A stretch of 64,000 bases of DNA from Asanoa sp. WMMD1127 (GTDB lineage: Bacteria; Actinomycetota; Actinomycetes; Mycobacteriales; Micromonosporaceae): the NCBI RefSeq assembly GCF_029626225.1, contig NZ_JARUBP010000001.1, positions 5,642,001 to 5,706,000 of the forward strand, in the 5' to 3' direction. Below the pieces are notes generated by a model. That model saw only the letters and a list, made by a program, of their open reading frames with translations. It made no database searches and was not told where the DNA came from. Positions 1 to 64,000 of the stretch are shown in pieces (positions within the stretch are counted from its first letter, which is position 1; each line of letters opens with the position of its first letter). Position numbers and translations under genes: made by a program.

Positions 1-1
1 C

Positions 2-562
2 ATGGTGCCGCCGCCCGGCGGAGGGCTCTTCGACGCCGCGGGTGTGGCCCAGCGGTTCGATCTCCAGGGGAACGCCCGAATGCTGCTGCCCATGGTCATC
101 GACCTGCCGGCCCGCCGGCTGCTCTGGACCGACCTCACGCTGCCGGGCCGCGGCTACGGCCACAGCGTCGGTCGCCACGGCGACCAGCTCGCCCGGGCCG
201 CGGCCGACCAGTGGATCCATTTCCTCGGCGGCCACCGGGCGACGCTGCTCGACCTGTTGGCGTTCCACGCGGCCGGCCGGGCCGACCGCATCCTCGTCGG
301 TCACGCCGACGGCACCTGGACCCAGGTCCCGGCCGACCCGGCCGCGGTCCGCGCCGCGGCCGCGGCGTCCACCGGCGGGCTGGCGCCCGATCTGTCGGGG
401 CGCACGGTGCTGGCCGGCGCCCTCGATGTCGATGGCCTCGATCGCCTGGTGCCGTGGGCGGTCGGTGCCGGCTCGACCGCGCTGACCGTGACCGGCTCGG
501 CCGGCGATCCGTGGACGCCGCGCCGCGCCGAGTACCTCCTCGGCGATCTGCGGGCCGGCTGA
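2..562 (+). CDS. C-terminal part of an uncharacterised protein (SCO0854/MXAN_6230-like tail)
   Basis: The frame is open to the window edge, so the true start probably lies upstream; 186 residues are visible. The stretch MLLPMVIDLPARRLLWTDL followed by HSVGRHGDQLARAAADQWIHF resembles, from memory, the extreme C-terminus of the MXAN_6230/SCO0854 family, large actinobacterial proteins of unknown function with a RING-like segment. No RING motif is present in this tail. No signal peptide or membrane segment is visible. The gene ends 16 bases before the next start on the same strand, so the two may be co-transcribed. The family link is tentative. Confidence 0.55.
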   Translation: MVPPPGGGLFDAAGVAQRFDLQGNARMLLPMVIDLPARRLLWTDLTLPGRGYGHSVGRHGDQLARAAADQWIHFLGGHRATLLDLLAFHAAGRADRILVGHADGTWTQVPADPAAVRAAAAASTGGLAPDLSGRTVLAGALDVDGLDRLVPWAVGAGSTALTVTGSAGDPWTPRRAEYLLGDLRAG

Positions 563-578
563 CGGGAGAATTAGGCCC

Positions 579-1430
579 ATGGCGATGGAGGGGCTCGAGC
601 CGGTCGCCGACGTGTCGGCGGGGGACTGGCTCGCGGCCGCTCTGCCCCGACCGAACGGCGCCGTGTCGGGTGTGGTGCCGGGCAGCTTTCCGGCGTACGC
701 CCGGGTCCTGCACCCCGTCGAGCGCCACGACGGCGGGCCGGACACCACGTGGGCCCAGGTGTGCCAGGCGACCGGCCGCGTCGCCCATCCGCTGATGCAA
801 TGGTTGTCGATCATCACTCGGGCGGACGGCAGCGAGTGGACCGACGGTGACGTACGCCCAGGAGCGCTGGCGCCGCCGGCCTTGGCCGCGCTGCTCGACG
901 TGCTGGCTCCCTACGCCGGCGACCAGGTCTGTTGGCACGCCCTCTGGGAGGGCTGGGGCTGGGTCGGCGGTGGCGGCGTCGCGGTGATGAGCGTGGTCGA
1001 GCGCGACGACGACATTCCCGGACCGCGTGGCATCGTGCGCTACCAGGAGAGCACAGCCGACTGGGACGAGGACGCCGTGCCGGCGCTCGCGCCGCCCTTC
1101 GTGCCGACCGATCCCGGCGTGCCCCGCGAGGTCTGGGATCTGCCTCGCCTTCGACTGCCGGATCGCGACTACCTCCTCTATCGCGGTCCGTTGCGGGCGG
1201 CCCTGGCGATGGGCCACGACTTCGCCGGCGCCTTCGAACCCCAGTCGCCGAGCCTGCTCTGGCCGGCCGACCACGCCTGGTGCGTCGGCACCGAGATCGA
1301 CTTCGACTCGACGCTGGTGGCCGGCCCGCCCGAGCTGATCGCCGCCGTCCTGGCCGCGCCCACGCTCGAGGCCTATCCCGTGCGGGCCACGGACGACCTG
1401 TCGCTGACCGGCGACCGCATCAACACCTGA
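579..1430 (+). CDS. Conserved actinobacterial hypothetical protein
   Basis: A 283-residue soluble protein of unknown function. It starts at the first of two close ATGs (579 and 585), with GGGAGA about 11 bases upstream. Visible segments are GVVPGSFPAYARVLHP near the N-terminus, a Trp/Gly-rich middle (HALWEGWGWVGGGG), and a C-terminal block with LLWPADHAWCVGTEIDFDSTL. The layout resembles a family common in actinomycete genomes that has no assigned role. No catalytic motif, signal peptide or transmembrane helix is evident. It follows the preceding gene by 16 bases and converges on the 1481-4822 gene. Confidence 0.8.
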   Translation: MAMEGLEPVADVSAGDWLAAALPRPNGAVSGVVPGSFPAYARVLHPVERHDGGPDTTWAQVCQATGRVAHPLMQWLSIITRADGSEWTDGDVRPGALAPPALAALLDVLAPYAGDQVCWHALWEGWGWVGGGGVAVMSVVERDDDIPGPRGIVRYQESTADWDEDAVPALAPPFVPTDPGVPREVWDLPRLRLPDRDYLLYRGPLRAALAMGHDFAGAFEPQSPSLLWPADHAWCVGTEIDFDSTLVAGPPELIAAVLAAPTLEAYPVRATDDLSLTGDRINT

Positions 1431-1463
1431 CGGCCCGCCACCCCACGAGGGAGTGACGGGCCG
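1431..1463. terminator. Candidate bidirectional hairpin terminator
   Basis: CGGCCCG (1431-1437) and CGGGCCG (1457-1463) are perfect inverted 7-mers with a 19-base loop, in the short gap between two convergent genes. There is no T-run, as is usual in high-GC actinobacteria, so function is inferred from position only. Confidence 0.4.
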
Positions 1464-1480
1464 CCGCCGGCCGGGCAGGG

Positions 1481-4400
1481 TCAGTCGAACTGGACCCAGT
1501 TGAGGTTGACGAGGCCGGTCGTCGGGCCGCCGGTGACGCCGGTGAAGACCAGGAAGAGCTTGTGCGCGCCGGCCGCGTAGCTGACCGGGACCGCCGTCTC
1601 GACGAAGGCGCCGTTGCCCGTCGTCGCGTTGAGCGTGCCCGTGCCCGCCAGCGGGCCGGTGGGCGAGTCGATCCGCAGCTCGACCGTCGCCCGCGGGGTG
1701 CCCGCGGTGGCCGCCGATCCGCCCGAGTGCCGCAGCGTCACGGTCGACACACCGTCGAGGTTGATCGGGTCGAAGGCGATGCTGTCGCCCACGTCGATGC
1801 CGTTGACGTGCAGGCCGCCGCCGGTGTCACCGGTGTTGGCGACCGTCACGCCGGTCTGCACCTGCGCGAACTCCGCCTGCTGCCGCGGCGTCTGGATGAC
1901 CGCCTGCGACACCGTGGTCAGCGCCGGCTGACCGCCACCGCCCAGGTCGGTGTACGACGCGCTGACCGCGCCGAACAGGTAGCCGCCCGCGTGGTCGGCG
2001 CCGTCCGCCGGTGACTGGACGGTGCCCGTGCAGCCGGTGGTCGAGCCGTCCGGGTGGCCGTGCGTGTCGTGGCCGAGCACGAACGTCACCACGACCCGCG
2101 TGCAGTCGATCGGCCCGTCCTCGGGGTCGCTGACCTCGACCGTGTACGGGATCGAGTCACCCCAGTCGAAGAAGGAACCCGCGACCGGTGTGGTGACACG
2201 GACCGACGGCGCCGTGTTCCCGACCGTGATGACCGTCGTCAGCACGCCGGTCTTGCCACTCGAGTCGGTCACGGTCAGCTTGGCCACATAGGACCCGTTC
2301 TCCGTGTACGTGTAGGTCGGGTTCGGGTCCGCCGAGTCCACCGTGCCGTCGTTGGTGAAGTCCCAGGCGTACGAGATGGACTCGCCCGGGTCCGGGTCGA
2401 AGGTGCCGGCCGACGAGAACGCGACCGTCAGCGGTGCCTGGCCGGACGTCGGTGTCGCGGACAGCTTCACCACCGGCGACCGGGTGCCCTTGACGTAGCG
2501 GATGACCGACAGCTGCGCGTCCGGGTTGGCGTTGAAGAAGCCGTCGCCGTACTCCAGCACGTAGAGCGCGCCGTCCGGGCCGAACTCCATCTCCATCGGG
2601 TTGTCGAAGAGGGTGCCGGGCAGGAACTGCTCCACGCCGGTCAGGTTGCCCTTGCCGTCGGTGCGCATCATGAACAGCTTGTCGCGGGTGAACTCGCCGA
2701 ACACCACGGCGTTGTTGAAATATTCCGGGAACTTGACCTGCGAGGTGCTGTCGGCGTCGTACTTGTAGATGGGGCCGCCGTGCGGGCCGACGCCACCTGT
2801 CCCGATCACCGGCCACTTGAAGTCGCAGGCGATGGGCGGGTTCTGCAGGTACGCGCTGCCGCACGGCGTGCGGGCCTCGTAGGTGTACCAGAACTGCGGC
2901 TGCTGCACCGCCGGCAGCACGGTCAGGCCCGTGTTGTGCCGGGAGTCGTTGACCGGGGCGCCGCAGTTGAACGGCTCACCGGACGTCCGCGTCGCGAAGT
3001 CGAAGTCCACATAGGGCAGACTCGGCGACATGCACAGCGGCCAGCCGTAGTTGCCGGCCTTGTTGGTCGAGAACCACCGCCCGGTGCCCTCCGGCCCGCG
3101 GGTCGGGTTGGAGGTGCGCGAGTCGGGGGAGTAGTCGGCGACGTAGAGCCGGCCCGAGCTGTCCACGTCGAAGCGGAACGGGTTGCGCAGGCCCATCAGG
3201 AAGATCTCCGGACGGGTCTTCCCGTCGACGTCCGTCGACTCGGGGAACAGGTTCCCGGCCGGGGACGTGTAGGTCCCGTTGGCCTTCACCTTGATCCGCA
3301 GCACCTTGCCCCGCAAGTCGTTGGTGTTGGCCGACGAGCGCCGGGCGTCGTAGCCCGGACCCTGGTTCGGTGAGTCGTTGATCGGCGTGAAGCCGTCCGA
3401 GCCGCCGGCGTTGGTGTCATCGCCGGTGATCAGGAACAGGTTGCCCTTGCCGTCGAACTTCACCTTGCCGGCCACGTGGCAGCAGATGCCGCGGTCGACG
3501 TCGACCCGGATGATCTGCTGCTCGGAGGCCATGTCGAGGTGCGGCGTGGGCGACTCCACCAGCTTGAACCGGGAAAGCTGGTTGTAGCCCTTGAACTTGT
3601 CCCACGTGGTCGGGTCGGTGCTCGTCGCCGGTGCGTCGCCCTCGTTGACACCCGGGGTCGCCGGATTGTCCACGGGAGTGTTCAGCGGCGGCGCGTAGTA
3701 GACGTACACCCACTTGTTGGTGGCGAAGTCGGGGTCGATCGCCAGTGTCTGCAGGCCGTCCTCGTCGTGCGAGTAGACCGGGATGGTGGTGATGACCGGG
3801 CTGGCGTTGGTCGTCGGGTCGTACATCCGGATCTGACCGCCGCGGGTGTTGTGCAGCACCCGGCCGTCGGGCAGCACGGCCAGCGACATCGGCTCGCCGG
3901 GCTCGTCGTTGAGCGTGACCTTCTCGTAGTTGGCCAGCACGGTCGCGCCGCAGTCGCCCTCGACCACGCCGGACGCCCACTGGATGCCGCCGAGCAGGTG
4001 CCGCTTGTACGCCGCCGCCCGGTAGGTCTCGATCGAGTGGCCGAGTCCGGTGTAGAACGACCGGCCGCCCTGGTAGTCCTTGCACCAGCTGATCGGGTGG
4101 TCGAAGCCCATCGTGCCGCCGGTGACGGTCTTCTCGTCGACGGTGGCGAGCACATGGGACTGGCCGCGGACGTTGGCGGTGAAGTTGTACCACTCCTCCG
4201 TCAGGGTCAGCGTGCGCGGCACCGTCTCGGTCGCCGGGTGGACCCGGTCGGCGACGTCGACGTTGCCGGGCTCGACACCGGTGACACCGGCCACCTTGGC
4301 GCCGACCAGCGACTGGTAGAACGCCCAGTTCGGCTCGGTCTCGGCCGCCGCGTGCACGCCGACGTAGCCGCCGCCGGCCTTGACGTAGCCCTCGAACGCG

Positions 4401-4822
4401 GCCTCCTGGGCCGGGTTGAGGATGTCGCCGGTGGTGTTGAGGAACACGACGGCGCGGAACTTCGCCAGGTTGGCGGCCGTGAAGTCCGCGGCGTTCTGCG
4501 ACACCGTGACGGTGAAGTCGTTGTCCTTGGCCAAAGCCCGGATCGTCGCGACACCGTCCTGGATGGACGGCCGGCGCACACCGGCGGTCTTGGTGAAGAC
4601 GAGCACCTTATAGGTCTCGGGCGCCCGAGCCGACGAGCGCAGGGTCTCAGGGCCGTTCTCGGCCGCGACCAGCGGCTCGGGGTCCGCGGTGCGGGAGCTG
4701 CCCGCCGCGGGGTCGGTGGCGCGGGGATCCGCCTGTGCGCCGGCCGGAGCCAGCACCACCAGCGGAAGCCCGACGGTCGCCGCGGCCAGCGTTGCCAGCC
4801 GTCGGCGGAGGGTGGATGGCAT
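1481..4822 (-). CDS. Secreted ThuA domain / PQQ-type glucose-sorbosone dehydrogenase with PKD domain
   Basis: A 1113-residue exported protein. ATG at 4822 is chosen over an upstream start because GGAGGA precedes it and it opens a signal peptide (LRRR, hydrophobic run, AGAQA cleavage region). Domains: ThuA-like (about residues 71-285, with GGGYVGVHAA and GFDHPISW), six-bladed glucose/sorbosone dehydrogenase propeller (about 300-755, with RGICCHVAGKV, RSSANTNDLRGKVLRIKV and GLRNPFRFDVD), PKD (about 790-870, YAWDFTNDGT), then a C-terminal region with LGHDTHGHP between two cysteines. Such proteins oxidise sugars outside the cell using PQQ in characterised relatives; this substrate is unknown. The gene lies downstream of the 4899-6002 sugar-isomerase-like gene. 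A shorter paralog is at 59816-61894. Confidence 0.9.
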   Translation of the reverse strand: MPSTLRRRLATLAAATVGLPLVVLAPAGAQADPRATDPAAGSSRTADPEPLVAAENGPETLRSSARAPETYKVLVFTKTAGVRRPSIQDGVATIRALAKDNDFTVTVSQNAADFTAANLAKFRAVVFLNTTGDILNPAQEAAFEGYVKAGGGYVGVHAAAETEPNWAFYQSLVGAKVAGVTGVEPGNVDVADRVHPATETVPRTLTLTEEWYNFTANVRGQSHVLATVDEKTVTGGTMGFDHPISWCKDYQGGRSFYTGLGHSIETYRAAAYKRHLLGGIQWASGVVEGDCGATVLANYEKVTLNDEPGEPMSLAVLPDGRVLHNTRGGQIRMYDPTTNASPVITTIPVYSHDEDGLQTLAIDPDFATNKWVYVYYAPPLNTPVDNPATPGVNEGDAPATSTDPTTWDKFKGYNQLSRFKLVESPTPHLDMASEQQIIRVDVDRGICCHVAGKVKFDGKGNLFLITGDDTNAGGSDGFTPINDSPNQGPGYDARRSSANTNDLRGKVLRIKVKANGTYTSPAGNLFPESTDVDGKTRPEIFLMGLRNPFRFDVDSSGRLYVADYSPDSRTSNPTRGPEGTGRWFSTNKAGNYGWPLCMSPSLPYVDFDFATRTSGEPFNCGAPVNDSRHNTGLTVLPAVQQPQFWYTYEARTPCGSAYLQNPPIACDFKWPVIGTGGVGPHGGPIYKYDADSTSQVKFPEYFNNAVVFGEFTRDKLFMMRTDGKGNLTGVEQFLPGTLFDNPMEMEFGPDGALYVLEYGDGFFNANPDAQLSVIRYVKGTRSPVVKLSATPTSGQAPLTVAFSSAGTFDPDPGESISYAWDFTNDGTVDSADPNPTYTYTENGSYVAKLTVTDSSGKTGVLTTVITVGNTAPSVRVTTPVAGSFFDWGDSIPYTVEVSDPEDGPIDCTRVVVTFVLGHDTHGHPDGSTTGCTGTVQSPADGADHAGGYLFGAVSASYTDLGGGGQPALTTVSQAVIQTPRQQAEFAQVQTGVTVANTGDTGGGLHVNGIDVGDSIAFDPINLDGVSTVTLRHSGGSAATAGTPRATVELRIDSPTGPLAGTGTLNATTGNGAFVETAVPVSYAAGAHKLFLVFTGVTGGPTTGLVNLNWVQFD

Positions 4823-4856
4823 TCGTTCCTCCGGGGTGTGGGGGTATCGCCTCGGA

Positions 4857-4884
4857 GGCCGGGCGCGCGCCGCCGCGCCCGGCC
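4857..4884 (-). terminator. Perfect 11-bp hairpin between two secreted-protein genes
   Basis: GGCCGGGCGCG (4857-4867) pairs perfectly with CGCGCCCGGCC (4874-4884) across a six-base loop. It begins 14 bases beyond the stop codon of the 4899-6002 gene and 34 bases before the start of the next gene. It may terminate the first transcript or reduce read-through into the dehydrogenase gene. No T-run follows. Confidence 0.55.
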
Positions 4885-4898
4885 CGCTCAAACGGGGT

Positions 4899-6002
4899 TC
4901 AGCGACCGCGCTTGTAGATGGTCAGCTCGGACATGTTCTGGTAGGACAGCGCCGCGAAGTCCAGCGACTGGCCCGGGTTGGTCGCGCCGCCGGGCGCGTT
5001 GTCCTGCTCCCAGTTGGCGTGCCGGTAGTCGGCGTCGCCGATGGTCTCGAAGAACTGCTGGAAGTTGATGTCACCCTCGCCGAGCGGCACCATCTCGTAG
5101 CCGTTGGGCAGCGTGCTGTTGCGGTTGCCGTCCTTGGCGTGGAACAGCGGGAACCGGTCGCCCCGGGCGGCCACGTTGAGGATCGGGTCGAACAGGTCCG
5201 TACGCTCGACGCCGCGCTTGTCGATGAACTTCTGGTGCTTGAACCGGGCCACGTACGCCCAGTAGATGTCCAGCTCGAAGAAGACGTACCGCGGGTCGGC
5301 CTTGCCGAAGAAGTACTCCAGGCGCCGCATGCCGGACGACCGGGTGGGCCGGCCGTTGACGTCGAACGGACCCTCGTCGAGCAGGAAGGAGTACGCCGCG
5401 TCGTGGTTGTGCGTGTAGAGCTTGAGGCCGCGCTTGCGCGCCTGCCGGCCGAGCTCGTTCCACAGGTCGGCGGCCGCGTCCCAGTCCGACGTGTAGCTGG
5501 AGTTCGTCGGGTCCGAGCCGGTGCCGATGTGCTTCATGCCCAGCGTCTCGGCGATGTCGAGCTGCTGGGTGAAGGTGGTCGCGTTGATCGACGTGTGCGT
5601 GCCGTTGGCGACCAGCCCGTTGTCGTCGAGGATCTTGCGGATCTCCTCGGGCGTGATCTGCCGGCCCAGGATCGAGGTGTGCTGGTTGTAGCCGGCGAAC
5701 TCGACCTCCTTGTAGCCGAGCTCGGCGACCCGGGCCAGGACCCGCTCGAATCCGTACGGGACGCCGCTGTCGTCGGGCGCGGCCGAGATCCGGTCGCGCA
5801 CCGAGTACAGGATGATGCCGCGGCGCCGCTGCGGGATCAGCTCCTCGGGGTGCAGGTTGCGCGTGCCGATCGCCGGGGTGCTGGTCGACAGCACCGGCAG
5901 ACCGGCGGCGCCGAGCGCGGCGCCGGCCGCGGCCGAGGCCTTGAGGATGTTGCGCCGGGTGAGCCGGCGGCGCTCGGCGGGGTCCAACGGAGTTTCGGTC
6001 AT
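4899..6002 (-). CDS. Tat-exported sugar phosphate isomerase/epimerase-like TIM-barrel protein
   Basis: A 367-residue protein. ATG at 6002 is chosen because it puts a twin-arginine signal right at the N-terminus (LTRRNILKASAAAG, then an Ala/Gly-rich hydrophobic run), with a GGAC/GAGAGG-type ribosome site upstream. The remainder matches the xylose isomerase-like TIM-barrel superfamily: ELGYKEVEFAGY, GTHTSINATTF, YTHNHDAAYSF, FELDIYWAYVA and PLFHAKDGN, which carry the expected Glu, His and Asp metal-ligand positions. Export plus the neighbouring secreted PQQ-type dehydrogenase suggests the pair works on oxidised sugars outside the membrane. A LacI-type palindrome at 6076-6087 lies 74 bases upstream. 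Substrate unknown. Confidence 0.87.
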   Translation of the reverse strand: MTETPLDPAERRRLTRRNILKASAAAGAALGAAGLPVLSTSTPAIGTRNLHPEELIPQRRRGIILYSVRDRISAAPDDSGVPYGFERVLARVAELGYKEVEFAGYNQHTSILGRQITPEEIRKILDDNGLVANGTHTSINATTFTQQLDIAETLGMKHIGTGSDPTNSSYTSDWDAAADLWNELGRQARKRGLKLYTHNHDAAYSFLLDEGPFDVNGRPTRSSGMRRLEYFFGKADPRYVFFELDIYWAYVARFKHQKFIDKRGVERTDLFDPILNVAARGDRFPLFHAKDGNRNSTLPNGYEMVPLGEGDINFQQFFETIGDADYRHANWEQDNAPGGATNPGQSLDFAALSYQNMSELTIYKRGR

Positions 6003-6458
6003 CGTCGTCCGTCCTCTCGGCGGCGGACAGCCGCCAGCGGCGCGACGGCAGGGTGCCGCCGCGATGGGATGAGCGTGAATCGATTCAGGCGCCGCCGACG
6101 CGCCCGGCGTGGTCGAATCCGTCAGGGGCAGGTACAGGCCGCGGTGCCACGCGCGGCGGGCGGCCGGCGCTGGGATCACCAGCCAACCCGTGGTGTGTCC
6201 TGTGTGTTACGGGAGACACTAATGTCAGTGACGGCCAAAAGATAGATGGTTGAGAGCGAAAGTTCTTCATGGATGGCCGTAACTTTTGCACAACCAGCGG
6301 AAAGTCCATTGAGGTCCGCGAACTCACTCACGGTAGTGAATATTTGCGCTGGTCGTCAAGGTTGCTTGCCGGCCGACAACCTGTTCGCATACCGAACAGC
6401 ACCGCCGCTTCTCCGCCGACAGTTCGCACAAGGCGCGCGGGCCTGGCAGGCTACGTGG
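6003..6458. other. Divergent intergenic region with operator and A+T-richer palindromic stretch
   Basis: About 456 bases without a convincing gene separate the 4899-6002 gene from the DUF2625 gene. They hold the LacI-type palindrome at 6076-6087, a partial palindrome GACACTAATGTC at 6215-6226, and a visibly A+T-richer stretch at about 6205-6360 with nested inverted repeats: ACGGCCA/TGGCCGT (6231/6274), GGTTG/CAACC (6248/6291) and AAGTT/AACTT (6260/6281). Promoters in both directions are expected here. Confidence 0.5.
6076..6087. promoter_or_regulatory. LacI-family operator TGAATCGATTCA
   Basis: A perfect 12-bp palindrome, TGAATCGATTCA, 74 bases upstream of the Tat-exported isomerase gene on the minus strand. 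The identical sequence occurs at 31562-31573 in front of the alpha-L-rhamnosidase gene, and close variants sit at the rha genes. Central CG with symmetric arms is typical of LacI-family sites. The likely regulator is the LacI protein encoded at 23600-24625. Confidence 0.72.
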
Positions 6459-7076
6459 GTGGAACGGCCAGCGTGGGACGAGATCGCGGACGCGGTGGCG
6501 GCGGCGCCGTACCCGGTCCAGGTGTTGCCGGCCGATCCAAGACGGTCCGCCGGATGCCTCGCCCGCCTGGAGATCACCACCCGGTCGTGGCTCGGCGCCG
6601 TCGTTGCCAACAGCGGTGGCCTGCTCGTCGACCATGGCTGGCTGCGGGCCCTGGGCGGCGGGCATGACGGGCTGCCCGACGTGGCCGCGCACCTGGATCC
6701 CGCCGACGGCCGGCTGGTCGTCGGGTTCGACGTGCTGGGTGGACAGTTCACCTGGTCGCGGGCGCGGCCGCAGGCCCGTCCGACGATCCATTACTTCGGC
6801 CCCGAGGATCTCGCCCTCGACGATCTGGAGGTCGGCTACGCCGAGTGGCTCGACGCGATGCTCGGCGGCGCGCTCACCGCGTTCTACTCGGCCGTGCGCT
6901 GGCCGGGCTGGGAGGACGAGGTGCTGGCCGTGCCGCCGGACCAGGGGATCAGTCTCTGGCCGCCGCCTTGGACCAGCGAAGGCAAGGATCTCTCGGCCGT
7001 TTCCCGCCGACCGATCCCCCTGGCCGAGCTCGTCTCCGCGCACGCGGACCTGGCGCGTCAGCTCGGGTTCCGCTGA
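6459..7076 (+). CDS. DUF2625 family protein
   Basis: The family region starts at RPAWDEIADAV and runs through PYPVQVLP, LEITTRSWLGAVVANSGG, LLVDHGWLRALGGG and IHYFGPEDLALDDLEVGY, matching DUF2625, whose function is unknown. I chose GTG at 6459 (205 residues), with GGCAGG eight bases upstream, because it sits just before the conserved start. The frame stays open upstream to an ATG at 6246, but that extension lies in the A+T-richer regulatory region and does not look coding. Its stop codon is one base from that of the convergent gene at 7078. No export signal is visible. Confidence 0.8.
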   Translation: MERPAWDEIADAVAAAPYPVQVLPADPRRSAGCLARLEITTRSWLGAVVANSGGLLVDHGWLRALGGGHDGLPDVAAHLDPADGRLVVGFDVLGGQFTWSRARPQARPTIHYFGPEDLALDDLEVGYAEWLDAMLGGALTAFYSAVRWPGWEDEVLAVPPDQGISLWPPPWTSEGKDLSAVSRRPIPLAELVSAHADLARQLGFR

Positions 7077-7077
7077 C

Positions 7078-8286
7078 TCACCAGCTGTGCAGGGTGCCGT
7101 CCTCGAGGCGGTTGACCGGCAGCGCGGCCGGGCGGTACGGGTACTGCGCCGCCAGTTCCTCGTCGATGTCGACGCCCAGGCCCGGCTTCTCCGAGGGGTG
7201 CAGGTAGCCGTCCGCGAAGTGGTAGCCGTGCGGGAAGACCGCGTCCGTCTCGGCCGTGTGGCGCATGTATTCCTGCAAGCCGAAGTTCGGGATCGCGATG
7301 TCGAGGTGCAGCGCCGCCGACATGCAGACCGGCGACAGGTCCGTGGCGCCGTGCGAGCCGCTGCGCACGTGGTAGAGCGCGGCCAGGTCGAAGATGCGGC
7401 GCAGGTGGGTGATGCCGCCGGCGTGCACGACCGTGGCCCGGATGTAGTCGATCAGCTGCTCGGTGATCAGCTGCTGGCAGTCCCAGATGCCGCTGAAGAT
7501 CTCGCCGATGGCGATCGGCGTGGTGGTGTGCCGGCGGATCAACCGCAGGCTCTCCTGCAGCTCGGCCGGGGTCGGATCCTCGATCCAGGTCAGCGCGTAC
7601 GGCTCGAGCGCCTTGCCCAACCGCGCCGCCTCGATCGGGGTGAGCCGGTGGTGCACGTCGTGCAGGAGTCGCAGCGCCGGGCCGAACTCGTCGCGCACCC
7701 GGGCGAACACCGACGGCGTGTGCGCCAGGTAGCGCTCGGTCGACCAGACCGCCTCCGACGGCACCGCGGCGTCGGCCGGCTCGTAGAACATCTTGTCGCC
7801 GCTGACGCCGTACGTCGTCGCCAGTCCCGGCACGCCCGTCTGCACCCGGACGGCCCTATAGCCCAGGTCGACGTAGCGGGCCACCTCGACCAGCACGTCG
7901 TCGACGGTCTCGGCGTTCGCGTGCCCGTACACCGTGACGCCTTCGCGACTGCGACCGCCGAGCAGCTGGTAGACCGGCAGGCCGGCGGCCTTGCCCTTGA
8001 TGTCCCACAGCGCCGTGTCGACCGCCGCGATCGCGGTCATCGTCACCGGGCCGCGCCGCCAGTAGGCGCCCTTGTAGAGGTATTGCCACGTGTCCTCGAT
8101 GCGGGAGGCGTCGCGGCCGATCAGCGTGGGCGCCACGTGGTCGCGCAGGTAGCTCGCCACCGCCAGCTCGCGCCCGTTGAGCGTGGCGTCGCCGACGCCG
8201 GTCAGGCCGTCGTCCGTCACGATCTTGAGGGTGACGAAGTTGCGACCGGGGCAGGTGACGATGACCCGCGCGTCGACGATCTTCAC
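7078..8286 (-). CDS. manD: D-mannonate dehydratase, enolase superfamily (ManD/RspA type)
   Basis: A 402-residue enolase-superfamily enzyme of typical ManD length. Metal ligands Asp210 (LLHDVHH), Glu236 (IEDPTP) and Glu262 (GEIF), with acid/base candidates Tyr159 and His212, fall at the same numbers I recall for the characterised Novosphingobium enzyme. ManD converts D-mannonate to 2-keto-3-deoxygluconate in the cytoplasm, though some members act poorly or on D-gluconate. It is the last gene of the operon; the gap after the preceding gene's stop is 15 bases. The context of a dehydrogenase, isomerases and a sugar ABC transporter supports sugar-acid catabolism. Exact substrate is not proven. Confidence 0.87.
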
Positions 8287-8301
8287 GGCTGCCTCCGAGG
8301 G

Positions 8302-9141
8302 TCAACCCGCGAGGGTACGCAGGTAGGCGAGGTTGTCCCGGGTGCGCTCCGCCAGCGGTAGCGCCGTCGAGAAGTCTTCCACGGTCACCCAGCCGGTGTA
8401 ACCGACGGCCCGCAGCGCGGCGAAGTAGGCGCCGAGGTCGGCCTGGCCCTCCCGCAGCGGCGCCCAGTCGGCGGCCCACGCGGTCGACCCGTCCGGCCGT
8501 GTGCCCACCGGCCGCCAGGCCACGTTCTTCACGTGCACGTGCGCCAGATAGGGCCCGAGCAGCTCGAACGCCGAGCGGTGGTCCTCGTGCCCCTCGTGGA
8601 TCAGGTTGCCGACGTCGTGGATGACCGCCACGCGGGCCGGGTCGAGGCCGTCCACCAGCCGCAACGCGGCCGACGCCGACGCGGCCACGGTGCCGTGGTG
8701 CAGCTCGACGAGGGCGGTCACGCCGTGCGCGGACGCCCGGCCCGCGGCCCACTCGAGGTCGGTCCGGGCGGCGGCGAACAGCTCCGGGTACGGCGCGGGG
8801 CCCAGCTTGGGCATCGTGATCCTGACCCGGCCGGCGCCCAGGGCGGCGGTCGCGGCCAGCACCCGCTCGACGTCGTCGTGGTCGCCGCACGGCACATAGG
8901 CGCCGACGGCGGAGAAGTCGAGGCCGGCGCCCCGCGTCACCTCGGCGATCTCGGGCAGCTTCGACTCCAGCCCGGTCAGGGGCCAGGTGGCGCGGTTCCC
9001 GGCCCAGAAGCCGGGCGCGGCCGCGTCGGCCTGGTCGGTGACCCGCCACTCCACGCCGTCCCAGCCCTGCGCGGCCAGCTCCCGCGCCGCCTCCGCGGGT
9101 GTCCACTCCGGAGTCGAGGCCGTGAAGACCGAGAACCTCAC
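8302..9141 (-). CDS. Sugar phosphate isomerase/epimerase family TIM-barrel protein (first of two)
   Basis: A 279-residue xylose isomerase-like TIM-barrel protein. It starts at GTG 9141 with GGAGGTGA upstream, overlapping the previous stop by four bases (GTGA). Motifs include AAQGWDGVEWRV, VTALVELHHGT, VAVIHDVGNLIHEGHED, HVHVKNVAW and WVTVEDFS, which place Glu, Asp, His and Glu where the divalent metal is bound. Family members catalyse isomerisation, epimerisation or elimination on sugars and inositols. Translational coupling to the Gfo/Idh dehydrogenase suggests its product is the substrate here. It is divergent in sequence from the second such protein at 10244-11077, so this is not a recent duplicate. 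Confidence 0.85.
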   Translation of the reverse strand: MRFSVFTASTPEWTPAEAARELAAQGWDGVEWRVTDQADAAAPGFWAGNRATWPLTGLESKLPEIAEVTRGAGLDFSAVGAYVPCGDHDDVERVLAATAALGAGRVRITMPKLGPAPYPELFAAARTDLEWAAGRASAHGVTALVELHHGTVAASASAALRLVDGLDPARVAVIHDVGNLIHEGHEDHRSAFELLGPYLAHVHVKNVAWRPVGTRPDGSTAWAADWAPLREGQADLGAYFAALRAVGYTGWVTVEDFSTALPLAERTRDNLAYLRTLAG

Positions 9142-10247
9142 CGGGTCACCTCCACCACGTCGTCGAGCGCGCCGCGCAGCACGTCGTCGAACGCGACCGG
9201 GCGGCCGAGCGCGGCCGACGCGTACACCGCGTAGACGGTCGCGACCGCGAGCAGCCCGTCGTGCAGGCCGACGCCGGGTGGCCGCCCCCCGTCGATGGCG
9301 GCCACCACGTCGTCGTACTGGCGGAGATGTCCCTGCACGAAGCTGTCGTCGGGCTTGGCCGCGCCGCGCAGCTCGCCGGCCGGCACCGCGTCGGCCGCGC
9401 GCTCGACCGGCGCCGGACCGGCCGTGGCGTTGAGGAACTCGAGCTGGTCGTCGTGGATGACGGCGGAGCCGGCGGTGCCGTGGACCTGCAGCCGCACGCC
9501 GATGCCGGGATGCCCGGCCGTCGTGGCGTGCAGAGTGGCCAGCGCGCCGGACGCGAAGCGCAGCACCGCGACCGCCACGTCCTCCACCTCGATGCCCTCG
9601 TGGGCCAGCCGCGCGGTGAAGGCGGAGACGGTCACCGGCGTGCCGAGCAGCCAGAGGAGCAGGTCGACCGTGTGCACGCCCTGGTTCATCAGCGCGCCGC
9701 CGCCGTCGAGCCGCCACGTGCCGCGCCACTCGGCCGAGTCGTAATAGGACTGTGCGCGCCACCACGGCACCGACGCCACCGCGGAGGTGAGCCGGCCGAG
9801 ACCGCCCGCGCGGGCGGCCGCCGCGACCGCCACGCTCGCCGGGTCGAACCGGTGCTGGCTGACCACCGAGGCGACCAGCCCGCGGGCCGCGAACGCGTCG
9901 GCCCGGTCGGCGAGCCGGCGGGCGATCCGCGGCGCGGTGTCGAGCGGCTTCTCGACGAGCACGTGCGCGCCGGCCTCCAGCGCCCGCTCGGCCACCTCGA
10001 CGTGCAGCCCGGTCGGGGTGCAGACCGTGACGAGGCCGCCCGGCACCAGCGCACCACCGGCCAGGTCCGCGAACCGTTCGGGCGCCGGGTGGCCCGCGTC
10101 GGCCACCCGGGCGGCCAGCGCGTCGCGGGCGGCGGCGTCCGGGTCGACGACCGCGGCCACCCGCAGCCGGGTATGGCGGAGCACCGCGTCGGCGTGCGTC
10201 TCGCCGATGATGCCGGCGCCGACCACCGTGACGGGGATTGTCGTCAT
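9138..10247 (-). CDS. Gfo/Idh/MocA family NAD(P)-dependent oxidoreductase
   Basis: A 369-residue cytoplasmic dehydrogenase. The N-terminal Rossmann fold shows VTVVGAGIIGETHADAV, then VTVCTPTGLHVEVAERAL and HVLVEKPLD with the EKP catalytic-region signature. The C-terminal half has GGGALMNQGVHTVDLLLWLLG, the usual GGG...D.G.H.ID motif of the family. ATG at 10247 overlaps the upstream stop by four bases and its own stop overlaps the next start by four. Members oxidise a sugar or inositol hydroxyl. Flanked on both sides by TIM-barrel isomerases, it may make a keto-sugar for one of them. Confidence 0.9.
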   Translation of the reverse strand: MTTIPVTVVGAGIIGETHADAVLRHTRLRVAAVVDPDAAARDALAARVADAGHPAPERFADLAGGALVPGGLVTVCTPTGLHVEVAERALEAGAHVLVEKPLDTAPRIARRLADRADAFAARGLVASVVSQHRFDPASVAVAAAARAGGLGRLTSAVASVPWWRAQSYYDSAEWRGTWRLDGGGALMNQGVHTVDLLLWLLGTPVTVSAFTARLAHEGIEVEDVAVAVLRFASGALATLHATTAGHPGIGVRLQVHGTAGSAVIHDDQLEFLNATAGPAPVERAADAVPAGELRGAAKPDDSFVQGHLRQYDDVVAAIDGGRPPGVGLHDGLLAVATVYAVYASAALGRPVAFDDVLRGALDDVVEVTR

Positions 10248-11077
10248 GCCGTCTGGACTCCGATCTCGTGGGTGAGCGCGGCGAACGCCCGGGCGGCCCG
10301 GCCGAACTCCGCGGGGCCGGAGAAGCCGCCGGTGGCGCTCTGCAGGGCGAGGTGCGGTTCGAGCGAGGCGAAGCCGGCGTAGCCGTCGTCGCGCAGGGCG
10401 GTCAGCGTCTCCCGGAGCTCGCCGTCGCCCGCGCCGGCCGGCACCACCTCGCCGGTGTCGGCCATCGCGTCCTTGACCTGCAGATATTCGAGGTACGGGC
10501 GGAGCTGTGCGTAGCCGTCGGTGAACGGCCGCACGCCGACCTGCACGAAGTTGGCGTTGTCCCAGGCGACCCGCAGGGCGGGGGAGCCGACCGACTCGAC
10601 GATGTCGCGTACGCGCTCCGGTGTGTCGCCGTAGATCTCCTTCTCGTTCTCGTGCACCAGCACGACCCCTTCCCGCTCGGCCGTCGCGGCCCAGTCCCGC
10701 ATCCGGGTCAGCACCTCGTCGCGGATGTCCTGCGCGGTGACGCCGGGCGGGCGGTAGAACGAGAACAGGCGGATATAGCGGCAGTCGAGGCGGTGCGCGG
10801 CGGCGATCGCCCGGGTCAGGCGGTCGCGCTCGCCGGCCGGGTCGTCGGTGATCTGCACCTTGCCGATGGGCGACGCGATGGCCGACACCGCCATGCCCCG
10901 TTCGGCGAGCAGCGCGGCGATCCGGTCGAGCCGGCCGGCGTCGAGGTCGACGACGTTGACGTCCCAGGCGCTGCGCAGTTCGAGATGCCGGGCGCCGAGG
11001 GCGGCCAGGACGGCCAGCTGCACCACGGGATCCGGATCGATCTCGTCGCCGAAGCCGGACAGTGTCCACTGTGTCAT
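10244..11077 (-). CDS. Sugar phosphate isomerase/epimerase family TIM-barrel protein (second of two)
   Basis: A 277-residue xylose isomerase-like TIM-barrel protein starting at ATG 11077. It opens with LSGFGDEIDPDP, a start typical of one subgroup of these proteins, and carries ARHLELRSAWDVNV, REGVVLVHENEKEIYGD, LRVAWDNANFVQVG, YLQVKDAMADTGEVVPAGAGDG and FASLEPHL. The Glu, Asp, Lys and Glu positions fit a metal-dependent isomerase or epimerase. It overlaps both neighbours by four bases and lies directly after the transporter genes, so it may be an early catabolic step. Substrate unknown. Confidence 0.85.
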   Translation of the reverse strand: MTQWTLSGFGDEIDPDPVVQLAVLAALGARHLELRSAWDVNVVDLDAGRLDRIAALLAERGMAVSAIASPIGKVQITDDPAGERDRLTRAIAAAHRLDCRYIRLFSFYRPPGVTAQDIRDEVLTRMRDWAATAEREGVVLVHENEKEIYGDTPERVRDIVESVGSPALRVAWDNANFVQVGVRPFTDGYAQLRPYLEYLQVKDAMADTGEVVPAGAGDGELRETLTALRDDGYAGFASLEPHLALQSATGGFSGPAEFGRAARAFAALTHEIGVQTA

Positions 11078-11940
11078 CGCACGCCTCCCGTCGTCAGGCC
11101 GGCCACCAGGTAACGCTGGAAAACGAGGTAGAGCGCGACCACCGGGACGGCGCAGACCAGGGCGGCCGCCATCAGCTGCCCGTAGACCGGAAGCGCGCCG
11201 CCCTCCTGGCTCGCGCCGAAGATCTGCAGCTCGACCGCGGCCGTGCGGGTGTCCGGATTGGTGAGCACCGAGGCGAACAGCACGTCGTTCCAGCCGAGCA
11301 GGAACGCGAACACGCCGCTGACCACCAGGCCGGGCCAGCTCAGCGGGGCGATCACCCGGGTCAGCACCCGCCACGGCGACGCGCCGTCGACCCGCGCCGC
11401 CTCGTCGAGCTCCGGCGGCAGCTCACGCAGGTAGGTCACCATCACCCACGTCGAGAACGGCAGCGCGAAGGTGAGGTAGGTGACGAGCACCGCCCACCGG
11501 GTGCCGATGATGGTGACGCCGAGCGCGGTGGCGGCGCTGGCGAACAGCACGAACACGGGCAGCAGCAACAGGGTGCCGGGGATGCTCTGCAGCGCGAGCA
11601 GGGCGCGCAGCACCGCGACGCGGCCGCGGAAGGCATAGCGCACCAGGACGTACGCGGACAGCAGCGCGACGAACGCGCTGACCACGGCCACGGCGCCGGC
11701 GACCAGCACGCTGTTGACCAGGCCGCGGCCGAGCCCGGTGGTCGACCAGATCCGGGCGTAGTTGTCGATGTGGAACCCGTCCGGCCACAGCGCGCCGCGC
11801 GCGACGGCGAGGTCGGAGCTGACGCTCGCGAGGGCCATGTAGGCCAGCGGGCCGAGGGTGACGAGCAGCAGCACGGCCAGCACGACGGCGCGCAGCGGGC
11901 CGGGCAGCAGGCGGGCGACGTCTTCCGAGCGGGACCTCAT
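11074..11940 (-). CDS. Carbohydrate ABC transporter permease (MalG type)
   Basis: A 288-residue inner-membrane permease with about six hydrophobic helices. The cytoplasmic EAA loop is clear: LPPELDEAARVDGASPWRVL, about 90 residues from the C-terminus, where an MsiK/MalK-type ATPase would dock. It ends in the usual YLVAGLTTGGVR form of CUT1 permeases. It starts at ATG 11940, overlapping the partner permease by four bases. Together with 11937-12830 and the lipoprotein at 12827-14161 it forms an importer; no ATP-binding subunit is encoded nearby. Confidence 0.92.
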   Translation of the reverse strand: MRSRSEDVARLLPGPLRAVVLAVLLLVTLGPLAYMALASVSSDLAVARGALWPDGFHIDNYARIWSTTGLGRGLVNSVLVAGAVAVVSAFVALLSAYVLVRYAFRGRVAVLRALLALQSIPGTLLLLPVFVLFASAATALGVTIIGTRWAVLVTYLTFALPFSTWVMVTYLRELPPELDEAARVDGASPWRVLTRVIAPLSWPGLVVSGVFAFLLGWNDVLFASVLTNPDTRTAAVELQIFGASQEGGALPVYGQLMAAALVCAVPVVALYLVFQRYLVAGLTTGGVR

Positions 11941-12830
11941 CGCGAACCCCGGTCCCGGCCGGTGTCCAGGCGCACGGCCCGCAGGTAGACCGCCATCGGG
12001 ATGGCCACGAGGACCAGCGAGACCACCGCCATCGCGACGCTCAGCCCGAACTCGAAGTTCTGGAAACTCTCCACATAGGTCAGCACGGGCAACACCTCGA
12101 CGTCGTACGGGCTGGGCACGCCGAACAGCACGAACGGCAGCGTGAAGCTGTTGACGTTGTGCAGGAAGGAGATGACCAGCGCCAGGGAGACCGGGCCACG
12201 CAGCTGCGGCAGGACCACGTGGCGCAGCTTGGCCCACCAGCCGGCGCCGTCGAGGGCCGCGGCCTCGTGCACGGTCGCGTCGACCGACTGCAGGCCGGCC
12301 GCGGCGAGCAGGTAGACCAGCGGCCAGCCGGCCCAGAGCTGCACGAGCACCAGCGCCCAGAAGCTGCGCGGGCCGTTGAGCCACAGCCCGTCGGTGCCGA
12401 GCACCCGGTTCGCGATGCCGTCCGGCTGGAGGATGATCCGCCAGGTGCTGCCGACCACGAACGCCGGGAGCACGTAGGGGACCAGCAGGACCGAGCGGAC
12501 GAGACCGCGGCCCTTGAACCGGTCCTGGGTCGCGACCGCCGCCGCCAGGCCGAGCGGCAGGCAGCCGACGGTGACGAGCGCGGAGTACGCGATGCTGATG
12601 CCGATCGCGTGCACCAGGTGTGAGTCGCGGACCGCCTCGACGTAGTTGTCGAACGCGATGAACTCGGCGCCGACCCACTCGCGGATGGAATATTGGTCGA
12701 GGTCGAGCAGCGAGATGTAGAGCGCGAGCAGCAGCGGGGCGACGATGACCAGGAGGGTGAGCACGCCGCCCGGCAGGAACATCCAGAGTGGACGTCCCTG
12801 CCGGGTGGCGGTGCGGCGCGGCCGGGTCAC
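11937..12830 (-). CDS. Carbohydrate ABC transporter permease (MalF type)
   Basis: A 297-residue inner-membrane permease of the CUT1 class. It starts at GTG 12830, whose GTGA overlaps the stop of the binding-protein gene. The N-terminus is basic, followed by a first helix (FLPGGVLTLLVIVAPLLLAL). The EAA loop reads VDATVHEAAALDGAGWWAKL and is followed by LPQL. It pairs with the permease at 11074-11940. The imported sugar is unknown; the operon's dehydratase and isomerase genes suggest a sugar acid or modified sugar. Confidence 0.92.
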   Translation of the reverse strand: MTRPRRTATRQGRPLWMFLPGGVLTLLVIVAPLLLALYISLLDLDQYSIREWVGAEFIAFDNYVEAVRDSHLVHAIGISIAYSALVTVGCLPLGLAAAVATQDRFKGRGLVRSVLLVPYVLPAFVVGSTWRIILQPDGIANRVLGTDGLWLNGPRSFWALVLVQLWAGWPLVYLLAAAGLQSVDATVHEAAALDGAGWWAKLRHVVLPQLRGPVSLALVISFLHNVNSFTLPFVLFGVPSPYDVEVLPVLTYVESFQNFEFGLSVAMAVVSLVLVAIPMAVYLRAVRLDTGRDRGSR

Positions 12831-14161
12831 TTCGCCTTGTCGAGCGCTTCTTGCGCGGTGGTCTGGGCCTGGCCGAGCAGGCCGGTCAGCTTGCCGTCGT
12901 CGACCCGGCCGGCGGACAGGTCGGGGATCGACTGCACGACCACGTTGGTCAGCGCGAGCTGCACCTGGCTCCAGCCGCCGGTGAACGGGGTGTTCTCGGA
13001 CTTGCCGGCCGACTCGACGATCGCGGCCAGCGCCGGGTCGCTGCCGAGCTTGTCGGCCGCGGCCTGGTTGGTCGGCAGCTCGCCGAACGTCCGGTAGTAG
13101 CTCGTCTGCATCTCCTCGCTGGTGAGCAGCTTCACCAGGGCCAGCGCGAGGTCCTTGTGCTTGCTGTATTTCGCGACCACGACGTTGTCGCCCGAGAGGA
13201 TGCTGGTCGCGCCGACTCCGCCGGAGGGGAGGCTGGTCGCGCCGGGCGGGATCGTCGGCATCACGGCGTACGCGTACTTCCCGGCGACCTTCGACTTGTC
13301 CAGCGTCACCTTGGAGCTCGCCGAGACCATCGGCAGGAACGCCGCCTTGCCCTCACCGAACGCCGCGATCGCCTGGGCGTTCTTCCAACCGACGGCGGCG
13401 GGGTCGACCACCTTGTCGGTCGCCAGCCAACCCAGATAGGTCTCGTAGGCCTTCTTGGTGTTGGGGCCGTCGAGCGCGGCCCTGCCGTCCTGCACCACCG
13501 GCGTGCCCGCCTGGATCGTCATCGCCCAGATGAACTTCCACGGGTCGAAGCCGTCGGCGTAACCGATCGCCAGGCCGTGCTGCCCGCCCTTGGTCAGCTG
13601 CTTGGCCTGGTCGCGCAGGCCGTCCCAGCTGTCGGCGGGCTTGTCGATGCCGGCCGCCGCCAGCATCTCCTTGTTGTAGGCCATGACGAACGGCCGGCTG
13701 GCGAACGGGATGCCGACCTCGTGCTCCTGGTCGGGCCCGGAGATGCCCAGCGTGGCCGGGAGGAACCGGTCGCGCCCGCCGACCTTGTCCCAGTCGTCGG
13801 CCTTCAGTTCGACGAACGCGCCCGTCGCGTACGCCGTGGGGGTGAAGGTCGTGCCGAGCGCGTAGACGTCGGGGCCCTGGCCCGCGACCACCGACGTCTG
13901 GATCTTCGTCAGCTCGTCGTTGGCGGAGGCGAACGTCTCGAACCGCACGGTCGCGCCGGTCTCCTGCTTGAACTTGTCGGAGACCTCGGCGAACCACTGC
14001 CGCTGCTGCTCGGGATAGATGTTGTTGACGCCCATGAGCATGGTGAGGGTGACGCCCTCGTTGTCGCCGCCGGCTCCTTCGCCGTCGTCGGAACCGCAGG
14101 CGGCCAGGCCCGCGGTCAGGGCGAGGGCGCCGGCCAGTGCGACGAACCTTCTTCTGTCCAT
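12827..14161 (-). CDS. Extracellular sugar-binding lipoprotein of an ABC transporter
   Basis: A 444-residue family 1 solute-binding protein, first gene of the operon. It starts at ATG 14161 with AGGAG upstream. The lipobox is LAAC with the acylated cysteine at residue 22, after an RRRF basic start, then a GSDDGEGAGG linker. Domain features such as QTSVVAGQGPDVYALGTTF and GVPFASRPFVMAYNKEML-like segments (here IPFASRPFVMAYNKEML) are typical of CUT1 binding proteins. Its 5' region faces the LacI gene at 14283 with an operator at 14237-14252 in between, which fits substrate-induced expression. Confidence 0.92.
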   Translation of the reverse strand: MDRRRFVALAGALALTAGLAACGSDDGEGAGGDNEGVTLTMLMGVNNIYPEQQRQWFAEVSDKFKQETGATVRFETFASANDELTKIQTSVVAGQGPDVYALGTTFTPTAYATGAFVELKADDWDKVGGRDRFLPATLGISGPDQEHEVGIPFASRPFVMAYNKEMLAAAGIDKPADSWDGLRDQAKQLTKGGQHGLAIGYADGFDPWKFIWAMTIQAGTPVVQDGRAALDGPNTKKAYETYLGWLATDKVVDPAAVGWKNAQAIAAFGEGKAAFLPMVSASSKVTLDKSKVAGKYAYAVMPTIPPGATSLPSGGVGATSILSGDNVVVAKYSKHKDLALALVKLLTSEEMQTSYYRTFGELPTNQAAADKLGSDPALAAIVESAGKSENTPFTGGWSQVQLALTNVVVQSIPDLSAGRVDDGKLTGLLGQAQTTAQEALDKAK

Positions 14162-14236
14162 AGGAACTCCTGCGAGGGAGTGGGGATGGTCGATGGGGTG
14201 ATGTGTGGGCCGACGCTGCCACCCCGGTCAACCCGA

Positions 14237-14252
14237 TGACAACCGTTTGCCA
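14237..14252. promoter_or_regulatory. LacI-type operator between binding-protein gene and lacI gene
   Basis: TGACAACCGTTTGCCA is an imperfect 16-bp palindrome around a central CG; six of eight arm positions are symmetric. It is 30 bases from the GTG start of the divergent LacI gene and 75 bases from the operon start. The arm TGNCAANC differs from the TGAAWCG sites elsewhere in the window, which fits its own separate regulator. Confidence 0.6.
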
Positions 14253-14282
14253 TGTGTTGCCATCGATGGTTGGCTGGCGACC

Positions 14283-15293
14283 GTGACGGAGAGCGGGCGG
14301 CGCCGGCCGGTGACGATCGCCGACATCGCGGCGGCGACGGGCGTGGCGACCTCGACGGTGTCGCGTGCGCTGTCCCGGCCGTCCCGGGTCAGCGCGGCCA
14401 CCCGGGAGCGGATCCAGGCGGCGGCGCGGGAGCTCGACTACGTGCCGCACCCGCCGGCCCGAGCGCTCGCCTCGGGTCGCACCGGCACGGTCGCGCTGGT
14501 GGTCTCCGACGTCACCAACCCGTTCTACTTCGGCATGATCAGGGGTACGCAGCAGCAGCTGAAGGCGGCCGGCTACGCGCACCTCCTGATCGACACGGAG
14601 GACTCGGCCGACCACGAGATCGAGATGCTGCACACGATGCGCCGCTCACTCGACGGCGCGATCCTGGGCGCGTCCCGGTTGCCGGCGCGGTCGCTGGTCG
14701 CCCTGGCCGCGGAGATCCCGCTGGTCACGGTCAATCGCAACGTGCGCGGCGTACCCAGCGTCGTGATCGACACCCCGGCGGGCATCGCGCAGGCGGTCGA
14801 GCACCTGGTCTCGCTCGGCCACCGGTCCATCGTCTACGTAGCGGGCCCGACCCAGTCGTGGTCCAACCAGGCCCGCTGGCAGGCGATGCGGGTGGCGCTC
14901 GCGCGGCACGGGCTCCCGGCCGAGCGGGTCGGCCCCTTCCCGCCGGGCCGGGGCTCGGGCACGGCGGCGGCGGACGCGGTCCTCAACAGCGGCGCGACGG
15001 GGTGCGTGGCGTTCAACGACCTGTTCGCGATCGGCATGCTGACGCGGCTGCGGGAGCGCGGCGTGCGGGTGCCGGCGGACGTCAGCGTGGTCGGCTGCGA
15101 CGACATCTTCGGCGCCGACTTCAGCAACCCGCCGCTGACGACCCTGACCGCGCCGATCGAACAGGCCGGCCGGATGGCGGTGTCGCTGCTGGTGGCGGGC
15201 CTCGACCACCGGGCGCCGCAGCCACAACGCCGCGCGGTGGTGCTGCCGACCTACCTCACGGTGCGCGAGTCGACCGGCCCGATGACCGGCTGA
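14283..15293 (+). CDS. LacI family transcriptional regulator of the 7078-14161 operon
   Basis: A 336-residue regulator. GTG at 14283 is chosen because it puts the helix-turn-helix ([21 protein letters not shown]) a few residues from the N-terminus; an upstream extension would run through the operator. The hinge region is [20 protein letters not shown] and the periplasmic-binding-like core has [26 protein letters not shown] and [20 protein letters not shown]. The sugar ligand would be the substrate of the divergent transport/catabolism operon. The gene directly faces that operon and most likely represses it and itself through the 14237-14252 site. Confidence 0.9.
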
Positions 15294-15305
15294 CCTGACC
15301 GCACC

Positions 15306-15607
15306 CGGACCGCCCGGACCGCGGACCGCGTGGACCGCCCGGACCGCGTGGACCGCCCGGACCGCGTGGACCGCCCGGACCGCGTGGACCGAGTGGACCG
15401 CGTGGACCGCGCGGACCGCGGACCGCGGACCGCGGACCGCGTGGACTGTCCGGACCGCCCGGTCCGCCCGGACCGCGGACCGCGGACCGCGTGGACCGCC
15501 CGGTCCGCCTGGACCGCCCGGTCCGCCCGGACCACCCGGTCCGCCCGGACCACCCGGTCCGCCTGGACCGCCCGGCCCGCGTGTACCGCGTGTACCGCGG
15601 ACCGCCC
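15306..15607. repeat. GGACCGCnn tandem repeat, about 300 bp, filling the intergenic gap
   Basis: The 402-base gap between two convergent genes is mostly a degenerate tandem array. The first half alternates GGACCGCGT and GGACCGCCC (18-bp unit, about four clean copies from 15328), then shortens to GGACCGC heptamers. The second half mixes GGACCGCCC with the inverted form GGTCCGCCC, so that part can fold into GGACC/GGTCC hairpins and contains many CGGWCCG palindromes. No gene is visible. The remaining gap (15608-15695) contains the palindrome CCGGCGCGCCGG and nothing else I recognise. Confidence 0.9.
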
Positions 15608-15695
15608 TAACCGGCGCGCCGGGTCCTCGTCGGCGACGTCCCCGGCGCCGCGACGCGCGGGCCGGCGGTCATGGCGTGCGCGGCTGATCGCCGGG

Positions 15696-16907
15696 TCAGG
15701 GCGTCTTGGCGGCGCGGAGGAACAGCGTGGTCCAGTGGACCGCGGCCACGCGGCCGTCCTTCAGCACGGTCAGCGAGGTCGGGACGCCGAGGCAGCCGAG
15801 TTCCTCTCGGATCCAACCGTCGGGGCTGCTGTGCCAGGCGGCGGCGCACTCGCGGGTGCCGCCGGACTCCTCGGTTTCCTGCTCCTCGCCCGTGCTGCTG
15901 ACGGCGAGCAGCTCGCCGCCGGGCAGCACGGTGGCCGCGGTGATCATGCGGGCGTTGGCAGCCGCTTCGTCGCGTTGCCAGTGTTGGCCGTCCGGCGACG
16001 TGAGCACCAGGGCCGCGCCGCGGAGGTCGCCGTCGGCGCCGCCCAGTGCGACGAATCGCCGGCCGTCGTGGAGCAGCAGGGGGAGCTGGGGGTCGCCGCC
16101 CAGGTCGGGGATCGTGCCGGTCTGCCAGGTTCGGCCGCCGTTGGCCGACACCCACGTACGGATGGCGTAGTGCTCGTTGGGTCGCGCGCTCGTGCCGATC
16201 GCCACCAACCGTCCGTCGGGCGCCGCGGCGACGGCGTTGACGCCGACGCCAACGGCGCCATCGGCGGGCAGGTCGACCGCGCGCCAGCTGACCCCGTCGG
16301 CGGACAGCCACGCCAGCGGGCGGTCGTTGTCGCGGCCGACCGCGACGTAGCCGTCCCGCGTCGTCGTCAGCGCGATCGGGCCCACGTGGCTGGCCTGCGG
16401 GTCCTCGCCGTCCGCCGCGTCGAAGCGGGCGACGGTCCGCCACCCCTCGGGCGTGCCGTCGCCGCGCAGGATCGACGTGTTGTAGGCGTAGGCGTCGTTC
16501 GCGAAGGTGTGCTTCGCGATCGCCAGGTAGCCGCCGCCGCGGGCCGGCACCGCCGACAGGATCCCGTTGCGGTCGTCGCCCGGCAGGTAGTCGCCCTGCG
16601 GCCGCTTGGGTGGCGTCACCACCTCGGCGGTGGCGCAGTCGCCGGTGCCGACCCAGTAGGCGGTGGACAGCCCGTCGCGGCCGAAGCCCGTGAAGCACCG
16701 CTTCGGGTCCGCGAGCAGGACCTGCGGCCCGCCCATCCACTCGTCGTCGACCGGGAAAGCCCGCTCGACCACCCGCCACGCATCGGCCGCGTCGGTGCGG
16801 TCGGGGCGCCGCCCCGTCGCCCCGTCCCGCACCAGCACGGCCCCACCCACCGCGACGGCGAGCACCGCCACCGCGGCGCCCACCACGACCCCCGTCGACT
16901 TCCGCAC
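15696..16907 (-). CDS. Membrane-anchored or secreted beta-propeller-like hypothetical protein
   Basis: A 403-residue protein starting at GTG 16907 with GGGAGG upstream. A short basic N-terminus (RKSTG) and a hydrophobic helix (VVVGAAVAVLAVAVGGAVLV) make a signal anchor or uncleaved signal. The rest shows repeated blade-like units with Trp and Asp-box flavour: LAWLSADGVSWRAV, TWVSANGGRTWQTG, LVLTSPDGQHWQRD and AWHSSPDGWIREE. These resemble BNR/sialidase-like propellers of the exo-alpha-sialidase superfamily, but I see no catalytic residues that would justify calling an enzyme. Four cysteines could form disulphides outside the cell. It converges on the repeat tract. Function unknown. Confidence 0.78.
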   Translation of the reverse strand: MRKSTGVVVGAAVAVLAVAVGGAVLVRDGATGRRPDRTDAADAWRVVERAFPVDDEWMGGPQVLLADPKRCFTGFGRDGLSTAYWVGTGDCATAEVVTPPKRPQGDYLPGDDRNGILSAVPARGGGYLAIAKHTFANDAYAYNTSILRGDGTPEGWRTVARFDAADGEDPQASHVGPIALTTTRDGYVAVGRDNDRPLAWLSADGVSWRAVDLPADGAVGVGVNAVAAAPDGRLVAIGTSARPNEHYAIRTWVSANGGRTWQTGTIPDLGGDPQLPLLLHDGRRFVALGGADGDLRGAALVLTSPDGQHWQRDEAAANARMITAATVLPGGELLAVSSTGEEQETEESGGTRECAAAWHSSPDGWIREELGCLGVPTSLTVLKDGRVAAVHWTTLFLRAAKTP

Positions 16908-17013
16908 CGCGCCACCCTCCCACGCGCGGGCAAGCTCGAGGTTGAGCCCGCATACTTAGAACCGCTCGGCTTCGCCCCTGTTCGTGGTCGCCCCCCTTCC
17001 GGCCGCATCGCGG

Positions 17014-17667
17014 CTAGTCGCGACCCTGCCAGGTCGTTATGCAGATCTCGTTGCCTTCTGCGTCCGCCAGGATCCAGAACGCGGGGGCGCCCGCCGAGGA
17101 GACCAGCCGCCCGCCGGCCGCCTGGGCCGCCGCGATCCGGCCCGCGGCCTCGTCGTGCGGCAGGCACAGGTCGAAATGGATGCGGTTGCGGTGCGGGCGC
17201 GGCTCGTCCATCTGCTGGAACCAGATCGCCGGCCCCTGGCCCGCCGGGTCGACGAGCCCGCCGCCTCCCGGCTCGGCGGCGTAGCCCAGCACCGCCGCCC
17301 AGAACGGTCGGATCGCCGCGATGTCGAGGGCGTCGATGGCGATCTCGAGCAGCTGGAGGGCACCAGTGGACGGCGACCCGGCGTGCTCGACGGCGGTCGA
17401 GACACGCCGGGCCAGGTCGACGTCGCGGCCCGTGACCTCGCCGCGGGAGAGCGACTGCAGCGCGAGCACGACCCGGTCCGACCGTAGGTCGACGCGTAGG
17501 TGCCCGTCGGCGTCGTCGCCGCACGCCGCGACGGCGCGCGTCGCGACGGCGGCCGCCTCCGCCAGTGATCCGACCGGCACCGCCGCGCGCAACGATCCCA
17601 GCAGGAACCGCCAGCCCAGGTCGAGAACCGCGTCCGAGGCCTGCTGGCGGGTCAGCGTCTGCTCCAT
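17014..17667 (-). CDS. Pterin-dehydratase-like / VOC (glyoxalase) two-domain protein
   Basis: A 217-residue cytoplasmic protein. The N-terminal half (about residues 1-95: LGWRFLLGSLRA, HLRVDLRSDRVVLALQS, GEVTGRDVDLARRVSTAVE) resembles a pterin-4a-carbinolamine dehydratase fold, but the characteristic catalytic histidines are not apparent. The C-terminal half (about 105-217: LLEIAIDALDIAAIRPFWAAV, NRIHFDLCLPHDEAAGRI, AFWILADAEGNEICI) is a VOC domain. This arrangement recurs in actinobacteria with unknown role. ATG at 17667 has AGGAT upstream. It lies 32 bases after the MFS gene stop, so it could be read on the end of the rha transcript. Confidence 0.8.
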   Translation of the reverse strand: MEQTLTRQQASDAVLDLGWRFLLGSLRAAVPVGSLAEAAAVATRAVAACGDDADGHLRVDLRSDRVVLALQSLSRGEVTGRDVDLARRVSTAVEHAGSPSTGALQLLEIAIDALDIAAIRPFWAAVLGYAAEPGGGGLVDPAGQGPAIWFQQMDEPRPHRNRIHFDLCLPHDEAAGRIAAAQAAGGRLVSSAGAPAFWILADAEGNEICITTWQGRD

Positions 17668-17699
17668 GGCGACATCCTGACAGCCACCACCGACAAGTT

Positions 17700-18860
17700 T
17701 CAGCGTGCGGCGCCCTCGCGCAACGCCCCGCTGAGGAACGTCGCCACGCCGAACAGCACGGCCACGACCACGAGCGCCCGGAGTACGGTCAGCCGGTCGC
17801 CGAGCAGCCCCAGCAGCGGCGGACCGGCGAGGAACGCGCAGTAGCCGATCGTCGCGACCACGCTCACCCGGCCCGCGGCGAACGCGGGGTCGGCGGCCGC
17901 GGCGCTCATCCCGACCGGGAAGCCCAGCGCCGTGCCCAGCCCCCACAGCACCGCCCCGGCCAACGCCAGCGGCAGCGCCGGCGCGAACACGAACAGCGCG
18001 GCGCCGACCAGACCCGTGACCGCCAGCCCGCGCAGCACCGGCACCCGGCCGTAGCGGTGCAGCAGCCACGGCCCGCACCACCGCCCGGCGGTCATCGCCG
18101 CCAGGAACGCCGCGAAGGCCAGCGTGCCGATCGCCGGCGCCGCACGGTGCCCGTCGACCGCCGCGATGACGATCCAGTCGTTGCCCGCGCCCTCCGCCAG
18201 CGTGAAGGCCAGCACGAAGAGTCCGATGAGGAGGGTCTGCGGCTCCCGCCAGGCGCCGAAGCCGGTCCGCGGCGCCGGCCCGGCCGAGGCGGGCTCGTCA
18301 GGAAGGAAACCACGCGCGAAGCCGGGCACGCACCCGGCCACCACCACGGCGACGACGCCCAGGTGCACCGCCACCGGCACGGACAGCGCCACCAGCGCGG
18401 CCCCGACCAGCGCGCCGGCCACGGTGCCGACCGAGAACCCGGCGTGCAACCGCGACATGATCGGCCGGCCGAGGTGCCGCTCCAGCACCGTCCCTTGCAG
18501 GTTCATCGCGACGTCCCACGCCCCGGTGGCGGCGCCGAGCACGAACAGGCCGACCACCACCGGCAGCACGGCCACCAGCGCGCCGACCGCCGCCGTCGCG
18601 AGCCCGACGGCGAACAGCACCGCACTGACGGAGACGACCCGCCGCGACCCGTGCCGGGCCACCACCGGACCGGCGAGGACCAGCGCGAGCACCGAGCCCG
18701 CCGACCCGGCCAGCAGCGTCAGGCCGAGCCCGCCGGGAGTCAGGCCGAGCTGGTCGCGGATCTGCGGAATGCGGGCGAACAGGCTGGCGAACGCCAACCC
18801 CGACGCGCCGAACGCGGCGAAGGTGGCGACCGTCGCCCCGCGTAACGACTCCGGGGTCAC
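17700..18860 (-). CDS. MFS transporter, candidate sugar carrier of the rha operon
   Basis: A 386-residue inner-membrane protein with about twelve hydrophobic helices, of the YbjJ/fucose-permease-like MFS branch. Features are FARIPQIRDQLGLTPGGLG near the N-terminus and RHGSRRVVSVS in the first loop. It starts at GTG 18860, overlapping the rhaB stop by four bases, so it is translationally coupled to rhamnulokinase. That position makes rhamnose, or a rhamnose-containing sugar, the best guess for its substrate. The family also includes efflux-type proteins, so direction and substrate remain inference. Confidence 0.85.
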   Translation of the reverse strand: MTPESLRGATVATFAAFGASGLAFASLFARIPQIRDQLGLTPGGLGLTLLAGSAGSVLALVLAGPVVARHGSRRVVSVSAVLFAVGLATAAVGALVAVLPVVVGLFVLGAATGAWDVAMNLQGTVLERHLGRPIMSRLHAGFSVGTVAGALVGAALVALSVPVAVHLGVVAVVVAGCVPGFARGFLPDEPASAGPAPRTGFGAWREPQTLLIGLFVLAFTLAEGAGNDWIVIAAVDGHRAAPAIGTLAFAAFLAAMTAGRWCGPWLLHRYGRVPVLRGLAVTGLVGAALFVFAPALPLALAGAVLWGLGTALGFPVGMSAAAADPAFAAGRVSVVATIGYCAFLAGPPLLGLLGDRLTVLRALVVVAVLFGVATFLSGALREGAAR

Positions 18861-20272
18861 CCCAGCCGACCGGCCGCCGCGTCCCACGCCGCGGTGTCGC
18901 CGCGCGGCTCGTAGCGCCGCACCTCGTGCGTCTTCCGCACCAGCTCGCGCAGGGCGGGCAGGTCGCCGCGCACCACGCCGGCCGCGCGCGCCTGGACAAG
19001 CACGTTGCCGACCGCCGTCGCCTCCACCGGACCCGCCAGCACCGGCAACCCACAGGCGTCGGCGGTCAGCTGGCACAGCAGCTCGTTGTGCGCGCCGCCG
19101 CCGACCAGATGCACGACCCGCACCTCGCGCCCGGACAACGACTCCGCCGCCCGCACCGCCCGCCGGTGGGCCAGGGCCAGACTGTCCATGATGCACCGCA
19201 CCAACGCCGGCCGCGTCGACGGAGCGCGCTGGCCGGTGCGCCGGCACTCGGCGGCGAGCCGCTCCGGCATCTCGCCCGGCGGCAGGAACACGGGGTCGTC
19301 CGCGTCGACGACGGCGCCGAACGCCGGCTCGTCGGCCGCCGCCCGCAGCAGCGCGGCGAGCTCGGCGCCACCCCACGCGCGTACGCATTCCTGCAGCAGC
19401 CAGAGCCCCATCACGTTGCGCAGGTAACGGATCGTGCCGTCGACCCCGCCCTCGTTGGTGAAGTTGGCCAGCCGACTGGCCTCGGTGAGCACCGGCACAT
19501 CGAGCTCCACACCGACCAGGGACCAGGTGCCGCACGAGATGTACGCGAAGTCGGTCCCGTCGGCCGGCACCCCGACCACGGCGGAGGCGGTGTCGTGGGA
19601 CCCGACCGCCACGACGTCGGTGGCATAGGGCAGCTCGGCGCGCACGGGACCGATCCGGTCGCCGGGCCGGCGCAGCGGCGGGAACAGCTCGAGCGGCAGC
19701 CCGGCGTCGGCGATCAGGTCGGTCGCCCAGGCGCGTGCCCGCACGTCGTACAGCTGGGTGGTGGAGGCGTTGGTCTCCTCGGCCCCGACCGAGCCGGTGA
19801 GCCAGAAGGCGATCAGGTCAGGGATCAGCAGCAGGTGCCGGGCGGCGGCGAGCTGCGGTGTGCCGGCCGCCGCGGCCAGCTGGTAGAGCGTGTTGAACGG
19901 CAGCTGCTGCAACCCCGTGGTGGCGTAGAGCCGCTCCTCGCCCAACCGGGCGGCGGTCGCCTTCCAGACCGCGTCCGTGCGGGAGTCCCGGTAGTGCACG
20001 GGATTGCCCAGCAGGGCCCCGGTCGCGTCGAGCAACCCGTAGTCGACGGCCCACGAGTCGATCCCGACGCTGTCGACGGGGCCGGCGGCCCGCAACCCGT
20101 CGAGGATGCCCGCGTAGAGCGCGAGGACGTCCCAGTGCAGCGTGCCGCCGGCCCGTACGGGCTGGTTGGCGAACCGGTGCACCGTCGTGAGGTCGAGCCG
20201 GCCGTCGCCCAGCCGGCCGACCACCACGCGCCCGCTGGCGGCGCCGAGGTCGACGGCGGCGTACGCGCTCAC
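18857..20272 (-). CDS. rhaB: Rhamnulokinase
   Basis: A 471-residue FGGY-family kinase that phosphorylates L-rhamnulose to L-rhamnulose-1-phosphate in the cytoplasm. The N-terminal ATPase motif is AVDLGAASGRVVVGRL, the substrate region reads SVGIDSWAVDYGLLD with NPVHYRDSRTD, and the C-terminal FGGY signature is VVHLVGGGAHNELLCQLTAD. Length is normal for RhaB. GTG at 20272 overlaps the upstream aldolase stop by four bases. It is the third gene of the operon after the isomerase and the fused aldolase/dehydrogenase; the AraC-type RhaS/RhaR of enterics is replaced here by a LacI protein. Confidence 0.94.
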   Translation of the reverse strand: MSAYAAVDLGAASGRVVVGRLGDGRLDLTTVHRFANQPVRAGGTLHWDVLALYAGILDGLRAAGPVDSVGIDSWAVDYGLLDATGALLGNPVHYRDSRTDAVWKATAARLGEERLYATTGLQQLPFNTLYQLAAAAGTPQLAAARHLLLIPDLIAFWLTGSVGAEETNASTTQLYDVRARAWATDLIADAGLPLELFPPLRRPGDRIGPVRAELPYATDVVAVGSHDTASAVVGVPADGTDFAYISCGTWSLVGVELDVPVLTEASRLANFTNEGGVDGTIRYLRNVMGLWLLQECVRAWGGAELAALLRAAADEPAFGAVVDADDPVFLPPGEMPERLAAECRRTGQRAPSTRPALVRCIMDSLALAHRRAVRAAESLSGREVRVVHLVGGGAHNELLCQLTADACGLPVLAGPVEATAVGNVLVQARAAGVVRGDLPALRELVRKTHEVRRYEPRGDTAAWDAAAGRLG

Positions 20273-22293
20273 CGCAGGAACGCCGCGGCGACCCCGGCGT
20301 CGACGGGCACGTGCACGCCGGTGGTGTGCGACAGGTCGCCGGCGGTGAGGGCGAACACCGCGTTGGCCACGTTCTCCGGCAGCACCTCCAGCTTGAGCAG
20401 GGTGCGCTGGGCGTAGTACGCGCCGAGCTCCTCCTCCTTGACCCCGTAGACCGCGGCCCGCTTGGCGCCCCAGCCGCCGGCGAAGATGCCGGAGCCGCGT
20501 ACGACGCCGTCGGGGTTGATGCCGTTGACCCGGATGCCGTGCGGGCCGAGCTCGGCCGCCAGCAGGCGCACCTGGTGGGCCTGGTCGGCCTTGGCCGAGC
20601 CGTAGGCGACGTTGTTGGGGCCGGCGAACACGGAGTTCTTGGAGGAGATGTAGACGATGTCGCCGCCGCAACCCTGGGCGACGAGGATGCGGGCGGCCTC
20701 GCGGGACACCAGGAAGGAGCCCTTGGCCATGACGTCGTGCTGGAGGTCCCAGTCGGCGTCGGTGGTCTCCAGCAGGGGCTTGGAGACGGACAGGCCCGCG
20801 TTGTTGACGACCAGGTCGACGCCGCCGAACGCGAGGCTGGCCTGGCGCAGGGCGGCCACGACGGCGGCGGTGTCGGTGACGTCGGCGGTGACCGGGATCG
20901 CGACGTCGGTGGTGCCGATCTCGGTCGCCACGCGGGCCGCGGCCGCGCCGTCGCGGTCGGCGACGACGACGCAGGCGCCCTCGGCGGCGAGGCGGTGGGC
21001 GATGGCGCGGCCGATGCCGGAGCCGCCGCCGGTGACGAACGCGACCCGGCTCGCCAGCGGCCGGGGCTTGGGCATGCGCTGGAGCTTGGCCTCCTCGAGC
21101 CGCCAGTATTCGATGCGGAACTTCTCGGCCTCGTCGATCGGCGCGTAGCGGGAGACCGACTCGGCGCCGCGCATCACGTTGACGGCGTTGACGTAGAACT
21201 CGCCGGCGACCCGGGCGGTCTGCTTGTTGGCGCCGAACGAGAACATGCCGACGCCGGGCACGAGCACGATCGCGGGGTCGGCGCCGCGCATCGGCGGGGA
21301 GTCGGGCGTGGCGTGCCGCTCGTAGTAGGCCCGGTAGCCGTCGCGGTAGGCGGTGTGCAGTGCGCGGAGCCGGTCGACCACATCGGACAGCTGCGCGGTC
21401 GGCGGCAGGTCGAGGACGAGCGGGCGCACCTTCGTACGCAGGAAGTGGTCGGGGCACGACGTGCCGAGCGCGGCCAGGCGGGGGTGCTCGGCGCGGGCCA
21501 GGAAGTCGAGGACCTCAGGCGTGTCGGTGAAGTGGCCGACCACGCGCCGGTCGGTGGAGGCGAGCCCGCGGATCACCGGGGCGAGCGCGGCGGCCCGCTC
21601 GCGTCGCTCGGGCTCGGGAAGGGGCTCGTGAACGACCGGCCCGAAGGGCTCCGGCCGGCCGTGCTCGGCGAGGTAGGCGGCCGCCGTCTCAATGATCTCC
21701 AGCGAGTTGGCCTCGCACTCGGCGCTGGTCGCGCCCCAGGCGGTGATGCCGTGCCCGCCGAGGATCACGCCGATCGCCTGCGGGTTGGCCCGGCGGACGG
21801 CGGCGATGTCGAGGCCGAGATGGAAGCCGGGACGCCGCCACGGCACCCAGGCGACCCGGTCGCCGAAGATCTCCTTGGTCAGGGTGGGGCCGTCGGCCGC
21901 CGTGGCGAGCGCGATGCCGGAGTCGGGGTGGAGGTGGTCGACGTGGTCGGCGCCGACGAGGCCGTGCATCGCGGTGTCGATCGACGGCGCCGCGCCGCCC
22001 CGGCCGTGCAGGCAGTAGTCGAACGCGGCGACCATCTCGTCCTCCCGGTCGACGCCGGGATAGACGTCGACCAGCGCCCGCAACCGGTCGAGCCGCAGCA
22101 CCGCCAGCCCGGCGGGCGTCAGCGTGCCGAGGTCACCGCCGGAGCCCTTGACCCACAACAGTTCCACGTCACCGCCGGTGACCGGGTCGGTGGCCGTGCC
22201 CTTCGCGGACGTGTTGCCGCCCGCGTAGTTGGTGTTGCGCGGGTCGGCACCCAGCCGGTTGGACCGCTGGATCAGGTCATCCACCGTGGACAT
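20269..22293 (-). CDS. rhaEW: Bifunctional rhamnulose-1-phosphate aldolase / L-lactaldehyde-type short-chain dehydrogenase
   Basis: A 674-residue fusion. Residues about 1-400 are a class II aldolase (NTNYAGGNTSAKG, ELLWVKGSGGDL, VDHLHPDSGIALA with zinc-binding histidines, ILGGHGITAWG) that splits rhamnulose-1-phosphate into dihydroxyacetone phosphate and L-lactaldehyde. Residues about 430-674 are a short-chain dehydrogenase (VTGGGSGIGRAIA, LVVNNAGLS, catalytic YGSAK) that would oxidise the lactaldehyde. The RhaEW fusion is known from Bacillus and actinobacteria. ATG at 22293 overlaps the rhaI stop by one base. One polypeptide therefore covers two pathway steps. Confidence 0.94.
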   Translation of the reverse strand: MSTVDDLIQRSNRLGADPRNTNYAGGNTSAKGTATDPVTGGDVELLWVKGSGGDLGTLTPAGLAVLRLDRLRALVDVYPGVDREDEMVAAFDYCLHGRGGAAPSIDTAMHGLVGADHVDHLHPDSGIALATAADGPTLTKEIFGDRVAWVPWRRPGFHLGLDIAAVRRANPQAIGVILGGHGITAWGATSAECEANSLEIIETAAAYLAEHGRPEPFGPVVHEPLPEPERRERAAALAPVIRGLASTDRRVVGHFTDTPEVLDFLARAEHPRLAALGTSCPDHFLRTKVRPLVLDLPPTAQLSDVVDRLRALHTAYRDGYRAYYERHATPDSPPMRGADPAIVLVPGVGMFSFGANKQTARVAGEFYVNAVNVMRGAESVSRYAPIDEAEKFRIEYWRLEEAKLQRMPKPRPLASRVAFVTGGGSGIGRAIAHRLAAEGACVVVADRDGAAAARVATEIGTTDVAIPVTADVTDTAAVVAALRQASLAFGGVDLVVNNAGLSVSKPLLETTDADWDLQHDVMAKGSFLVSREAARILVAQGCGGDIVYISSKNSVFAGPNNVAYGSAKADQAHQVRLLAAELGPHGIRVNGINPDGVVRGSGIFAGGWGAKRAAVYGVKEEELGAYYAQRTLLKLEVLPENVANAVFALTAGDLSHTTGVHVPVDAGVAAAFLR

Positions 22294-23474
22294 CAGGCTC
22301 CCCAGCCGGCGGCCTGGCCGCCGACGCGCTCGGCTTTGACGGTTTCGTGGTAGCCGGACCGCTTGTAGGCGCCGACCGGATCCGGGTCGAGCCCCATCTC
22401 CTCGCGCAGCGACCGCAGCAGGGGCCGGACATCGGTGTGGTACGCGTCCATCAGCACGTCGTTGGCGGCAAGCACGTCACCCGCGCGCTGGGCGGCGGCC
22501 AGCGCGGTCGCGTCGACGAGCAGGGCCTTGGCGGTGGCCTCCTGCACGTTGGTCACGGACCGGATCACCGCCTGGATCTTGGGCTCGATGTTGTGGCACT
22601 GGTCGAGCATGAACGCTATCCCGGCGGACGACGTGAGGGCGTCCGCGGACACGATCTCGCACATGATGCGGAACAGCTGGAACGGGTCGGCCGCCCCGAC
22701 CATGAGGTCGTCGTCGGCGTAGAACCGGGAGTTGAAGTCGAACCCGCCGAGCTTTCCCGCGCGCAGGAGGACGGCGACGATGAACTCGATGTTGGTGCCG
22801 GGGGCGTGGTGCCCGGTGTCGATGACCACCTGGGCCCGGTCGCCCAACGCCAGGCAGTGGGCGTACGCGGTGCCCCAGTCGGGCACGTCGGTGGTGTAGA
22901 AGGCCGGCTCGAAGAGCTTGTATTCCAACAGCATCCGCTGGTCGGCGCCGAGCCGGTCGTACGTCGAGCGGAGCGCCTCGGCGAGCCGGTCCTGGCGCGT
23001 GCGGATGTCGTCCTGGCCGGGGTAGTTGGTGCCGTCGGAGAACCACAGCTTGAGGTCACGGGAGCCGGTGGCGTCCATGATGTCGACGCACTCGAGGAGG
23101 TGGGCGAGCGCCTTCGCCCGTACGCGTGGATCGGGGTTGGTCACCGAGCCCAGCTTGTAGTCGTCGTCCTGGAACACGTTGGCGTTGATGGCGCCGAGGC
23201 CGATGCCGCGCTCCTTGGCGAACGCGGCGAGGGCGGCGTAGTCGTCGACCTTGTCCCACGGGATGTGCAGCGCGACGGTCGGAGCGACGCCGGTGAAGCG
23301 GTGCACGGTGGCGGCGTCGGCGATCTTCTCGTAGGGGTCGCGGGGGACACCCTCCTGGGCGAAGACCTTGAAGCGGGTGCCGGAGTTGCCGAACGCCCAG
23401 GAGGCGGTCTCGATCCGCTGGTCGTGCAGCGCCGCCAGCACGCGGCTCCGGGTCGCCTGGGCAAGCTCGGTCAT
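22293..23474 (-). CDS. rhaI: L-rhamnose isomerase (RhaI type)
   Basis: A 393-residue TIM-barrel isomerase converting L-rhamnose to L-rhamnulose. ATG at 23474 is chosen over an upstream ATG because it has GGAGGA at correct spacing and keeps the start clear of the operator at 23506-23517. Motifs: IETASWAFGNSGTRFKVF, MLLEYKLFEPAFYTTD, VIDTGHHAPGTNIEFI and GGFDFNSRFYADDD carry the Glu/Asp/His metal ligands. It belongs to the RhaI type of Pseudomonas and Bacillus rather than E. coli RhaA. First gene of the rhaI-rhaEW-rhaB-MFS operon. Confidence 0.94.
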   Translation of the reverse strand: MTELAQATRSRVLAALHDQRIETASWAFGNSGTRFKVFAQEGVPRDPYEKIADAATVHRFTGVAPTVALHIPWDKVDDYAALAAFAKERGIGLGAINANVFQDDDYKLGSVTNPDPRVRAKALAHLLECVDIMDATGSRDLKLWFSDGTNYPGQDDIRTRQDRLAEALRSTYDRLGADQRMLLEYKLFEPAFYTTDVPDWGTAYAHCLALGDRAQVVIDTGHHAPGTNIEFIVAVLLRAGKLGGFDFNSRFYADDDLMVGAADPFQLFRIMCEIVSADALTSSAGIAFMLDQCHNIEPKIQAVIRSVTNVQEATAKALLVDATALAAAQRAGDVLAANDVLMDAYHTDVRPLLRSLREEMGLDPDPVGAYKRSGYHETVKAERVGGQAAGWGA

Positions 23475-23505
23475 GTCTGGGTCCTCCGCGCCGGCACGTG
23501 TCCCC

Positions 23506-23517
23506 TGAAACGTTTCA
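23506..23517. promoter_or_regulatory. LacI-family operator at rhaI
   Basis: TGAAACGTTTCA is a perfect 12-bp palindrome (16 bp when the flanking CC/GG at 23504-23519 is included), 31 bases upstream of the rhaI start. It is one of two sites between the divergent rhaI and lacI genes, and is probably the main control point of the rha operon. Confidence 0.82.
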
Positions 23518-23563
23518 GGTTCGGCATCGAAGATATCCGTCATCCGGCGGGGGAGTCAAGGTA

Positions 23564-23591
23564 TGAGACGTTTCAGTGGATCGCGTACGCT
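23564..23591 (+). promoter_or_regulatory. Promoter and operator of the rhamnose-system lacI gene, probably leaderless
   Basis: TGAGACGTTTCA at 23564-23575 is an operator with one mismatch to the rhaI site. Its first six bases also make a fair -35 (TGAGAC, 23564-23569). After 16 bases comes TACGCT (23586-23591) as -10, and the ATG is only eight bases further on, with no ribosome-binding site. Transcription would then start at or next to the ATG, and regulator binding would block its own promoter. Confidence 0.65.
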
Positions 23592-23599
23592 GATCGACC

Positions 23600-24625
23600 A
23601 TGGCGGCGAGCATCAAAGAGGTCGCGCAACGGGCCGGGGTGTCCCTCGGCACGGTGAGCAACGTGCTCAACCGCCCCGACATCGTCTCGCCGCAGACCCG
23701 CAAGCGGGTCCAGGAGGCGATCGAGGAGCTCGGCTTCGTCCGCAACGACTCGGCGCGCCAGCTCCGGGCCGGCCGCAGCCGCACCGTCGCCATCGTGGTG
23801 CTCGACGTGTCGAACCCGTTCTTCACCGACGTGGTCCGCGGCGCGGAGTCGATCGTCGAAGCCGGCGGCGGCATGGTGGTGGTCTGCAACAGCGGCGGCG
23901 ACATGGCCCGCGAGCACCGGCACCTGGAGGTGCTCGAGGAGCAGCGGGTCCAGGGCATCCTGGTCACCCCGGTCAGCGACGGCCGCCAGCCCCGCCTCGA
24001 CCGCATCGTCAGTCGCGGCATCCCCGTGGTCCTGGTCGACCGCGGCGCCGGCCTGGCCAACCAGTGCTCGGTCGCCGTCGACGACGTGCTCGGCGGCCGC
24101 ATCGCCGCTGCCCACCTGGCCGAGCGCGGCCACCGCCGGATCGCCTTCGTCGGCGGCCCGTTGGGCCTGCGCCAGGTCACCGACCGCCGGGCCGGCGCGG
24201 AGGCGGCGCTGTCCGAACAGGGCCTGCCGGCGCCGCTGGTGGTGGAGACGCCGGTCCTGTCGGTCTCGGCCGGTCGCCAGGCCGCCGACGAGATCGTCGC
24301 CCTGCCGTCGGCCCGCCGCCCGACGGCCATCTTCTGCGCCAACGACCTGGTGGCCCTGGGCGTGCTGCAGGCGTTGACCGCCCACGGGCTGCGCGTGCCC
24401 GACGACGTCGCCCTGGTCGGCTACGACGACATCGAGTTCGCGGCCGGCGCGGCGGTGCCGCTGTCGTCGGTGCGCCAGCCCCGCGAGCAGTTGGGCCGCA
24501 CGGCGGCGCAGCTGCTGCTGGAGGAGTCCACGGACCCGGACCACCACGAGCACCGCCACGTGGTCTTCCAGCCGGAGCTGGCCATCCGCCAGTCCAGCGA
24601 ACGCAAACGCCGCCGCACCCGCTAG
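23600..24625 (+). CDS. LacI family regulator, likely rhamnose-system repressor
   Basis: A 341-residue LacI-family regulator. The helix-turn-helix is SIKEVAQRAGVSLGTVSNVL at residues 4-23, followed by the hinge SARQLRAGRSRTVAIVVLDV. Effector-core landmarks are NPFFTDVVRGAE, IPVVLVDRGAG, AIFCANDLVALGVLQAL and VALVGYDDIEFA. It is divergent from rhaI, with a perfect operator before rhaI and a near-perfect one over its own promoter. Matching palindromes upstream of the binding-protein, rhamnosidase and 4899-6002 genes suggest it controls a regulon. The effector is probably L-rhamnose or a derivative, which is inference. Confidence 0.92.
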   Translation: MAASIKEVAQRAGVSLGTVSNVLNRPDIVSPQTRKRVQEAIEELGFVRNDSARQLRAGRSRTVAIVVLDVSNPFFTDVVRGAESIVEAGGGMVVVCNSGGDMAREHRHLEVLEEQRVQGILVTPVSDGRQPRLDRIVSRGIPVVLVDRGAGLANQCSVAVDDVLGGRIAAAHLAERGHRRIAFVGGPLGLRQVTDRRAGAEAALSEQGLPAPLVVETPVLSVSAGRQAADEIVALPSARRPTAIFCANDLVALGVLQALTAHGLRVPDDVALVGYDDIEFAAGAAVPLSSVRQPREQLGRTAAQLLLEESTDPDHHEHRHVVFQPELAIRQSSERKRRRTR

Positions 24626-24632
24626 ACCGCGC

Positions 24633-25517
24633 TCAGGTGCGGGGTCGGAACGGGGCGAGGGTGGCGCGGATCTGGTCGGCGGCGCCCCAGTCGTCGTCGA
24701 ACTGGGCCAGCACGGCGAGGTGTTGCCGCAGTTGGACGATCGGCATGCGGGCGCGCCAGTCGTCGTCGAGGGCGGTCAGCTCCGCGTAGACCGCGAAGAA
24801 CCGGTGCGCCTCCGGCGGCGGCGCGGTGGTCCACACGTGGGCGAGGTCCACCTCGGCCCACATGTAGGAGACCGCCGGGTCGATCAGGGCGGGGCGCCCG
24901 TCCGCGGTGGCCAGGACGTTCTGGGCCCACAGGTCGCCGTGGGTCAGGCAGGCCGGTCGGTCCGGTAGCAGGTCGGGCAGCCGGTCACACAACCGTTCCA
25001 GCGCCGCGCGGTCGGTGGCGTCGAGCGCCGCCTCGACGCGGGGTTCGCCGAGCCACCGGAGCAGCCGGTGCGTGGCGAAGAACCGGAACCCGTCGGCGTC
25101 CCAGGTGTTGACCTGCCGGCGGCGGCCGAGCCAGTTGTCACGGTGCCAGCCGAAGCGGGGATGGGTGATGGTCAGGTGCAGGCGGGCGAGCGCATGGGCG
25201 AGTTGCTCCCAGAACGCCTCGCTGCGCGGCCGGGGTCGCAGCATGGACAGCACGAGCAGTTCCCGATCGGCGAGGACCACCTCGGGCGTCGCCACGCCGC
25301 CTCGGTCGCGCAGGACGGCCAGCCCTTCGGCCTCCGCGGCGAACACGTCGTCGGCCGGCGGGTCCGCGAAGGCCTTGACGAACACGGGCGGCGCGTCGCG
25401 GCGGGTGGCGATGCCCGCGAGCGCCGCGAGCCCGCCCGCCGCCGGCCGGACCGCGACGACGTCGCGCAGCCCCGCCCGGTGGGTGCGCTCCAACAGGAAG
25501 GTCGCCGACGGTGACAC
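24633..25517 (-). CDS. Fructosamine kinase family protein
   Basis: A 294-residue cytoplasmic kinase-like protein of the fructosamine-3-kinase/aminoglycoside phosphotransferase fold. The catalytic loop is CLTHGDLWAQNVL (Asp about residue 197), the metal-binding segment ALIDPAVSYMWAEVDLA, and an upstream FGWHRDNWLG is typical of the FN3K family. It would phosphorylate a ketosamine or another sugar-derived substrate with ATP. GTG at 25517 lies 24 bases after the stop of the sugar permease gene, so it is probably the last gene of the transporter operon. That is an unusual partner for rhamnoside import. It ends 7 bases from the convergent lacI stop. Confidence 0.85.
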   Translation of the reverse strand: MSPSATFLLERTHRAGLRDVVAVRPAAGGLAALAGIATRRDAPPVFVKAFADPPADDVFAAEAEGLAVLRDRGGVATPEVVLADRELLVLSMLRPRPRSEAFWEQLAHALARLHLTITHPRFGWHRDNWLGRRRQVNTWDADGFRFFATHRLLRWLGEPRVEAALDATDRAALERLCDRLPDLLPDRPACLTHGDLWAQNVLATADGRPALIDPAVSYMWAEVDLAHVWTTAPPPEAHRFFAVYAELTALDDDWRARMPIVQLRQHLAVLAQFDDDWGAADQIRATLAPFRPRT

Positions 25518-25541
25518 GAGAAGGTTGCTCCTTTCCGCTCC

Positions 25542-26396
25542 TCAGCCTTTGATCGCGCCGGCGGTCATTCCCTCGACGATGCGGCGGTTGAAGAACATGA
25601 ACATGATCAGGGGCGGAATCGTGATGAGGAGGATGTTCATGAACAGCAGGTTGTACTGCGACGTGAACTGGCTCGAGAAGTTGTAGAGCGTCAGCTGGAC
25701 GGTCGCGTTCTGCTCGCCGGGCAGGAAGTAGAGCGGGTTGACGAAGTCGTTGAAGACCGTGACCGACTGCACGACGATCACCGTGATCGCGACCGAGCGC
25801 AGCAGCGGGAAGATGACCCGGAAGAACAACCGGAAGGGCGACGCGCCGTCGATGATGGCGGCCTCGTCGAGCTCGCGGGGGATCCTGGCGATGAACGCGC
25901 GGAACAGCAGGATCGCGAACGAGATGCCGAACGCCACCTCGACCAGGATCAGGCCGGGCATCGTGCGGAACAGGCCCAGTCTCTGGAGCACCCAGATGGT
26001 GGGTACGACGGCCGGCGGGATGATGAGGCCCGACAGCACCAGGAAGTTGATGAGCACGTTCCAGCGGGACTTCCTGCGCTGCAACACATAGGCGACCATC
26101 GCGGCCAGCACCACCATGATGGCCACGCTCGCGACCGTCAGGATCGTGCTGTTGATGAACGCGATGATGAGCATGTAGTCACGGGCCTTTACCACGTCCA
26201 TGAAGTTCTGCACGACCTGGAAGTTCTCGGGCCAGGAGAAGTCCAGCAGCGCGGCCTGTTGCCGGTCCTTGACCGCGGTCAGGAGGATGAACGCGAACGG
26301 CACCAGGAAGACCACCATGGACAGCAGAATGGCCACGCCGCTGAGCCAGTAGTTCCGGCGGCGCGGGCGGCGACGGGTGGCGGCGGTCGCGGTCAC
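25542..26396 (-). CDS. Carbohydrate ABC transporter permease (MalG type) of the rhamnoside locus
   Basis: A 284-residue CUT1 inner-membrane permease with about six helices. The EAA loop is IPRELDEAAIIDGASPFRLF and the C-terminus is RRIVEGMTAGAIKG. It starts at GTG 26396, overlapping the partner permease by four bases. With 26393-27256 and the lipoprotein 27315-28640 it forms an importer controlled by the operator at 28670-28681. There is no cognate ATPase in the window. Confidence 0.92.
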   Translation of the reverse strand: MTATAATRRRPRRRNYWLSGVAILLSMVVFLVPFAFILLTAVKDRQQAALLDFSWPENFQVVQNFMDVVKARDYMLIIAFINSTILTVASVAIMVVLAAMVAYVLQRRKSRWNVLINFLVLSGLIIPPAVVPTIWVLQRLGLFRTMPGLILVEVAFGISFAILLFRAFIARIPRELDEAAIIDGASPFRLFFRVIFPLLRSVAITVIVVQSVTVFNDFVNPLYFLPGEQNATVQLTLYNFSSQFTSQYNLLFMNILLITIPPLIMFMFFNRRIVEGMTAGAIKG

Positions 26397-27256
26397 AGCT
26401 CGACCTCCTTGCGCGACAGGAACCAGTACAGCGGCAGGACGATGGCGGTGACCACCAGGAACAGGATCACGTTGCCCGCGGTGGAGAGGCCGTAGAAGCC
26501 GGCCTGGTACTGCTTGTAGATGACCGACGCGATGACGTCGGAGGTGAAGCCCGGGCCGCCCCGCGTCATCGCCCAGATGAGGTCGAACGAGCGCAGGCCG
26601 CCGATCAGCGACAGGATGACGACCGTCACCGTGGCGGGTCGGGCCAGCGGCAGGATGATGCGGAAGAAGCTGGCCGTGGAGCTGGCGCCGTCGACGCGGG
26701 CGGCCTCGAAGTACTCCTGCGGGATCGAGACGATGCCGGCGATGTAGATGAGGGTCGCCAGCCCGACGCCCTTCCAGACGTCGACCAGCGCCACCGACAG
26801 CAGCGCGTAGTCCGGATCCGTGAGCCAGCCCGGCCCGGAGATGCCGAGCACGCCGAGCGACTCGTTGATGAGGCCGCGCTCGGGGTTCATCAGCACCGTG
26901 AACGTCAGGCCCACGCCGATCGTGCTGACGAGCACCGGGAAGAAGACCACCGAGCGCAGGTAGCCGCGGCCGATGATCTGCGAGGTGAGCAGCACGGCCA
27001 GCAGCATCCCGAGGACCACCTTGAGGCCCGAGGTGACCACCGCGTAGACCAGCGTGTGCGTCAGGCCGGAGACCAGCGCGGGCTCGCGGAAGAAGTTCAC
27101 GAAGTTCTCGAAGCCGATGAAGTGCGAGTCGAAGATGGTCCAGCGGGTGAGGCTGAAGTAGAACGACGCGAACGTCGGCACGAGGAACAGCACGCCGTAG
27201 ATGAGCGCGGCGGGCAGATAGAACCAGGACGGGTACGGGCTGCGTCGCGTCGTCAT
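26393..27256 (-). CDS. Carbohydrate ABC transporter permease (MalF type) of the rhamnoside locus
   Basis: A 287-residue CUT1 permease. The first helix is WFYLPAALIYGVLFLVPTF, the EAA loop is IPQEYFEAARVDGASSTASF, and the gene ends with WFLSRKEVEL. ATG at 27256 is 58 bases after the stop of the binding-protein gene. An 11-bp-stem hairpin lies in that gap, so it probably receives less transcript than the binding protein. It overlaps the second permease by four bases. Confidence 0.92.
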   Translation of the reverse strand: MTTRRSPYPSWFYLPAALIYGVLFLVPTFASFYFSLTRWTIFDSHFIGFENFVNFFREPALVSGLTHTLVYAVVTSGLKVVLGMLLAVLLTSQIIGRGYLRSVVFFPVLVSTIGVGLTFTVLMNPERGLINESLGVLGISGPGWLTDPDYALLSVALVDVWKGVGLATLIYIAGIVSIPQEYFEAARVDGASSTASFFRIILPLARPATVTVVILSLIGGLRSFDLIWAMTRGGPGFTSDVIASVIYKQYQAGFYGLSTAGNVILFLVVTAIVLPLYWFLSRKEVEL

Positions 27257-27279
27257 CGCACGGCCTCTCGTACGTGGGC

Positions 27280-27306
27280 GCCGCGGCCCCGGACAGGGGC
27301 CGCGGC
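27280..27306 (-). promoter_or_regulatory. Intercistronic hairpin between binding protein and permease genes
   Basis: GCCGCGGCCCC (27280-27290) and GGGGCCGCGGC (27296-27306) form an 11-bp perfect stem with a five-base loop, 8 bases after the binding-protein stop and 23 bases before the permease start. Such hairpins in sugar ABC operons commonly stabilise the upstream message or act as partial terminators so that binding protein outnumbers permease. Function here is inferred. Confidence 0.6.
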
Positions 27307-27314
27307 GGCCATCT

Positions 27315-28640
27315 CTACCAGCCCGGCAACCCGAGCTGCTGGGCCTGCTTCTCGACGTCCCGGTCGTACAGCGTGGCGCCGTCGGCCGCCTTGCGGATGC
27401 CGGAACCGACCTCCACGCAGATCTGCTCGAGCGAGGGACCCTTCACCGGCGACAGGAACTCCAACGCCAGGCTGGACCCGCCCTGCCGGTCGATGTAGGG
27501 CTGCATGTCCTTGATCGACTGCGGCACGTCGGAGGGCAGCGTACATCCCTTGACCGCGAACGGGCCGGTCGGCGGCGAGGCCTTGGCCTGCGAGGCGCAG
27601 CCGTCGGGGCTCGCGATGAAGGCCAGCAGCTTCTTGGCCGCGTCGAGCTTGGCGCCGCTCGTCGAGGTCGGGATGTAGGCGCCGCCCGGCGCCCAGACGG
27701 TCAGGCCGTTGGTGGCGGCGTCGTCGCCGGGGAGGGCGAACAGGCCGACGTCGTCGACCTTGTCGGCGTTGTTGATGGCGATGTTGGCGACGGCCGCGGT
27801 CAGCATCGGGTAGTGCGCGCCCTCACCGAGCGCGATCATCCGCTGGCCGTCCTCGTATTTCGCCGACGCGAAGTCCTTGTTGAGGTAGCCGGCGTCGTGC
27901 ACCTCCTGCAGGTGCTGGAAGCCCTTCAGCGCCGCAGGGGAGGTGGCGTACTTGACCTGGTTCTTGGTGTATTTGTCGGCGAACGACGGGTCGGCGGCCG
28001 AGACGTTGTGGAAGTCGCCGAGGATGAACAGCTGCGAGGTCCAGGTCTCCTGGTAGGTCTGGATGACCGGGGCGACCTTGCCGGCGGCCTTGATCTTCGC
28101 GTTGTTGGCCATGAACTCGGCCCAGGTCTTGGGCACCTGCAGGCCGAGGTCCTCGTAGACCTTGCGGTTGTAGAGCACCGCGCCGCCCATGAACGTGCCG
28201 AACGGCGCGCCGAACACCTTGCCGCCGCTGGACACCGTGGTCTTGAAGTTGTCGTCGAGCTGGCCGACGTAGGGCTGGTCGTCGAGCGCGACCAGGTTCT
28301 GCTCGGGCTTGAGGGCCTGGAACAGCGAGCCGGAGTTGTAGAAGAAGACGTCGCTCATGTCGCCGGTGGACAGCCGGGTCTTGACGATGTTGTCGCCCTC
28401 GGTGCCCTGCGGCCGGGTCTCGACCTTGACGGTGATGTCCGGGTTCTTCGCGCCGAAGTCCTTGACGACCTGCTCGGCCGTCTTCACGGTGGCTTCGGCG
28501 TTGTCGACCAGGAGCGAGATGGCGGTCTTGCCGCCTTCCTCGCTGGAGCCGAGGCTCCCGGCACTGCACGCGGTGAGCGCCACGGCGCTCGCCACGGCGG
28601 CCGCGAACGCACCCAGGCGCCGCGGCGGGACGTCGAACAT
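27315..28640 (-). CDS. Extracellular sugar-binding lipoprotein of the rhamnoside-locus ABC transporter
   Basis: A 441-residue family 1 solute-binding lipoprotein. ATG 28640 has AGGAGG upstream. The signal runs to the lipobox LTAC with cysteine at residue 25, then a Ser/Gly linker. Later segments are FFYNSGSLFQALKPEQ, PFGTFMGGAVLYNRKVYEDL and LGEGAHYPML, in keeping with CUT1 binding proteins. A TGAATCGTTTCA operator is 29 bases upstream of the start, placing it under the rhamnose-type LacI regulator. Ligand is likely a rhamnose-containing oligosaccharide or glycoside released from plant material; this is inference from neighbours. Confidence 0.92.
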   Translation of the reverse strand: MFDVPPRRLGAFAAAVASAVALTACSAGSLGSSEEGGKTAISLLVDNAEATVKTAEQVVKDFGAKNPDITVKVETRPQGTEGDNIVKTRLSTGDMSDVFFYNSGSLFQALKPEQNLVALDDQPYVGQLDDNFKTTVSSGGKVFGAPFGTFMGGAVLYNRKVYEDLGLQVPKTWAEFMANNAKIKAAGKVAPVIQTYQETWTSQLFILGDFHNVSAADPSFADKYTKNQVKYATSPAALKGFQHLQEVHDAGYLNKDFASAKYEDGQRMIALGEGAHYPMLTAAVANIAINNADKVDDVGLFALPGDDAATNGLTVWAPGGAYIPTSTSGAKLDAAKKLLAFIASPDGCASQAKASPPTGPFAVKGCTLPSDVPQSIKDMQPYIDRQGGSSLALEFLSPVKGPSLEQICVEVGSGIRKAADGATLYDRDVEKQAQQLGLPGW

Positions 28641-28669
28641 GGCCGTACCTCCTATGTGGTTGTGGTGTA

Positions 28670-28681
28670 TGAATCGTTTCA
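28670..28681. promoter_or_regulatory. LacI-family operator at the binding-protein gene
   Basis: TGAATCGTTTCA, a 12-bp palindrome with one asymmetric pair, is 29 bases upstream of the binding-protein ATG. It is intermediate between TGAATCGATTCA (rhamnosidase) and TGAAACGTTTCA (rhaI), supporting a single regulator for all three promoters. Confidence 0.78.
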
Positions 28682-28738
28682 GTGAAAGTAACCAGACCTT
28701 AACGGGAGCATCCATCGCGGTCAACCCCCGCATGCCGC

Positions 28739-31540
28739 TCAGCCGAGCAGCGCCACCAGCCGCGCACGGAACGTCTCGGCCTGCGGCGCGAGCCCGGCCG
28801 GGGCCAGCGCCTCGGCGATCTCCCGCGCCGGCGCGTCGAGGTAGGCCAGGGTCCGCGCGGCCGCGTCGCGGTCGTCGTGCGTGACGTCGAGCTCCGCCGC
28901 CAGCGCCACCACCGAGGCCCACGTCGGCTCGTGGTCGAGCACGTCGCGCACGGTCGGGTCGCCGGGCATGGCGGGAACGCTCGGGTACGGGTCGGCGCAG
29001 TCGAACTCGTGGCTGCCGTGGCCGACCTCGACCGGGTCGCTGCCGTCCGGCAGGTGCACGGTCGCCGTGCTGCCCACCGGCACCCGCACCGACAGGGCGA
29101 ACCGGCCGCCGGCCCGGGTCCAGGAGACCGCGGCCTCGCCGTAGGGAGTGAGGTGGCGGGCGGCGGCCGAGGTCAGCACCGGGCCGGGCAGCGGGCGCAC
29201 GACCAGGCTCCGGTAGCCCGGCGCGGCCGGCGCGAGCCCCGCGACCGTGCGGTGCAGCCAGTCCGCGACGGCCCCGAGCGCGTAGTGGTTGAACGAGGTC
29301 ATCTCGCCCGGGTTGATCCGGCCGTCCGGGAGCATGCTGTCCCACCGTTCCCAGACCGTCGTCGCGCCCATCGTGACCGCGTAGAGCCACGACGGCACGC
29401 CGGTCTGCAGCAGCAGCCGGTGCGCCACGTCGCCCGCGCCCGCCGAGGTCAGCGCGTCCGCGATCAGCGGCGTGCCGACGAAGCCCGTGCTGATCCGGAA
29501 GCCGGAGGTACGCACGAGGTCGGCCAGCCGGCGGCCGGCGCCGGCCCGCTCCCGCTCGCCGGGCAGCAGCGCCCACTCGAGCGCGAGCGCGTAGACCGTC
29601 TGGGCGTCGCTGATCACGCGACCGCCGGCGGTGACGTACTCACGGGCGAAGGCGTCCCGGGTACGCGCGGCCAGGTCGGCGTAGTGCGCTCGCGTGTCCT
29701 CGTCGCCCAGCACGGCGGCGGCCGACGCGACGATCTCGGCCGAGCGGGCCAGGTGCGCGGTCGCGATGACGTCCGGGTCGGCCTTCGCGGCGGCCGGGGC
29801 CTCCGGCGGGGCGGTCGGGTCGAGCCAGTCGCCGAACTGGAAACCGCCGGTCCACAGGCAGTCCTTGCCGGCGAGCGCGGCCATCCGGTCGACCCACGCC
29901 CGCATGCTGGGCAGCTGGGTCGCGAGGATGCCGGCGTCGCCGGTGCGCTGGTAGACCACCCAGGGCACGACGGTCGCCGCGTCCCCCCAGGCGGCCGCGG
30001 CCGCGCGCTCGGTGTGCAGCACGTCCGGGACGACGAACGGCACGGAGCCGTCGGGGTACTGCTCGGCCGCGAGGTCGGCCAGCCAGGTGGTGAGGAAGCC
30101 GGCCGCGTCGAACAGGAACGTCGCCGTCGGCGCGAACACCTGGATGTCGCCGGTCCAGCCGAGCCGCTCGTCGCGCTGCGGGCAGTCGGTGGGCACGTCG
30201 AGGAAGTTGCCGCGGGCGCTCCACACCACGTTGTCGTGGAACCGGTTGAGCAGCGGGTGCGACGACTCGAACCAGCCCGTGCGGCGCAGGTCGGTGCCGA
30301 CGACGACCGCCTCGACGTCGTCCGCGCGCAGGTCGGCCACCCCGCTGACCTCGGCGTAGCGGAAGCCGTGGAAGGTGAAGACCGGCTCCAGCGTGACCTC
30401 GTCGGGACCGGCCAGGACGTACGCGTCGGTGGCCTTGGCGGTCTTGAGCGGGCGCACGCCGAGCTCGCCGTCCTCGAGCACCTCGGCGTGCCGGACCGTC
30501 ACCTCGCTGCCGGCGGCCAGCCCGCGGGCGCGCAGCCGGACCCAGCCGACCAGGTTCTGGCCGAAGTCGACCAGCGTGCGGCCGGACGGCGAGGTGGTGA
30601 CCGCGACCGCCGGCAGCACCTCGGTGACCCGCACCGGCGGACCCTCGGGCGCGACGAGCCGGCCCAGGTCGGCGTCGAGCACGTCGACGGGGTCGGTCGT
30701 CTCGGCCGGTCGGGCCGGGCGGCGCAGGTCGGTGCGCTGGCCGTCGTAGTTGTCGTCGGCGACGATGTCCGTCTCGCCGGCCGCCCAGCTCTCGTCGGTG
30801 GCCAGCCGGTGGGTCCGCCCGTCGGCGGTGGTCACCTCGAGCTGGGCCAGCAGGGCGAGGCGGTCGCCGTAGAGGGCGCGGCCGCCGCGGAAGCCGAGCC
30901 GGCCGCGGAACCAGCCGTTGCCGAGCGCCACGTCGAGCGTGTTGGCCCCGGACCGGACCAGCTCGGTCACGTCGTGCGCCCGGTAGCGCAGCCGGTGGGG
31001 ATAGCTCGTCCAGCCCGGGGCGAGCTCGTCGTCGCCTACCCGCTCGCCGTTGAGCTCGGCGCGGTGCAGGCCGTGGCTGGTCACGTAGAGCCGGGCTTTG
31101 GTGACCTCGCCGGGCACGTCGAGCCGGCCGCGCAGCAGCGGCGCGGGCGCGCCCGGGGCGCCGAGCGTGCGCGGGCTGACGAACCGGGCGGTCCAGTCGG
31201 CCGGGTCGAACAGGCCGCCCTCGGCCCGCGCCGGTGGGCTCCAGTCGGTCCAGTCCCCGCCGGCGTCGCGGACCCGGACGCGGACCGTGACCCGCTGGCG
31301 CGAGGCGATCGGGGCGGCCGGCCACGGGACCAGGACCTGCTCGGCCGACTCGACCAGGTGGGTCGTGGGCGATCCATCGTCGACGGTGATCTCGAGCTCG
31401 TAGGCGGCGGCCGTGAAGCCGGCCGGCGCGTGGGGGATCTGCCAGGAGAGGCGGGGGGTGCGGCTCGGCACGGCGAGGACGGCGCCGGCGTCGGTGCGGT
31501 GGTCGAACCGGACGGGGGTGGGGGCGGCGGGGCGGACCAT
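28739..31540 (-). CDS. Alpha-L-rhamnosidase (GH78)
   Basis: A 933-residue enzyme that hydrolyses terminal alpha-L-rhamnose from glycosides. ATG at 31540 is preferred over an in-frame TTG at 31552 because GGGAG lies five bases before it. N-terminal beta-sandwich domains (ARLYVTSHGLHRAELNGERV, ALGNGWFRGRLGF) precede the (alpha/alpha)6 catalytic domain. The GH78 signature DCPQRDERLGWTGDIQVF lies around residues 430-450, and the later FGDWLDP, SFNHYALGAVADWLHR and GYRSLVVRPLPG segments match the family. There is no signal peptide, so it acts on imported glycosides. An operator identical to the 6076 site lies just upstream at 31562-31573. Confidence 0.95.
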   Translation of the reverse strand: MVRPAAPTPVRFDHRTDAGAVLAVPSRTPRLSWQIPHAPAGFTAAAYELEITVDDGSPTTHLVESAEQVLVPWPAAPIASRQRVTVRVRVRDAGGDWTDWSPPARAEGGLFDPADWTARFVSPRTLGAPGAPAPLLRGRLDVPGEVTKARLYVTSHGLHRAELNGERVGDDELAPGWTSYPHRLRYRAHDVTELVRSGANTLDVALGNGWFRGRLGFRGGRALYGDRLALLAQLEVTTADGRTHRLATDESWAAGETDIVADDNYDGQRTDLRRPARPAETTDPVDVLDADLGRLVAPEGPPVRVTEVLPAVAVTTSPSGRTLVDFGQNLVGWVRLRARGLAAGSEVTVRHAEVLEDGELGVRPLKTAKATDAYVLAGPDEVTLEPVFTFHGFRYAEVSGVADLRADDVEAVVVGTDLRRTGWFESSHPLLNRFHDNVVWSARGNFLDVPTDCPQRDERLGWTGDIQVFAPTATFLFDAAGFLTTWLADLAAEQYPDGSVPFVVPDVLHTERAAAAAWGDAATVVPWVVYQRTGDAGILATQLPSMRAWVDRMAALAGKDCLWTGGFQFGDWLDPTAPPEAPAAAKADPDVIATAHLARSAEIVASAAAVLGDEDTRAHYADLAARTRDAFAREYVTAGGRVISDAQTVYALALEWALLPGERERAGAGRRLADLVRTSGFRISTGFVGTPLIADALTSAGAGDVAHRLLLQTGVPSWLYAVTMGATTVWERWDSMLPDGRINPGEMTSFNHYALGAVADWLHRTVAGLAPAAPGYRSLVVRPLPGPVLTSAAARHLTPYGEAAVSWTRAGGRFALSVRVPVGSTATVHLPDGSDPVEVGHGSHEFDCADPYPSVPAMPGDPTVRDVLDHEPTWASVVALAAELDVTHDDRDAAARTLAYLDAPAREIAEALAPAGLAPQAETFRARLVALLG

Positions 31541-31561
31541 CGTTGCTCCCAAGATCTCTCG

Positions 31562-31573
31562 TGAATCGATTCA
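31562..31573. promoter_or_regulatory. LacI-family operator at the rhamnosidase gene
   Basis: TGAATCGATTCA, a perfect palindrome, 21 bases upstream of the rhamnosidase ATG on the minus strand. Its position around the expected transcription start fits steric repression. Confidence 0.8.
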
Positions 31574-31678
31574 AGAATGCCCATCCTCGGCGCGCCGCCG
31601 CGGTCCGTCAACCCCCGAGGTTCGCCGAGCCGGTGGGGTTGACCCATCGAGCGATGTGGTTCTAGCCTGGCGGGCGCA

Positions 31679-31691
31679 TTGAATCGTTCAA
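31679..31691. promoter_or_regulatory. Odd-length variant operator before the GH3 pair
   Basis: TTGAATCGTTCAA is a palindrome around a central C, like the other LacI-type sites but one base shorter in the middle (TGAATCGTTCA). It is 30 bases upstream of the secreted GH3 gene. LacI dimers normally need the even-length centre, so this may be a weakened or lost site, or one for a different protein. Confidence 0.45.
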
Positions 31692-31721
31692 AGCCGCACC
31701 GTCCCTCCGGGAGGCTGACCG

Positions 31722-33941
31722 ATGCATCTCCGACCCACCGCGCGCCGCCTCGCCCTCGCGCTGGCCGCCGTCCTCGCGCTGCCCGCGGCGCAACTCGTGC
31801 CCGCGCCGGCGGCCGCCGACACCGACTGCGCCCGGGTCCCGTGGATGAACACCCACAGGTCGCCGGAGCAGCGGGCCCGCGCCCTGCTCGCGGCCTCGAC
31901 GCTCGACCAGAGGCTGCGCTGGCTCGACGAGCAGTCCGCCAACAACCCCGCGCAGACGACGTTCACCACCGCGCGGCCCCGCGAGGTGCCGCCCGACCAG
32001 TTCACCCCGGTCACGTTCACGATGCCGGCGCAGGTGCCCTGCACGCCGACGATCCAGTACACCGACGCGCCGTCGGCCATCGCCGGCGCCGGGGCGGGCG
32101 TCACGGTGTTCCCCGCCAACGTCTCGCTGTCGGCGTCGTGGGACACCGCGCTGGCCCGCGCGAAGGGCGTCGCCATGGGCCACGAGGCCTGGCGCAAGCA
32201 GCGCAACGTGCTGCTGGGCCCGGGCATCGCCAGCGGGCGGGACCCGCGCAGCGGCCGCACCTCGGAGTATCTCGGCGAGGACCCGGTGCTCTCCGGCCTC
32301 ATGGCCGCCGCCTACAGCCGGGGCGTGGGCGCCAACCCGGCCGAGCCGGTGGAGTCGGTGCTCAAGCACTTCGTGGCCAACGAGCAGGAGATCGACCGCA
32401 ACAACAGCTCGTCCAACGTGGACGGCCGCACGCTGCGGGAGATCTACACCCTGCCCTACGAGATCGCGATCGACCGCGGCGACGTCGGCGGCGTGATGTG
32501 CTCCTACAACCAGGTCAACCACGCCTGGGCCTGCGGGAGCCGCCAGCTGCTGGACCGGATCCTCAAGCGGGAGATCGGCTTCGACGGCTGGACGGTCAGC
32601 GACTTCGGCGCCCGCCACTCGCTGGCCGACGACCCGCCGTCGCTGCGGGCCGGCCTCGACCAGGAGCTCAACGCCTGGCGCTACTGGACGCCGATGGCCA
32701 TCAAGGACCTGATCGCCCAGGGGACGCTGCGGGTCGCCGACGTCGACGAGGCCGCCTACCGGATCGTCCGGGCGCACATCGCCGCCGGGCTGTTCGACGT
32801 GCCGCGGATCGCCGCGCCCGACGCGGACGTCTCGACGCCGGCCAGCGTGGCGCTGGCGAAGACCCTGGCCGAACGCGGGGCGGTGCTGCTCAAGAACGAC
32901 GGCGCGTTGCCGCTGGCCGCGAGCGCGCGGCGGATCGCGGTGATCGGCCCGACCGCAGCCAACACCCCGGCCACCGGCGACGTCGACGCGTCCAGCGTCT
33001 GCCTGCACACCGCGCCCAACATCCCGTGCACGGCCGCCGCGCCGCTCGACGCGATCACCGCCCGGGCGCCCGGAACGGTCGCCTACGCCGACGGCAGCGA
33101 CGTGGCCGCCGCGGTGGCGACCGCGGCCGCGGCCGACGTGGCGGTGGTGTTCGGCTACTACCAGGAGGGCGAGTTCGCCGACCGGCCGAACATCGCGCTC
33201 GACGGCAACGGCGACGCGCTGATCGAAGCGGTCGCGGCGGCCAACCCGAACACCGTGGTCGTGCTGCAGACCGGCGGCCCGGTCACCATGCCGTGGCTCG
33301 ACGACGTCAAGGGCGTGCTCGAGGTCTGGTACGCCGGCGAGCAGGTCGGCCCGGCGACCGCCGCCCTGCTCTTCGGCGACGCGGCGCCGAGCGGCAAGCT
33401 GACCCACTCGTTCCCGCGCAGCGAGGCCGACCTGCCGACCGCCGGCCACCCCGACCGCTACCCGGGCGTGTTCGTCGACGGCTCGACCGTGCGCCAGGTC
33501 GACTACAGCGAGGGACTCGAGGTCGGCTACCGCTGGTACGCCGCGCAGGGTGTCGCCCCGCTGTTCCCGTTCGGCCACGGGCTGACGTACACCTCGTTCG
33601 CCTATCGCGATCTGCGGGTCGAGAGCGGGCGCGACGGGTTGCGGGTGCGGTTCCGGCTGACCAACACCGGGCAGCGGGCCGGCACCGAGACCGCACAGGC
33701 CTATGTGGAGCTTCCCGCCGCGGCCGGGGAACCGGCGAAGCGGCTGCTCGGCTGGCAGCGGGTCACCCTCGCGCCCGGCCGCTCCACCACCGTCGAGATC
33801 CGGCTCAGCGCGGCCGACCTGGCCGACCTGCACCTGCTGCAGCACTGGGACGGCCGGTGGACCACCGCGAAGGGGCGCTACACGGTCACCGTCGGCGGGT
33901 CGTTCGACACCGCGCTCAGCGACCGGTTCACTCTCCGGTGA
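31722..33941 (+). CDS. Secreted glycoside hydrolase family 3 (beta-glucosidase-type)
   Basis: A 739-residue exported GH3 enzyme. ATG 31722 has GGGAGG upstream and opens a signal peptide (RRLALALAAVLALPAA, cleavage near PAAA). The N-terminal GH3 barrel holds LKHFVANEQEIDRN and the nucleophile region WTVSDFGARH (Asp about 294). The C-terminal sandwich has LAERGAVLLKNDGALPL, GYYQEGEFADRPNIAL and FPFGHGLTYTSFAY, then a fibronectin III-like end. Such enzymes remove beta-linked glucose or related sugars from plant glycosides outside the cell. Its stop overlaps the next GH3 start (GTGA), so the two are coupled. Confidence 0.93.
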   Translation: MHLRPTARRLALALAAVLALPAAQLVPAPAAADTDCARVPWMNTHRSPEQRARALLAASTLDQRLRWLDEQSANNPAQTTFTTARPREVPPDQFTPVTFTMPAQVPCTPTIQYTDAPSAIAGAGAGVTVFPANVSLSASWDTALARAKGVAMGHEAWRKQRNVLLGPGIASGRDPRSGRTSEYLGEDPVLSGLMAAAYSRGVGANPAEPVESVLKHFVANEQEIDRNNSSSNVDGRTLREIYTLPYEIAIDRGDVGGVMCSYNQVNHAWACGSRQLLDRILKREIGFDGWTVSDFGARHSLADDPPSLRAGLDQELNAWRYWTPMAIKDLIAQGTLRVADVDEAAYRIVRAHIAAGLFDVPRIAAPDADVSTPASVALAKTLAERGAVLLKNDGALPLAASARRIAVIGPTAANTPATGDVDASSVCLHTAPNIPCTAAAPLDAITARAPGTVAYADGSDVAAAVATAAAADVAVVFGYYQEGEFADRPNIALDGNGDALIEAVAAANPNTVVVLQTGGPVTMPWLDDVKGVLEVWYAGEQVGPATAALLFGDAAPSGKLTHSFPRSEADLPTAGHPDRYPGVFVDGSTVRQVDYSEGLEVGYRWYAAQGVAPLFPFGHGLTYTSFAYRDLRVESGRDGLRVRFRLTNTGQRAGTETAQAYVELPAAAGEPAKRLLGWQRVTLAPGRSTTVEIRLSAADLADLHLLQHWDGRWTTAKGRYTVTVGGSFDTALSDRFTLR

Positions 33942-36280
33942 CGGACCTCGACCTGCGCGCCAAGGTGCGCCTGCTGACCGGCGCGAGCGTGTTCACGCTC
34001 GCGCCGGAGCCGGCCGTCGGCCTCCACGAGGTGCGCCTGTCGGACGGACCCACCGGCGTACGCGGCCTGACCTTCTCCGGCGGTCCGGTGGTCTCGCTGT
34101 TTCCCAACGCCACCCTGCTCGCCGCCGCCTGGAGCGAGGACGTGGCGCACGAGGTGGGCCGGCTGCTCGCCGAGGAGGCGATGGCGCAGCGGATCCACGT
34201 CGTGCTCGGTCCGACGATCAACCTGCACCGGTCGCCGCTGGGCGGTCGGCTGTTCGAGGCGTACTCCGAGGATCCGCTGCTGACCGGCAGGCTGGCGGCG
34301 GCGTACGTGCGGGGCATGCAGGCCAACGGCGTCGCCGCCTGCCTCAAGCACCTGGTCGCCAACGAGTCCGAGACCGACCGGACGACCGTCGACAGCGTGG
34401 TCGACGAGGCGACGCTGCGCGAGGTCTACCTGCTGCCGTTCGAGATCGCCGTGGCGGAGGCCGACGCGTGGTCGGTGATGGCCGCCTACAACGACGTCAA
34501 CGGTGTGCCCGCGACCGAGCAGCACCACGTGATCAACGAGATTCTCAAGGGGGAGTGGGGCTGGACCGGCCTGGTCGTCTCCGACTGGTTCGCCACCAAG
34601 AGCGCCGCCCCGGCCGCGAACGGCGGCCTCGACCTGGTGATGCCCGGGCCGGACGGGCCGTGGGGCGACGCGCTCGTGGCGGCCGTCGGGTCCGGCGCCG
34701 TCGCCGAGTCGGTGGTCAACGACCACGTGGCCCGGCTGCTCCGGCTGGCCGACCGGGTGGGCGCGCTCGGCACGCCGCGGGCCTGGCCCGCCGACCTGCC
34801 GGCGCCCGACAGCCCGACCCGGCGGGAGCAGCTGACCCGGCTGGCGGCGGCCGGGATGACGGTGCTGACCAACCGGGCGGGCGCGCTGCCGCTGCGGCGT
34901 GGCGAGACGGTCGCGCTGGTCGGGCGGCACGCGCTCGAGACCATCGGCATGGGTGGCGGGTCGGCCCAGGTCAACCCGCCGCACCAGGTCAGTGTCACGG
35001 ACGGGCTGACCGCGCTGCTGGGCACCGCCGTGACCGTTACCGACGGCGTCGAGGTGCGGTCGCGGCCGGTGCCGGCGCGGCCGGACTTTCTGACCGACCT
35101 GCGCTTCACGTTGCGCGCGGGCGACGGTTCGGTGCTCGACACCCGGGGCGGCGCCGCCACCGTGGTCGGCTTCGACGACGGACTCGCCGGGCGGGTCGCG
35201 ACGATCGACGTCGAGGGCCGGTTCACCGCCGGTGGCCCGGTCGAGGTGGGCGGGATCGGCGCGGGGTCCTGGCGGTTGCGGGCGGGCACCGCGTCGGTGG
35301 CACACGACCTCGCGGTGCCCGCCGGCGGTTTCGGCGCGGAGATCCTCGCGCCGCCGGCCGGGACCAGCGTGGTCACGGTGGCGCCCGGCGACGTGCTGTC
35401 AGGGTCGGTCACCCTGCCGGCGGGCCACGGCCCGCTCAGCGGGGTCGGCCGCTACGCAGTGGTGGCCCGACCGGCGCCGCGGGACGCCGACGAGGTGATC
35501 GCCGCCGCGGCGGCCGCCGGCGCCGCCGCCGACGTGGCCGTGGTCGTCGTCGGGCTCACCGAGGAGGAGGAGACCGAGGCGGTCGACAAGCACACCCTGC
35601 GCCTGCCGGGCCGCCAGGACGACCTGGTGAGCGCCGTCGCCGCCGCGGCACGGCGGACGGTGGTGGTGGTCAACGCCGCGACACCGGTGCTCATGCCGTG
35701 GCGGGACGAGGTCGACGCGATCCTCTGGGTCGGGCTGCCGGGTCAGGAGGGCGGGCACGCCGTCGCGGCGGCCCTGCTCGGCGACGTCGAGCCGGCCGGC
35801 CGGCTCGTCACCACGTTTCCCGCCGCCGACGGCGCGAGCCCGGCGTGGTCGGTGACGCCCGTCGACGGCAAGCTGCCCTACACCGAAGGCACGTTCGTCG
35901 GCTATCGCGGCCACCACGCGGGCCGGGCGTCGGAGCCGGCGTTCTGGTTCGGGCACGGCCTCGGCTACGGCGCGTGGGCCTACGCCGACGCCGCCTGGTC
36001 CGGCGACGCGCTCACCGTCAGCGTCACCAACACCGGCGGGCGGGCCGGCCGGGAGGTCGTGCAGGTCTACTTCGCACCGTCCGAACAGGACCAGCCGGTG
36101 CGGCTGGTCGGCTGGCAGGCGGTGGAGGCCGCGCCGGGCGAGTCGGTGACGGTCACGGTCACCGGCGACCGCCGGCTCTGGCGGCGCTGGGCCGGCGACG
36201 GCTGGGCCACCCTTTCCGGCTCGGGCCGGCTGCTGGTGGCCCGGGGCCTCGGCGACGTGCGGGCCGCGATCGAGGTCTAG
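33938..36280 (+). CDS. Cytoplasmic glycoside hydrolase family 3 (beta-glucosidase-type)
   Basis: A 780-residue GH3 enzyme without signal peptide, starting at GTG 33938 inside the previous gene's stop. Barrel motifs are VRLSDGPTGVRGL, CLKHLVANESETDRT and LVVSDWFATKSA (nucleophile Asp216). The C-terminal half has VVVVGLTEEEETEAVDK with the likely acid/base glutamate, LPGQEGGHAVAAALLGDVEPAGRL split over a loop, and a fibronectin III-like end. An insert between the two main domains (about residues 375-480) looks like a PA14-type substrate-capping module. Paired with the secreted GH3, it would finish beta-glucoside breakdown inside the cell. Its last four bases overlap the convergent methyltransferase stop. 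Confidence 0.92.
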   Translation: MTDLDLRAKVRLLTGASVFTLAPEPAVGLHEVRLSDGPTGVRGLTFSGGPVVSLFPNATLLAAAWSEDVAHEVGRLLAEEAMAQRIHVVLGPTINLHRSPLGGRLFEAYSEDPLLTGRLAAAYVRGMQANGVAACLKHLVANESETDRTTVDSVVDEATLREVYLLPFEIAVAEADAWSVMAAYNDVNGVPATEQHHVINEILKGEWGWTGLVVSDWFATKSAAPAANGGLDLVMPGPDGPWGDALVAAVGSGAVAESVVNDHVARLLRLADRVGALGTPRAWPADLPAPDSPTRREQLTRLAAAGMTVLTNRAGALPLRRGETVALVGRHALETIGMGGGSAQVNPPHQVSVTDGLTALLGTAVTVTDGVEVRSRPVPARPDFLTDLRFTLRAGDGSVLDTRGGAATVVGFDDGLAGRVATIDVEGRFTAGGPVEVGGIGAGSWRLRAGTASVAHDLAVPAGGFGAEILAPPAGTSVVTVAPGDVLSGSVTLPAGHGPLSGVGRYAVVARPAPRDADEVIAAAAAAGAAADVAVVVVGLTEEEETEAVDKHTLRLPGRQDDLVSAVAAAARRTVVVVNAATPVLMPWRDEVDAILWVGLPGQEGGHAVAAALLGDVEPAGRLVTTFPAADGASPAWSVTPVDGKLPYTEGTFVGYRGHHAGRASEPAFWFGHGLGYGAWAYADAAWSGDALTVSVTNTGGRAGREVVQVYFAPSEQDQPVRLVGWQAVEAAPGESVTVTVTGDRRLWRRWAGDGWATLSGSGRLLVARGLGDVRAAIEV

Positions 36281-36912
36281 CGGCGGCCGATCACCACGCC
36301 GGCGGGCAGGGGGTCGTCGGGTTCGAGGAGGAGCTCGGCCTCGACCGTGAAGTCGGCCGCGCGCAGCCAGTCGCTCACGCGGGCGAGGGGGCGGCGGAAC
36401 ACCATGACGTTCATCGGGTGGCCGCCGTACCCCTCGGTCTTGTGCGTCTGCTTGTCACCCACGTGGAAGCCGAGCAGGACCGGGCCGCCGGGGCGCAGGA
36501 CGCGATGGAACTCGCCCAGGATCCCGGGCATGGCGTCGTCGGGCACGTGCACCGTGGACCAGAACGACAGCACCCCGGCCACGGACGCGTCCCCGAGCTG
36601 GAGACCGGTCATCGTGCCGACCTCGAAGCGCAACCCTGGATGCTCCCGCCGGGCCGCGTCGACCATCCCGGGGGAGAGGTCGACGCCGAACGCGTCGACG
36701 CCCAGGCCGGCGAGGTGCGCGGTGACGTGACCCGGCCCGCACCCGACGTCGGCCACCGGCCCGCCGCCGCCCTGGGACACCAGGTCGGCGAAGAGCGCGA
36801 GCACGCCGCTGATGTAGGGCACGCCGACGAGCGAGTCGCGCATCCGCTCGGCGTAGCTCGCCGCCACGGTGTCGTAGGAGGTCCGCGTGTCCGCTATCCA
36901 GGTGTCCGTCAC
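36277..36912 (-). CDS. Class I SAM-dependent methyltransferase
   Basis: A 211-residue soluble methyltransferase. The SAM-binding motif I is VADVGCGPGHVTAHLAG, followed by AFGVDLSPGMVDAAR and FHRVLRPGGPVLLGFHVG. The substrate cannot be read from the sequence. GTG at 36912 has no ribosome site, but TACCCT (complement of 36919-36924) ends six bases before it, suggesting a leaderless transcript. Its stop codon overlaps that of the convergent GH3 gene. It sits 14 bases after the stop of the upstream nuclease-family gene. Confidence 0.87.
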   Translation of the reverse strand: MTDTWIADTRTSYDTVAASYAERMRDSLVGVPYISGVLALFADLVSQGGGGPVADVGCGPGHVTAHLAGLGVDAFGVDLSPGMVDAARREHPGLRFEVGTMTGLQLGDASVAGVLSFWSTVHVPDDAMPGILGEFHRVLRPGGPVLLGFHVGDKQTHKTEGYGGHPMNVMVFRRPLARVSDWLRAADFTVEAELLLEPDDPLPAGVVIGRR

Positions 36913-36926
36913 CGGGACAGGGTAGG

Positions 36927-37748
36927 TCAGAGATCCACTGCGGCGAGGTCCGCGTACACGCCGAAGTGGTCGGTCGCCCACACCCCGCCCACCGGCTGGT
37001 TGAACGCCAGGCCGACGTCGCGGACCGCGAGGCTCGGGCCGTGGTCGCCGCACCGGACCAGCACGTAGTCGATCCGCCGGCCGCGATCCAGGCCCGGTTC
37101 GTCGACGGCGGTCAGCGGGTTGCGCGGATCGAACGTCCAACCGTGGGCGCCGCCGCGGCAGCTCTCCCAGGCGTCGCGGTAGGCCACGCTGAGACCGTCG
37201 AGCGACTGCCGGCCTGACCAGAACCGCATGCTCGCGGTCTCGGGTTCGGCGTTGAAGTCGCCGCCGACCACGACGTGGGCGGGTCCGTCGCCGACGAACT
37301 CCTCGATCGCGCGGGCGGCCGCGACCGCCTGGAGCTCCCGTTCCGCCTCCGCCCACCACGGCCACGACGGGCCGTGGTCGACCAGGACGACCCGGCCCAG
37401 CGGGGCGGGTGCCCGCACCTCGACCAGCAGCGTCCCGCACGAGTAGGCGCCCGTGCGGGGCGTCAGGTGCAGGTCCACCTCGTGCACCCGCTCCACCGGC
37501 CAGCGGCTGGCGATCGACACGCCGTGGTGCCGCCCGTCGCCCACCAGGCCGCGCGTCTGGTGCACGACCTGGTAGCCGTTGTCGAGCAGGTCCGCGAGCT
37601 GGTCGCCGGCGTCGTCGACGATCGCCTCCTGTGCGGCCACCAGGTCCGGCGAGAGCTCGCGCAGGCCGGCGGCGAGCACGTCGCGGCGGCGGTCCCAGTC
37701 GCCGTGCCGCGCCCACAGGTTGAGGCTGAGCACCCGCAGCTGCGTCAA
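36927..37748 (-). CDS. Endonuclease/exonuclease/phosphatase family protein
   Basis: A 273-residue EEP-fold metal-dependent phosphoesterase. Motifs are LSLNLWARHGDWDRR at the start, LVAAQEAIVDD (metal Glu), VVVGGDFNAEPET (GDFN) and the closing ATDHFGVYADL (catalytic DH). No signal or membrane helix is seen, so a cytoplasmic phosphodiesterase or phosphatase is likely; the substrate is unknown. The probable start is TTG 37748, overlapping the upstream stop as TTGA; GTG at 37733 is an alternative. It is translationally coupled to the DUF2231 gene. Confidence 0.85.
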   Translation of the reverse strand: MTQLRVLSLNLWARHGDWDRRRDVLAAGLRELSPDLVAAQEAIVDDAGDQLADLLDNGYQVVHQTRGLVGDGRHHGVSIASRWPVERVHEVDLHLTPRTGAYSCGTLLVEVRAPAPLGRVVLVDHGPSWPWWAEAERELQAVAAARAIEEFVGDGPAHVVVGGDFNAEPETASMRFWSGRQSLDGLSVAYRDAWESCRGGAHGWTFDPRNPLTAVDEPGLDRGRRIDYVLVRCGDHGPSLAVRDVGLAFNQPVGGVWATDHFGVYADLAAVDL

Positions 37749-38224
37749 GTGCGCGCCGCCGTCGAGGGTGGGGCGTCGGCGTGGGCGTCCGGGTCGACGC
37801 CGATGCCGAGCCGGTCGACCAGCTCGCCGCCGAGCCAGGCGGCGCTGCCGGCGATCGCCACCGCGAGCACCTCGAGCACGAAGGCGAACGCGCCGGCCTC
37901 GTGGCCCTCCTCGCCGACCCGCAGCAGCCAGGCGACCAGGAACAGCACCAGGACGACGGCGTTCAGCAGGCCGTGCAGCCGGCCGACGCGCTTCGCCCGG
38001 GTGCCGGCCGGGATCTTGGTCCAGTCGGCGAAGCCGGTCGCGCCGGCCAGGACCCCGCCGATCAGGCCGACGGTGATCGTCCAGAAGCCGACCTCGCCGA
38101 AGACGGCGTTGTCACCGATCAGCTGGACGAGGTCGAAGATCGTGCCCGTGACGAACAGCGCCGCCGGGAACATGACGAGCATGGGGTGGACGGGGTGGCC
38201 CAGCGCCCGGATCCGTGCGTGCAT
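37745..38224 (-). CDS. DUF2231 family membrane protein
   Basis: A 159-residue membrane protein with about four helices. It begins MHARIRALGHPVHPMLVMFP, the conserved HPxHPM start of DUF2231 proteins, and has a small GFADWTKI loop with RLHGLLNAVVL. ATG 38224 has AAGGAGG upstream. Function of the family is unknown; the conserved histidines suggest heme or metal contact, but nothing here proves it. Coupled to the downstream EEP-family gene. Confidence 0.87.
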   Translation of the reverse strand: MHARIRALGHPVHPMLVMFPAALFVTGTIFDLVQLIGDNAVFGEVGFWTITVGLIGGVLAGATGFADWTKIPAGTRAKRVGRLHGLLNAVVLVLFLVAWLLRVGEEGHEAGAFAFVLEVLAVAIAGSAAWLGGELVDRLGIGVDPDAHADAPPSTAART

Positions 38225-38270
38225 CGCGACCCTCCTTGAGTCGCGGTGCGCGTACCCGCATCGAGGGGCG

Positions 38271-38714
38271 TCAAACCGGGTCGCGATGGACCGCGATGTC
38301 GCTCAGCCGGCGCAGCGCCTCGTGGTTGCGGGGCTTGAGCATGACCGACTGGATCGCGTCGGGGAGCAGCCGGGGCATGCCCGAGACGATCTCCTCGGAC
38401 ATCGTGACCACGGTGGACGACGCCGAGACCGGTTGCAGGGTCAGCCGGACGATCGCCTTGCCGACCGGCCACATCTTGGCGTCGAGCTCGATCAGGCGGT
38501 CGGGCTCCACCGCGCGTACGGTCGTCTGGTCGTCGATCTGCACCGGCCAGGGGCCGAGCCGGTGGTGGATGCGGCTGCCCACGGCGGGCCAGGCGGCGTC
38601 GACGTCGCGGATGTGCGCCGCGCCGACGACCCAGCTCGCATAGCTCCACCCGTCGGCGAGCACCGCGAAGATGCGCTCGGGGGTGGTGTCGATGACCAGA
38701 CGCGTCTCGCTCAC
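38271..38714 (-). CDS. SRPBCC (polyketide cyclase/dehydrase-like) family protein
   Basis: A 147-residue START-like fold protein from GTG 38714 with AAGGAG upstream. The order LVIDTTPERIFAVLADGWSY, GSRIHHRLGPWPVQIDDQT and IRDVDAAWPAVG matches the actinobacterial SRPBCC group often found next to CrtI-like oxidoreductases. No catalytic motif is evident; it probably binds a hydrophobic ligand. It is divergent from the phytoene-desaturase-like gene that follows. Confidence 0.85.
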   Translation of the reverse strand: MSETRLVIDTTPERIFAVLADGWSYASWVVGAAHIRDVDAAWPAVGSRIHHRLGPWPVQIDDQTTVRAVEPDRLIELDAKMWPVGKAIVRLTLQPVSASSTVVTMSEEIVSGMPRLLPDAIQSVMLKPRNHEALRRLSDIAVHRDPV

Positions 38715-38826
38715 GAGTGGTCTCCTTCCCCCCGCAGACCTCGGCAAACCCGTCATCAGATTACGTATCGCGCCGCCGGGAATGGGTAGGTTCGGGGGCA
38801 GGAACCGAGCGGGAGGCGGCGGTACG

Positions 38827-40410
38827 GTGCGAACGGTTGACGCGGTGGTCATCGGGGCCGGACACAACGGGCTGGTGGCCGCCAACCTGCTGGCGGACGC
38901 CGGCTGGGAGGTGCTGGTCCTCGAGGCGACCGGCACCGCGGGGGGAGCGGTGCGCACGGCCGACCTGACCGCGCCCGGTTTCCACCACGACGTCTACAGC
39001 GCCTTCTATCCCCTCGGCGCCGCCTCGCCGGTGCTGCGGAACCTCGACCTCGAGTCGTACGGCCTGGCCTGGCGGCACGCCCCGGCCGTGCTCGCGCACC
39101 TGTTCCCCGACGACCGGGTCGCCGTGCTCCACCGCGACCCGGAGCGGACGGCCGACTCGCTGGCCGCCTTCGACCCGCGCGACCGGCCGGCCTGGCTCGC
39201 CGAGGTGGCCAGGTGGCAGCGGATCGGCGCGCCGTTCCTCGACGCGATCCTGCGCCCCTTCCCGCCGGTGCGGGCCGGCCTGCGGCTGGGGTTCAAGCTC
39301 GGCGTCGCCGACGGGCTCGACTTCGCGCGCCTGTCGGTGCTGCCGGTCCACGAGTTCGGCCGCGAGATGTTCCACGGGGAGGGCGCCAAGCTGCTGTTCG
39401 CCGGCAACGCCCTGCACACCGACCTGGGCCCCGAGCAGGCCGGCAGCGCCGTCTACGGGTGGCTGCTGGCGATGCTCGGCCAGGACATCGGCTTCCCCGT
39501 GCCGGTCGGCGGCGCGGCCCGGCTGGTCGAGGCGCTGCTGCGGCGGCTGGCCGAGCGCGGCGGCGCCGTGGAATATGGCCGGCCGGTGTCGCGCGTGCTG
39601 CACGCCCGGTCGACCGCGGTCGGTGTCGAGGACGTGCACGGCGAGCGCGTCCGGGCCCGCCGTGCGGTGCTGGCCGACGTGCCGGCGCCGGCGCTCTACG
39701 AGAAGCTGGTCGGCCTCGACGCGCTGCCGTCGTCGTTCGTCGGTCACCTGCGGCGCTTCCAGTGGGACAACAGCACCATAAAGGTGGACTGGGCGCTGTC
39801 GGCGCCGGTGCCGTGGAACGCGGCGGAGGCGCGCGGCGCGGGCACCATCCACGTCGGAGACATGTCGAAACTGAGCGCCTACAGCGCCGCCCTGGCCCGG
39901 CGCGAGGTTCCCGACGACCCGTTCGTCCTGGTCGGACAGATGACGACGAGCGACCCCAGCCGGTCGCCGGCGGGCACGGAGTCGCTGTGGGCCTACACCC
40001 ACGTGCCGCAGGCGGCCGCCGGCGACGCGACCCGCATGGCGGCGCAGGCCGAGAAGATGGAAGAGGTCATCGAGCGGCACGCGCCGGGCTTCCGCGCCTC
40101 GATCCTGGCCCGCCACGTGCAGCTGCCGGGCGACCTGGAGGAGGGCGACCCGAGCCTGTTCGGCGGCGCCATCAACGGCGGCACCGCGGCGCTGCACCAG
40201 CAGCTCTTCTTCCGGCCGGTGCCGGGCCTCGGGCGCGCCGACACGCCGATCGACCGGCTCTACCTCGCCGGGTCGTCGGCCCATCCGGGCGGCGGCGTGC
40301 ACGGTGGGCCGGGCTCCAACGCGGCACACGCGGCGCTGGCCCGCAACGGGCTGGGCGGATCGGCGTACGCGTCGCTCATCGGCGCTCTCCATCGCCGGCT
40401 CTATCGCTGA
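38827..40410 (+). CDS. FAD-dependent NAD(P)/phytoene-desaturase-like oxidoreductase
   Basis: A 527-residue flavoprotein. The dinucleotide-binding start is VVIGAGHNGLVAANLLADAG with LVLEATGTAGGAVRTADL, typical of the CrtI/COG1233 group. The C-terminus carries LYLAGSSAHPGGGVHGGPGSNAA, the conserved FAD-contact end. GTG 38827 follows GGGAGG by ten bases. Substrate is unknown; relatives are annotated as phytoene dehydrogenase-like, but no carotenoid genes occur in this window. It is divergent from an SRPBCC gene and its last 35 bases overlap the convergent SDR gene. Confidence 0.9.
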   Translation: MRTVDAVVIGAGHNGLVAANLLADAGWEVLVLEATGTAGGAVRTADLTAPGFHHDVYSAFYPLGAASPVLRNLDLESYGLAWRHAPAVLAHLFPDDRVAVLHRDPERTADSLAAFDPRDRPAWLAEVARWQRIGAPFLDAILRPFPPVRAGLRLGFKLGVADGLDFARLSVLPVHEFGREMFHGEGAKLLFAGNALHTDLGPEQAGSAVYGWLLAMLGQDIGFPVPVGGAARLVEALLRRLAERGGAVEYGRPVSRVLHARSTAVGVEDVHGERVRARRAVLADVPAPALYEKLVGLDALPSSFVGHLRRFQWDNSTIKVDWALSAPVPWNAAEARGAGTIHVGDMSKLSAYSAALARREVPDDPFVLVGQMTTSDPSRSPAGTESLWAYTHVPQAAAGDATRMAAQAEKMEEVIERHAPGFRASILARHVQLPGDLEEGDPSLFGGAINGGTAALHQQLFFRPVPGLGRADTPIDRLYLAGSSAHPGGGVHGGPGSNAAHAALARNGLGGSAYASLIGALHRRLYR

Positions 40411-41404
40411 GCGGTGCCAGCGGCGGGCTGGCGGCGCCGGCCCCGCGGGCGGCGGCGCGGCGGGTGGCGAGCACGGTCAGCCGCGCGTCGTGGGCGGGGC
40501 GCCAGCCGAGCTCGGCGCGGGCCCGGGCGCAGTCGAGCAGCGGCGTGTCCATGACGAGGTCCAGCCAGGATCCGTCGAGGGGCTGCAGCCGCAGGCACCA
40601 GCTCGCGTCCATGGCGGTGCGGAGGGCGGCGCGGGGGACGGCGAGGTGGCGGCCGCCGAGGAGCCGGGCCAGCACGGACGGGGTGATCGGCGGTTCGTCG
40701 GCGGCGTTGAAGGCGCCGGTCGCGCGGGCCAGGATCGCCCGGCCTGCCAGGCTCGCGACGTCGTCGGCCGCGACGACCTGTACGGCCGCGTCGCGCGGCA
40801 GGGGCAGCAGCGGCACGCGTCCGCGTACGACCCGGACGAGGGGCGCCGCCCGGCCGGCGATCATGGTGACGATCTCGCTGGCCGCCGCCGGCTGCACCAC
40901 CGCGGGCGGCCGGATGCGGGTCACCCGGAGCCCGTCGGCCTCGACCTCGTCGAGCCGGTCCTCGACGTCGACCTTGTCGCGGCTGTAGGCGGAGGTCGCG
41001 ATGCCCCGGCGCGGCCACTCCTCGGTGACCGGGGTGCGCTGCCGGTGCGGCGAATAGACGGCGGCGGAGGAGAGGTGCACGAGGTGCGGCACCCGGGCGC
41101 GCACGACGGCATCCACGAGGTTGCGGGACCCGACGCGGTTGGTCCGCGCGTGCGCGGGCCGGTGGTGGGCGGGGACGATGTCCCAGGCGAGATGCACGAC
41201 GGCGGCGGCGCCGTGCACGATCTGGGCCAGGTCGCCGGCGGTCCGCAGATCCCGCTCGAACCAGCGCACCCTGTCGTACGGCGCGTCGGCGGGCGGCCGG
41301 CGGCGCGCGAGGCCGACGATCTCCGTCACCTCGGCCCGCCGCGCCAACCAGCGCACCAGCGCCGTCCCGATGTTGCCGCTCGCCCCCGTCACCGCTACCC
41401 GCAT
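40376..41404 (-). CDS. NAD-dependent epimerase/dehydratase (extended SDR) family protein
   Basis: A 342-residue extended short-chain dehydrogenase. Features are MRVAVTGASGNIGTALVRWL (NAD binding), AAVVHLAWD, the catalytic-region VHLSSAAVYSPHRQRTPV, and SAYSRDKVDVEDRLDE with the YxxxK pair. A long variable C-terminus includes MDTPLLDCARARAELGW. ATG 41404 is the natural start; no ribosome site is visible before it. It overlaps the convergent oxidoreductase gene by 35 bases. Substrate unknown; relatives act on nucleotide sugars or sterol-like molecules. Confidence 0.87.
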   Translation of the reverse strand: MRVAVTGASGNIGTALVRWLARRAEVTEIVGLARRRPPADAPYDRVRWFERDLRTAGDLAQIVHGAAAVVHLAWDIVPAHHRPAHARTNRVGSRNLVDAVVRARVPHLVHLSSAAVYSPHRQRTPVTEEWPRRGIATSAYSRDKVDVEDRLDEVEADGLRVTRIRPPAVVQPAAASEIVTMIAGRAAPLVRVVRGRVPLLPLPRDAAVQVVAADDVASLAGRAILARATGAFNAADEPPITPSVLARLLGGRHLAVPRAALRTAMDASWCLRLQPLDGSWLDLVMDTPLLDCARARAELGWRPAHDARLTVLATRRAAARGAGAASPPLAPLSDRAGDGERR

Positions 41405-41442
41405 AGCGCGAAAATGCCCCGAAACGGGCGGCATACACCCGC

Positions 41443-42438
41443 CTAGGTTCTCGGCGTGCGGCGGGCGCGGCGGCGCAGGAGGTCGGCGGCCGTGCCCCAG
41501 ATGCCGCGGCGGAAGACCAGGACCACGACGACGAAGAGGCCGCCGGTGACCAGGCCGACCGCTTCGAAGCCCGAGAACGACAGCCAGTCCTCCAGGCGCA
41601 CCAGCAGGCCCGCACCCAGCACGCCGCCCCAGAGGGTGCCGATGCCGCCGAGGACGACCATCACCACCGCCTTGCCGGAGGTGGTCCAGTGCAGCGTGTC
41701 GAGGGTGACGAAACGGTGCGCCATCGCGAACAGGCCGCCGCCGAGGCCGGCCAGGAACGCGGAGAGCACGAAAGCCAGCAGCTTGTAGCGGTGGACCGGA
41801 TAGCCGAGCGCCCGCGCCCGCGCCGGATTGTCACGGATGCCGACCAGCACCCGGCCGAACGGCGAGTTGACGATCCGCCAGGCCGCCCAGAGACCGAGGG
41901 CCACGATCGGCAGGGCCGCGTAGTAGAAGTAGTACGCGTCGGTCAGGTCGAGCCCGAACAGCTCGCGCGGAACGCTCTGCAGCCCGTTCTCGCCACCGGT
42001 CAGGCCGCGCCGGTTGTTGGCGATGTAGTAGATCATTTGCGCGAAGGCCAGCGTCACCATCGCGAAGTAGATGCCGGTCCGGCGCACGGCGAGATAGCCG
42101 ATCGGCACCGCCAGCGCGGCGGCGAGCAGGGCGCCGGCGAGCACCGCCACCGGGAACGGCACGCCGAGATGGATCGCGACGAGCCCACTGGCGTACGCGG
42201 AGGTGCCCCAGAACGCGGCGTGCCCGAACGAGAGCAGTCCCGTGTAGCCCAGCAGCAGGTCCACCGCGACCGCGAACAGCGCCCAGCACAACATGTCGAC
42301 CGCGACCGCCGGGTAGAGCCCGTTGGGCAACCAGAGCGCGACCGCCAGGCCGGCCACCAGCAGCACCCACCGCAACCAGCGCGGCGCCCCGACCGCCGCC
42401 CTTAACAGGGACGGCGCGGGCTTCGTCACCACGCTCAT
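41443..42438 (-). CDS. livM: Branched-chain amino acid-type ABC transporter permease (LivM)
   Basis: A 331-residue inner-membrane permease with eight or more helices, of the LivM class: LLGYTGLLSFGHAAFWGTSA, YLAVRRTGIYFAMVTLAFAQ, GIRDNPARARALGYPVHRYK (cytoplasmic ATPase-contact loop) and VVLGGIGTLWGGVLGAGLL. ATG 42438 overlaps the livH stop by four bases. Last gene of a five-gene operon. HAAT transporters move amino acids but also urea, amides or aromatic acids, so the substrate is open. Confidence 0.92.
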   Translation of the reverse strand: MSVVTKPAPSLLRAAVGAPRWLRWVLLVAGLAVALWLPNGLYPAVAVDMLCWALFAVAVDLLLGYTGLLSFGHAAFWGTSAYASGLVAIHLGVPFPVAVLAGALLAAALAVPIGYLAVRRTGIYFAMVTLAFAQMIYYIANNRRGLTGGENGLQSVPRELFGLDLTDAYYFYYAALPIVALGLWAAWRIVNSPFGRVLVGIRDNPARARALGYPVHRYKLLAFVLSAFLAGLGGGLFAMAHRFVTLDTLHWTTSGKAVVMVVLGGIGTLWGGVLGAGLLVRLEDWLSFSGFEAVGLVTGGLFVVVVLVFRRGIWGTAADLLRRRARRTPRT

Positions 42439-43316
42439 GCCGGTGCCTCCTCGCGCCCGAACAGCCCGGCGGGGCGCCACAGGAGCACCACCGCCATGAT
42501 GACGAAGACCGAGGTCTGCGCGACGATCGGCCACTGGTCCAGATAGGACTCGCCCCAGGCCTGCACCAGCCCGATGCCGAAGCCGGCCGCGACCGAGCCG
42601 AAGATCGAGCCGAGCCCGCCGATCACCACGACCGCGAAGACCACGATGACGAGGTCGGCGCCCATCAGCGGGTTGACGGCCCGCATCGGCGCGGCCAGCA
42701 CCCCGGCCACGCCGGCCAGCGCGATCCCGAAGCCGAACACCGGCGTCACCCACCGGCCGACGTCGATGCCGAGCGCCCGGGTCAGCTCCGGCCGCTCGGT
42801 GGCGGCCCGCACCACCATGCCGACGCGGGTGTGGCCGAGCAGCCACCAGACGGCGACGCAGGCGACGGCGGCGAAGGCGAGCACGAACACGCGGTACGCC
42901 GGGAAGTCGAACAGTCCGAAGTCGACGGTTCCGGTGAGCCCGGCCGGCGTGCCGTAAGGGCTCGACGTCGTGCCGTACCGCAGCTTGACCAGATCCTGCA
43001 GCACCAGCGTCAGGCCGAAGGTGAGCAGGAAGTTGTAGAGCGGGTCGAGGCGGGCCAGCGGGTGCACCAGCGTGCGCTCGACGGCCATCCCCGCCAGCCC
43101 GAGCACCAGCGGCACGACGAGCAGCGCCCACCAGAACGGGATGCCGAACTCGGTCAGCAGCAGGTAGGTGCCGACCGCGCCGAGCATGTAGAAGGCGCCG
43201 TGCGCGAAGTTGACGACCCGCAGCATGCCGAAGATGACGGACAGGCCGAGGGCGAGCAGGGCGAGGAACGCCCCGCTCACCAGGCCGTCGAACGTGTGCT
43301 GGAGGAAAGAACTCAT
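42435..43316 (-). CDS. livH: Branched-chain amino acid-type ABC transporter permease (LivH)
   Basis: A 293-residue LivH-class permease: FDGLVSGAFLALLALGLSVI, GMLRVVNFAHGAFYMLGA, RAATERPELTRALGIDVGRW (ATPase-contact loop) and VIGGLGSIFGSVAAGFGIG. ATG 43316 overlaps the stop of the binding-protein gene by four bases, and its own stop overlaps livM by four. Membrane component of the HAAT importer. Confidence 0.92.
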   Translation of the reverse strand: MSSFLQHTFDGLVSGAFLALLALGLSVIFGMLRVVNFAHGAFYMLGAVGTYLLLTEFGIPFWWALLVVPLVLGLAGMAVERTLVHPLARLDPLYNFLLTFGLTLVLQDLVKLRYGTTSSPYGTPAGLTGTVDFGLFDFPAYRVFVLAFAAVACVAVWWLLGHTRVGMVVRAATERPELTRALGIDVGRWVTPVFGFGIALAGVAGVLAAPMRAVNPLMGADLVIVVFAVVVIGGLGSIFGSVAAGFGIGLVQAWGESYLDQWPIVAQTSVFVIMAVVLLWRPAGLFGREEAPA

Positions 43317-44557
43317 AGCTTGCAGTCGGGCGACGGGGTACGGAACGCCTCGGCCGCCGGGATGGTCTTGAGGATCTTGACGTAGTCCCACTCCTCCGTC
43401 ACCTCGGCCGCCGGCTTGACCTGGGCCAGGTAGGCGTCGTGGATGACCCGGTGGTCCTCCGCCCGGATCTTGCCGTTGCGCAGGAAGACGTCGTTGATCT
43501 CCTTGCCCTCCAGCTGCTTGACCACCGCGTCGGCGTCGTCGGTGCCGGCCGCCTGGACCGCCTCGAGATATTGGAGCGCCGCCGAGTAGTTGGCCGCGTG
43601 GGCGAAGGTGGGCCGCGAGCCGGTCTCCTTGAGGAAGCGGTCGGCGAAGGCCCGGTTCTCGGCGTCGAAGTTCCAGTACCAGGCGTCGGTGTAGGTGGTG
43701 CCGGCCAGCGCCGCCGGGGTCAGCGAGTGGATGTCGGTGAGGAACATCAGGCCGACCGACAGCCCGACGCCCTTCTCCCGCAGCTTGAACTCGTTGTACT
43801 GCTTGACCAGGTTGACCAGGTCGCCGCCGGCCTGCATGGTGCCGAGCACGTCCGGCTTCGGGTTGAGTGTCGGCGCCTTCAGCAGGAACGTCGAGAAGTT
43901 GTCGTTGGGGAACGGCGTCGCGTCCTTGCCGACGATCGTGCCGCCGGCCCCGGTCACCGCGGTCGAGAAGCTCTTCTCCATGTCCTGCCCGAACGCGTAG
44001 TTCGGGTAGACGATGTACCAGTTCTTCGCGCCCTCCTGGGTCACCGTCTTGCCGGTGCCGTTGGCCAGCATGTACGTGTCGTACGCGTAGTGGAACGTGT
44101 ACTTGTTGCACGACTTGCCGGTCAGGTCCGTGGTGGCGCCCGTGATGTTGAAGTAGAGCTTCTTCTTCTCCTTGGCGACGTCGGCCACCTTGAGCGCCGC
44201 CGACGAGGTGGGCACGTCGAGGATGGCGTCGACGCCCAGCCGGTCGTACATCTCGGCGGCCTTGGTGTTGGCCACGTCCGGCTTGTTCTGGTGGTCGGCG
44301 CTGGCCACCGTGATGTCCTGGGTGATCGCGTCGCCACTGTGCTTCGACTTGAAGTCGGCGATGGCCATCTCGACGGCCTTCACCGAGTTGGTGCCGGACA
44401 GGGCGAGGTAGACGCCCGACTGGTCGTTGAGCACACCGAGCACGATCTTGTCGCCGGACAGCTTGCTATCCGAGGACCCCTGCGGTCCGCCGCCACCGCA
44501 GCCCGTCACTAGAAGCGCGAACGCGGCCGCGGCCGCCACACCGGCACGTCTATCCAT
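43313..44557 (-). CDS. Branched-chain amino acid-type substrate-binding lipoprotein
   Basis: A 414-residue type I periplasmic-binding-fold lipoprotein. The lipobox is VTGC (Cys about residue 20) followed by GGGGPQGSSDSK. The core starts KIVLGVLNDQSGVYLALSG and has VDAILDVPTSSAALKVAD, WYIVYPNYAFGQDMEKSF and FAHAANYSAALQYLEAV. Relatives (the Peripla_BP_6/Liv group) bind amino acids, amides or aromatic acids. It lies between the ATPase and permease genes. ATG 44557 is preceded by GGAGG and lies 21 bases after the livF stop. Confidence 0.9.
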   Translation of the reverse strand: MDRRAGVAAAAAFALLVTGCGGGGPQGSSDSKLSGDKIVLGVLNDQSGVYLALSGTNSVKAVEMAIADFKSKHSGDAITQDITVASADHQNKPDVANTKAAEMYDRLGVDAILDVPTSSAALKVADVAKEKKKLYFNITGATTDLTGKSCNKYTFHYAYDTYMLANGTGKTVTQEGAKNWYIVYPNYAFGQDMEKSFSTAVTGAGGTIVGKDATPFPNDNFSTFLLKAPTLNPKPDVLGTMQAGGDLVNLVKQYNEFKLREKGVGLSVGLMFLTDIHSLTPAALAGTTYTDAWYWNFDAENRAFADRFLKETGSRPTFAHAANYSAALQYLEAVQAAGTDDADAVVKQLEGKEINDVFLRNGKIRAEDHRVIHDAYLAQVKPAAEVTEEWDYVKILKTIPAAEAFRTPSPDCKL

Positions 44558-44578
44558 TGCGGAGCCTCCACTGTGTAG

Positions 44579-45271
44579 TCAGATGCCCAGGTACGTGAGC
44601 AGCTCGCCTTCGCGCTCGCGTACCTCGTCGTTGCGGAGCGTCTCGACCATCCGGCCCTCCGCGAGGAGGTGATGGCGGTCGGCGACGCCGGTGGCGAAGC
44701 GCAGGTTCTGCTCGACGAGCAGCACCGCGACGCCCTGGTCGCGGACCTGGCGCAGGATGTCGCCCACCCGGGCGACCAGCAGCGGCGATAGCCCTTCGGT
44801 CGGCTCGTCGCAGAGCAGCACCCGTGCGCCCATCCGCAGCACCCGGGCCAGCGCGAGCATCTGCTGCTCGCCGCCGGAGAGCTGGGTGGCGGCGGAGGCG
44901 CGGCGCTCGCGCAGCACGGGGAAGGTCTCGTAGACGCGGTCCAGCGACCACGGGTCCGGGCCGACCGCCGGCGGCAGCGTGAGGTTCTCGGTGACGGAGA
45001 GCGAGGCGTACGCGCCGCGATCGTCGGGCACCCAGCCCAGCCCGAGCCGGGCCCGGCGGTGGGCGGCCAGGGGTCGCAGGTCGCGGCCGTCGAGCGTGAC
45101 CGTGCCGCTCTGGCCGGGGTGCAGGCCCATCACGCAGCGCAGCAGGGTGGACTTGCCGGCGCCGTTGCGGCCGACGAGCGTGACCACCTCGCCCGGCGCC
45201 ACGCTCAGCGCGACGTCGCGCAGCACGGTGGCCTCGCCGTACCAGGCGCGCAGGCCCTCAATGCGCAGCAT
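44579..45271 (-). CDS. livF: ABC transporter ATP-binding protein (LivF)
   Basis: A 230-residue ATPase of the LivF class: Walker A VGRNGAGKSTLLRC, signature LSGGEQQMLALARVL, Walker B VLLCDEPTEGLSPLL, then ILLVEQN-like switch (here VLLVEQNLRFATGVAD). It works with LivG and the two permeases at the membrane. ATG 45271 lies inside the end of livG (14-base overlap). Confidence 0.93.
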   Translation of the reverse strand: MLRIEGLRAWYGEATVLRDVALSVAPGEVVTLVGRNGAGKSTLLRCVMGLHPGQSGTVTLDGRDLRPLAAHRRARLGLGWVPDDRGAYASLSVTENLTLPPAVGPDPWSLDRVYETFPVLRERRASAATQLSGGEQQMLALARVLRMGARVLLCDEPTEGLSPLLVARVGDILRQVRDQGVAVLLVEQNLRFATGVADRHHLLAEGRMVETLRNDEVREREGELLTYLGI

Positions 45272-46016
45272 CGGCCGCTCCCAGGTAGGCGGTGATCACG
45301 CGTTCGTCGGCGCGGACCTCGTCGTAGGGCCCCTCGGCGAGCACCCGGCCGGCCTGCAGCACGGTGACCCGGTCGGCGAGGCGGCCGACCACGCTCATGT
45401 TGTGCTCGACCAGCACCACCGTGCGGCCTTCGCGGATCCGGCCGACCAGCTCGACGGTGCGGTCGACGTCTTCGAGGCCCATGCCGGCGGTCGGCTCGTC
45501 GAGCAGCAGGACCCGCGGGTCGAGGGCCAGCGCCAGGGCCAGTTCGAGGGCGCGCTTGCGGCCGTACGGCAGGGCGTCCGACGCGACCTCGGCCAGCTCC
45601 TCGAGGCCGACCATGGCCAGCAGCTCGTCGGCCCGCTCCCGGAACCGGCCGAGCAGCTTGGCGGAGCGCCAGAACCGCCAGCCGAGCCGGGTGGTGCCCT
45701 GCAGGGCCAACTCGACGTGCTCCCGGGCGGAGAGCATCGGGAACAGGCTGGTGATCTGGAACGAGCGGGCCACCCCGAGGCCGGCGATCCGCTCCGGCGG
45801 CAGGCCAGTGATGTCGTGGCCGGCTACCTCGATCCGCCCGGAGGTGGGTCGCAGGAACCCGGTCAGCAGGTTGAACAGCGTCGTCTTGCCCGCGCCGTTG
45901 GGGCCGACCAGCGCGTGGACGGTGCCGGCCGCCACCGCGAGGTCCACGCCGTCGACCGCCCTGAAACCCCGGAAGTCGCGGGTCAGGCCGTGGGTGGCGA
46001 GCACCGTCTCCGCCAT
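45258..46016 (-). CDS. livG: ABC transporter ATP-binding protein (LivG)
   Basis: A 252-residue LivG-class ATPase: Walker A VGPNGAGKTTLFNLL, the family's modified signature LPYGRKRALELALALA, Walker B VLLLDEPTAGMGLEDV, and LVEHNMSVVGRLADRV. It is the first gene of the operon, so order is G-F-binding protein-H-M. ATG 46016 has GGGAGG upstream. It is divergent from a histidine kinase gene; GTCGA/TCGAC arms at 46092-46105 could be an operator. Confidence 0.93.
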   Translation of the reverse strand: MAETVLATHGLTRDFRGFRAVDGVDLAVAAGTVHALVGPNGAGKTTLFNLLTGFLRPTSGRIEVAGHDITGLPPERIAGLGVARSFQITSLFPMLSAREHVELALQGTTRLGWRFWRSAKLLGRFRERADELLAMVGLEELAEVASDALPYGRKRALELALALALDPRVLLLDEPTAGMGLEDVDRTVELVGRIREGRTVVLVEHNMSVVGRLADRVTVLQAGRVLAEGPYDEVRADERVITAYLGAADAAH

Positions 46017-46091
46017 TCGCGCCTCCCGTCCCTGTAGCCTGCGTCACACCCCCGCGACGCATTCCGGAAACTTACGAGCGGATGAGTGCCC

Positions 46092-46105
46092 GTCGATATG
46101 TCGAC
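46092..46105. promoter_or_regulatory. Inverted repeat in the divergent liv / two-component promoter region
   Basis: GTCGA (46092-46096) and TCGAC (46101-46105) are perfect 5-bp arms around TATG, in the 178-base gap between livG and the histidine kinase gene. It is a candidate binding site for the adjacent response regulator, but the arms are short. Confidence 0.35.
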
Positions 46106-46181
46106 CGGCCACATAAAGCGACCCAGTTCGATGTGTGCTGGTGGTGGGGTTTTCCCTACCGACATCCGGGCGCTGAGCGGC

Positions 46182-46187
46182 CACAAT
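46182..46187 (+). promoter_or_regulatory. Likely -10 of a leaderless promoter for the histidine kinase gene
   Basis: CACAAT ends seven bases before ATG 46195. CCGACA at 46159-46164 is a fair -35 with a 17-base spacer. There is no ribosome-binding site, so the transcript probably begins at or beside the ATG. Confidence 0.5.
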
Positions 46188-46194
46188 GGCAGCG

Positions 46195-47382
46195 ATGGAC
46201 TGGGAACAACGGATCCGGGCGGCCCGCACCGCCATGCGGCGCGGGGTCGAGCTGGCGGCGCGGTCGCTGGCGCTCGGGCTGCCGCTGTTCGTGGCGACGG
46301 TGATCTCGATCGCCCTGGTGCCGGCCGGCCTCGGGCTGCTGCTCGCGCCCCGGGCGCTGGCCGCGGTGAGGCGGTTCGCCGACGCCCAGCGGGAGCGCGG
46401 GCAGGAGTGGTCCGGTGTGCGGGTCGACCGTCCCTACCGCGGCCCGGCCCGGGGCCTGCGCCCGTTGGCCGACCCGGCGACGTGGCGCGACCTGCTGTGG
46501 CTGATCCTCAACGTGCCGATCGGCACGGCGACCGGCCTGGTCCCGCTCGGGCTCGCCGCGTGGGCGGGGTTCGGCCTCGTGATCGCTCCCGTCGTGACCG
46601 CGACCGGCGGCGAGGGTGACTTCTGGCCCGTCGCCATCGCCATCGGCCTGACCGCCGCCGGCGTCCTCGTGCTCGGCACACCGGCCGTCCTCGACCTGTA
46701 CGCCCGGTTCAGCGCCGCGCTGCTCGGCCCGCCGCGCGGCTTCCTGGCCGCCCGGGTCGACCGGCTCGAGGAGACCCGCGCCGACGCGGTCGACGCCGGC
46801 GCCGCCGAGCTGCGCCGGATCGAGAAGGACCTGCACGACGGCGCCCAGGCCCGGATCGCCGCCCTGGGCATGACCATCGGGCTGGCCGAGCAGCTTGTCC
46901 GCACCGACCCGGCGAAGGCCGAGGCGCTGCTGGCCGAGGCCCGTGACACGAGCGGCCAGGCCCTGGCCGACCTGCGCCGGCTCGTCCGCGGCATCCACCC
47001 GCCCGTGCTGGCCGAACGCGGCCTGGTCGAGGCCGTCCGCGCGCTCGCCGTCGTGTTGCCGGTGCCGACGGAGGTGGCCGCCGATCCCGGCGTGCGGGCG
47101 GCGCCGCCGATCGAGGCCGCGCTCTACTTCGCGGTCGCCGAGGCCCTGGCCAACGTGGCCAAGCACAGCGGCGCGGCGCACGCCTGGGTCAGCCTGCGCG
47201 CACCGGAGGGCCGGTTGGTGGTCGAGGTCGGCGACGACGGCACCGGCGGGGCGGCGGTCCCGGCGGCCGGCGGCCTGGCGGGGGTGCGGCGGCGGTTGGC
47301 GGCGTTCGACGGACGGCTCGCGGTGGCCAGCCCGCGCGGCGGCCCGACGGTGCTGACCATGGAGGTGCCGTGCGGGTCGTGA
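46195..47382 (+). CDS. NarL/DesK-type sensor histidine kinase
   Basis: A 395-residue membrane kinase. The N-terminal half has about four hydrophobic helices (LPLFVATVISIALVPAGLGL; FGLVIAPVVTATGG) like the actinobacterial 'sensor' domain. The dimerisation domain holds the phospho-His in LRRIEKDLHDGAQARIAAL (about His214), followed by LRRLVRGIHPPVL and the ATPase-domain N box FAVAEALANVAKHSGA, then GDDGTGGA. ATG 46195 is preferred over ATG 46186 because a -10 lies at the right distance. It overlaps the response regulator by 13 bases. The signal is unknown; the adjacent Liv operon suggests nitrogen or carbon compound sensing. Confidence 0.88.
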   Translation: MDWEQRIRAARTAMRRGVELAARSLALGLPLFVATVISIALVPAGLGLLLAPRALAAVRRFADAQRERGQEWSGVRVDRPYRGPARGLRPLADPATWRDLLWLILNVPIGTATGLVPLGLAAWAGFGLVIAPVVTATGGEGDFWPVAIAIGLTAAGVLVLGTPAVLDLYARFSAALLGPPRGFLAARVDRLEETRADAVDAGAAELRRIEKDLHDGAQARIAALGMTIGLAEQLVRTDPAKAEALLAEARDTSGQALADLRRLVRGIHPPVLAERGLVEAVRALAVVLPVPTEVAADPGVRAAPPIEAALYFAVAEALANVAKHSGAAHAWVSLRAPEGRLVVEVGDDGTGGAAVPAAGGLAGVRRRLAAFDGRLAVASPRGGPTVLTMEVPCGS

Positions 47383-48014
47383 TCGGCGAGGACCAGGCGC
47401 TCCTGCGCGACGGTCTGACGAGGATCCTGACGGCGTACGGCGAGACGGTGGTGGCCGCGGTCGCCACGGCCCCGGAGCTACGGGCCGCGCTCGCCGACGT
47501 GCCGGCCGACGTCGCCATCGTCGACGTGCGGCTGCCGCCGTCGTTCACCGACGAGGGACTGCGGGTGGCGACCCAGGCGCGGGCGCGTATCCCCGGTTTC
47601 CCGATCCTGGTGCTGTCGCAGCACGTCGAGGTGCTCTACGCACGGGAGCTGCTCTCCGACGGCCGGGGCGGGCTGGGCTATCTGCTCAAGGACCGGGTGG
47701 CCGACGTGGCCCGGTTCGTCGAGGCGATGCGGATCGTCGCGGCCGGCGGCACGGTGCTGGATCCGGACGTCGTCGCCGACCTGCTGACCCGGCGCGGCCA
47801 CGAGTCGATCGGCCGGCTGACGCCGCGCGAGCGCGAGGTGCTGCGGTTGATGGCGGAGGGGCGGACCAACGCGGGCATCGCGAACCGCCTCGGCGTCACC
47901 GAGAAGGCGGTCAACAAGCACATCAACAACATCTTCGCCAAGCTCGGCCTGCTGCCGGACCACAACGACAACCGGCGCGTGCTGGCGGTGCTCAACTACC
48001 TCGAAGCCCCGTAG
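47370..48014 (+). CDS. NarL/LuxR-family response regulator
   Basis: A 214-residue regulator. The receiver domain has acidic residues E7/D8, the phosphoacceptor Asp52 (VAIVDVRLPP), the Ser of LVLSQH and the Lys of YLLKDRV. The C-terminal LuxR-type helix-turn-helix is LTPREREVLRLMAEGRTNAG with VTEKAVNKHINNIFAKLGL. GTG 47370 overlaps the kinase gene, so the pair is translationally coupled. Targets may include the divergent liv operon. Confidence 0.92.
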   Translation: MRVVIGEDQALLRDGLTRILTAYGETVVAAVATAPELRAALADVPADVAIVDVRLPPSFTDEGLRVATQARARIPGFPILVLSQHVEVLYARELLSDGRGGLGYLLKDRVADVARFVEAMRIVAAGGTVLDPDVVADLLTRRGHESIGRLTPREREVLRLMAEGRTNAGIANRLGVTEKAVNKHINNIFAKLGLLPDHNDNRRVLAVLNYLEAP

Positions 48015-48047
48015 GGTGAATGACCACCATGGACACTGCGACCGGCG

Positions 48048-48053
48048 TACGCT
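48048..48053 (+). promoter_or_regulatory. Likely -10 of a leaderless promoter (SRPBCC gene)
   Basis: TACGCT ends eight bases before the GTG at 48062; no ribosome-binding site is present. The same hexamer at the same distance precedes the lacI gene at 23600. Confidence 0.5.
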
Positions 48054-48061
48054 GACAGGCC

Positions 48062-48526
48062 GTGACCGATACCTATAGCGTCTCGCGGTCGGTCGAGATC
48101 GCGGCCCCGCCGGCCCGGATCTACGACCAGATCGCCGACTTCCACAAATGGACACAGTGGTCGCCGTGGGAGGATGTCGACCCGGCGATGGAGCGCGAAT
48201 ACTCGGGGGCCGACTCGGGCCCCGGCGCGGCGTACGCCTGGTCGGGCAACAACAAGGCCGGCAAGGGCCGCATGGAGATCGTCTCGGCGTCGGAACCGTC
48301 CGCGGTCGACATCGACCTGGCGTTCGAGAAGCCCTTCAAGTCCCGCAACGACATCCACTTCACCATCGAACCCAGCGGCGCCGGCTCGAAGGTGACGTGG
48401 ACGATGGTCGGCCCGAAGACCTTCGGCATCCGGCTGATGTCGCTCGTGAAGCCGATGGACAAGATGATCGGCCCGGACTTCGAGAAGGGCCTCGGCCGCC
48501 TGAAGACCCTCTCCGAGACGGGCTGA
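48062..48526 (+). CDS. SRPBCC family protein (polyketide cyclase-like)
   Basis: A 154-residue START-like protein. It begins SVEIAAPPARIYDQIADFHK and has WTQWSPWEDVDPAMEREY, GPGAAYAWSGNNKAGKGRME and MSLVKPMDKMIGPDFEKGL, the signature of the common actinobacterial SRPBCC subgroup near PF10604. Predicted to bind a hydrophobic ligand in the cytoplasm; no enzymatic role is known. It follows the response regulator but has its own apparent leaderless promoter. Confidence 0.88.
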   Translation: MTDTYSVSRSVEIAAPPARIYDQIADFHKWTQWSPWEDVDPAMEREYSGADSGPGAAYAWSGNNKAGKGRMEIVSASEPSAVDIDLAFEKPFKSRNDIHFTIEPSGAGSKVTWTMVGPKTFGIRLMSLVKPMDKMIGPDFEKGLGRLKTLSETG

Positions 48527-48571
48527 CGCCCCTGGACCCGGAAACCGGTGGCGCGGGCCGGTGGAGGTGGT

Positions 48572-48577
48572 TAGCGT
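48572..48577 (+). promoter_or_regulatory. Likely -10 of a leaderless promoter (methyltransferase gene)
   Basis: TAGCGT ends seven bases before ATG 48585. The same hexamer is placed the same way before the genes at 50581 and, on the minus strand, 57962. Confidence 0.5.
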
Positions 48578-48584
48578 CCCGGCG

Positions 48585-49328
48585 ATGAGTGACGCTCCCG
48601 CGGTGGGTTCCGGCACGCGACTCGACTTCAACGGGCCTCTGTCCGGCGCCCGGGCCGACCGGCTAGCGGCGGAGCTGGCCCGTGGCCGGCCCGCGACCGT
48701 CGTCGACCTGGGGTGCGGGTGGGGTGAGCTGCTGCTGCGCGTGCTGGCGGCGGCGCCCGACGCGCGGGGCGTCGGTGTCGACAGCCACGGTCCGGACGTG
48801 GTCCGGGCCCGCGCCAACGCCGCCGAGCGCGGCCTGGCCGAGCGGGTCACCTTCGTCGACGGGCCGGCCGCCGCGCACCAGGAGCGGTCCGACGTGGTGC
48901 TCAACGTCGGCGCGTACCACGCGCTCGGTGACGTCGACGGCGCCCTGCGGGCGCTGCGCGAGCTCGTCGCGCCGGGCGGTCGGCTGCTCTTCGGCGCCGA
49001 GTTCTGGGAGCATCCGCCCCCGCCGGAGCGGCTGGCGCGCATGTGGCCCGGCGCCACCGCGGCCGACTGCGACGACCTGCCCGGTCTCGTCGACCGCGCG
49101 ATCGCGGCCGGCTTCCGCCCGCTGCGGATCGAGACCGTCACGGCCGACGAGTGGGCCGAGTTCGAGTCGGGGCTCGCCGCCGACGGCGAGGAGTGGCTGC
49201 TGGCGCACCCTGACGACCCGGCGGCGGCCGAGCTGCGCGCCCGGCTCGACAGCCAGCGCGACACCTGGCTGCGCGGCCACCGCGGCCTGCTGGGCTTCGC
49301 CTACCTCACGCTCGGACTACAGTTGTAG
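48585..49328 (+). CDS. Class I SAM-dependent methyltransferase
   Basis: A 247-residue methyltransferase: motif I VVDLGCGWGELLLRVLA, then GVGVDSHGPDVVRAR and LRELVAPGGRLLFGAEFWE. ATG 48585 is preferred because of the -10 at 48572; a GTG at 48561 is an in-frame alternative. The acceptor substrate is unknown. The 3' end runs into the operator of the next gene: its stop codon is inside the first TetR-type palindrome. Confidence 0.86.
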   Translation: MSDAPAVGSGTRLDFNGPLSGARADRLAAELARGRPATVVDLGCGWGELLLRVLAAAPDARGVGVDSHGPDVVRARANAAERGLAERVTFVDGPAAAHQERSDVVLNVGAYHALGDVDGALRALRELVAPGGRLLFGAEFWEHPPPPERLARMWPGATAADCDDLPGLVDRAIAAGFRPLRIETVTADEWAEFESGLAADGEEWLLAHPDDPAAAELRARLDSQRDTWLRGHRGLLGFAYLTLGLQL

Positions 49329-49350
49329 TGGAATGCACTACGGATGTAGT
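49316..49350. promoter_or_regulatory. Two phased TetR-type operators over the tetR promoter
   Basis: ACTACAGTTGTAGT (49316-49329) and ACTACGGATGTAGT (49337-49350) are 14-bp inverted repeats with ACTAC/GTAGT arms. Their centres are 21 bp apart, about two helix turns. The second overlaps TAGTCT (49347-49352), a -10 ending six bases before the GTG of the TetR gene. Autorepression is the natural reading. Confidence 0.75.
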
Positions 49351-49358
49351 CTGACCGG

Positions 49359-49925
49359 GTGAGCCGCCGCGACGACGTGCTGGACGCCGCGATCAGCCTG
49401 CTCGGGCAGGGTGGGGTGCGGGCCGTGACGCACCGCGCGGTCGACGCCCGGGCCGGGCTGCCCGCCGGCGCCACCTCCAACCTCTTCCGCACCCGCGACG
49501 CCCTGCTCGGCGCCGTCGTCGAGCGGTTCGCGGAGCGCGAGAAGGCCAACTGGGACGAACTCGCCGCGCACGGCACCCCGGCGACGCCGGCGGAGCTGAC
49601 GGCCTTCCTGGCGGCCGTCGCCCGGGACGCGGTCGGTCCACACCGGACGCTGACGCTGGCCCGCTACGTCATCCTGGTCGAGGCAGCGCACCAGCCCGCG
49701 CTGCGCGCCCCGCTGCTCGCCGCCGGCCGCCGGGCCGACACCTGGTTCACCACCTGGCTGCGGCTCTGCGGGTCGGCCGATCCGGGGCGCGACGCGGCCA
49801 TCCTGGCCAACGCCTACAGCGGGCTCGTCCTGCACGAGCTCGCGAACCCCGACCCCGACTTCGATCCCGGCCGGCGGCTCGGCCCGATCGTGGCAGCGCT
49901 GATGGGAGGCACCGATGGACCGTGA
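49359..49925 (+). CDS. TetR family transcriptional regulator
   Basis: A 188-residue regulator. The helix-turn-helix is DVLDAAISLLGQGGVRAVTH then DARAGLPAGATSNLFRTRDALL, with the ligand domain carrying HRTLTLARYVILVEAAHQPALR. GTG 49359 appears leaderless, with TAGTCT six bases before it and two operators overlapping the promoter. It overlaps the next gene by 11 bases, so it is co-expressed with the maleylpyruvate-isomerase-like enzyme and probably controls it. Confidence 0.9.
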   Translation: MSRRDDVLDAAISLLGQGGVRAVTHRAVDARAGLPAGATSNLFRTRDALLGAVVERFAEREKANWDELAAHGTPATPAELTAFLAAVARDAVGPHRTLTLARYVILVEAAHQPALRAPLLAAGRRADTWFTTWLRLCGSADPGRDAAILANAYSGLVLHELANPDPDFDPGRRLGPIVAALMGGTDGP

Positions 49926-50571
49926 CGAGCTGTGGCGGGTCGTCGACGACCAGCGCGAGGCGCTGACCGCGCAACTCGAGGACCTCACCGACGAGGAGTG
50001 GCGGCGACCGTCGCTGTGTGCACAGTGGTCGGTGCGCGACGTCGTGGCCCACCTGACGTTGCAACACGTCGGGGTCGGGGAGGCCCTGGCCGGGGTCGTG
50101 CGGGCGCGCGGCAACGTCGCCAACGCCATCCGCGACGCCGCCCGGGCCAAGGCGGCGGCGCCGACGGCCGCGCTGACCGCCGAGATCCGCGGCCACATCG
50201 GCTCGCGCCGGCACGTGCCGTTCATGACGGACCACGAGGCGCTGATCGACGTCGTGGTGCACGGTCAGGACATCATGCTGCCGCTCGACCGGCGCCTCGA
50301 CGTGCCGCCGCACGCGGCCGCGGCCGCCGCCGCCCGGATCTGGGCGCGACCGTCGCTGTTCGCCGCGATGAAACCCCTGCGGGGGTACGCGTTCGCGGCC
50401 ACCGACACCGACTTCCGGGTCGGCGACGGGCCGCTGGTCGAGGGGCCGGCGGTGGCGGTGCTGCTGCTGATGACCGGCCGCCCGGTGTTGCTGCCCCGGT
50501 TGACCGGCCCCGGCGCGCACGCGCTGCGGGGCCCCTCTGAAACGGCCCCCGGCGGCGCCACCGGTGGTTAG
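49915..50571 (+). CDS. Maleylpyruvate isomerase family mycothiol-dependent enzyme
   Basis: A 218-residue TIGR03083/DinB-fold protein. It starts DELWRVVDDQREALTAQLED and has WSVRDVVAHLTLQHVG (first His), FMTDHEALIDVVVHGQDIML (His pair) and typical Arg/Asp residues of the metal site. Members use mycothiol or act on small electrophiles; the specific reaction is unknown. It overlaps the TetR gene by 11 bases and is likely its target. The stop codon TAG forms part of the -10 of the following cupin gene. Confidence 0.85.
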   Translation: MDRDELWRVVDDQREALTAQLEDLTDEEWRRPSLCAQWSVRDVVAHLTLQHVGVGEALAGVVRARGNVANAIRDAARAKAAAPTAALTAEIRGHIGSRRHVPFMTDHEALIDVVVHGQDIMLPLDRRLDVPPHAAAAAAARIWARPSLFAAMKPLRGYAFAATDTDFRVGDGPLVEGPAVAVLLLMTGRPVLLPRLTGPGAHALRGPSETAPGGATGG

Positions 50572-50574
50572 CGT
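50569..50574 (+). promoter_or_regulatory. Likely -10 of a leaderless promoter (cupin gene)
   Basis: TAGCGT ends six bases before ATG 50581. Its TAG is also the stop codon of the upstream gene. No separate ribosome-binding site is present beyond AAGG right at the start. Confidence 0.45.
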
Positions 50575-50580
50575 CGAAGG

Positions 50581-50934
50581 ATGGAGAGCAGGTCCTTCGA
50601 CACACCCGACGAGACCCGGCCGTTCCAGGGCAACGGGTTCGCCGAGTTGATCAACATTGCCGGGCGGCCGGTCAGCCGCGGGACGTTCGAGCCCGGGTGG
50701 CGCTGGTCGACCAACCTCAAACCGATCGTCGGCACACCGTCCTGCCAGACCTCGCACCTGGGCTACGTGCTGTCCGGCCGGATGCGGATCACCATGGACG
50801 ACGGCGCCACCATGGAGGTCGGGCCGGGCGACCTGCTGGCGATCGAGCCGGGCCACGACGCCGAGGTGCTCGGTGACGAGTCGTGCGTGATGGTCGACTT
50901 CGGCGAGATCGGCGACTACGCCCGGCCCCGCTGA
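50581..50934 (+). CDS. Cupin domain protein
   Basis: A 117-residue single-cupin protein. The barrel reads FEPGWRWSTNLKPIVG, SCQTSHLGYVLSGRMRITMD, MEVGPGDLLAIEPGHDAEVL, with His, Gly-Asp and His positions of the two cupin motifs partly retained (only one clear His in motif 1). Function unknown; such proteins bind small ligands or metal in the cytoplasm. It may be co-expressed with the upstream MPI-like gene, ten bases away. Confidence 0.85.
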   Translation: MESRSFDTPDETRPFQGNGFAELINIAGRPVSRGTFEPGWRWSTNLKPIVGTPSCQTSHLGYVLSGRMRITMDDGATMEVGPGDLLAIEPGHDAEVLGDESCVMVDFGEIGDYARPR

Positions 50935-50984
50935 GCGGGCGCCACGTACCGGTGATCTAGGGAGCGATCTGCCGTGTCGCGCTG

Positions 50985-50990
50985 GATACT
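50985..50990 (+). promoter_or_regulatory. Likely -10 of a leaderless promoter (DUF1905 gene)
   Basis: GATACT ends six bases before ATG 50997; no ribosome-binding site lies between. Confidence 0.45.
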
Positions 50991-50996
50991 GCTGTT

Positions 50997-51284
50997 ATGA
51001 CTGGTAACGCAGGTGCGCTCGACAAGGCGTTCACCGCGATGTTGGTGAAGAGCCCGGCGAAGGGCGGACATACCTATGTGGTCTGGCCGGAGTCGGTCGC
51101 GTACTTTGGCACCCGGGGCCTCGTGAAGGTGCGCGGCACGATCGACGGTCACCCCTTCCAGAGCTCCTTCATGGCGATGGGCGACGGGCGCCACAAGCTT
51201 CCCGTCAAGGCCGAGGTACGCAAGGCGATCGGCAAGGAGGCCGGCGCGTCGGTGACCGTGGTGCTGGCGGAGCGCATCGGATAG
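50997..51284 (+). CDS. DUF1905 domain protein
   Basis: A 95-residue protein with the DUF1905 pattern: [60 protein letters not shown] and [18 protein letters not shown]. The fold is a small beta-barrel of unknown function; longer relatives add a bacteriocin-protection YdeI/OmpD-type segment, which is absent here. It appears leaderless. Confidence 0.87.
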
Positions 51285-51306
51285 CACCGCCGTAACCTGA
51301 GTGGTC

Positions 51307-51312
51307 TACGGT
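51307..51312 (+). promoter_or_regulatory. Likely -10 of a leaderless promoter (membrane-protein gene)
   Basis: TACGGT ends seven bases before ATG 51320, with no ribosome-binding site. Confidence 0.45.
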
Positions 51313-51319
51313 TTCCGCC

Positions 51320-52324
51320 ATGCGTGTTGGCTGGCGGACTGCGGTGGCGATCGGGTGTGCGCTCGGCGCCGCTGTCCTGTGGGGGGTCGACCTCGCGCGG
51401 TGGCAGCCGGTCCTCGAGTTCGGCATCGGCCAGAACAACACCTACTGGGCCCGCGACCTGCGCTTCTCGGCGATCGTCGCGATCGTGCTGGCGGTGCTGC
51501 TCGCCGGCCGCGGCACCCGGCTGTCGCGGTGGGCGGGTCCGGCGGTCGGCATCGGCTGGATCGGCGCCGACCTCGCCATCGACCGGGCCGGCATCGAGGG
51601 CGGCGGGGTCGCCGTGGCGCTGGCGGCCGCCGGTGCGGCGGTGGCGGTCGCCGCCGCCGTGCTGGTGTCGCGCCGCGCCGAGGGCGAGCCGGGCCGGCGC
51701 ACGCTGACGGTGAGCGCCGCGATCGCGGCGGCGCTGACCCCGCTGGTGGCGGGCATCGAGTCGCCGACCGACACCGAGGCGGCTCTCACGCCGGCCGCCG
51801 TGTCGCTCGGGGCGGTCCTGGCGACGCTGACGGTCGCGCTGGCGCTGACCACGGCGCCCCGCCGGGCGTACGCCGTGGCGGTGGTGGTGGGTTTCGTCGC
51901 CGTCGTGGGGCTGGTGCTCTGCCGGGTGCTCGACCCGGGCAACCGGCTAGCGCCGATGATGCTGCTCGGCACGGCGCTGCTGGCCGGTGTCGCCCTGCTC
52001 ACCGGCGACCTGCCCCGCGGCGCGCTGGAGGTGCTGCGCCACCTGCCGAAGCTGCTGGTCCTGCTGGTGCTCTACCCGGCGGTGGTGCTGTTCATGGTGC
52101 TGGCCACCGCCTACCTCGTCCCGGTCCCGGCGTGGCTGACCGCGCTGAGCGGCAACGCGCCCGTCAACGCCGCCGACTCCGACACCCTCTACGCCCTCGT
52201 CGGCGTCGCCACCGGCTACGTGATCGGCTGGCTCCTGCTAGCCATCGACCGCGCGTTCGTCCCGCCGCCCGTCCCGGCCGAGGAACCGCCTTCCCGCGTC
52301 TCCGCAGGACACGCCCTAGACTGA
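51320..52324 (+). CDS. Polytopic membrane protein of unknown function
   Basis: A 334-residue protein with about ten hydrophobic segments, for example WRTAVAIGCALGAAVLWGVD, LRFSAIVAIVLAVLLAG, AYAVAVVVGFVAVVGLVLC and LLVLLVLYPAVVLFMVLATA. Loops are short and Arg- or Asp-rich (SRRAEGEPGRRTL). I recognise no transporter or enzyme signature. It stands alone between leaderless-type genes; the downstream M23 gene starts 8 bases after its stop. Confidence 0.8.
   Translation: MRVGWRTAVAIGCALGAAVLWGVDLARWQPVLEFGIGQNNTYWARDLRFSAIVAIVLAVLLAGRGTRLSRWAGPAVGIGWIGADLAIDRAGIEGGGVAVALAAAGAAVAVAAAVLVSRRAEGEPGRRTLTVSAAIAAALTPLVAGIESPTDTEAALTPAAVSLGAVLATLTVALALTTAPRRAYAVAVVVGFVAVVGLVLCRVLDPGNRLAPMMLLGTALLAGVALLTGDLPRGALEVLRHLPKLLVLLVLYPAVVLFMVLATAYLVPVPAWLTALSGNAPVNAADSDTLYALVGVATGYVIGWLLLAIDRAFVPPPVPAEEPPSRVSAGHALD
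52317..52322 (+). promoter_or_regulatory. Likely -10 of a leaderless promoter (M23 gene)
   Basis: TAGACT ends nine bases before ATG 52332, inside the end of the upstream gene. No clear ribosome site follows. Confidence 0.4.
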
Positions 52325-52331
52325 GCTGGCC

Positions 52332-52991
52332 ATGGATCCGGTCGTGCTGAGCCTGCCGTTCCGCGGGGAGTGGCTGGCCCGCAACAGTCCCGCGCGGCGG
52401 GTGCCCAGCCACGGCACCCACCTGTTCGCCACCACGTACGCCATGGATTTCATCGCCGTGCGCGGTCGGCGCACCGCGGCCGTGCGGGACTGGCGGGCGC
52501 TGCTGACCACCGAGCCCGTCGAGCGGTTCCTCGCCTTCGGCCAGCCCATCCTGGCCCCGGCGGCGGGACGGGTGGTGGCGGTCTACGACGGCCGCTCCGA
52601 CGAGGTGGCGCGGCGCTCGGTGGTGGCGCGGATCCCGTACGCGCTGACCCAGGCGAGACGCGTCAGGGCCGGCTCGGGCGCGATCGCCGGCAACCACGTG
52701 GTGCTGGAGGTGGGCGACGCCTTCGTGCTGCTGGCCCACCTGCGGGCCGGCTCGGTCCAGGTGCGGGTGGGCGACGCGGTGACGGCCGGCCAGCAGCTCG
52801 CCGCCTGCGGCAACTCGGGCAACTCGACGCAGCCGCACCTGCACATCCAGGCGATGGACGGTCCGGACGCGTACGTGGCCCGCGGCCGCCCGATCGCCTT
52901 CCGTTCCTACCGGGCCCGCCGCCGCGGCCGCGCGCCGGTCGAGGTGGCCGAGGGCGTCCCCGCCGAGGGCGAGGTCGTCGAGCCGCGGTGA
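52332..52991 (+). CDS. M23-type peptidase-like protein without signal peptide
   Basis: A 219-residue LytM/M23-fold protein. Zinc-site motifs are PSHGTHLFATTYAMDFIAV (HxxxD-type half, here H and D) and STQPHLHIQAMDGP (HxH), with PILAPAAGRVVAVYDG and HVVLEVGDAFVLLAHL between. The lead sequence LPFRGEWLARNSPARRVPSH contains no signal peptide or membrane helix, so this copy appears cytoplasmic or is released by lysis. A basic tail (YRARRRGRAP) follows. It is coupled by a GTGA overlap to a DUF4291 gene. Peptidoglycan hydrolysis is known for exported relatives only. Confidence 0.85.
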   Translation: MDPVVLSLPFRGEWLARNSPARRVPSHGTHLFATTYAMDFIAVRGRRTAAVRDWRALLTTEPVERFLAFGQPILAPAAGRVVAVYDGRSDEVARRSVVARIPYALTQARRVRAGSGAIAGNHVVLEVGDAFVLLAHLRAGSVQVRVGDAVTAGQQLAACGNSGNSTQPHLHIQAMDGPDAYVARGRPIAFRSYRARRRGRAPVEVAEGVPAEGEVVEPR

Positions 52992-53584
52992 AGCCCCGTT
53001 ACGAGGTTCGCGCCCGCTACACCGCCGAGACGATCACGGTCTACCAGGCGTACGCGCCGGAGATCGCCCTGCCGGCCCTCGCGCGCGGCCGGTTCGGGCC
53101 GCCGTTCAAACGCGAACGGATGACCTGGATCAAGCCCTCGTTCCTGTGGATGATGTACCGCTGCGGCTGGGCGACCAAGCCGGGCCAGGAGCACGTGCTG
53201 GCGGTCGAGATCACCCGGGCCGGGTTCGAGTGGGCGCTGGGTCGCGCCTGCCTGAGCCACTTCGACCGGGACCGCCACGGCACGAGCGAGGCGTGGTCGC
53301 GGCAGTTGAAGGCGAGCCCGGTGCGGGTGCAGTGGGACCCGGAGCGCGACCTCGACCTGCGCCCGCTCGACCACCGGTCGCTCCAGGTGGGACTCTCCGG
53401 CGAGGCCGTCCACCGGTACGTCGACGAGTGGGTCACCGGCATCACCGACGTCACCGCGACGGCGCGGCGGGTGCACGCGCTGGTCCGCGCCGGCGACCGG
53501 GCCGCCGCGACGGCGCTGCTGCCGCCCGAGCGGCCGTACCCCCTGCCGCCGGACGTGGCGGCCGCCGTGACGCCCGGGCCGTGA
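52988..53584 (+). CDS. DUF4291 family protein
   Basis: A 198-residue protein. It shows the DUF4291 order ITVYQAYAPEIALPAL, RERMTWIKPSFLWMMYRCGW, VLAVEITRAGFEWAL and VRVQWDPERDLDL. The conserved MTWIKPSFLWMMYR block is diagnostic. Function is unknown. GTG 52988 overlaps the M23 gene stop by four bases. Confidence 0.88.
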   Translation: MKPRYEVRARYTAETITVYQAYAPEIALPALARGRFGPPFKRERMTWIKPSFLWMMYRCGWATKPGQEHVLAVEITRAGFEWALGRACLSHFDRDRHGTSEAWSRQLKASPVRVQWDPERDLDLRPLDHRSLQVGLSGEAVHRYVDEWVTGITDVTATARRVHALVRAGDRAAATALLPPERPYPLPPDVAAAVTPGP

Positions 53585-53591
53585 CCGCGGG

Positions 53592-54200
53592 TCAGGTCGG
53601 GAGGTCGGCGCCGGACTGTTCGTTGACCATGTAGAGGGCGTACCAGTCCGGCCAGTTGGCGTCCTCCGCGCCGATGCGCTTCTCGTGCTCGCCGTGTGCG
53701 GCGGACGCGCGGCGCATCGCGTCGGCCAGGTCCGCCACCGACGCGTACGTGGTGGTGGCCGGGTCGACGCGGCCCGGCAGGCGGGTGGTGACCTCCTGGA
53801 GGAGCCAGGTGTTGCCGTCCGGGTCGCGGAAGGACGCGAACGAGCCGTAGCTGCCGCGCTCCGGCGCCGGTCCGCTGGCCGGGCCCGAGGCCGTGACGTG
53901 CCAGGTGTCCTCGACCGCGGCGCCGTGCGCGGCCAGGGCCGCCCGCGCCGCCTCGATGTCGGTGACGATCAGCCACAGGCCCTCGGCCGAGCCGGGCGCC
54001 GCCGAGGTCTTGTTGACGCCGAACTGGACCGAGCAGCCCGAGCCGGGCGGCGTCAGCTGGATCGTCCGGACGTCGCCCTGCGCGATGTCGGCGTCGAGCC
54101 GCCAGCCGAGGCCCGCGTAGAACTCCTTGGCGCGGTCGGGGTCCGACACGGGAATGACGACCACCTCGAGCTTCATGTCGATGGTCGGGGCGTCGCTCAT
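53592..54200 (-). CDS. VOC family protein (glyoxalase-like) with C-terminal extension
   Basis: A 202-residue protein. ATG 54200 with GGAGG upstream is chosen over ATG 54218. The VOC domain (about residues 5-125) runs KLEVVVIPVSDPDRAKEFY, GWRLDADIAQGDVRTIQLTP, SAEGLWLIVTDIEAARAA and FASFRDPDGNTWLLQEVTTR. The remaining 70 residues form a Trp/His-rich extension (HEKRIGAEDANWPDWYALYM) found in a subgroup of these proteins. Cytoplasmic; substrate unknown. Divergent from the SDR gene. Confidence 0.87.
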   Translation of the reverse strand: MSDAPTIDMKLEVVVIPVSDPDRAKEFYAGLGWRLDADIAQGDVRTIQLTPPGSGCSVQFGVNKTSAAPGSAEGLWLIVTDIEAARAALAAHGAAVEDTWHVTASGPASGPAPERGSYGSFASFRDPDGNTWLLQEVTTRLPGRVDPATTTYASVADLADAMRRASAAHGEHEKRIGAEDANWPDWYALYMVNEQSGADLPT

Positions 54201-54265
54201 CGCAGCCTCCAGATTCATGCCACTATCGTCCGAGTTGCCAGTATCGCGCGGGGGCGGTGGGAGCC

Positions 54266-54982
54266 ATGGCGGAACTCGCCGGGCAGACGGTGGTCCTGAT
54301 CGGCGGCAGCGCGGGGATCGGGCTCGAGACCGCCCGCCGCGCCCGCGCCGAGGGCGCCGACGTCGTCCTCACCGGCCGCGACCCCGACCGGCTCGTCCGG
54401 GCGGCCCGCGAGGTGGGGGCGCGCGACACGGCTGCCTTCGACGCGACCGACAGTGCGGCCCTGGCGATGTTCTTCGAGGACCTGCCGGCCGTCGACCACG
54501 TGCTCGTCACCGCCGGCGGCCCGCGCTACGGCCCGATGCTGGAGATGACCGCCGACGACGTGCGGGGCGCGCTGGCCGACCACGTGCTGGTCGCGCTCGA
54601 CGTCGCGCGCAGCGCCGCGCCGAAGATGCGGCCGGGAGGCACCCTGCTGTTCATGGGTGGCACGGGCGGCCGGCGGATCAGCCGCGAGCTCGGCATCGCG
54701 TCGGCGGCGACCGCGGTCCTGCCGCCGTTCACGGCCGCGCTGGCGCTGGAGCTCGCGCCGGTGCGGGTCAACCTGATCGCGGCCGGCTTCGTCGACACGC
54801 CGCTCTCGGCGACCCTGCTGGGCCAGCGCCTCGAGGAACGCCGCACCCAGCTGCGCTCGACCCTGCCGATCGGCCGTGTCGTCGGCCCGACCGACGTGGC
54901 CGCGCTCGCCGTGCACATCATGACCAACACCGCCTTGACGGGCGCGACGTACGACATCGACGGCGGCCAGCAGTTCGTCTGA
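54266..54982 (+). CDS. Short-chain dehydrogenase/reductase
   Basis: A 238-residue classical SDR. The cofactor loop is VVLIGGSAGIGLETARRARA and the NAG-type motif is LVTAGGPRYGP. The catalytic Tyr-x-x-x-Lys is not obvious: where a YAASKA-like motif is expected the sequence reads ISRELGIASAATAVL, so Tyr and Lys may be lost. The end is ALTGATYDIDGGQQFV. Activity is uncertain; it could be a divergent or regulatory member. GGTGG upstream of ATG 54266 may serve as ribosome site. Confidence 0.82.
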   Translation: MAELAGQTVVLIGGSAGIGLETARRARAEGADVVLTGRDPDRLVRAAREVGARDTAAFDATDSAALAMFFEDLPAVDHVLVTAGGPRYGPMLEMTADDVRGALADHVLVALDVARSAAPKMRPGGTLLFMGGTGGRRISRELGIASAATAVLPPFTAALALELAPVRVNLIAAGFVDTPLSATLLGQRLEERRTQLRSTLPIGRVVGPTDVAALAVHIMTNTALTGATYDIDGGQQFV

Positions 54983-55054
54983 CACGAGGCCCTGGTCATC
55001 GACGGCGATCACTAATAGTATTCGGGCGGATACCGTCCGAAGGGAGAACCGCCC

Positions 55055-55447
55055 GTGTCGCTCACCGTTTCGCCTGACCTGCTCGCCGAAGCCGAACGCG
55101 GCGAGGTGGCGCCCGCCGACTTCGTCGCCTGTGTCCGCGAGTCGCTGCCCTACGCCTGGCAGCTGATCAGCCGCGTCGTCGACGACCTGGCCCGCGGCGA
55201 TGCCGAGTTCGCCGACAACGTGGTGCCGCCACCGTCCGAACAGGAGCGTGGCCAGTTGTTGCGGGCGCTCGCCAGCGACGCGATCCGCGGTGGGTTGGAG
55301 CGGCATTTCGGCGTGAAGCTGGCCTTCCAGAACTGCCACCGCGTCGCCGCGTTCCGGCCGGAAGCGGTCGGCGGCGACACCTATGCGCGGTTCACCTCGG
55401 CCCGCGGCCAGCTTCTCAACCAGTCGCCCGAGCTGCGTGACTGCTGA
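55055..55447 (+). CDS. SCO5389-type conserved actinobacterial protein
   Basis: A 130-residue protein closely matching, from memory, the SCO5389 family: MSLTVSPDLLAEAERGEV, SLPYAWQLISRVVDDLARG, FADNVVPPPSEQERGQLLRA, AFQNCHRVAAFRPEAVGG and GQLLNQSPELRDC. Function unknown; strongly conserved across actinomycetes. GTG 55055 has AAGGGAG upstream. The last 11 bases overlap the LLM oxidoreductase start, so the two are coupled, an arrangement I do not recall for SCO5389. Confidence 0.87.
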   Translation: MSLTVSPDLLAEAERGEVAPADFVACVRESLPYAWQLISRVVDDLARGDAEFADNVVPPPSEQERGQLLRALASDAIRGGLERHFGVKLAFQNCHRVAAFRPEAVGGDTYARFTSARGQLLNQSPELRDC

Positions 55448-56417
55448 GCGACACCTGTTCCTCCTCGCCGGGCGGTTCCCCGGCGTTAGTCACGCGGACA
55501 CGCTGGCGTCGGCGGTCGGCTACGCGCTGACCGCCGAACGCGTCGGGTTCGCCGGCGTCTGGCTGGCCGAGCATCACTTCATCGGGTACGGCACGTGCCC
55601 GTCCGCGATCGCTTTCGCCGGCCACCTGCTCGGCGCCACGAGCCGCATCCGGGTCGGCACGGCCGCCTGCGTGCTCTCCAACCGGCATCCCGTGGCGCTC
55701 GGCGAGGAGGCGGTGCTGCTCGACGAGCTCTCCGGCGGCCGGTTCGCCCTCGGCGTCGCCCGCGGCGGCCCGTGGGTCGACCTCGAGGTGTTCGGCACCG
55801 GCCTCGACCGCTTCGCCACCGGCTTCCCGGAGGCGCTCGACCTGCTGCTGGCCTGGCTGTCCGGCGCGCACCGGATCGGCGCCACGGGTCCGCTGTTCCG
55901 GTTCCGGCCGGTCGACGTGGTGCCCCGCCCGCGCCGTCCTCTGCAAACCTGGGTCGCGGCGACCTCGGAGGACACGGTGGACCTCGCCGCCGCCCGCGGC
56001 CTGCCGCTGCTCCTGGGCATGCACGCGACCGACGCGGAGCACGCCGGCCTGCTGGCCCGCTGGCGGCGCGCCGCGCGAGAGCACGGCCACGACCCGGACG
56101 CCGCGCCGCACGCCAGCGCCCACCTGGCCCAGGTCGGCAGCGCCGCGCTGGTCCGCGAACGCCTGCCGAAGCTGCTCGCCGGAACGCGCGACTACGTGCG
56201 GCTCGACGGCCGGCCGCCGAAGCACCGCGACCTCGACGCCTACACGGAGCACCTGATCAGGATCGGCGCGGTCGGCGACGCGGCGGAGGTGCGGCGCCGG
56301 CTGGACGAGTCGGCCGCGACCACCGGCGTACGCCATCAGCTCCTGATGGTCGAGTCCGCCGGGACGCGCGCCGAGGTGACCGCGAACATCGAGGCCCTCG
56401 CCGCCGCGCTCCGTTAG
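55437..56417 (+). CDS. LLM class flavin-dependent oxidoreductase
   Basis: A 326-residue luciferase-like FMN/F420-dependent oxidoreductase: GFAGVWLAEHHFIGYGTCPS, SRIRVGTAACVLSNRHPVAL, EEAVLLDELSGGRFALGVAR and TWVAATSEDTVDLAAARGLP. These are the bacterial luciferase-like barrel landmarks. Substrate unknown. GTG 55437 starts inside the SCO5389-type gene; co-expression is likely. Confidence 0.9.
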   Translation: MTAERHLFLLAGRFPGVSHADTLASAVGYALTAERVGFAGVWLAEHHFIGYGTCPSAIAFAGHLLGATSRIRVGTAACVLSNRHPVALGEEAVLLDELSGGRFALGVARGGPWVDLEVFGTGLDRFATGFPEALDLLLAWLSGAHRIGATGPLFRFRPVDVVPRPRRPLQTWVAATSEDTVDLAAARGLPLLLGMHATDAEHAGLLARWRRAAREHGHDPDAAPHASAHLAQVGSAALVRERLPKLLAGTRDYVRLDGRPPKHRDLDAYTEHLIRIGAVGDAAEVRRRLDESAATTGVRHQLLMVESAGTRAEVTANIEALAAALR

Positions 56418-56437
56418 GCGGTCGTGGCCCACCGCTT

Positions 56438-57520
56438 TCAGTAGCGCACCGTGCTCTGCAGCAGCGGCGGGTAGACCGTCGACTCTCGACCGTCCACTGT
56501 GGTGCCGGCGAACTGCAGCATGGCCTGCTGCGCGCCGTGCATCGGGGCAGGGTAGTCGAGGTCCGGCGCGGAGACGGCGTCGAGGGTTCTGCGCTGTTCC
56601 GCGGTCAGCCGCACGGTCAGGCCGGCGAGGTTGTCCTCCAGGTGGGCCACCTTGCGGGCGCCGACGATCGGGACGACCGTGCCCGGGCGGGCGCGCAGCC
56701 AGGCCAGCGCGACCGCGGCCGAGGTGGTGCCGAGCTCGTCGGCGACCCCGGCGACCGCCTCGATGACGTCGTAGTCGGCCTCGCTCGGCCCGCCCACGAA
56801 GGCGGTGCGGGCCGAGTCGGCGACCTGGCCGCCGCGCCGGTACTTGCCCGACAGGAAGCCGTTGCGCAGCGGGCTCCACGGCACCAGCGCCAACCCCTGG
56901 TCGAGCGCCAGCGGGCCGATCTCGCCCTCGACGGTGCGGGCCAGCAGCGAATATTCCACCTGCAGCGCGACCAGCGGCGTCCAGTCCTTCAACCGGGCCA
57001 TGGTCTGCGCCTGCGCGGTGACCCAGGCCGGCGTGTTGGAGAAGCCGACGTAGCGGATCTTGCCGGCCCGGACCAGGTCGTCCAGGGTCCGCATGGTCTC
57101 CTCGATCGGCGTGTGCCGGTCCCAGTTGTGCATCCAGTAGAGATCGAGGTAGTCGGTCCGCAGCCGGCGAAGGGTCTGCTCCAGCTGGGCGATGATCGAA
57201 CGCCGCCCGGCGCCGCCGCCGTTGGGGTCGCCGGGGAACATGTTGAAGAAGAACTTCGACGCCAGCACCACGTGGTCGCGCCGGCCCGGCCGGGCGGCGA
57301 ACCAGTCGCCGAGGATCTTCTCCGAGTGGCCGTTGGTGTAGAAGTTGGCGGTGTCGACGAAGTTGCCGCCGCGCTCCAGGTAGGTGCCGAGGATCTTCTC
57401 GGACTCGGCGACGTCGCAGCCGGCGCCGCCCGGGTCCGTGCCGAAGGTCATCGCGCCGAGCGCGAACGGGCTGACCCGCAGGCCGGATCGGCCGAGGGTG
57501 ACGTAGTCGGTGAGTGCCAT
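56438..57520 (-). CDS. Aldo/keto reductase
   Basis: A 360-residue AKR of the general-stress GSP69/YajO-like type. The catalytic tetrad is visible: FVDTANFYTNG (Asp, Tyr), LASKFFF (Lys) and YWMHNWD (His). The NADP-binding end is GTVVPIVGARKVAHLEDNLA. It reduces aldehydes or ketones in the cytoplasm. ATG 57520; no operon partner is visible. Confidence 0.92.
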   Translation of the reverse strand: MALTDYVTLGRSGLRVSPFALGAMTFGTDPGGAGCDVAESEKILGTYLERGGNFVDTANFYTNGHSEKILGDWFAARPGRRDHVVLASKFFFNMFPGDPNGGGAGRRSIIAQLEQTLRRLRTDYLDLYWMHNWDRHTPIEETMRTLDDLVRAGKIRYVGFSNTPAWVTAQAQTMARLKDWTPLVALQVEYSLLARTVEGEIGPLALDQGLALVPWSPLRNGFLSGKYRRGGQVADSARTAFVGGPSEADYDVIEAVAGVADELGTTSAAVALAWLRARPGTVVPIVGARKVAHLEDNLAGLTVRLTAEQRRTLDAVSAPDLDYPAPMHGAQQAMLQFAGTTVDGRESTVYPPLLQSTVRY

Positions 57521-57590
57521 GTGTCCATCGAACGCCGCCGGCGCCGCCGCGCGTAGACCGATCGGCGCGGGCTCTTGCCTGATCCTGCCG

Positions 57591-57962
57591 TCACGGAAGC
57601 ACGGCTTGCGCCCAGCTCGGGAGCGGGATCAGGCAGAACGGGTGCCCGGCCGGGTCGGCGTAGACGCCCTCGCCGTCGAGCTTGCGGGCGCCCAGGGCGA
57701 GCACGGCGGCGCCGGCCGCGGCCGGGTCGTCGACCATCACGTCGAGGTGGATCTGCTGCGGCACGGCGGGGTCGGGCCAGGTCGGCGGCCGGTGGTCGGG
57801 CGCCCGCTGGAAGGCCAGGCCCGAGGCCCGGTCCGAGGACGAGACGACCGCGAAGTCGTCGTCGCGGTAGGTGACCGGCAGCCCGAGCAGCGCGCTGTAG
57901 AACCGCGCCGACTCGTCCGGGTCGGGACAGTCGATGATCGTGTGGTGCAGCCGTCCAATCAT
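57591..57962 (-). CDS. VOC family (glyoxalase-like) protein
   Basis: A 123-residue single VOC-domain protein: RLHHTIIDCPDPDESARFYS, YRDDDFAVVSSSDRASGLAF, PQQIHLDVMVDDPAAAGAAV and YADPAGHPFCLIPLPSW. Substrate unknown. It appears leaderless: TAGCGT (complement of 57971-57976) ends eight bases before the ATG. It starts 11 bases after the stop of the quinone-oxidoreductase-like gene, so some co-transcription is possible. Confidence 0.88.
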   Translation of the reverse strand: MIGRLHHTIIDCPDPDESARFYSALLGLPVTYRDDDFAVVSSSDRASGLAFQRAPDHRPPTWPDPAVPQQIHLDVMVDDPAAAGAAVLALGARKLDGEGVYADPAGHPFCLIPLPSWAQAVLP

Positions 57963-57970
57963 GTGTCCGC

Positions 57971-57976
57971 ACGCTA
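57971..57976 (-). promoter_or_regulatory. Likely -10 of a leaderless promoter (VOC gene)
   Basis: TAGCGT on the minus strand ends eight bases before ATG 57962 and overlaps the stop of the upstream gene. Confidence 0.4.
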
Positions 57977-58873
57977 GACCCTCAGGACGACCTTGCCCCG
58001 CCCGTGGCCGGCCTCCACCTCGCGGTGGGCGTCCGCGGCGGCCGCCAGCGGATAGCCGCGGCGCACATGGATCCGCAGCCCGCCGCGCTCGTGCAGCGCG
58101 ACCAGGGCGGCCAGGCGGGCGGCCGAGCGCAGCGGCGGGGTCACCCGTACGCCCAGCTCTTCGGCACGACCGTGGTCGACCAGGGTGAGGATCCGGGAGC
58201 GGTCGGGCACGAGCTCCAGTGAGACGTCGAGGGCCGCGCCACCGGCCCCGTCGAGGGCGGCGTCGACACCGTCGGGCGCGGCCGCGCGGACCCGGTCGGC
58301 CAGGCCGTCGCCGTACGCCACCGGAATCGCGCCCAGGTCCCGCAGGTAGGCGTGGTTCTCGGGACGGGCGGTGGCGATCACCGTCGCGCCGGCCGCGCGC
58401 GCGAGCTGCACGGCGACGGTGCCGACCGCGCCGGCCGCGCCATGCACGAGGAGCGTCTCGCCGGGCGCGGGCGCCAGCCCCGCGAGCGCGATGTGGGCGG
58501 TCTGCGCCCCGGCCGAGAAGCCGCCCGCGACCTCCCACGGCATGCCGGCCGGCTTGGCGACGACCTGGTCGGCCGGCACGGCGAGCAACTCGGCGTACGC
58601 ACCGAGCTGGCCGAAGCCGAGCACCTCGGTGCCGGCCGGCAGCCCGGGCGCGCCCACCTCCAGCACGCCGGCGAACTCGTTGCCGGGGATGCGGGGGAGC
58701 GTGGGCGGCACGCCGGCCGGCAGCCACCCCGCGCGGACCGCGCAGTCGTAGGGCTGCACGCCGGCGGCCCGCACCCGGACCAGCACCTCGCCGTCCGCCG
58801 GCACCGGATCGGGCAGCTCCATCAGGCGCAGGACGTCGGGACCACCGGGTGTGTCGAAGGCAGCGGCACGCAT
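57974..58873 (-). CDS. Quinone oxidoreductase-like medium-chain dehydrogenase, probably SoxR-regulated
   Basis: A 299-residue zinc-independent medium-chain dehydrogenase (quinone oxidoreductase type): PADGEVLVRVRAAGVQPYD, IPGNEFAGVLEVG, ETLLVHGAAGAVGTVAVQLA (Rossmann GAAGAVG) and ATARPENHAYLRDLGA. It reduces quinones or enones with NADPH. The promoter is of SoxR/MerR form: TTGACC, 19-base spacer carrying an 8-bp inverted repeat, CAGACT, then seven bases to the ATG. From memory, an oxidoreductase of this type is in the SoxR regulon of Streptomyces coelicolor (SCO4266), where SoxR answers redox-cycling compounds. Confidence 0.9.
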   Translation of the reverse strand: MRAAAFDTPGGPDVLRLMELPDPVPADGEVLVRVRAAGVQPYDCAVRAGWLPAGVPPTLPRIPGNEFAGVLEVGAPGLPAGTEVLGFGQLGAYAELLAVPADQVVAKPAGMPWEVAGGFSAGAQTAHIALAGLAPAPGETLLVHGAAGAVGTVAVQLARAAGATVIATARPENHAYLRDLGAIPVAYGDGLADRVRAAAPDGVDAALDGAGGAALDVSLELVPDRSRILTLVDHGRAEELGVRVTPPLRSAARLAALVALHERGGLRIHVRRGYPLAAAADAHREVEAGHGRGKVVLRV

Positions 58874-58880
58874 GGGCGCC

Positions 58881-58911
58881 AGTCTGCGACCTCAACCCGA
58901 CTTGAGGTCAA
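58881..58911 (-). promoter_or_regulatory. SoxR/MerR-type promoter-operator with 19-bp spacer
   Basis: On the minus strand TTGACC (-35, complement of 58906-58911) and CAGACT (-10, complement of 58881-58886) are separated by 19 bases, the stretched spacing typical of MerR-family activated promoters. GACCTCAA and TTGAGGTC (58888-58909) form a perfect 8-bp inverted repeat across this spacer, with the CCTCAAG-type half sites of SoxR operators. The ATG is seven bases after the -10. Confidence 0.78.
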
Positions 58912-58996
58912 CGCGTCGGCAGGCGTCCTCCGCGGCCTGCACCTTGGCCAGCGCGCTGGTCCGGTCGAACGGCGGCAATGGTGGTCGGTCGCTCAC
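58892..58996 (-). pseudogene. 5' remnant of a DUF1348 (NTF2-like) gene
   Basis: A 34-codon frame from GTG 58996 reads SDRPPLPPFDRTSALAKVQA then AEDAC. That matches, from memory, the start of DUF1348 proteins (RPPLPPFTxETAxxKVxxAEDAWNxRD), which are about 150 residues long. Similarity ends at AEDA(C for W) near 58918, and the frame closes 8 codons later inside the SoxR-type operator of the next gene. The rest of the gene is missing from the window. Confidence 0.7.
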
Positions 58997-59048
58997 CCGC
59001 CGACGGTATCCCCGCCCTGCCCTGCGCGGCCGGGCGTGGATCCGGGGC

Positions 59049-59669
59049 TCAGCCTTCGGGAGCGAACTGCGCGACGGCCATCTCCCGGCCCGCGGCGGTC
59101 TGCTCCGCGGTCGCGGTGCCGGACGCGGCGACCACGGCCTCCCAGGCGTCGATCGAGCCGCGGTTGAACTCGATGACCTCGGGCGAGCCGGCCATGGCGA
59201 TCGGGTCCTCGACGACCTCGCCGGCCAGGAAGAGGGCGAGGCCCAGCAGCGCGCCGTCCCAGCCCGGGCCGACGAACAGCGCGCCGGCGCCGCTGCCGGC
59301 CATCTCGATCGGGACGGTGTGGGTGAGCTCGAGCTCCGTCTGCTCGCCGGCGCCGGGGGAGAGGCGCAGGTCGACGACGCTGGTCGGGCCGCCGAAGGTC
59401 ACGGTCAGCCGGCGCGGCGGCTCGCAGTGGCGGATGTCGCCGCCGGCGTTGCCCTCGAGCTGGAAGGTGCCGCCGGCCCGCAGGTCGCCGGTGAGCGGGT
59501 AGAACCAGCGCTTGATCCGGTCGGGGTCGGTCAGCGCGTTCCAGACGTCGTCGACCGGGGCCGCGTACGTCCGGCGGAGCACGACCCGGACCTCTTCGCC
59601 ACCGCCCTGCGCCGGGCCGGTCCCGACCTCGCGGTGGATCTCCTTGAGGTGGTGGACGATGTCGATCAT
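59049..59669 (-). CDS. SRPBCC / AHSA1-type protein
   Basis: A 206-residue START-like protein of the Aha1 C-terminal type: VRVVLRRTYAAPVDDVWNAL, TDPDRIKRWFYPLTGDLRAG, GTFQLEGNAGGDIRHCEPPR and GPTSVVDLRLSP. Function unknown; such genes often travel with an ArsR regulator, but none is next to this one. ATG 59669 has GAGAGGAC upstream. A CTTATATAAG palindrome at 59741-59750 lies 71 bases upstream. Confidence 0.87.
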   Translation of the reverse strand: MIDIVHHLKEIHREVGTGPAQGGGEEVRVVLRRTYAAPVDDVWNALTDPDRIKRWFYPLTGDLRAGGTFQLEGNAGGDIRHCEPPRRLTVTFGGPTSVVDLRLSPGAGEQTELELTHTVPIEMAGSGAGALFVGPGWDGALLGLALFLAGEVVEDPIAMAGSPEVIEFNRGSIDAWEAVVAASGTATAEQTAAGREMAVAQFAPEG

Positions 59670-59740
59670 CGCGGCTGTCCTCTCGGTCGGCGGCGGGCCG
59701 GTTGCCCGCGCGGTGCCGGAAGACAGTCTGGCAGTAGCCG

Positions 59741-59750
59741 CTTATATAAG
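59741..59750. promoter_or_regulatory. A+T-rich palindrome upstream of the AHSA1-type gene
   Basis: CTTATATAAG is a perfect 10-bp palindrome in otherwise GC-rich sequence, 71 bases upstream of the SRPBCC gene at 59049-59669. A+T-rich palindromes of this kind are typical ArsR-family sites. Only position and composition support it. Confidence 0.35.
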
Positions 59751-59774
59751 TCCAGAGTTAATTCAAAGGTGGCG

Positions 59775-59809
59775 CCGGGGTGGCGCGGACCGGGTCCGCG
59801 CCACCCCGG
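59775..59809 (-). terminator. Strong hairpin terminator after the second PQQ-type dehydrogenase gene
   Basis: A perfect 16-bp stem (59775-59790 with 59794-59809) closes on a three-base loop, six bases after the stop codon at 59816. This is the strongest hairpin in the window. It lacks a T-run. Confidence 0.75.
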
Positions 59810-59815
59810 GAGCCG

Positions 59816-61894
59816 TCAGGGGTTCGTGCTCGGGGTCAGGACGACCTGGTCGGTGCCGACCAGCCCGTCGGAGTCGGTGTAGGTCGCCACGAACACGGCG
59901 GCCAGGTCGTCACCCGGCCCGTGCCCGGGCGCCGACGTGGTGATGGTGCCGCTGCACCCGGTCGCCGAGGTGATCGGGTGGCCGTGCTCGTCGTGGCCGA
60001 GGATGTAGTTGACGGTCACGTTCGCGCAGTTGACCGGCTCGTTGTCGAGCACGTCCACCTGGAAGCTGACGGTGTCGCCGAACTCGAAGGCCTGGCCTTC
60101 CTGCGGCTGCGTCAGCGTGACCTCCGGGGCCCGCGGCCCGACGACGAACTGCGGGATCTCGGCCGAGGCCGAGCGGCCGGTGCTGTCGGTGACCTTCAGC
60201 GTGGGCCGGTAGGTGCCGCTCTCGGTGAACGTGTAGGTCGGGTTCGCCTCGCGCGAGTCGACCGTGCCGTCCGCGTCGAAGTCCCACGCGTAGCGCAGGG
60301 CGTCGCCGTCGGGGTCGGTGGTGCCGGCGCTGGAGAACTGCACGGTCAGCGGCGGGTCACCGGCCAGCGGGTCGGCGCTGATCACCGGGATCGGCGTGCG
60401 GTTGCCGCGCACGAAGTCGATGCGGGCCAACTGCGCGTCCGGGTTCTCGGAGAAGAAGCCGTCGCCGTACTCCAGGACGTAGAGCGCGCCGTCGGGGCCG
60501 AACTCCATGTCCATCGGGTTGTCGAAGACGATCGACGGCAGCACCGGCCGGATGTCGTCGACGTTGCCGCGCCGGTCGAGGCGGAACTCCTTGACGTAGT
60601 CGCGGCTCCACTCGTAGAACAGCGGCACGCCGTCGTAGTAGGCCGGCCACTTGAACCGCGAGTCGCTGCGCCGGCTGTAGTCGTAGGCCGGGCCGCCCAT
60701 CGGGCCGATGCCGCCCTCGCCGAGCTCGGGGAACTCGGCCGAGACGCCGTAGGAGTATTCGACCTCGGCCTGCTCGACCGGCGGGAGGCGGGTCAGCCCC
60801 GTGTTGTGCGGTGACTCGTTGACCGGCCGCCGGCAGTCGAACGGCTCGCCGGACGTGTTGGTCGCGAAGTCATAGTCCACATAGGGCAGATCCGGGCTCA
60901 CGCAGTACGGCCAGCCGTAGTTGGCCGGCTTGTCGACGCGCATCCACCGGCCGTGGCCGGCCGGGCCCCGCTCGGGGTCCGGCTCGCCGGCGTCCGGGGA
61001 GTAGTCGCCGACGTAGACGTCGTTCGTGCGCCGGTCGACCGCGAAGCGGAACGGGTTGCGGAAGCCCATCGCGTAGATCTCGGGGCGGGTCTTCGGCGTG
61101 CCGGGCCGGAACATGTTGCCCGACGGGATCGTGTAGCCGCCGCCCGGCTTGACCCGGATCCGCAGCAGCTTGCCGCGCAGGTCGTTGGTGTTGGCCGAGG
61201 TGCGCTGCGCGTCGAACGCCGGGTTGCGGTTGGCCCGCTCGTCGATCGGCACGTAGCCGTCGGAGAAGAACGGGTTGGTGTCGTCGCCCGTCGACAGGTA
61301 GAGGTTGCCCTTGCCGTCGAAGTCGATCTGACCGCCCACGTGGCAGCAGATGCCCCGGTCGGTGTTGACCTGGATGATCTTCTGCTCGCTGGCGAGGTTG
61401 AGGGTGTTGCCCTCCAGCTTGAACCGGGAAAGCTGGAGGTGGCCCTTGAACGGCGCGAAGTCCTCGGCCGTGCCCTCGAACGGCGCGTCGCCCTCGTTCT
61501 CGTCCGGCGTCGCCGGGTCGTCGGTGGGCGTGTCGAGGACGGGGGAGTAGTAGAGGTAGACCCACTTGTTGCGGGCGAAGTCGGGGTCGATCGCGACGCC
61601 TTGCAGGCCTTCCTCGTCGTGTTCGTAGACCGGCACGTCGGCGGCCAGGATGTTGAGGCCGGAGCGCGGGTCGTGGATGCGCACCTCACCGGTGCGGGCG
61701 GTGTGCAGGACCCGGCGGTCGGGCAGCACGGCGAGGCTCATCGGCTCGCCGGGGAAGTCGTTGAGGGTCACTTTCTGGAAGTTGCTGTCGGCGGGTGGTC
61801 CGCCGGATGGTGCGGCCGCGGCCGGTGACAGCGATATGCCGCCTCCGGTTACCGCCAGGAGCGGCGCGACGACCAGGGCAAGCTTCTTGCGCAA
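59816..61894 (-). CDS. Secreted PQQ-type glucose-sorbosone dehydrogenase with PKD domain
   Basis: A 692-residue exported protein, paralog of the 1481-4822 gene without the ThuA domain. The start is TTG 61894 (GGAGG six bases upstream), opening a signal peptide (RKKLALVVAPLLAVTGGG, cleavage near AAAAP). The propeller (about residues 40-490) shares NFQKVTLNDFPGEPMSLAVL, RGICCHVGGQIDFDGKGNLY, RTSANTNDLRGKLLRIRV and YVLEYGDGFFSENPDAQLA with the paralog. A PKD domain (YAWDFDADGT) and a C-terminal module with LGHDEHGHP follow. PQQ-linked sugar oxidation outside the cell is likely; no operator matching the 6076 site is seen upstream. Confidence 0.9.
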   Translation of the reverse strand: MRKKLALVVAPLLAVTGGGISLSPAAAAPSGGPPADSNFQKVTLNDFPGEPMSLAVLPDRRVLHTARTGEVRIHDPRSGLNILAADVPVYEHDEEGLQGVAIDPDFARNKWVYLYYSPVLDTPTDDPATPDENEGDAPFEGTAEDFAPFKGHLQLSRFKLEGNTLNLASEQKIIQVNTDRGICCHVGGQIDFDGKGNLYLSTGDDTNPFFSDGYVPIDERANRNPAFDAQRTSANTNDLRGKLLRIRVKPGGGYTIPSGNMFRPGTPKTRPEIYAMGFRNPFRFAVDRRTNDVYVGDYSPDAGEPDPERGPAGHGRWMRVDKPANYGWPYCVSPDLPYVDYDFATNTSGEPFDCRRPVNESPHNTGLTRLPPVEQAEVEYSYGVSAEFPELGEGGIGPMGGPAYDYSRRSDSRFKWPAYYDGVPLFYEWSRDYVKEFRLDRRGNVDDIRPVLPSIVFDNPMDMEFGPDGALYVLEYGDGFFSENPDAQLARIDFVRGNRTPIPVISADPLAGDPPLTVQFSSAGTTDPDGDALRYAWDFDADGTVDSREANPTYTFTESGTYRPTLKVTDSTGRSASAEIPQFVVGPRAPEVTLTQPQEGQAFEFGDTVSFQVDVLDNEPVNCANVTVNYILGHDEHGHPITSATGCSGTITTSAPGHGPGDDLAAVFVATYTDSDGLVGTDQVVLTPSTNP

Positions 61895-62232
61895 CTGACG
61901 CCTCCAGGGCTCGGGTGAACAGAGCGCACCCGGACCGGCGCAGCGTCACGCGCCGTTCGTCGCCGACACGAAGGCACGCCGGACGCCGGATCGGTCTCGA
62001 GTGACCAGGCGTTCGCCGGCTGGTGCCACCAGGGGCCGACGAGGATGGTGACCACGGCGAGACCGCCGCGCGCGGGCCGGCGCTTGGTGCGGGCCTTGCC
62101 AGGGGCCCGCGCACCGATCGGCGGCGAGGATCTCGCACAGCGTTGTGAGTTCCGGACCCCCCATCGATTGATCGGAACGTCTCGATCCTGCTCGACACCC
62201 TACGCGCGGCGCTCGTGACGCGCAAAAGCTGG
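61895..62232. other. Intergenic stretch, no gene recognised
   Basis: This 338-base gap upstream of the TTG-started dehydrogenase contains its promoter and the 3' flank of a membrane-protein gene. Several frames are open by chance, but none shows a recognisable domain, consistent codon positions or a ribosome site. The fragment VVTILVGPWWHQPANAWSLE (minus strand, about 61995-62055) looks protein-like but I could not assign it. Confidence 0.5.
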
Positions 62233-62709
62233 TCAGGTCCGCTCCAGCGCGACCAGCGTGGCGTATGTGACGGTGCCGTACACCAGGTGGGGGATCAGGT
62301 CGCTGAGCCAGTCCGTGACCGACCACGTGCGCGGATCGGAGACGCGCAGACCGGCCAGCGAGCTGTCGGAGACGGCCATGGCGCCCAGGCCCACCGCCGC
62401 CGCCCCGGCGGGCAGGGCCGGCCGCCAGCCGGCGGCGTGCAGCAGCCCGAAGGCCGCGCCGACCGAGATGCCGGTGAGCACGCCGGAGAGGCCGCCGAGG
62501 CCGTTGAGCCGGTTCTGGCGATGGGAGTTGTGGCCGGGGACGTCGAGGTGGAGATGCTTGGCCAACGCCTCGACGGTTTCGGCCGGCACGGCACTGCTCG
62601 GGCGTCCGCGTACCGCCATGTCCAGATAGGTGGTGGCGTCGAGCGCCGCACATCCCGCGGCCCCCGCCGCGGCGCCGGCGGTGGCGCCGGACAGCATCGT
62701 GAGTTCCAT
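62233..62709 (-). CDS. Small membrane protein of unknown function
   Basis: A 158-residue protein with small-residue-rich helices: LSGATAGAAAGAAGCAALDA, GLGGLSGVLTGISVGAAFGL and AGAAAVGLGAMAVSDSS. Between them is a conserved-looking soluble loop KHLHLDVPGHNSHRQNRLNG. The end is DWLSDLIPHLVYGTVTYATL. It resembles small actinobacterial membrane proteins of unknown function. ATG 62709 has GGAGGTGG upstream. Divergent from the M20 peptidase gene. Confidence 0.8.
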   Translation of the reverse strand: MELTMLSGATAGAAAGAAGCAALDATTYLDMAVRGRPSSAVPAETVEALAKHLHLDVPGHNSHRQNRLNGLGGLSGVLTGISVGAAFGLLHAAGWRPALPAGAAAVGLGAMAVSDSSLAGLRVSDPRTWSVTDWLSDLIPHLVYGTVTYATLVALERT

Positions 62710-62768
62710 GGGTCCACCTCCGCCCCGCACATGCCCCTGCCTGCCGCGACCAAACGGCTGCGGAGGCA

Positions 62769-62774
62769 TAGGGT
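62769..62774 (+). promoter_or_regulatory. Likely -10 of a leaderless promoter (M20 gene)
   Basis: TAGGGT ends seven bases before the GTG at 62782; no ribosome-binding site is seen. Confidence 0.45.
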
Positions 62775-62781
62775 GGCGGCC

Positions 62782-63945
62782 GTGGACATCCCCAGCGCGG
62801 CGCTCGACCTGTCCCCCGTCCGGCGCTGGGTGGTCGACCACCGCGCCGACATGCTGGCCGAGATCGGCGACTACGTGTCGCGGGAGACCCCCAGCAACAG
62901 CAAGCCGCACCTCGATGCCGGCCTGGACTGGCTGACGGAGCGGCTGCTCGCCGTGCTCGGGCCGGCGGACTCCGTGGAACGCGTGCCGGCGCCCGCACAC
63001 GGCGACACGCTCGTCGCCGACTTCGCGGGTTCGGGCGCGCGCCGGCTGCTGGTGCTCTGCCACTACGACACGGTCTGGGACGCGGGCACGCTCGCGCAGC
63101 GACCGTTCACTGTGGATGGTGACGCGGCGCGCGGGCCGGGGGTCTTCGACATGAAGGCCGGCCTGGTGCAGTTTCTCTGGGCGGTGCGGGCGCTGGACGC
63201 GGCGGGCCTGTCCCGCCCGCCGCTGCGGGTGGTGCTCAACGGCGACGAGGAACTGGGCAGCCTCGCGTCCCGCCCGACCATCGAGGCGGCGGCGGCCGGG
63301 GTCAGCGCGGCCCTGGTGCTCGAGCCCGGCCTCGGCGGCGCGCTGAAGACCGCCCGCAAGGGCATCGGCCTGTTCGAGGTCGACGTCACCGGCGTGGAGG
63401 CGCACGCCGGCCTCGACCCGGAGAAGGGCGTCAGCGCGATCGACGAGCTCGCCCGGGTCGTGCTGCGCCTGCGGGCGCTGGAGGACCTGGGCCGCGGCAC
63501 GAGCGTCAACGTCGGCACGATCGCCGGGGGTACGCGCAACAACGTCATCGCCGGCCACGCCCGGGCCACGCTCGACGTGCGGGTGAGCGAACCGGCCGAG
63601 GCGGCCCGCATCGACGCGGCGCTGGCGGCCGTGCCGAGCGACCCCCGCCTGACGGTGACGGTCGGCGGTGGCTGGAACAGGCCGCCGATGCCGCGTACGC
63701 CGGGGATCGCCGCGATGGTCGACCTGGCCCGCGCCCTCGCCGTGCCGCTCGGCGACGACCTGCCGGAGGTGGCCGTCGGGGGCGGCAGCGACGCCAACTT
63801 CCTGGCCGCCCTCGACGTCCCGCTCCTCGACGGCCTGGGCGCGGTCGGCGCCGGCGCCCACGCCCTCGACGAACACATCGACATCCCCGCCACCGTCGCC
63901 CGCACGGCCCTGATCGCCGGGCTCATCCACGCGTTCGCCCATTAA
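62782..63945 (+). CDS. M20 family metallopeptidase (carboxypeptidase G2-like)
   Basis: A 387-residue two-domain metallopeptidase. Metal and catalytic positions are visible: LVLCHYDTVWD (His94, Asp96), GPGVFDMKAGL (bridging Asp), VVLNGDEELGS (base and metal Glu), LVLEPG (Glu) and VGAGAHALDEHIDI (final His). The central lid (ARKGIGLFEVDVTGVEAHAG to NVIAGHARATLDVRVS) is typical of the ArgE/DapE/CPG2 group. It hydrolyses a C-terminal amino acid or acyl group; the absence of a signal peptide places it in the cytoplasm. GTG 62782 appears leaderless. Confidence 0.92.
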   Translation: MDIPSAALDLSPVRRWVVDHRADMLAEIGDYVSRETPSNSKPHLDAGLDWLTERLLAVLGPADSVERVPAPAHGDTLVADFAGSGARRLLVLCHYDTVWDAGTLAQRPFTVDGDAARGPGVFDMKAGLVQFLWAVRALDAAGLSRPPLRVVLNGDEELGSLASRPTIEAAAAGVSAALVLEPGLGGALKTARKGIGLFEVDVTGVEAHAGLDPEKGVSAIDELARVVLRLRALEDLGRGTSVNVGTIAGGTRNNVIAGHARATLDVRVSEPAEAARIDAALAAVPSDPRLTVTVGGGWNRPPMPRTPGIAAMVDLARALAVPLGDDLPEVAVGGGSDANFLAALDVPLLDGLGAVGAGAHALDEHIDIPATVARTALIAGLIHAFAH

Positions 63946-63985
63946 TCCGGGTGCCCGCGACGGCGTCCGCTGGCACCCTCGTCCT

Positions 63986-64000
63986 ATGAACGACCGGTTC
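63986..64000 (+). CDS. Start of a gene cut by the window end
   Basis: ATG at 63986 begins MNDRF and runs off the window. CACCCT ends six bases upstream, matching the leaderless pattern seen at other starts here. Too short to identify. Confidence 0.35.

Follow-up and report, generated by a model that had tools for sequence, protein, structure and literature searches.

A putative SoxR-activated promoter, probably with a leaderless start, ahead of a quinone oxidoreductase gene in Asanoa sp. WMMD1127

Introduction

In Escherichia coli, SoxR works mainly via a single gene, that of the activator SoxS, whose promoter consists of about TTTACC, a 19-bp spacer with the CCTCAAGTTAACTTGAGG dyad, and the –10 hexamer TATACT. 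The promoter described here is alike in layout, whereas in Asanoa metabolic genes would be controlled directly and from leaderless starts.

The closest described system is that of Streptomyces coelicolor, where SoxR directly controls the quinone oxidoreductase gene SCO0320ext, whose promoter has an architecture like that of the other SoxR targets and is half-bound at 5–10 nM SoxR in gel shift (PMC4146615). The original prediction had held that the Asanoa gene is of a type reported as a SoxR target in Streptomyces, and this verified target, also a quinone oxidoreductase, bears it out. The two systems share a soxbox in the promoter of a quinone oxidoreductase gene and a set composed of a handful of redox enzymes plus a transporter (binding having been shown in S. 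coelicolor), while Asanoa differs in having two SoxR paralogs, another set of genes and a glyoxalase-like gene behind the quinone oxidoreductase. The likeness to SCO0320ext is one of gene type, the Streptomyces relatives closest to the Asanoa protein being without the box. A search of the literature for SoxR with leaderless transcripts, or for SoxR boxes in actinobacteria, found nothing closer than this study (PMC4146615). With this S. coelicolor gene, a quinone oxidoreductase under direct SoxR control, Streptomyces already provides a known example of such a switch, and what is added here is its conservation across families and the question of two paralogs.

The box in front of the Asanoa quinone oxidoreductase gene (QOR) is, with high confidence, a SoxR-activated promoter that would yield a leaderless QOR transcript and would belong to a regulon of about six genes, with SoxR2, perhaps together with SoxR1, as the most likely regulator.

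The promoter and its surroundings

The features of the window (the whole 64-kb stretch of DNA that was analysed) and of the genome are collected in Table 1. On the minus strand, positions 58911 to 58881 read TTGACC-TCAAGTCGGGTTGAGGTCG-CAGACT, where TCAAGTCGGGTTGAGGTCG is the 19-bp spacer; the hexamers, the spacer length and the arms across the spacer had thus been predicted correctly to the base. The arms (58909–58902 and 58895–58888) are perfect 8-bp inverted repeats with a gap of 6 nt, and the dyad CCTCAA-N6-TTGAGG is centred between the –35 and the –10, as expected for a SoxR-activated promoter. The spacer falls within the overlong class of 19–20 bp, and its length is identical in 70 relatives.

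Table 1. Coordinates of the features discussed (window positions in the upper part, genome positions from SoxR1 downwards)
Feature	Position	Strand	Remarks
Aldo/keto reductase (AKR)	56438–57520		comes after the glyoxalase-like gene
Glyoxalase-like protein (Glyoxalase_6)	57591..57962	–	Pfam PF18029; begins 11 nt past the QOR stop
PIG3-like quinone oxidoreductase (QOR; MDR superfamily), 299 aa	57974..58873	–	TIGR02824, PF08240, PF00107, PF13602
–10-like hexamer CAGACT	58881..58886	–	19 bp from –35; positions 2 (A) and 6 (T) invariant, at unchanged distance, in 70/70 aligned promoters of boxed relatives
Putative SoxR-type operator, perfect dyad GACCTCAA-GTCGGG-TTGAGGTC within the spacer	58888..58909	–	sequence, shuffles, conservation
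–35-like hexamer TTGACC	58906..58911	–	sequence; TTGA retained in 69–70/70 conserved relatives' boxes
34-codon remnant of a gene presumed DUF1348/SnoaL-like	58892..58996	–	intact gene at the equivalent place in L173, L174, L175, L050
SoxR1	1920657		clade A
SoxR2	G000:C1:4437180		smaller clade
Box before second quinone oxidoreductase of the genome	206331		start at +37/38
Box before GTG of MFS transporter (L039)	229836 (G000:C1:229836-229857)		start at +37; half-sites CTGAAG/CTTCAAG
Box before SDR	340970		start at +37/38
Box before NmrA-like gene divergent from SoxR2	4437129		start at +37/38
Box before QOR of the window	5700890		start at +37/38
Box before NAD(P)-binding oxidoreductase	7677133		start at +37/38

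The best curated model for QOR is that of PIG3-type NAD(P)H quinone oxidoreductases (TIGR02824), matched at 149 bits, below the cut-off of 296.8, and the protein passes the Pfam cut-offs for its three zinc-binding/GroES-like domains. The glyoxalase-like gene that follows is probably co-transcribed with QOR, and it is retained in every Asanoa relative examined that holds QOR. In Asanoa iriomotensis, ishikariensis and siamensis, whose QOR proteins are 84–85% identical, the flanking order of AHSA1, glyoxalase and AKR is the same.

Upstream, the box is bordered by a deletion scar, which had been missed earlier. A gene that we take, by family name, to be DUF1348/SnoaL-like is intact and precedes the box in other Asanoa species; here a deletion of about 400 bp has fused the initial ~26 codons to the gene's final few bases, with a CCTG microhomology common to both ends at the junction. 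The deletion ends ~11 bp short of the –35, and the box is untouched.

Conservation of the box before QOR relatives

Within 300 bp upstream and at up to 3 mismatches, the box is found at 70 of 80 QOR relatives (loci from named genomes) and, with the reversed sequence, at none of the 80. All full-length relatives within the order at 65% identity or more retain it. The same upstream scan found no box at the other 10 loci, which was the result for the Streptomyces relatives (66–70% identity) and the Yinghuangia and Paenibacillus loci. The Paenibacillus oxidoreductases (L233, L238, L250) have 60–61% identity, which suggests transfer between phyla. Departures from the arm sequence sometimes affect both arms symmetrically, as in CCTCCA...TGGAGG (Amycolatopsis, Actinokineospora) and CCTCGA...TCGAGG (Actinomadura, Planomonospora), a pattern that would fit a dimer site, although it is seen only sometimes: one-arm changes are the commoner (33 vs 7 symmetric).

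SoxR genes and their association with the box

It had been predicted that the regulator is not encoded in the window, and indeed no MerR or SoxR gene lies within the 64 kb. The proposed search of the genome for soxR was successful, so that the prediction escapes the refutation which the absence of any SoxR homolog would have meant: the 7.97 Mb contain two SoxR genes, at 203.6 and 195.5 bits against TIGR01950 (cut-off 116.9), while the other MerR genes reach at most 66 bits. Both proteins have a MerR-type HTH and the [2Fe-2S] motif CX2CXCX5C, as CIGCGCLSMQRC and CIGCGCLSFDEC (pattern CIGCGCLSxxxC), and for both the nearest solved relative is E. coli SoxR (2ZHG; E 2.4e-43 and 4e-41, nearly full length). 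Both are present throughout the genus. A tree was built from 70 SoxR sequences, with the E. coli row, which agrees with the 2ZHG sequence, serving only as a distant reference. The tree places SoxR1 in clade A, which is large (39 rows, support 100/99) and present in most relatives, and SoxR2 in the smaller clade (support 96/82).

A survey of 148 genomes of the class found the perfect 22-base box in 38 of the 72 that have SoxR and in 1 of the 76 that lack it (Fisher p 4e-14); genome size and kinship partly confound this association. Among genomes below 5 Mb, 9 of 25 carriers have the box and, as read by eye from the tables, no non-carriers do. Some ten perfect boxes are found no more than ~80 bp away from a soxR gene. 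Together with the two SoxR genes and the box retained before 70 of 80 relatives, this co-occurrence upholds the predicted MerR-family, SoxR-like character of the site. In one genome (L056, G044:C58) QOR and soxR lie near each other and point in opposite directions, and no recognisable box was found upstream of the oxidoreductase.

Boxes across the genome

The pattern TTGACYTSAAN6TTSARG, with one mismatch allowed, has seven sites in the 8-Mb genome, and the reversed pattern none. Six of these near-consensus boxes have a start codon at +37/38 and most precede redox enzymes (Table 1; gene functions, except that of the window QOR, were named by eye from sequence). The constant distance from box to start is independent evidence for a single promoter type. 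The seventh site (5192569, one mismatch) has no convincing gene at +37/38 and was not counted, and the inner palindrome at 630240, which has no –35, was set aside as not promoter-like. The MFS transporter box resembles those beside clade-A soxR genes, and this gene may be a SoxR1 target.

Which protein reads the box

That the box is a chance palindrome beside an ordinary promoter has a negligible probability. The inner palindrome alone, at 2 mismatches, is unremarkable, with 0.72 expected per window; however, CCTCAAN6TTGAGG has a single exact match in the window and none in 100 dinucleotide shuffles, the 31-base TTGACCTCAAN6TTGAGGN4AGACT has a single window match even at 3 mismatches and none in the shuffles, and the retention of the box in 70 of 80 relatives, though the flanks have changed, already refutes a chance origin. 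It is also improbable, if less extremely so, that another activator of the MerR family (AdhR/NmlR-like, electrophile sensing) reads the box instead of SoxR. NmlR/AdhR-type operators have a layout similar to this one, the genome holds 24 MerR-type matches over cut-off, and the products (QOR, glyoxalase and the nearby AKR) would suit electrophile stress. Yet when the 20 best MerR loci were scanned, only SoxR2 had a close box (2 mismatches), the next having 3 and the rest at least 5, and the perfect box is nearly limited to genomes with soxR, often adjoining that gene.

With two SoxR paralogs in the genome, any assignment of the regulator is tentative. SoxR2 is favoured over SoxR1, with a small share left to others, in comparisons that are suggestive and uncorrected for kinship. 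The clade-A protein SoxR1 is a rather unlikely sole regulator, even if genomes with clade A only (e.g. G024, G026, G033) still carry boxes, also before QOR. Among genomes of at least 6.5 Mb the mean number of boxes is 1.3 where SoxR is of clade A only and 4.1 where another SoxR is present (p 8e-5), and the QOR boxes of the former have drifted to 1–2 mismatches (n=3, p 0.006), kinship being ignored in both comparisons; moreover, SoxR2 alone carries the box at its divergent promoter, where it is conserved across the genus. Boxes near clade-A soxR genes look like TTGASTTSAAGTNNACTTCARG. A tentative, somewhat doubtful extension is that the paralogs split the regulon by half-site, the widespread SoxR1 reading the CTTGAAG type and SoxR2 the CCTCAA type, a lineage-specific second SoxR having taken redox-enzyme targets such as QOR.

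A probably leaderless start

The QOR ATG at 58873 lies 7 nt past the –10, and its distance from the initial T of TTGACC is 38 nt. A transcript begun ~7–8 nt beyond the –10 would therefore lack a leader. In half of the 70 boxed relatives (35/70) an in-frame start is found at +36–40, and a Shine-Dalgarno-like motif precedes the aligned start in none of these; the remaining 35 have a longer leader, with a Shine-Dalgarno in 31. This division implies that some lineages begin immediately and that the others place a ribosome site in a leader before the start. The comparative data thus lend support to the leaderless transcript of the original prediction, and the QOR start codon in Asanoa is probably leaderless, as judged from sequence.

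Discussion

In the mechanism proposed, which draws on what is established for SoxR and MerR proteins, a SoxR dimer, most likely of SoxR2 and possibly with the site shared with SoxR1, would occupy the dyad in the overlong spacer, and the oxidation of its [2Fe-2S] clusters by redox-active compounds would twist the DNA in such a way that the housekeeping RNA polymerase could use TTGACC/CAGACT. Transcription would begin at or beside the ATG and give a leaderless mRNA that probably includes the glyoxalase-like gene, and its products would serve in the detoxification of quinones or related electrophiles.

The link between box and QOR is broadly conserved, in Micromonosporaceae, Streptosporangiaceae, Thermomonosporaceae and Pseudonocardiaceae, and the split between leaderless and leadered starts on one conserved promoter lets modes of translation initiation be compared cleanly in nature. 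Direct control of a quinone oxidoreductase by SoxR would thereby extend beyond one Streptomyces case, in which the S. coelicolor copy carries a base deletion, and the intact QOR gene of Asanoa is a place to study the threats against which SoxR guards antibiotic producers.
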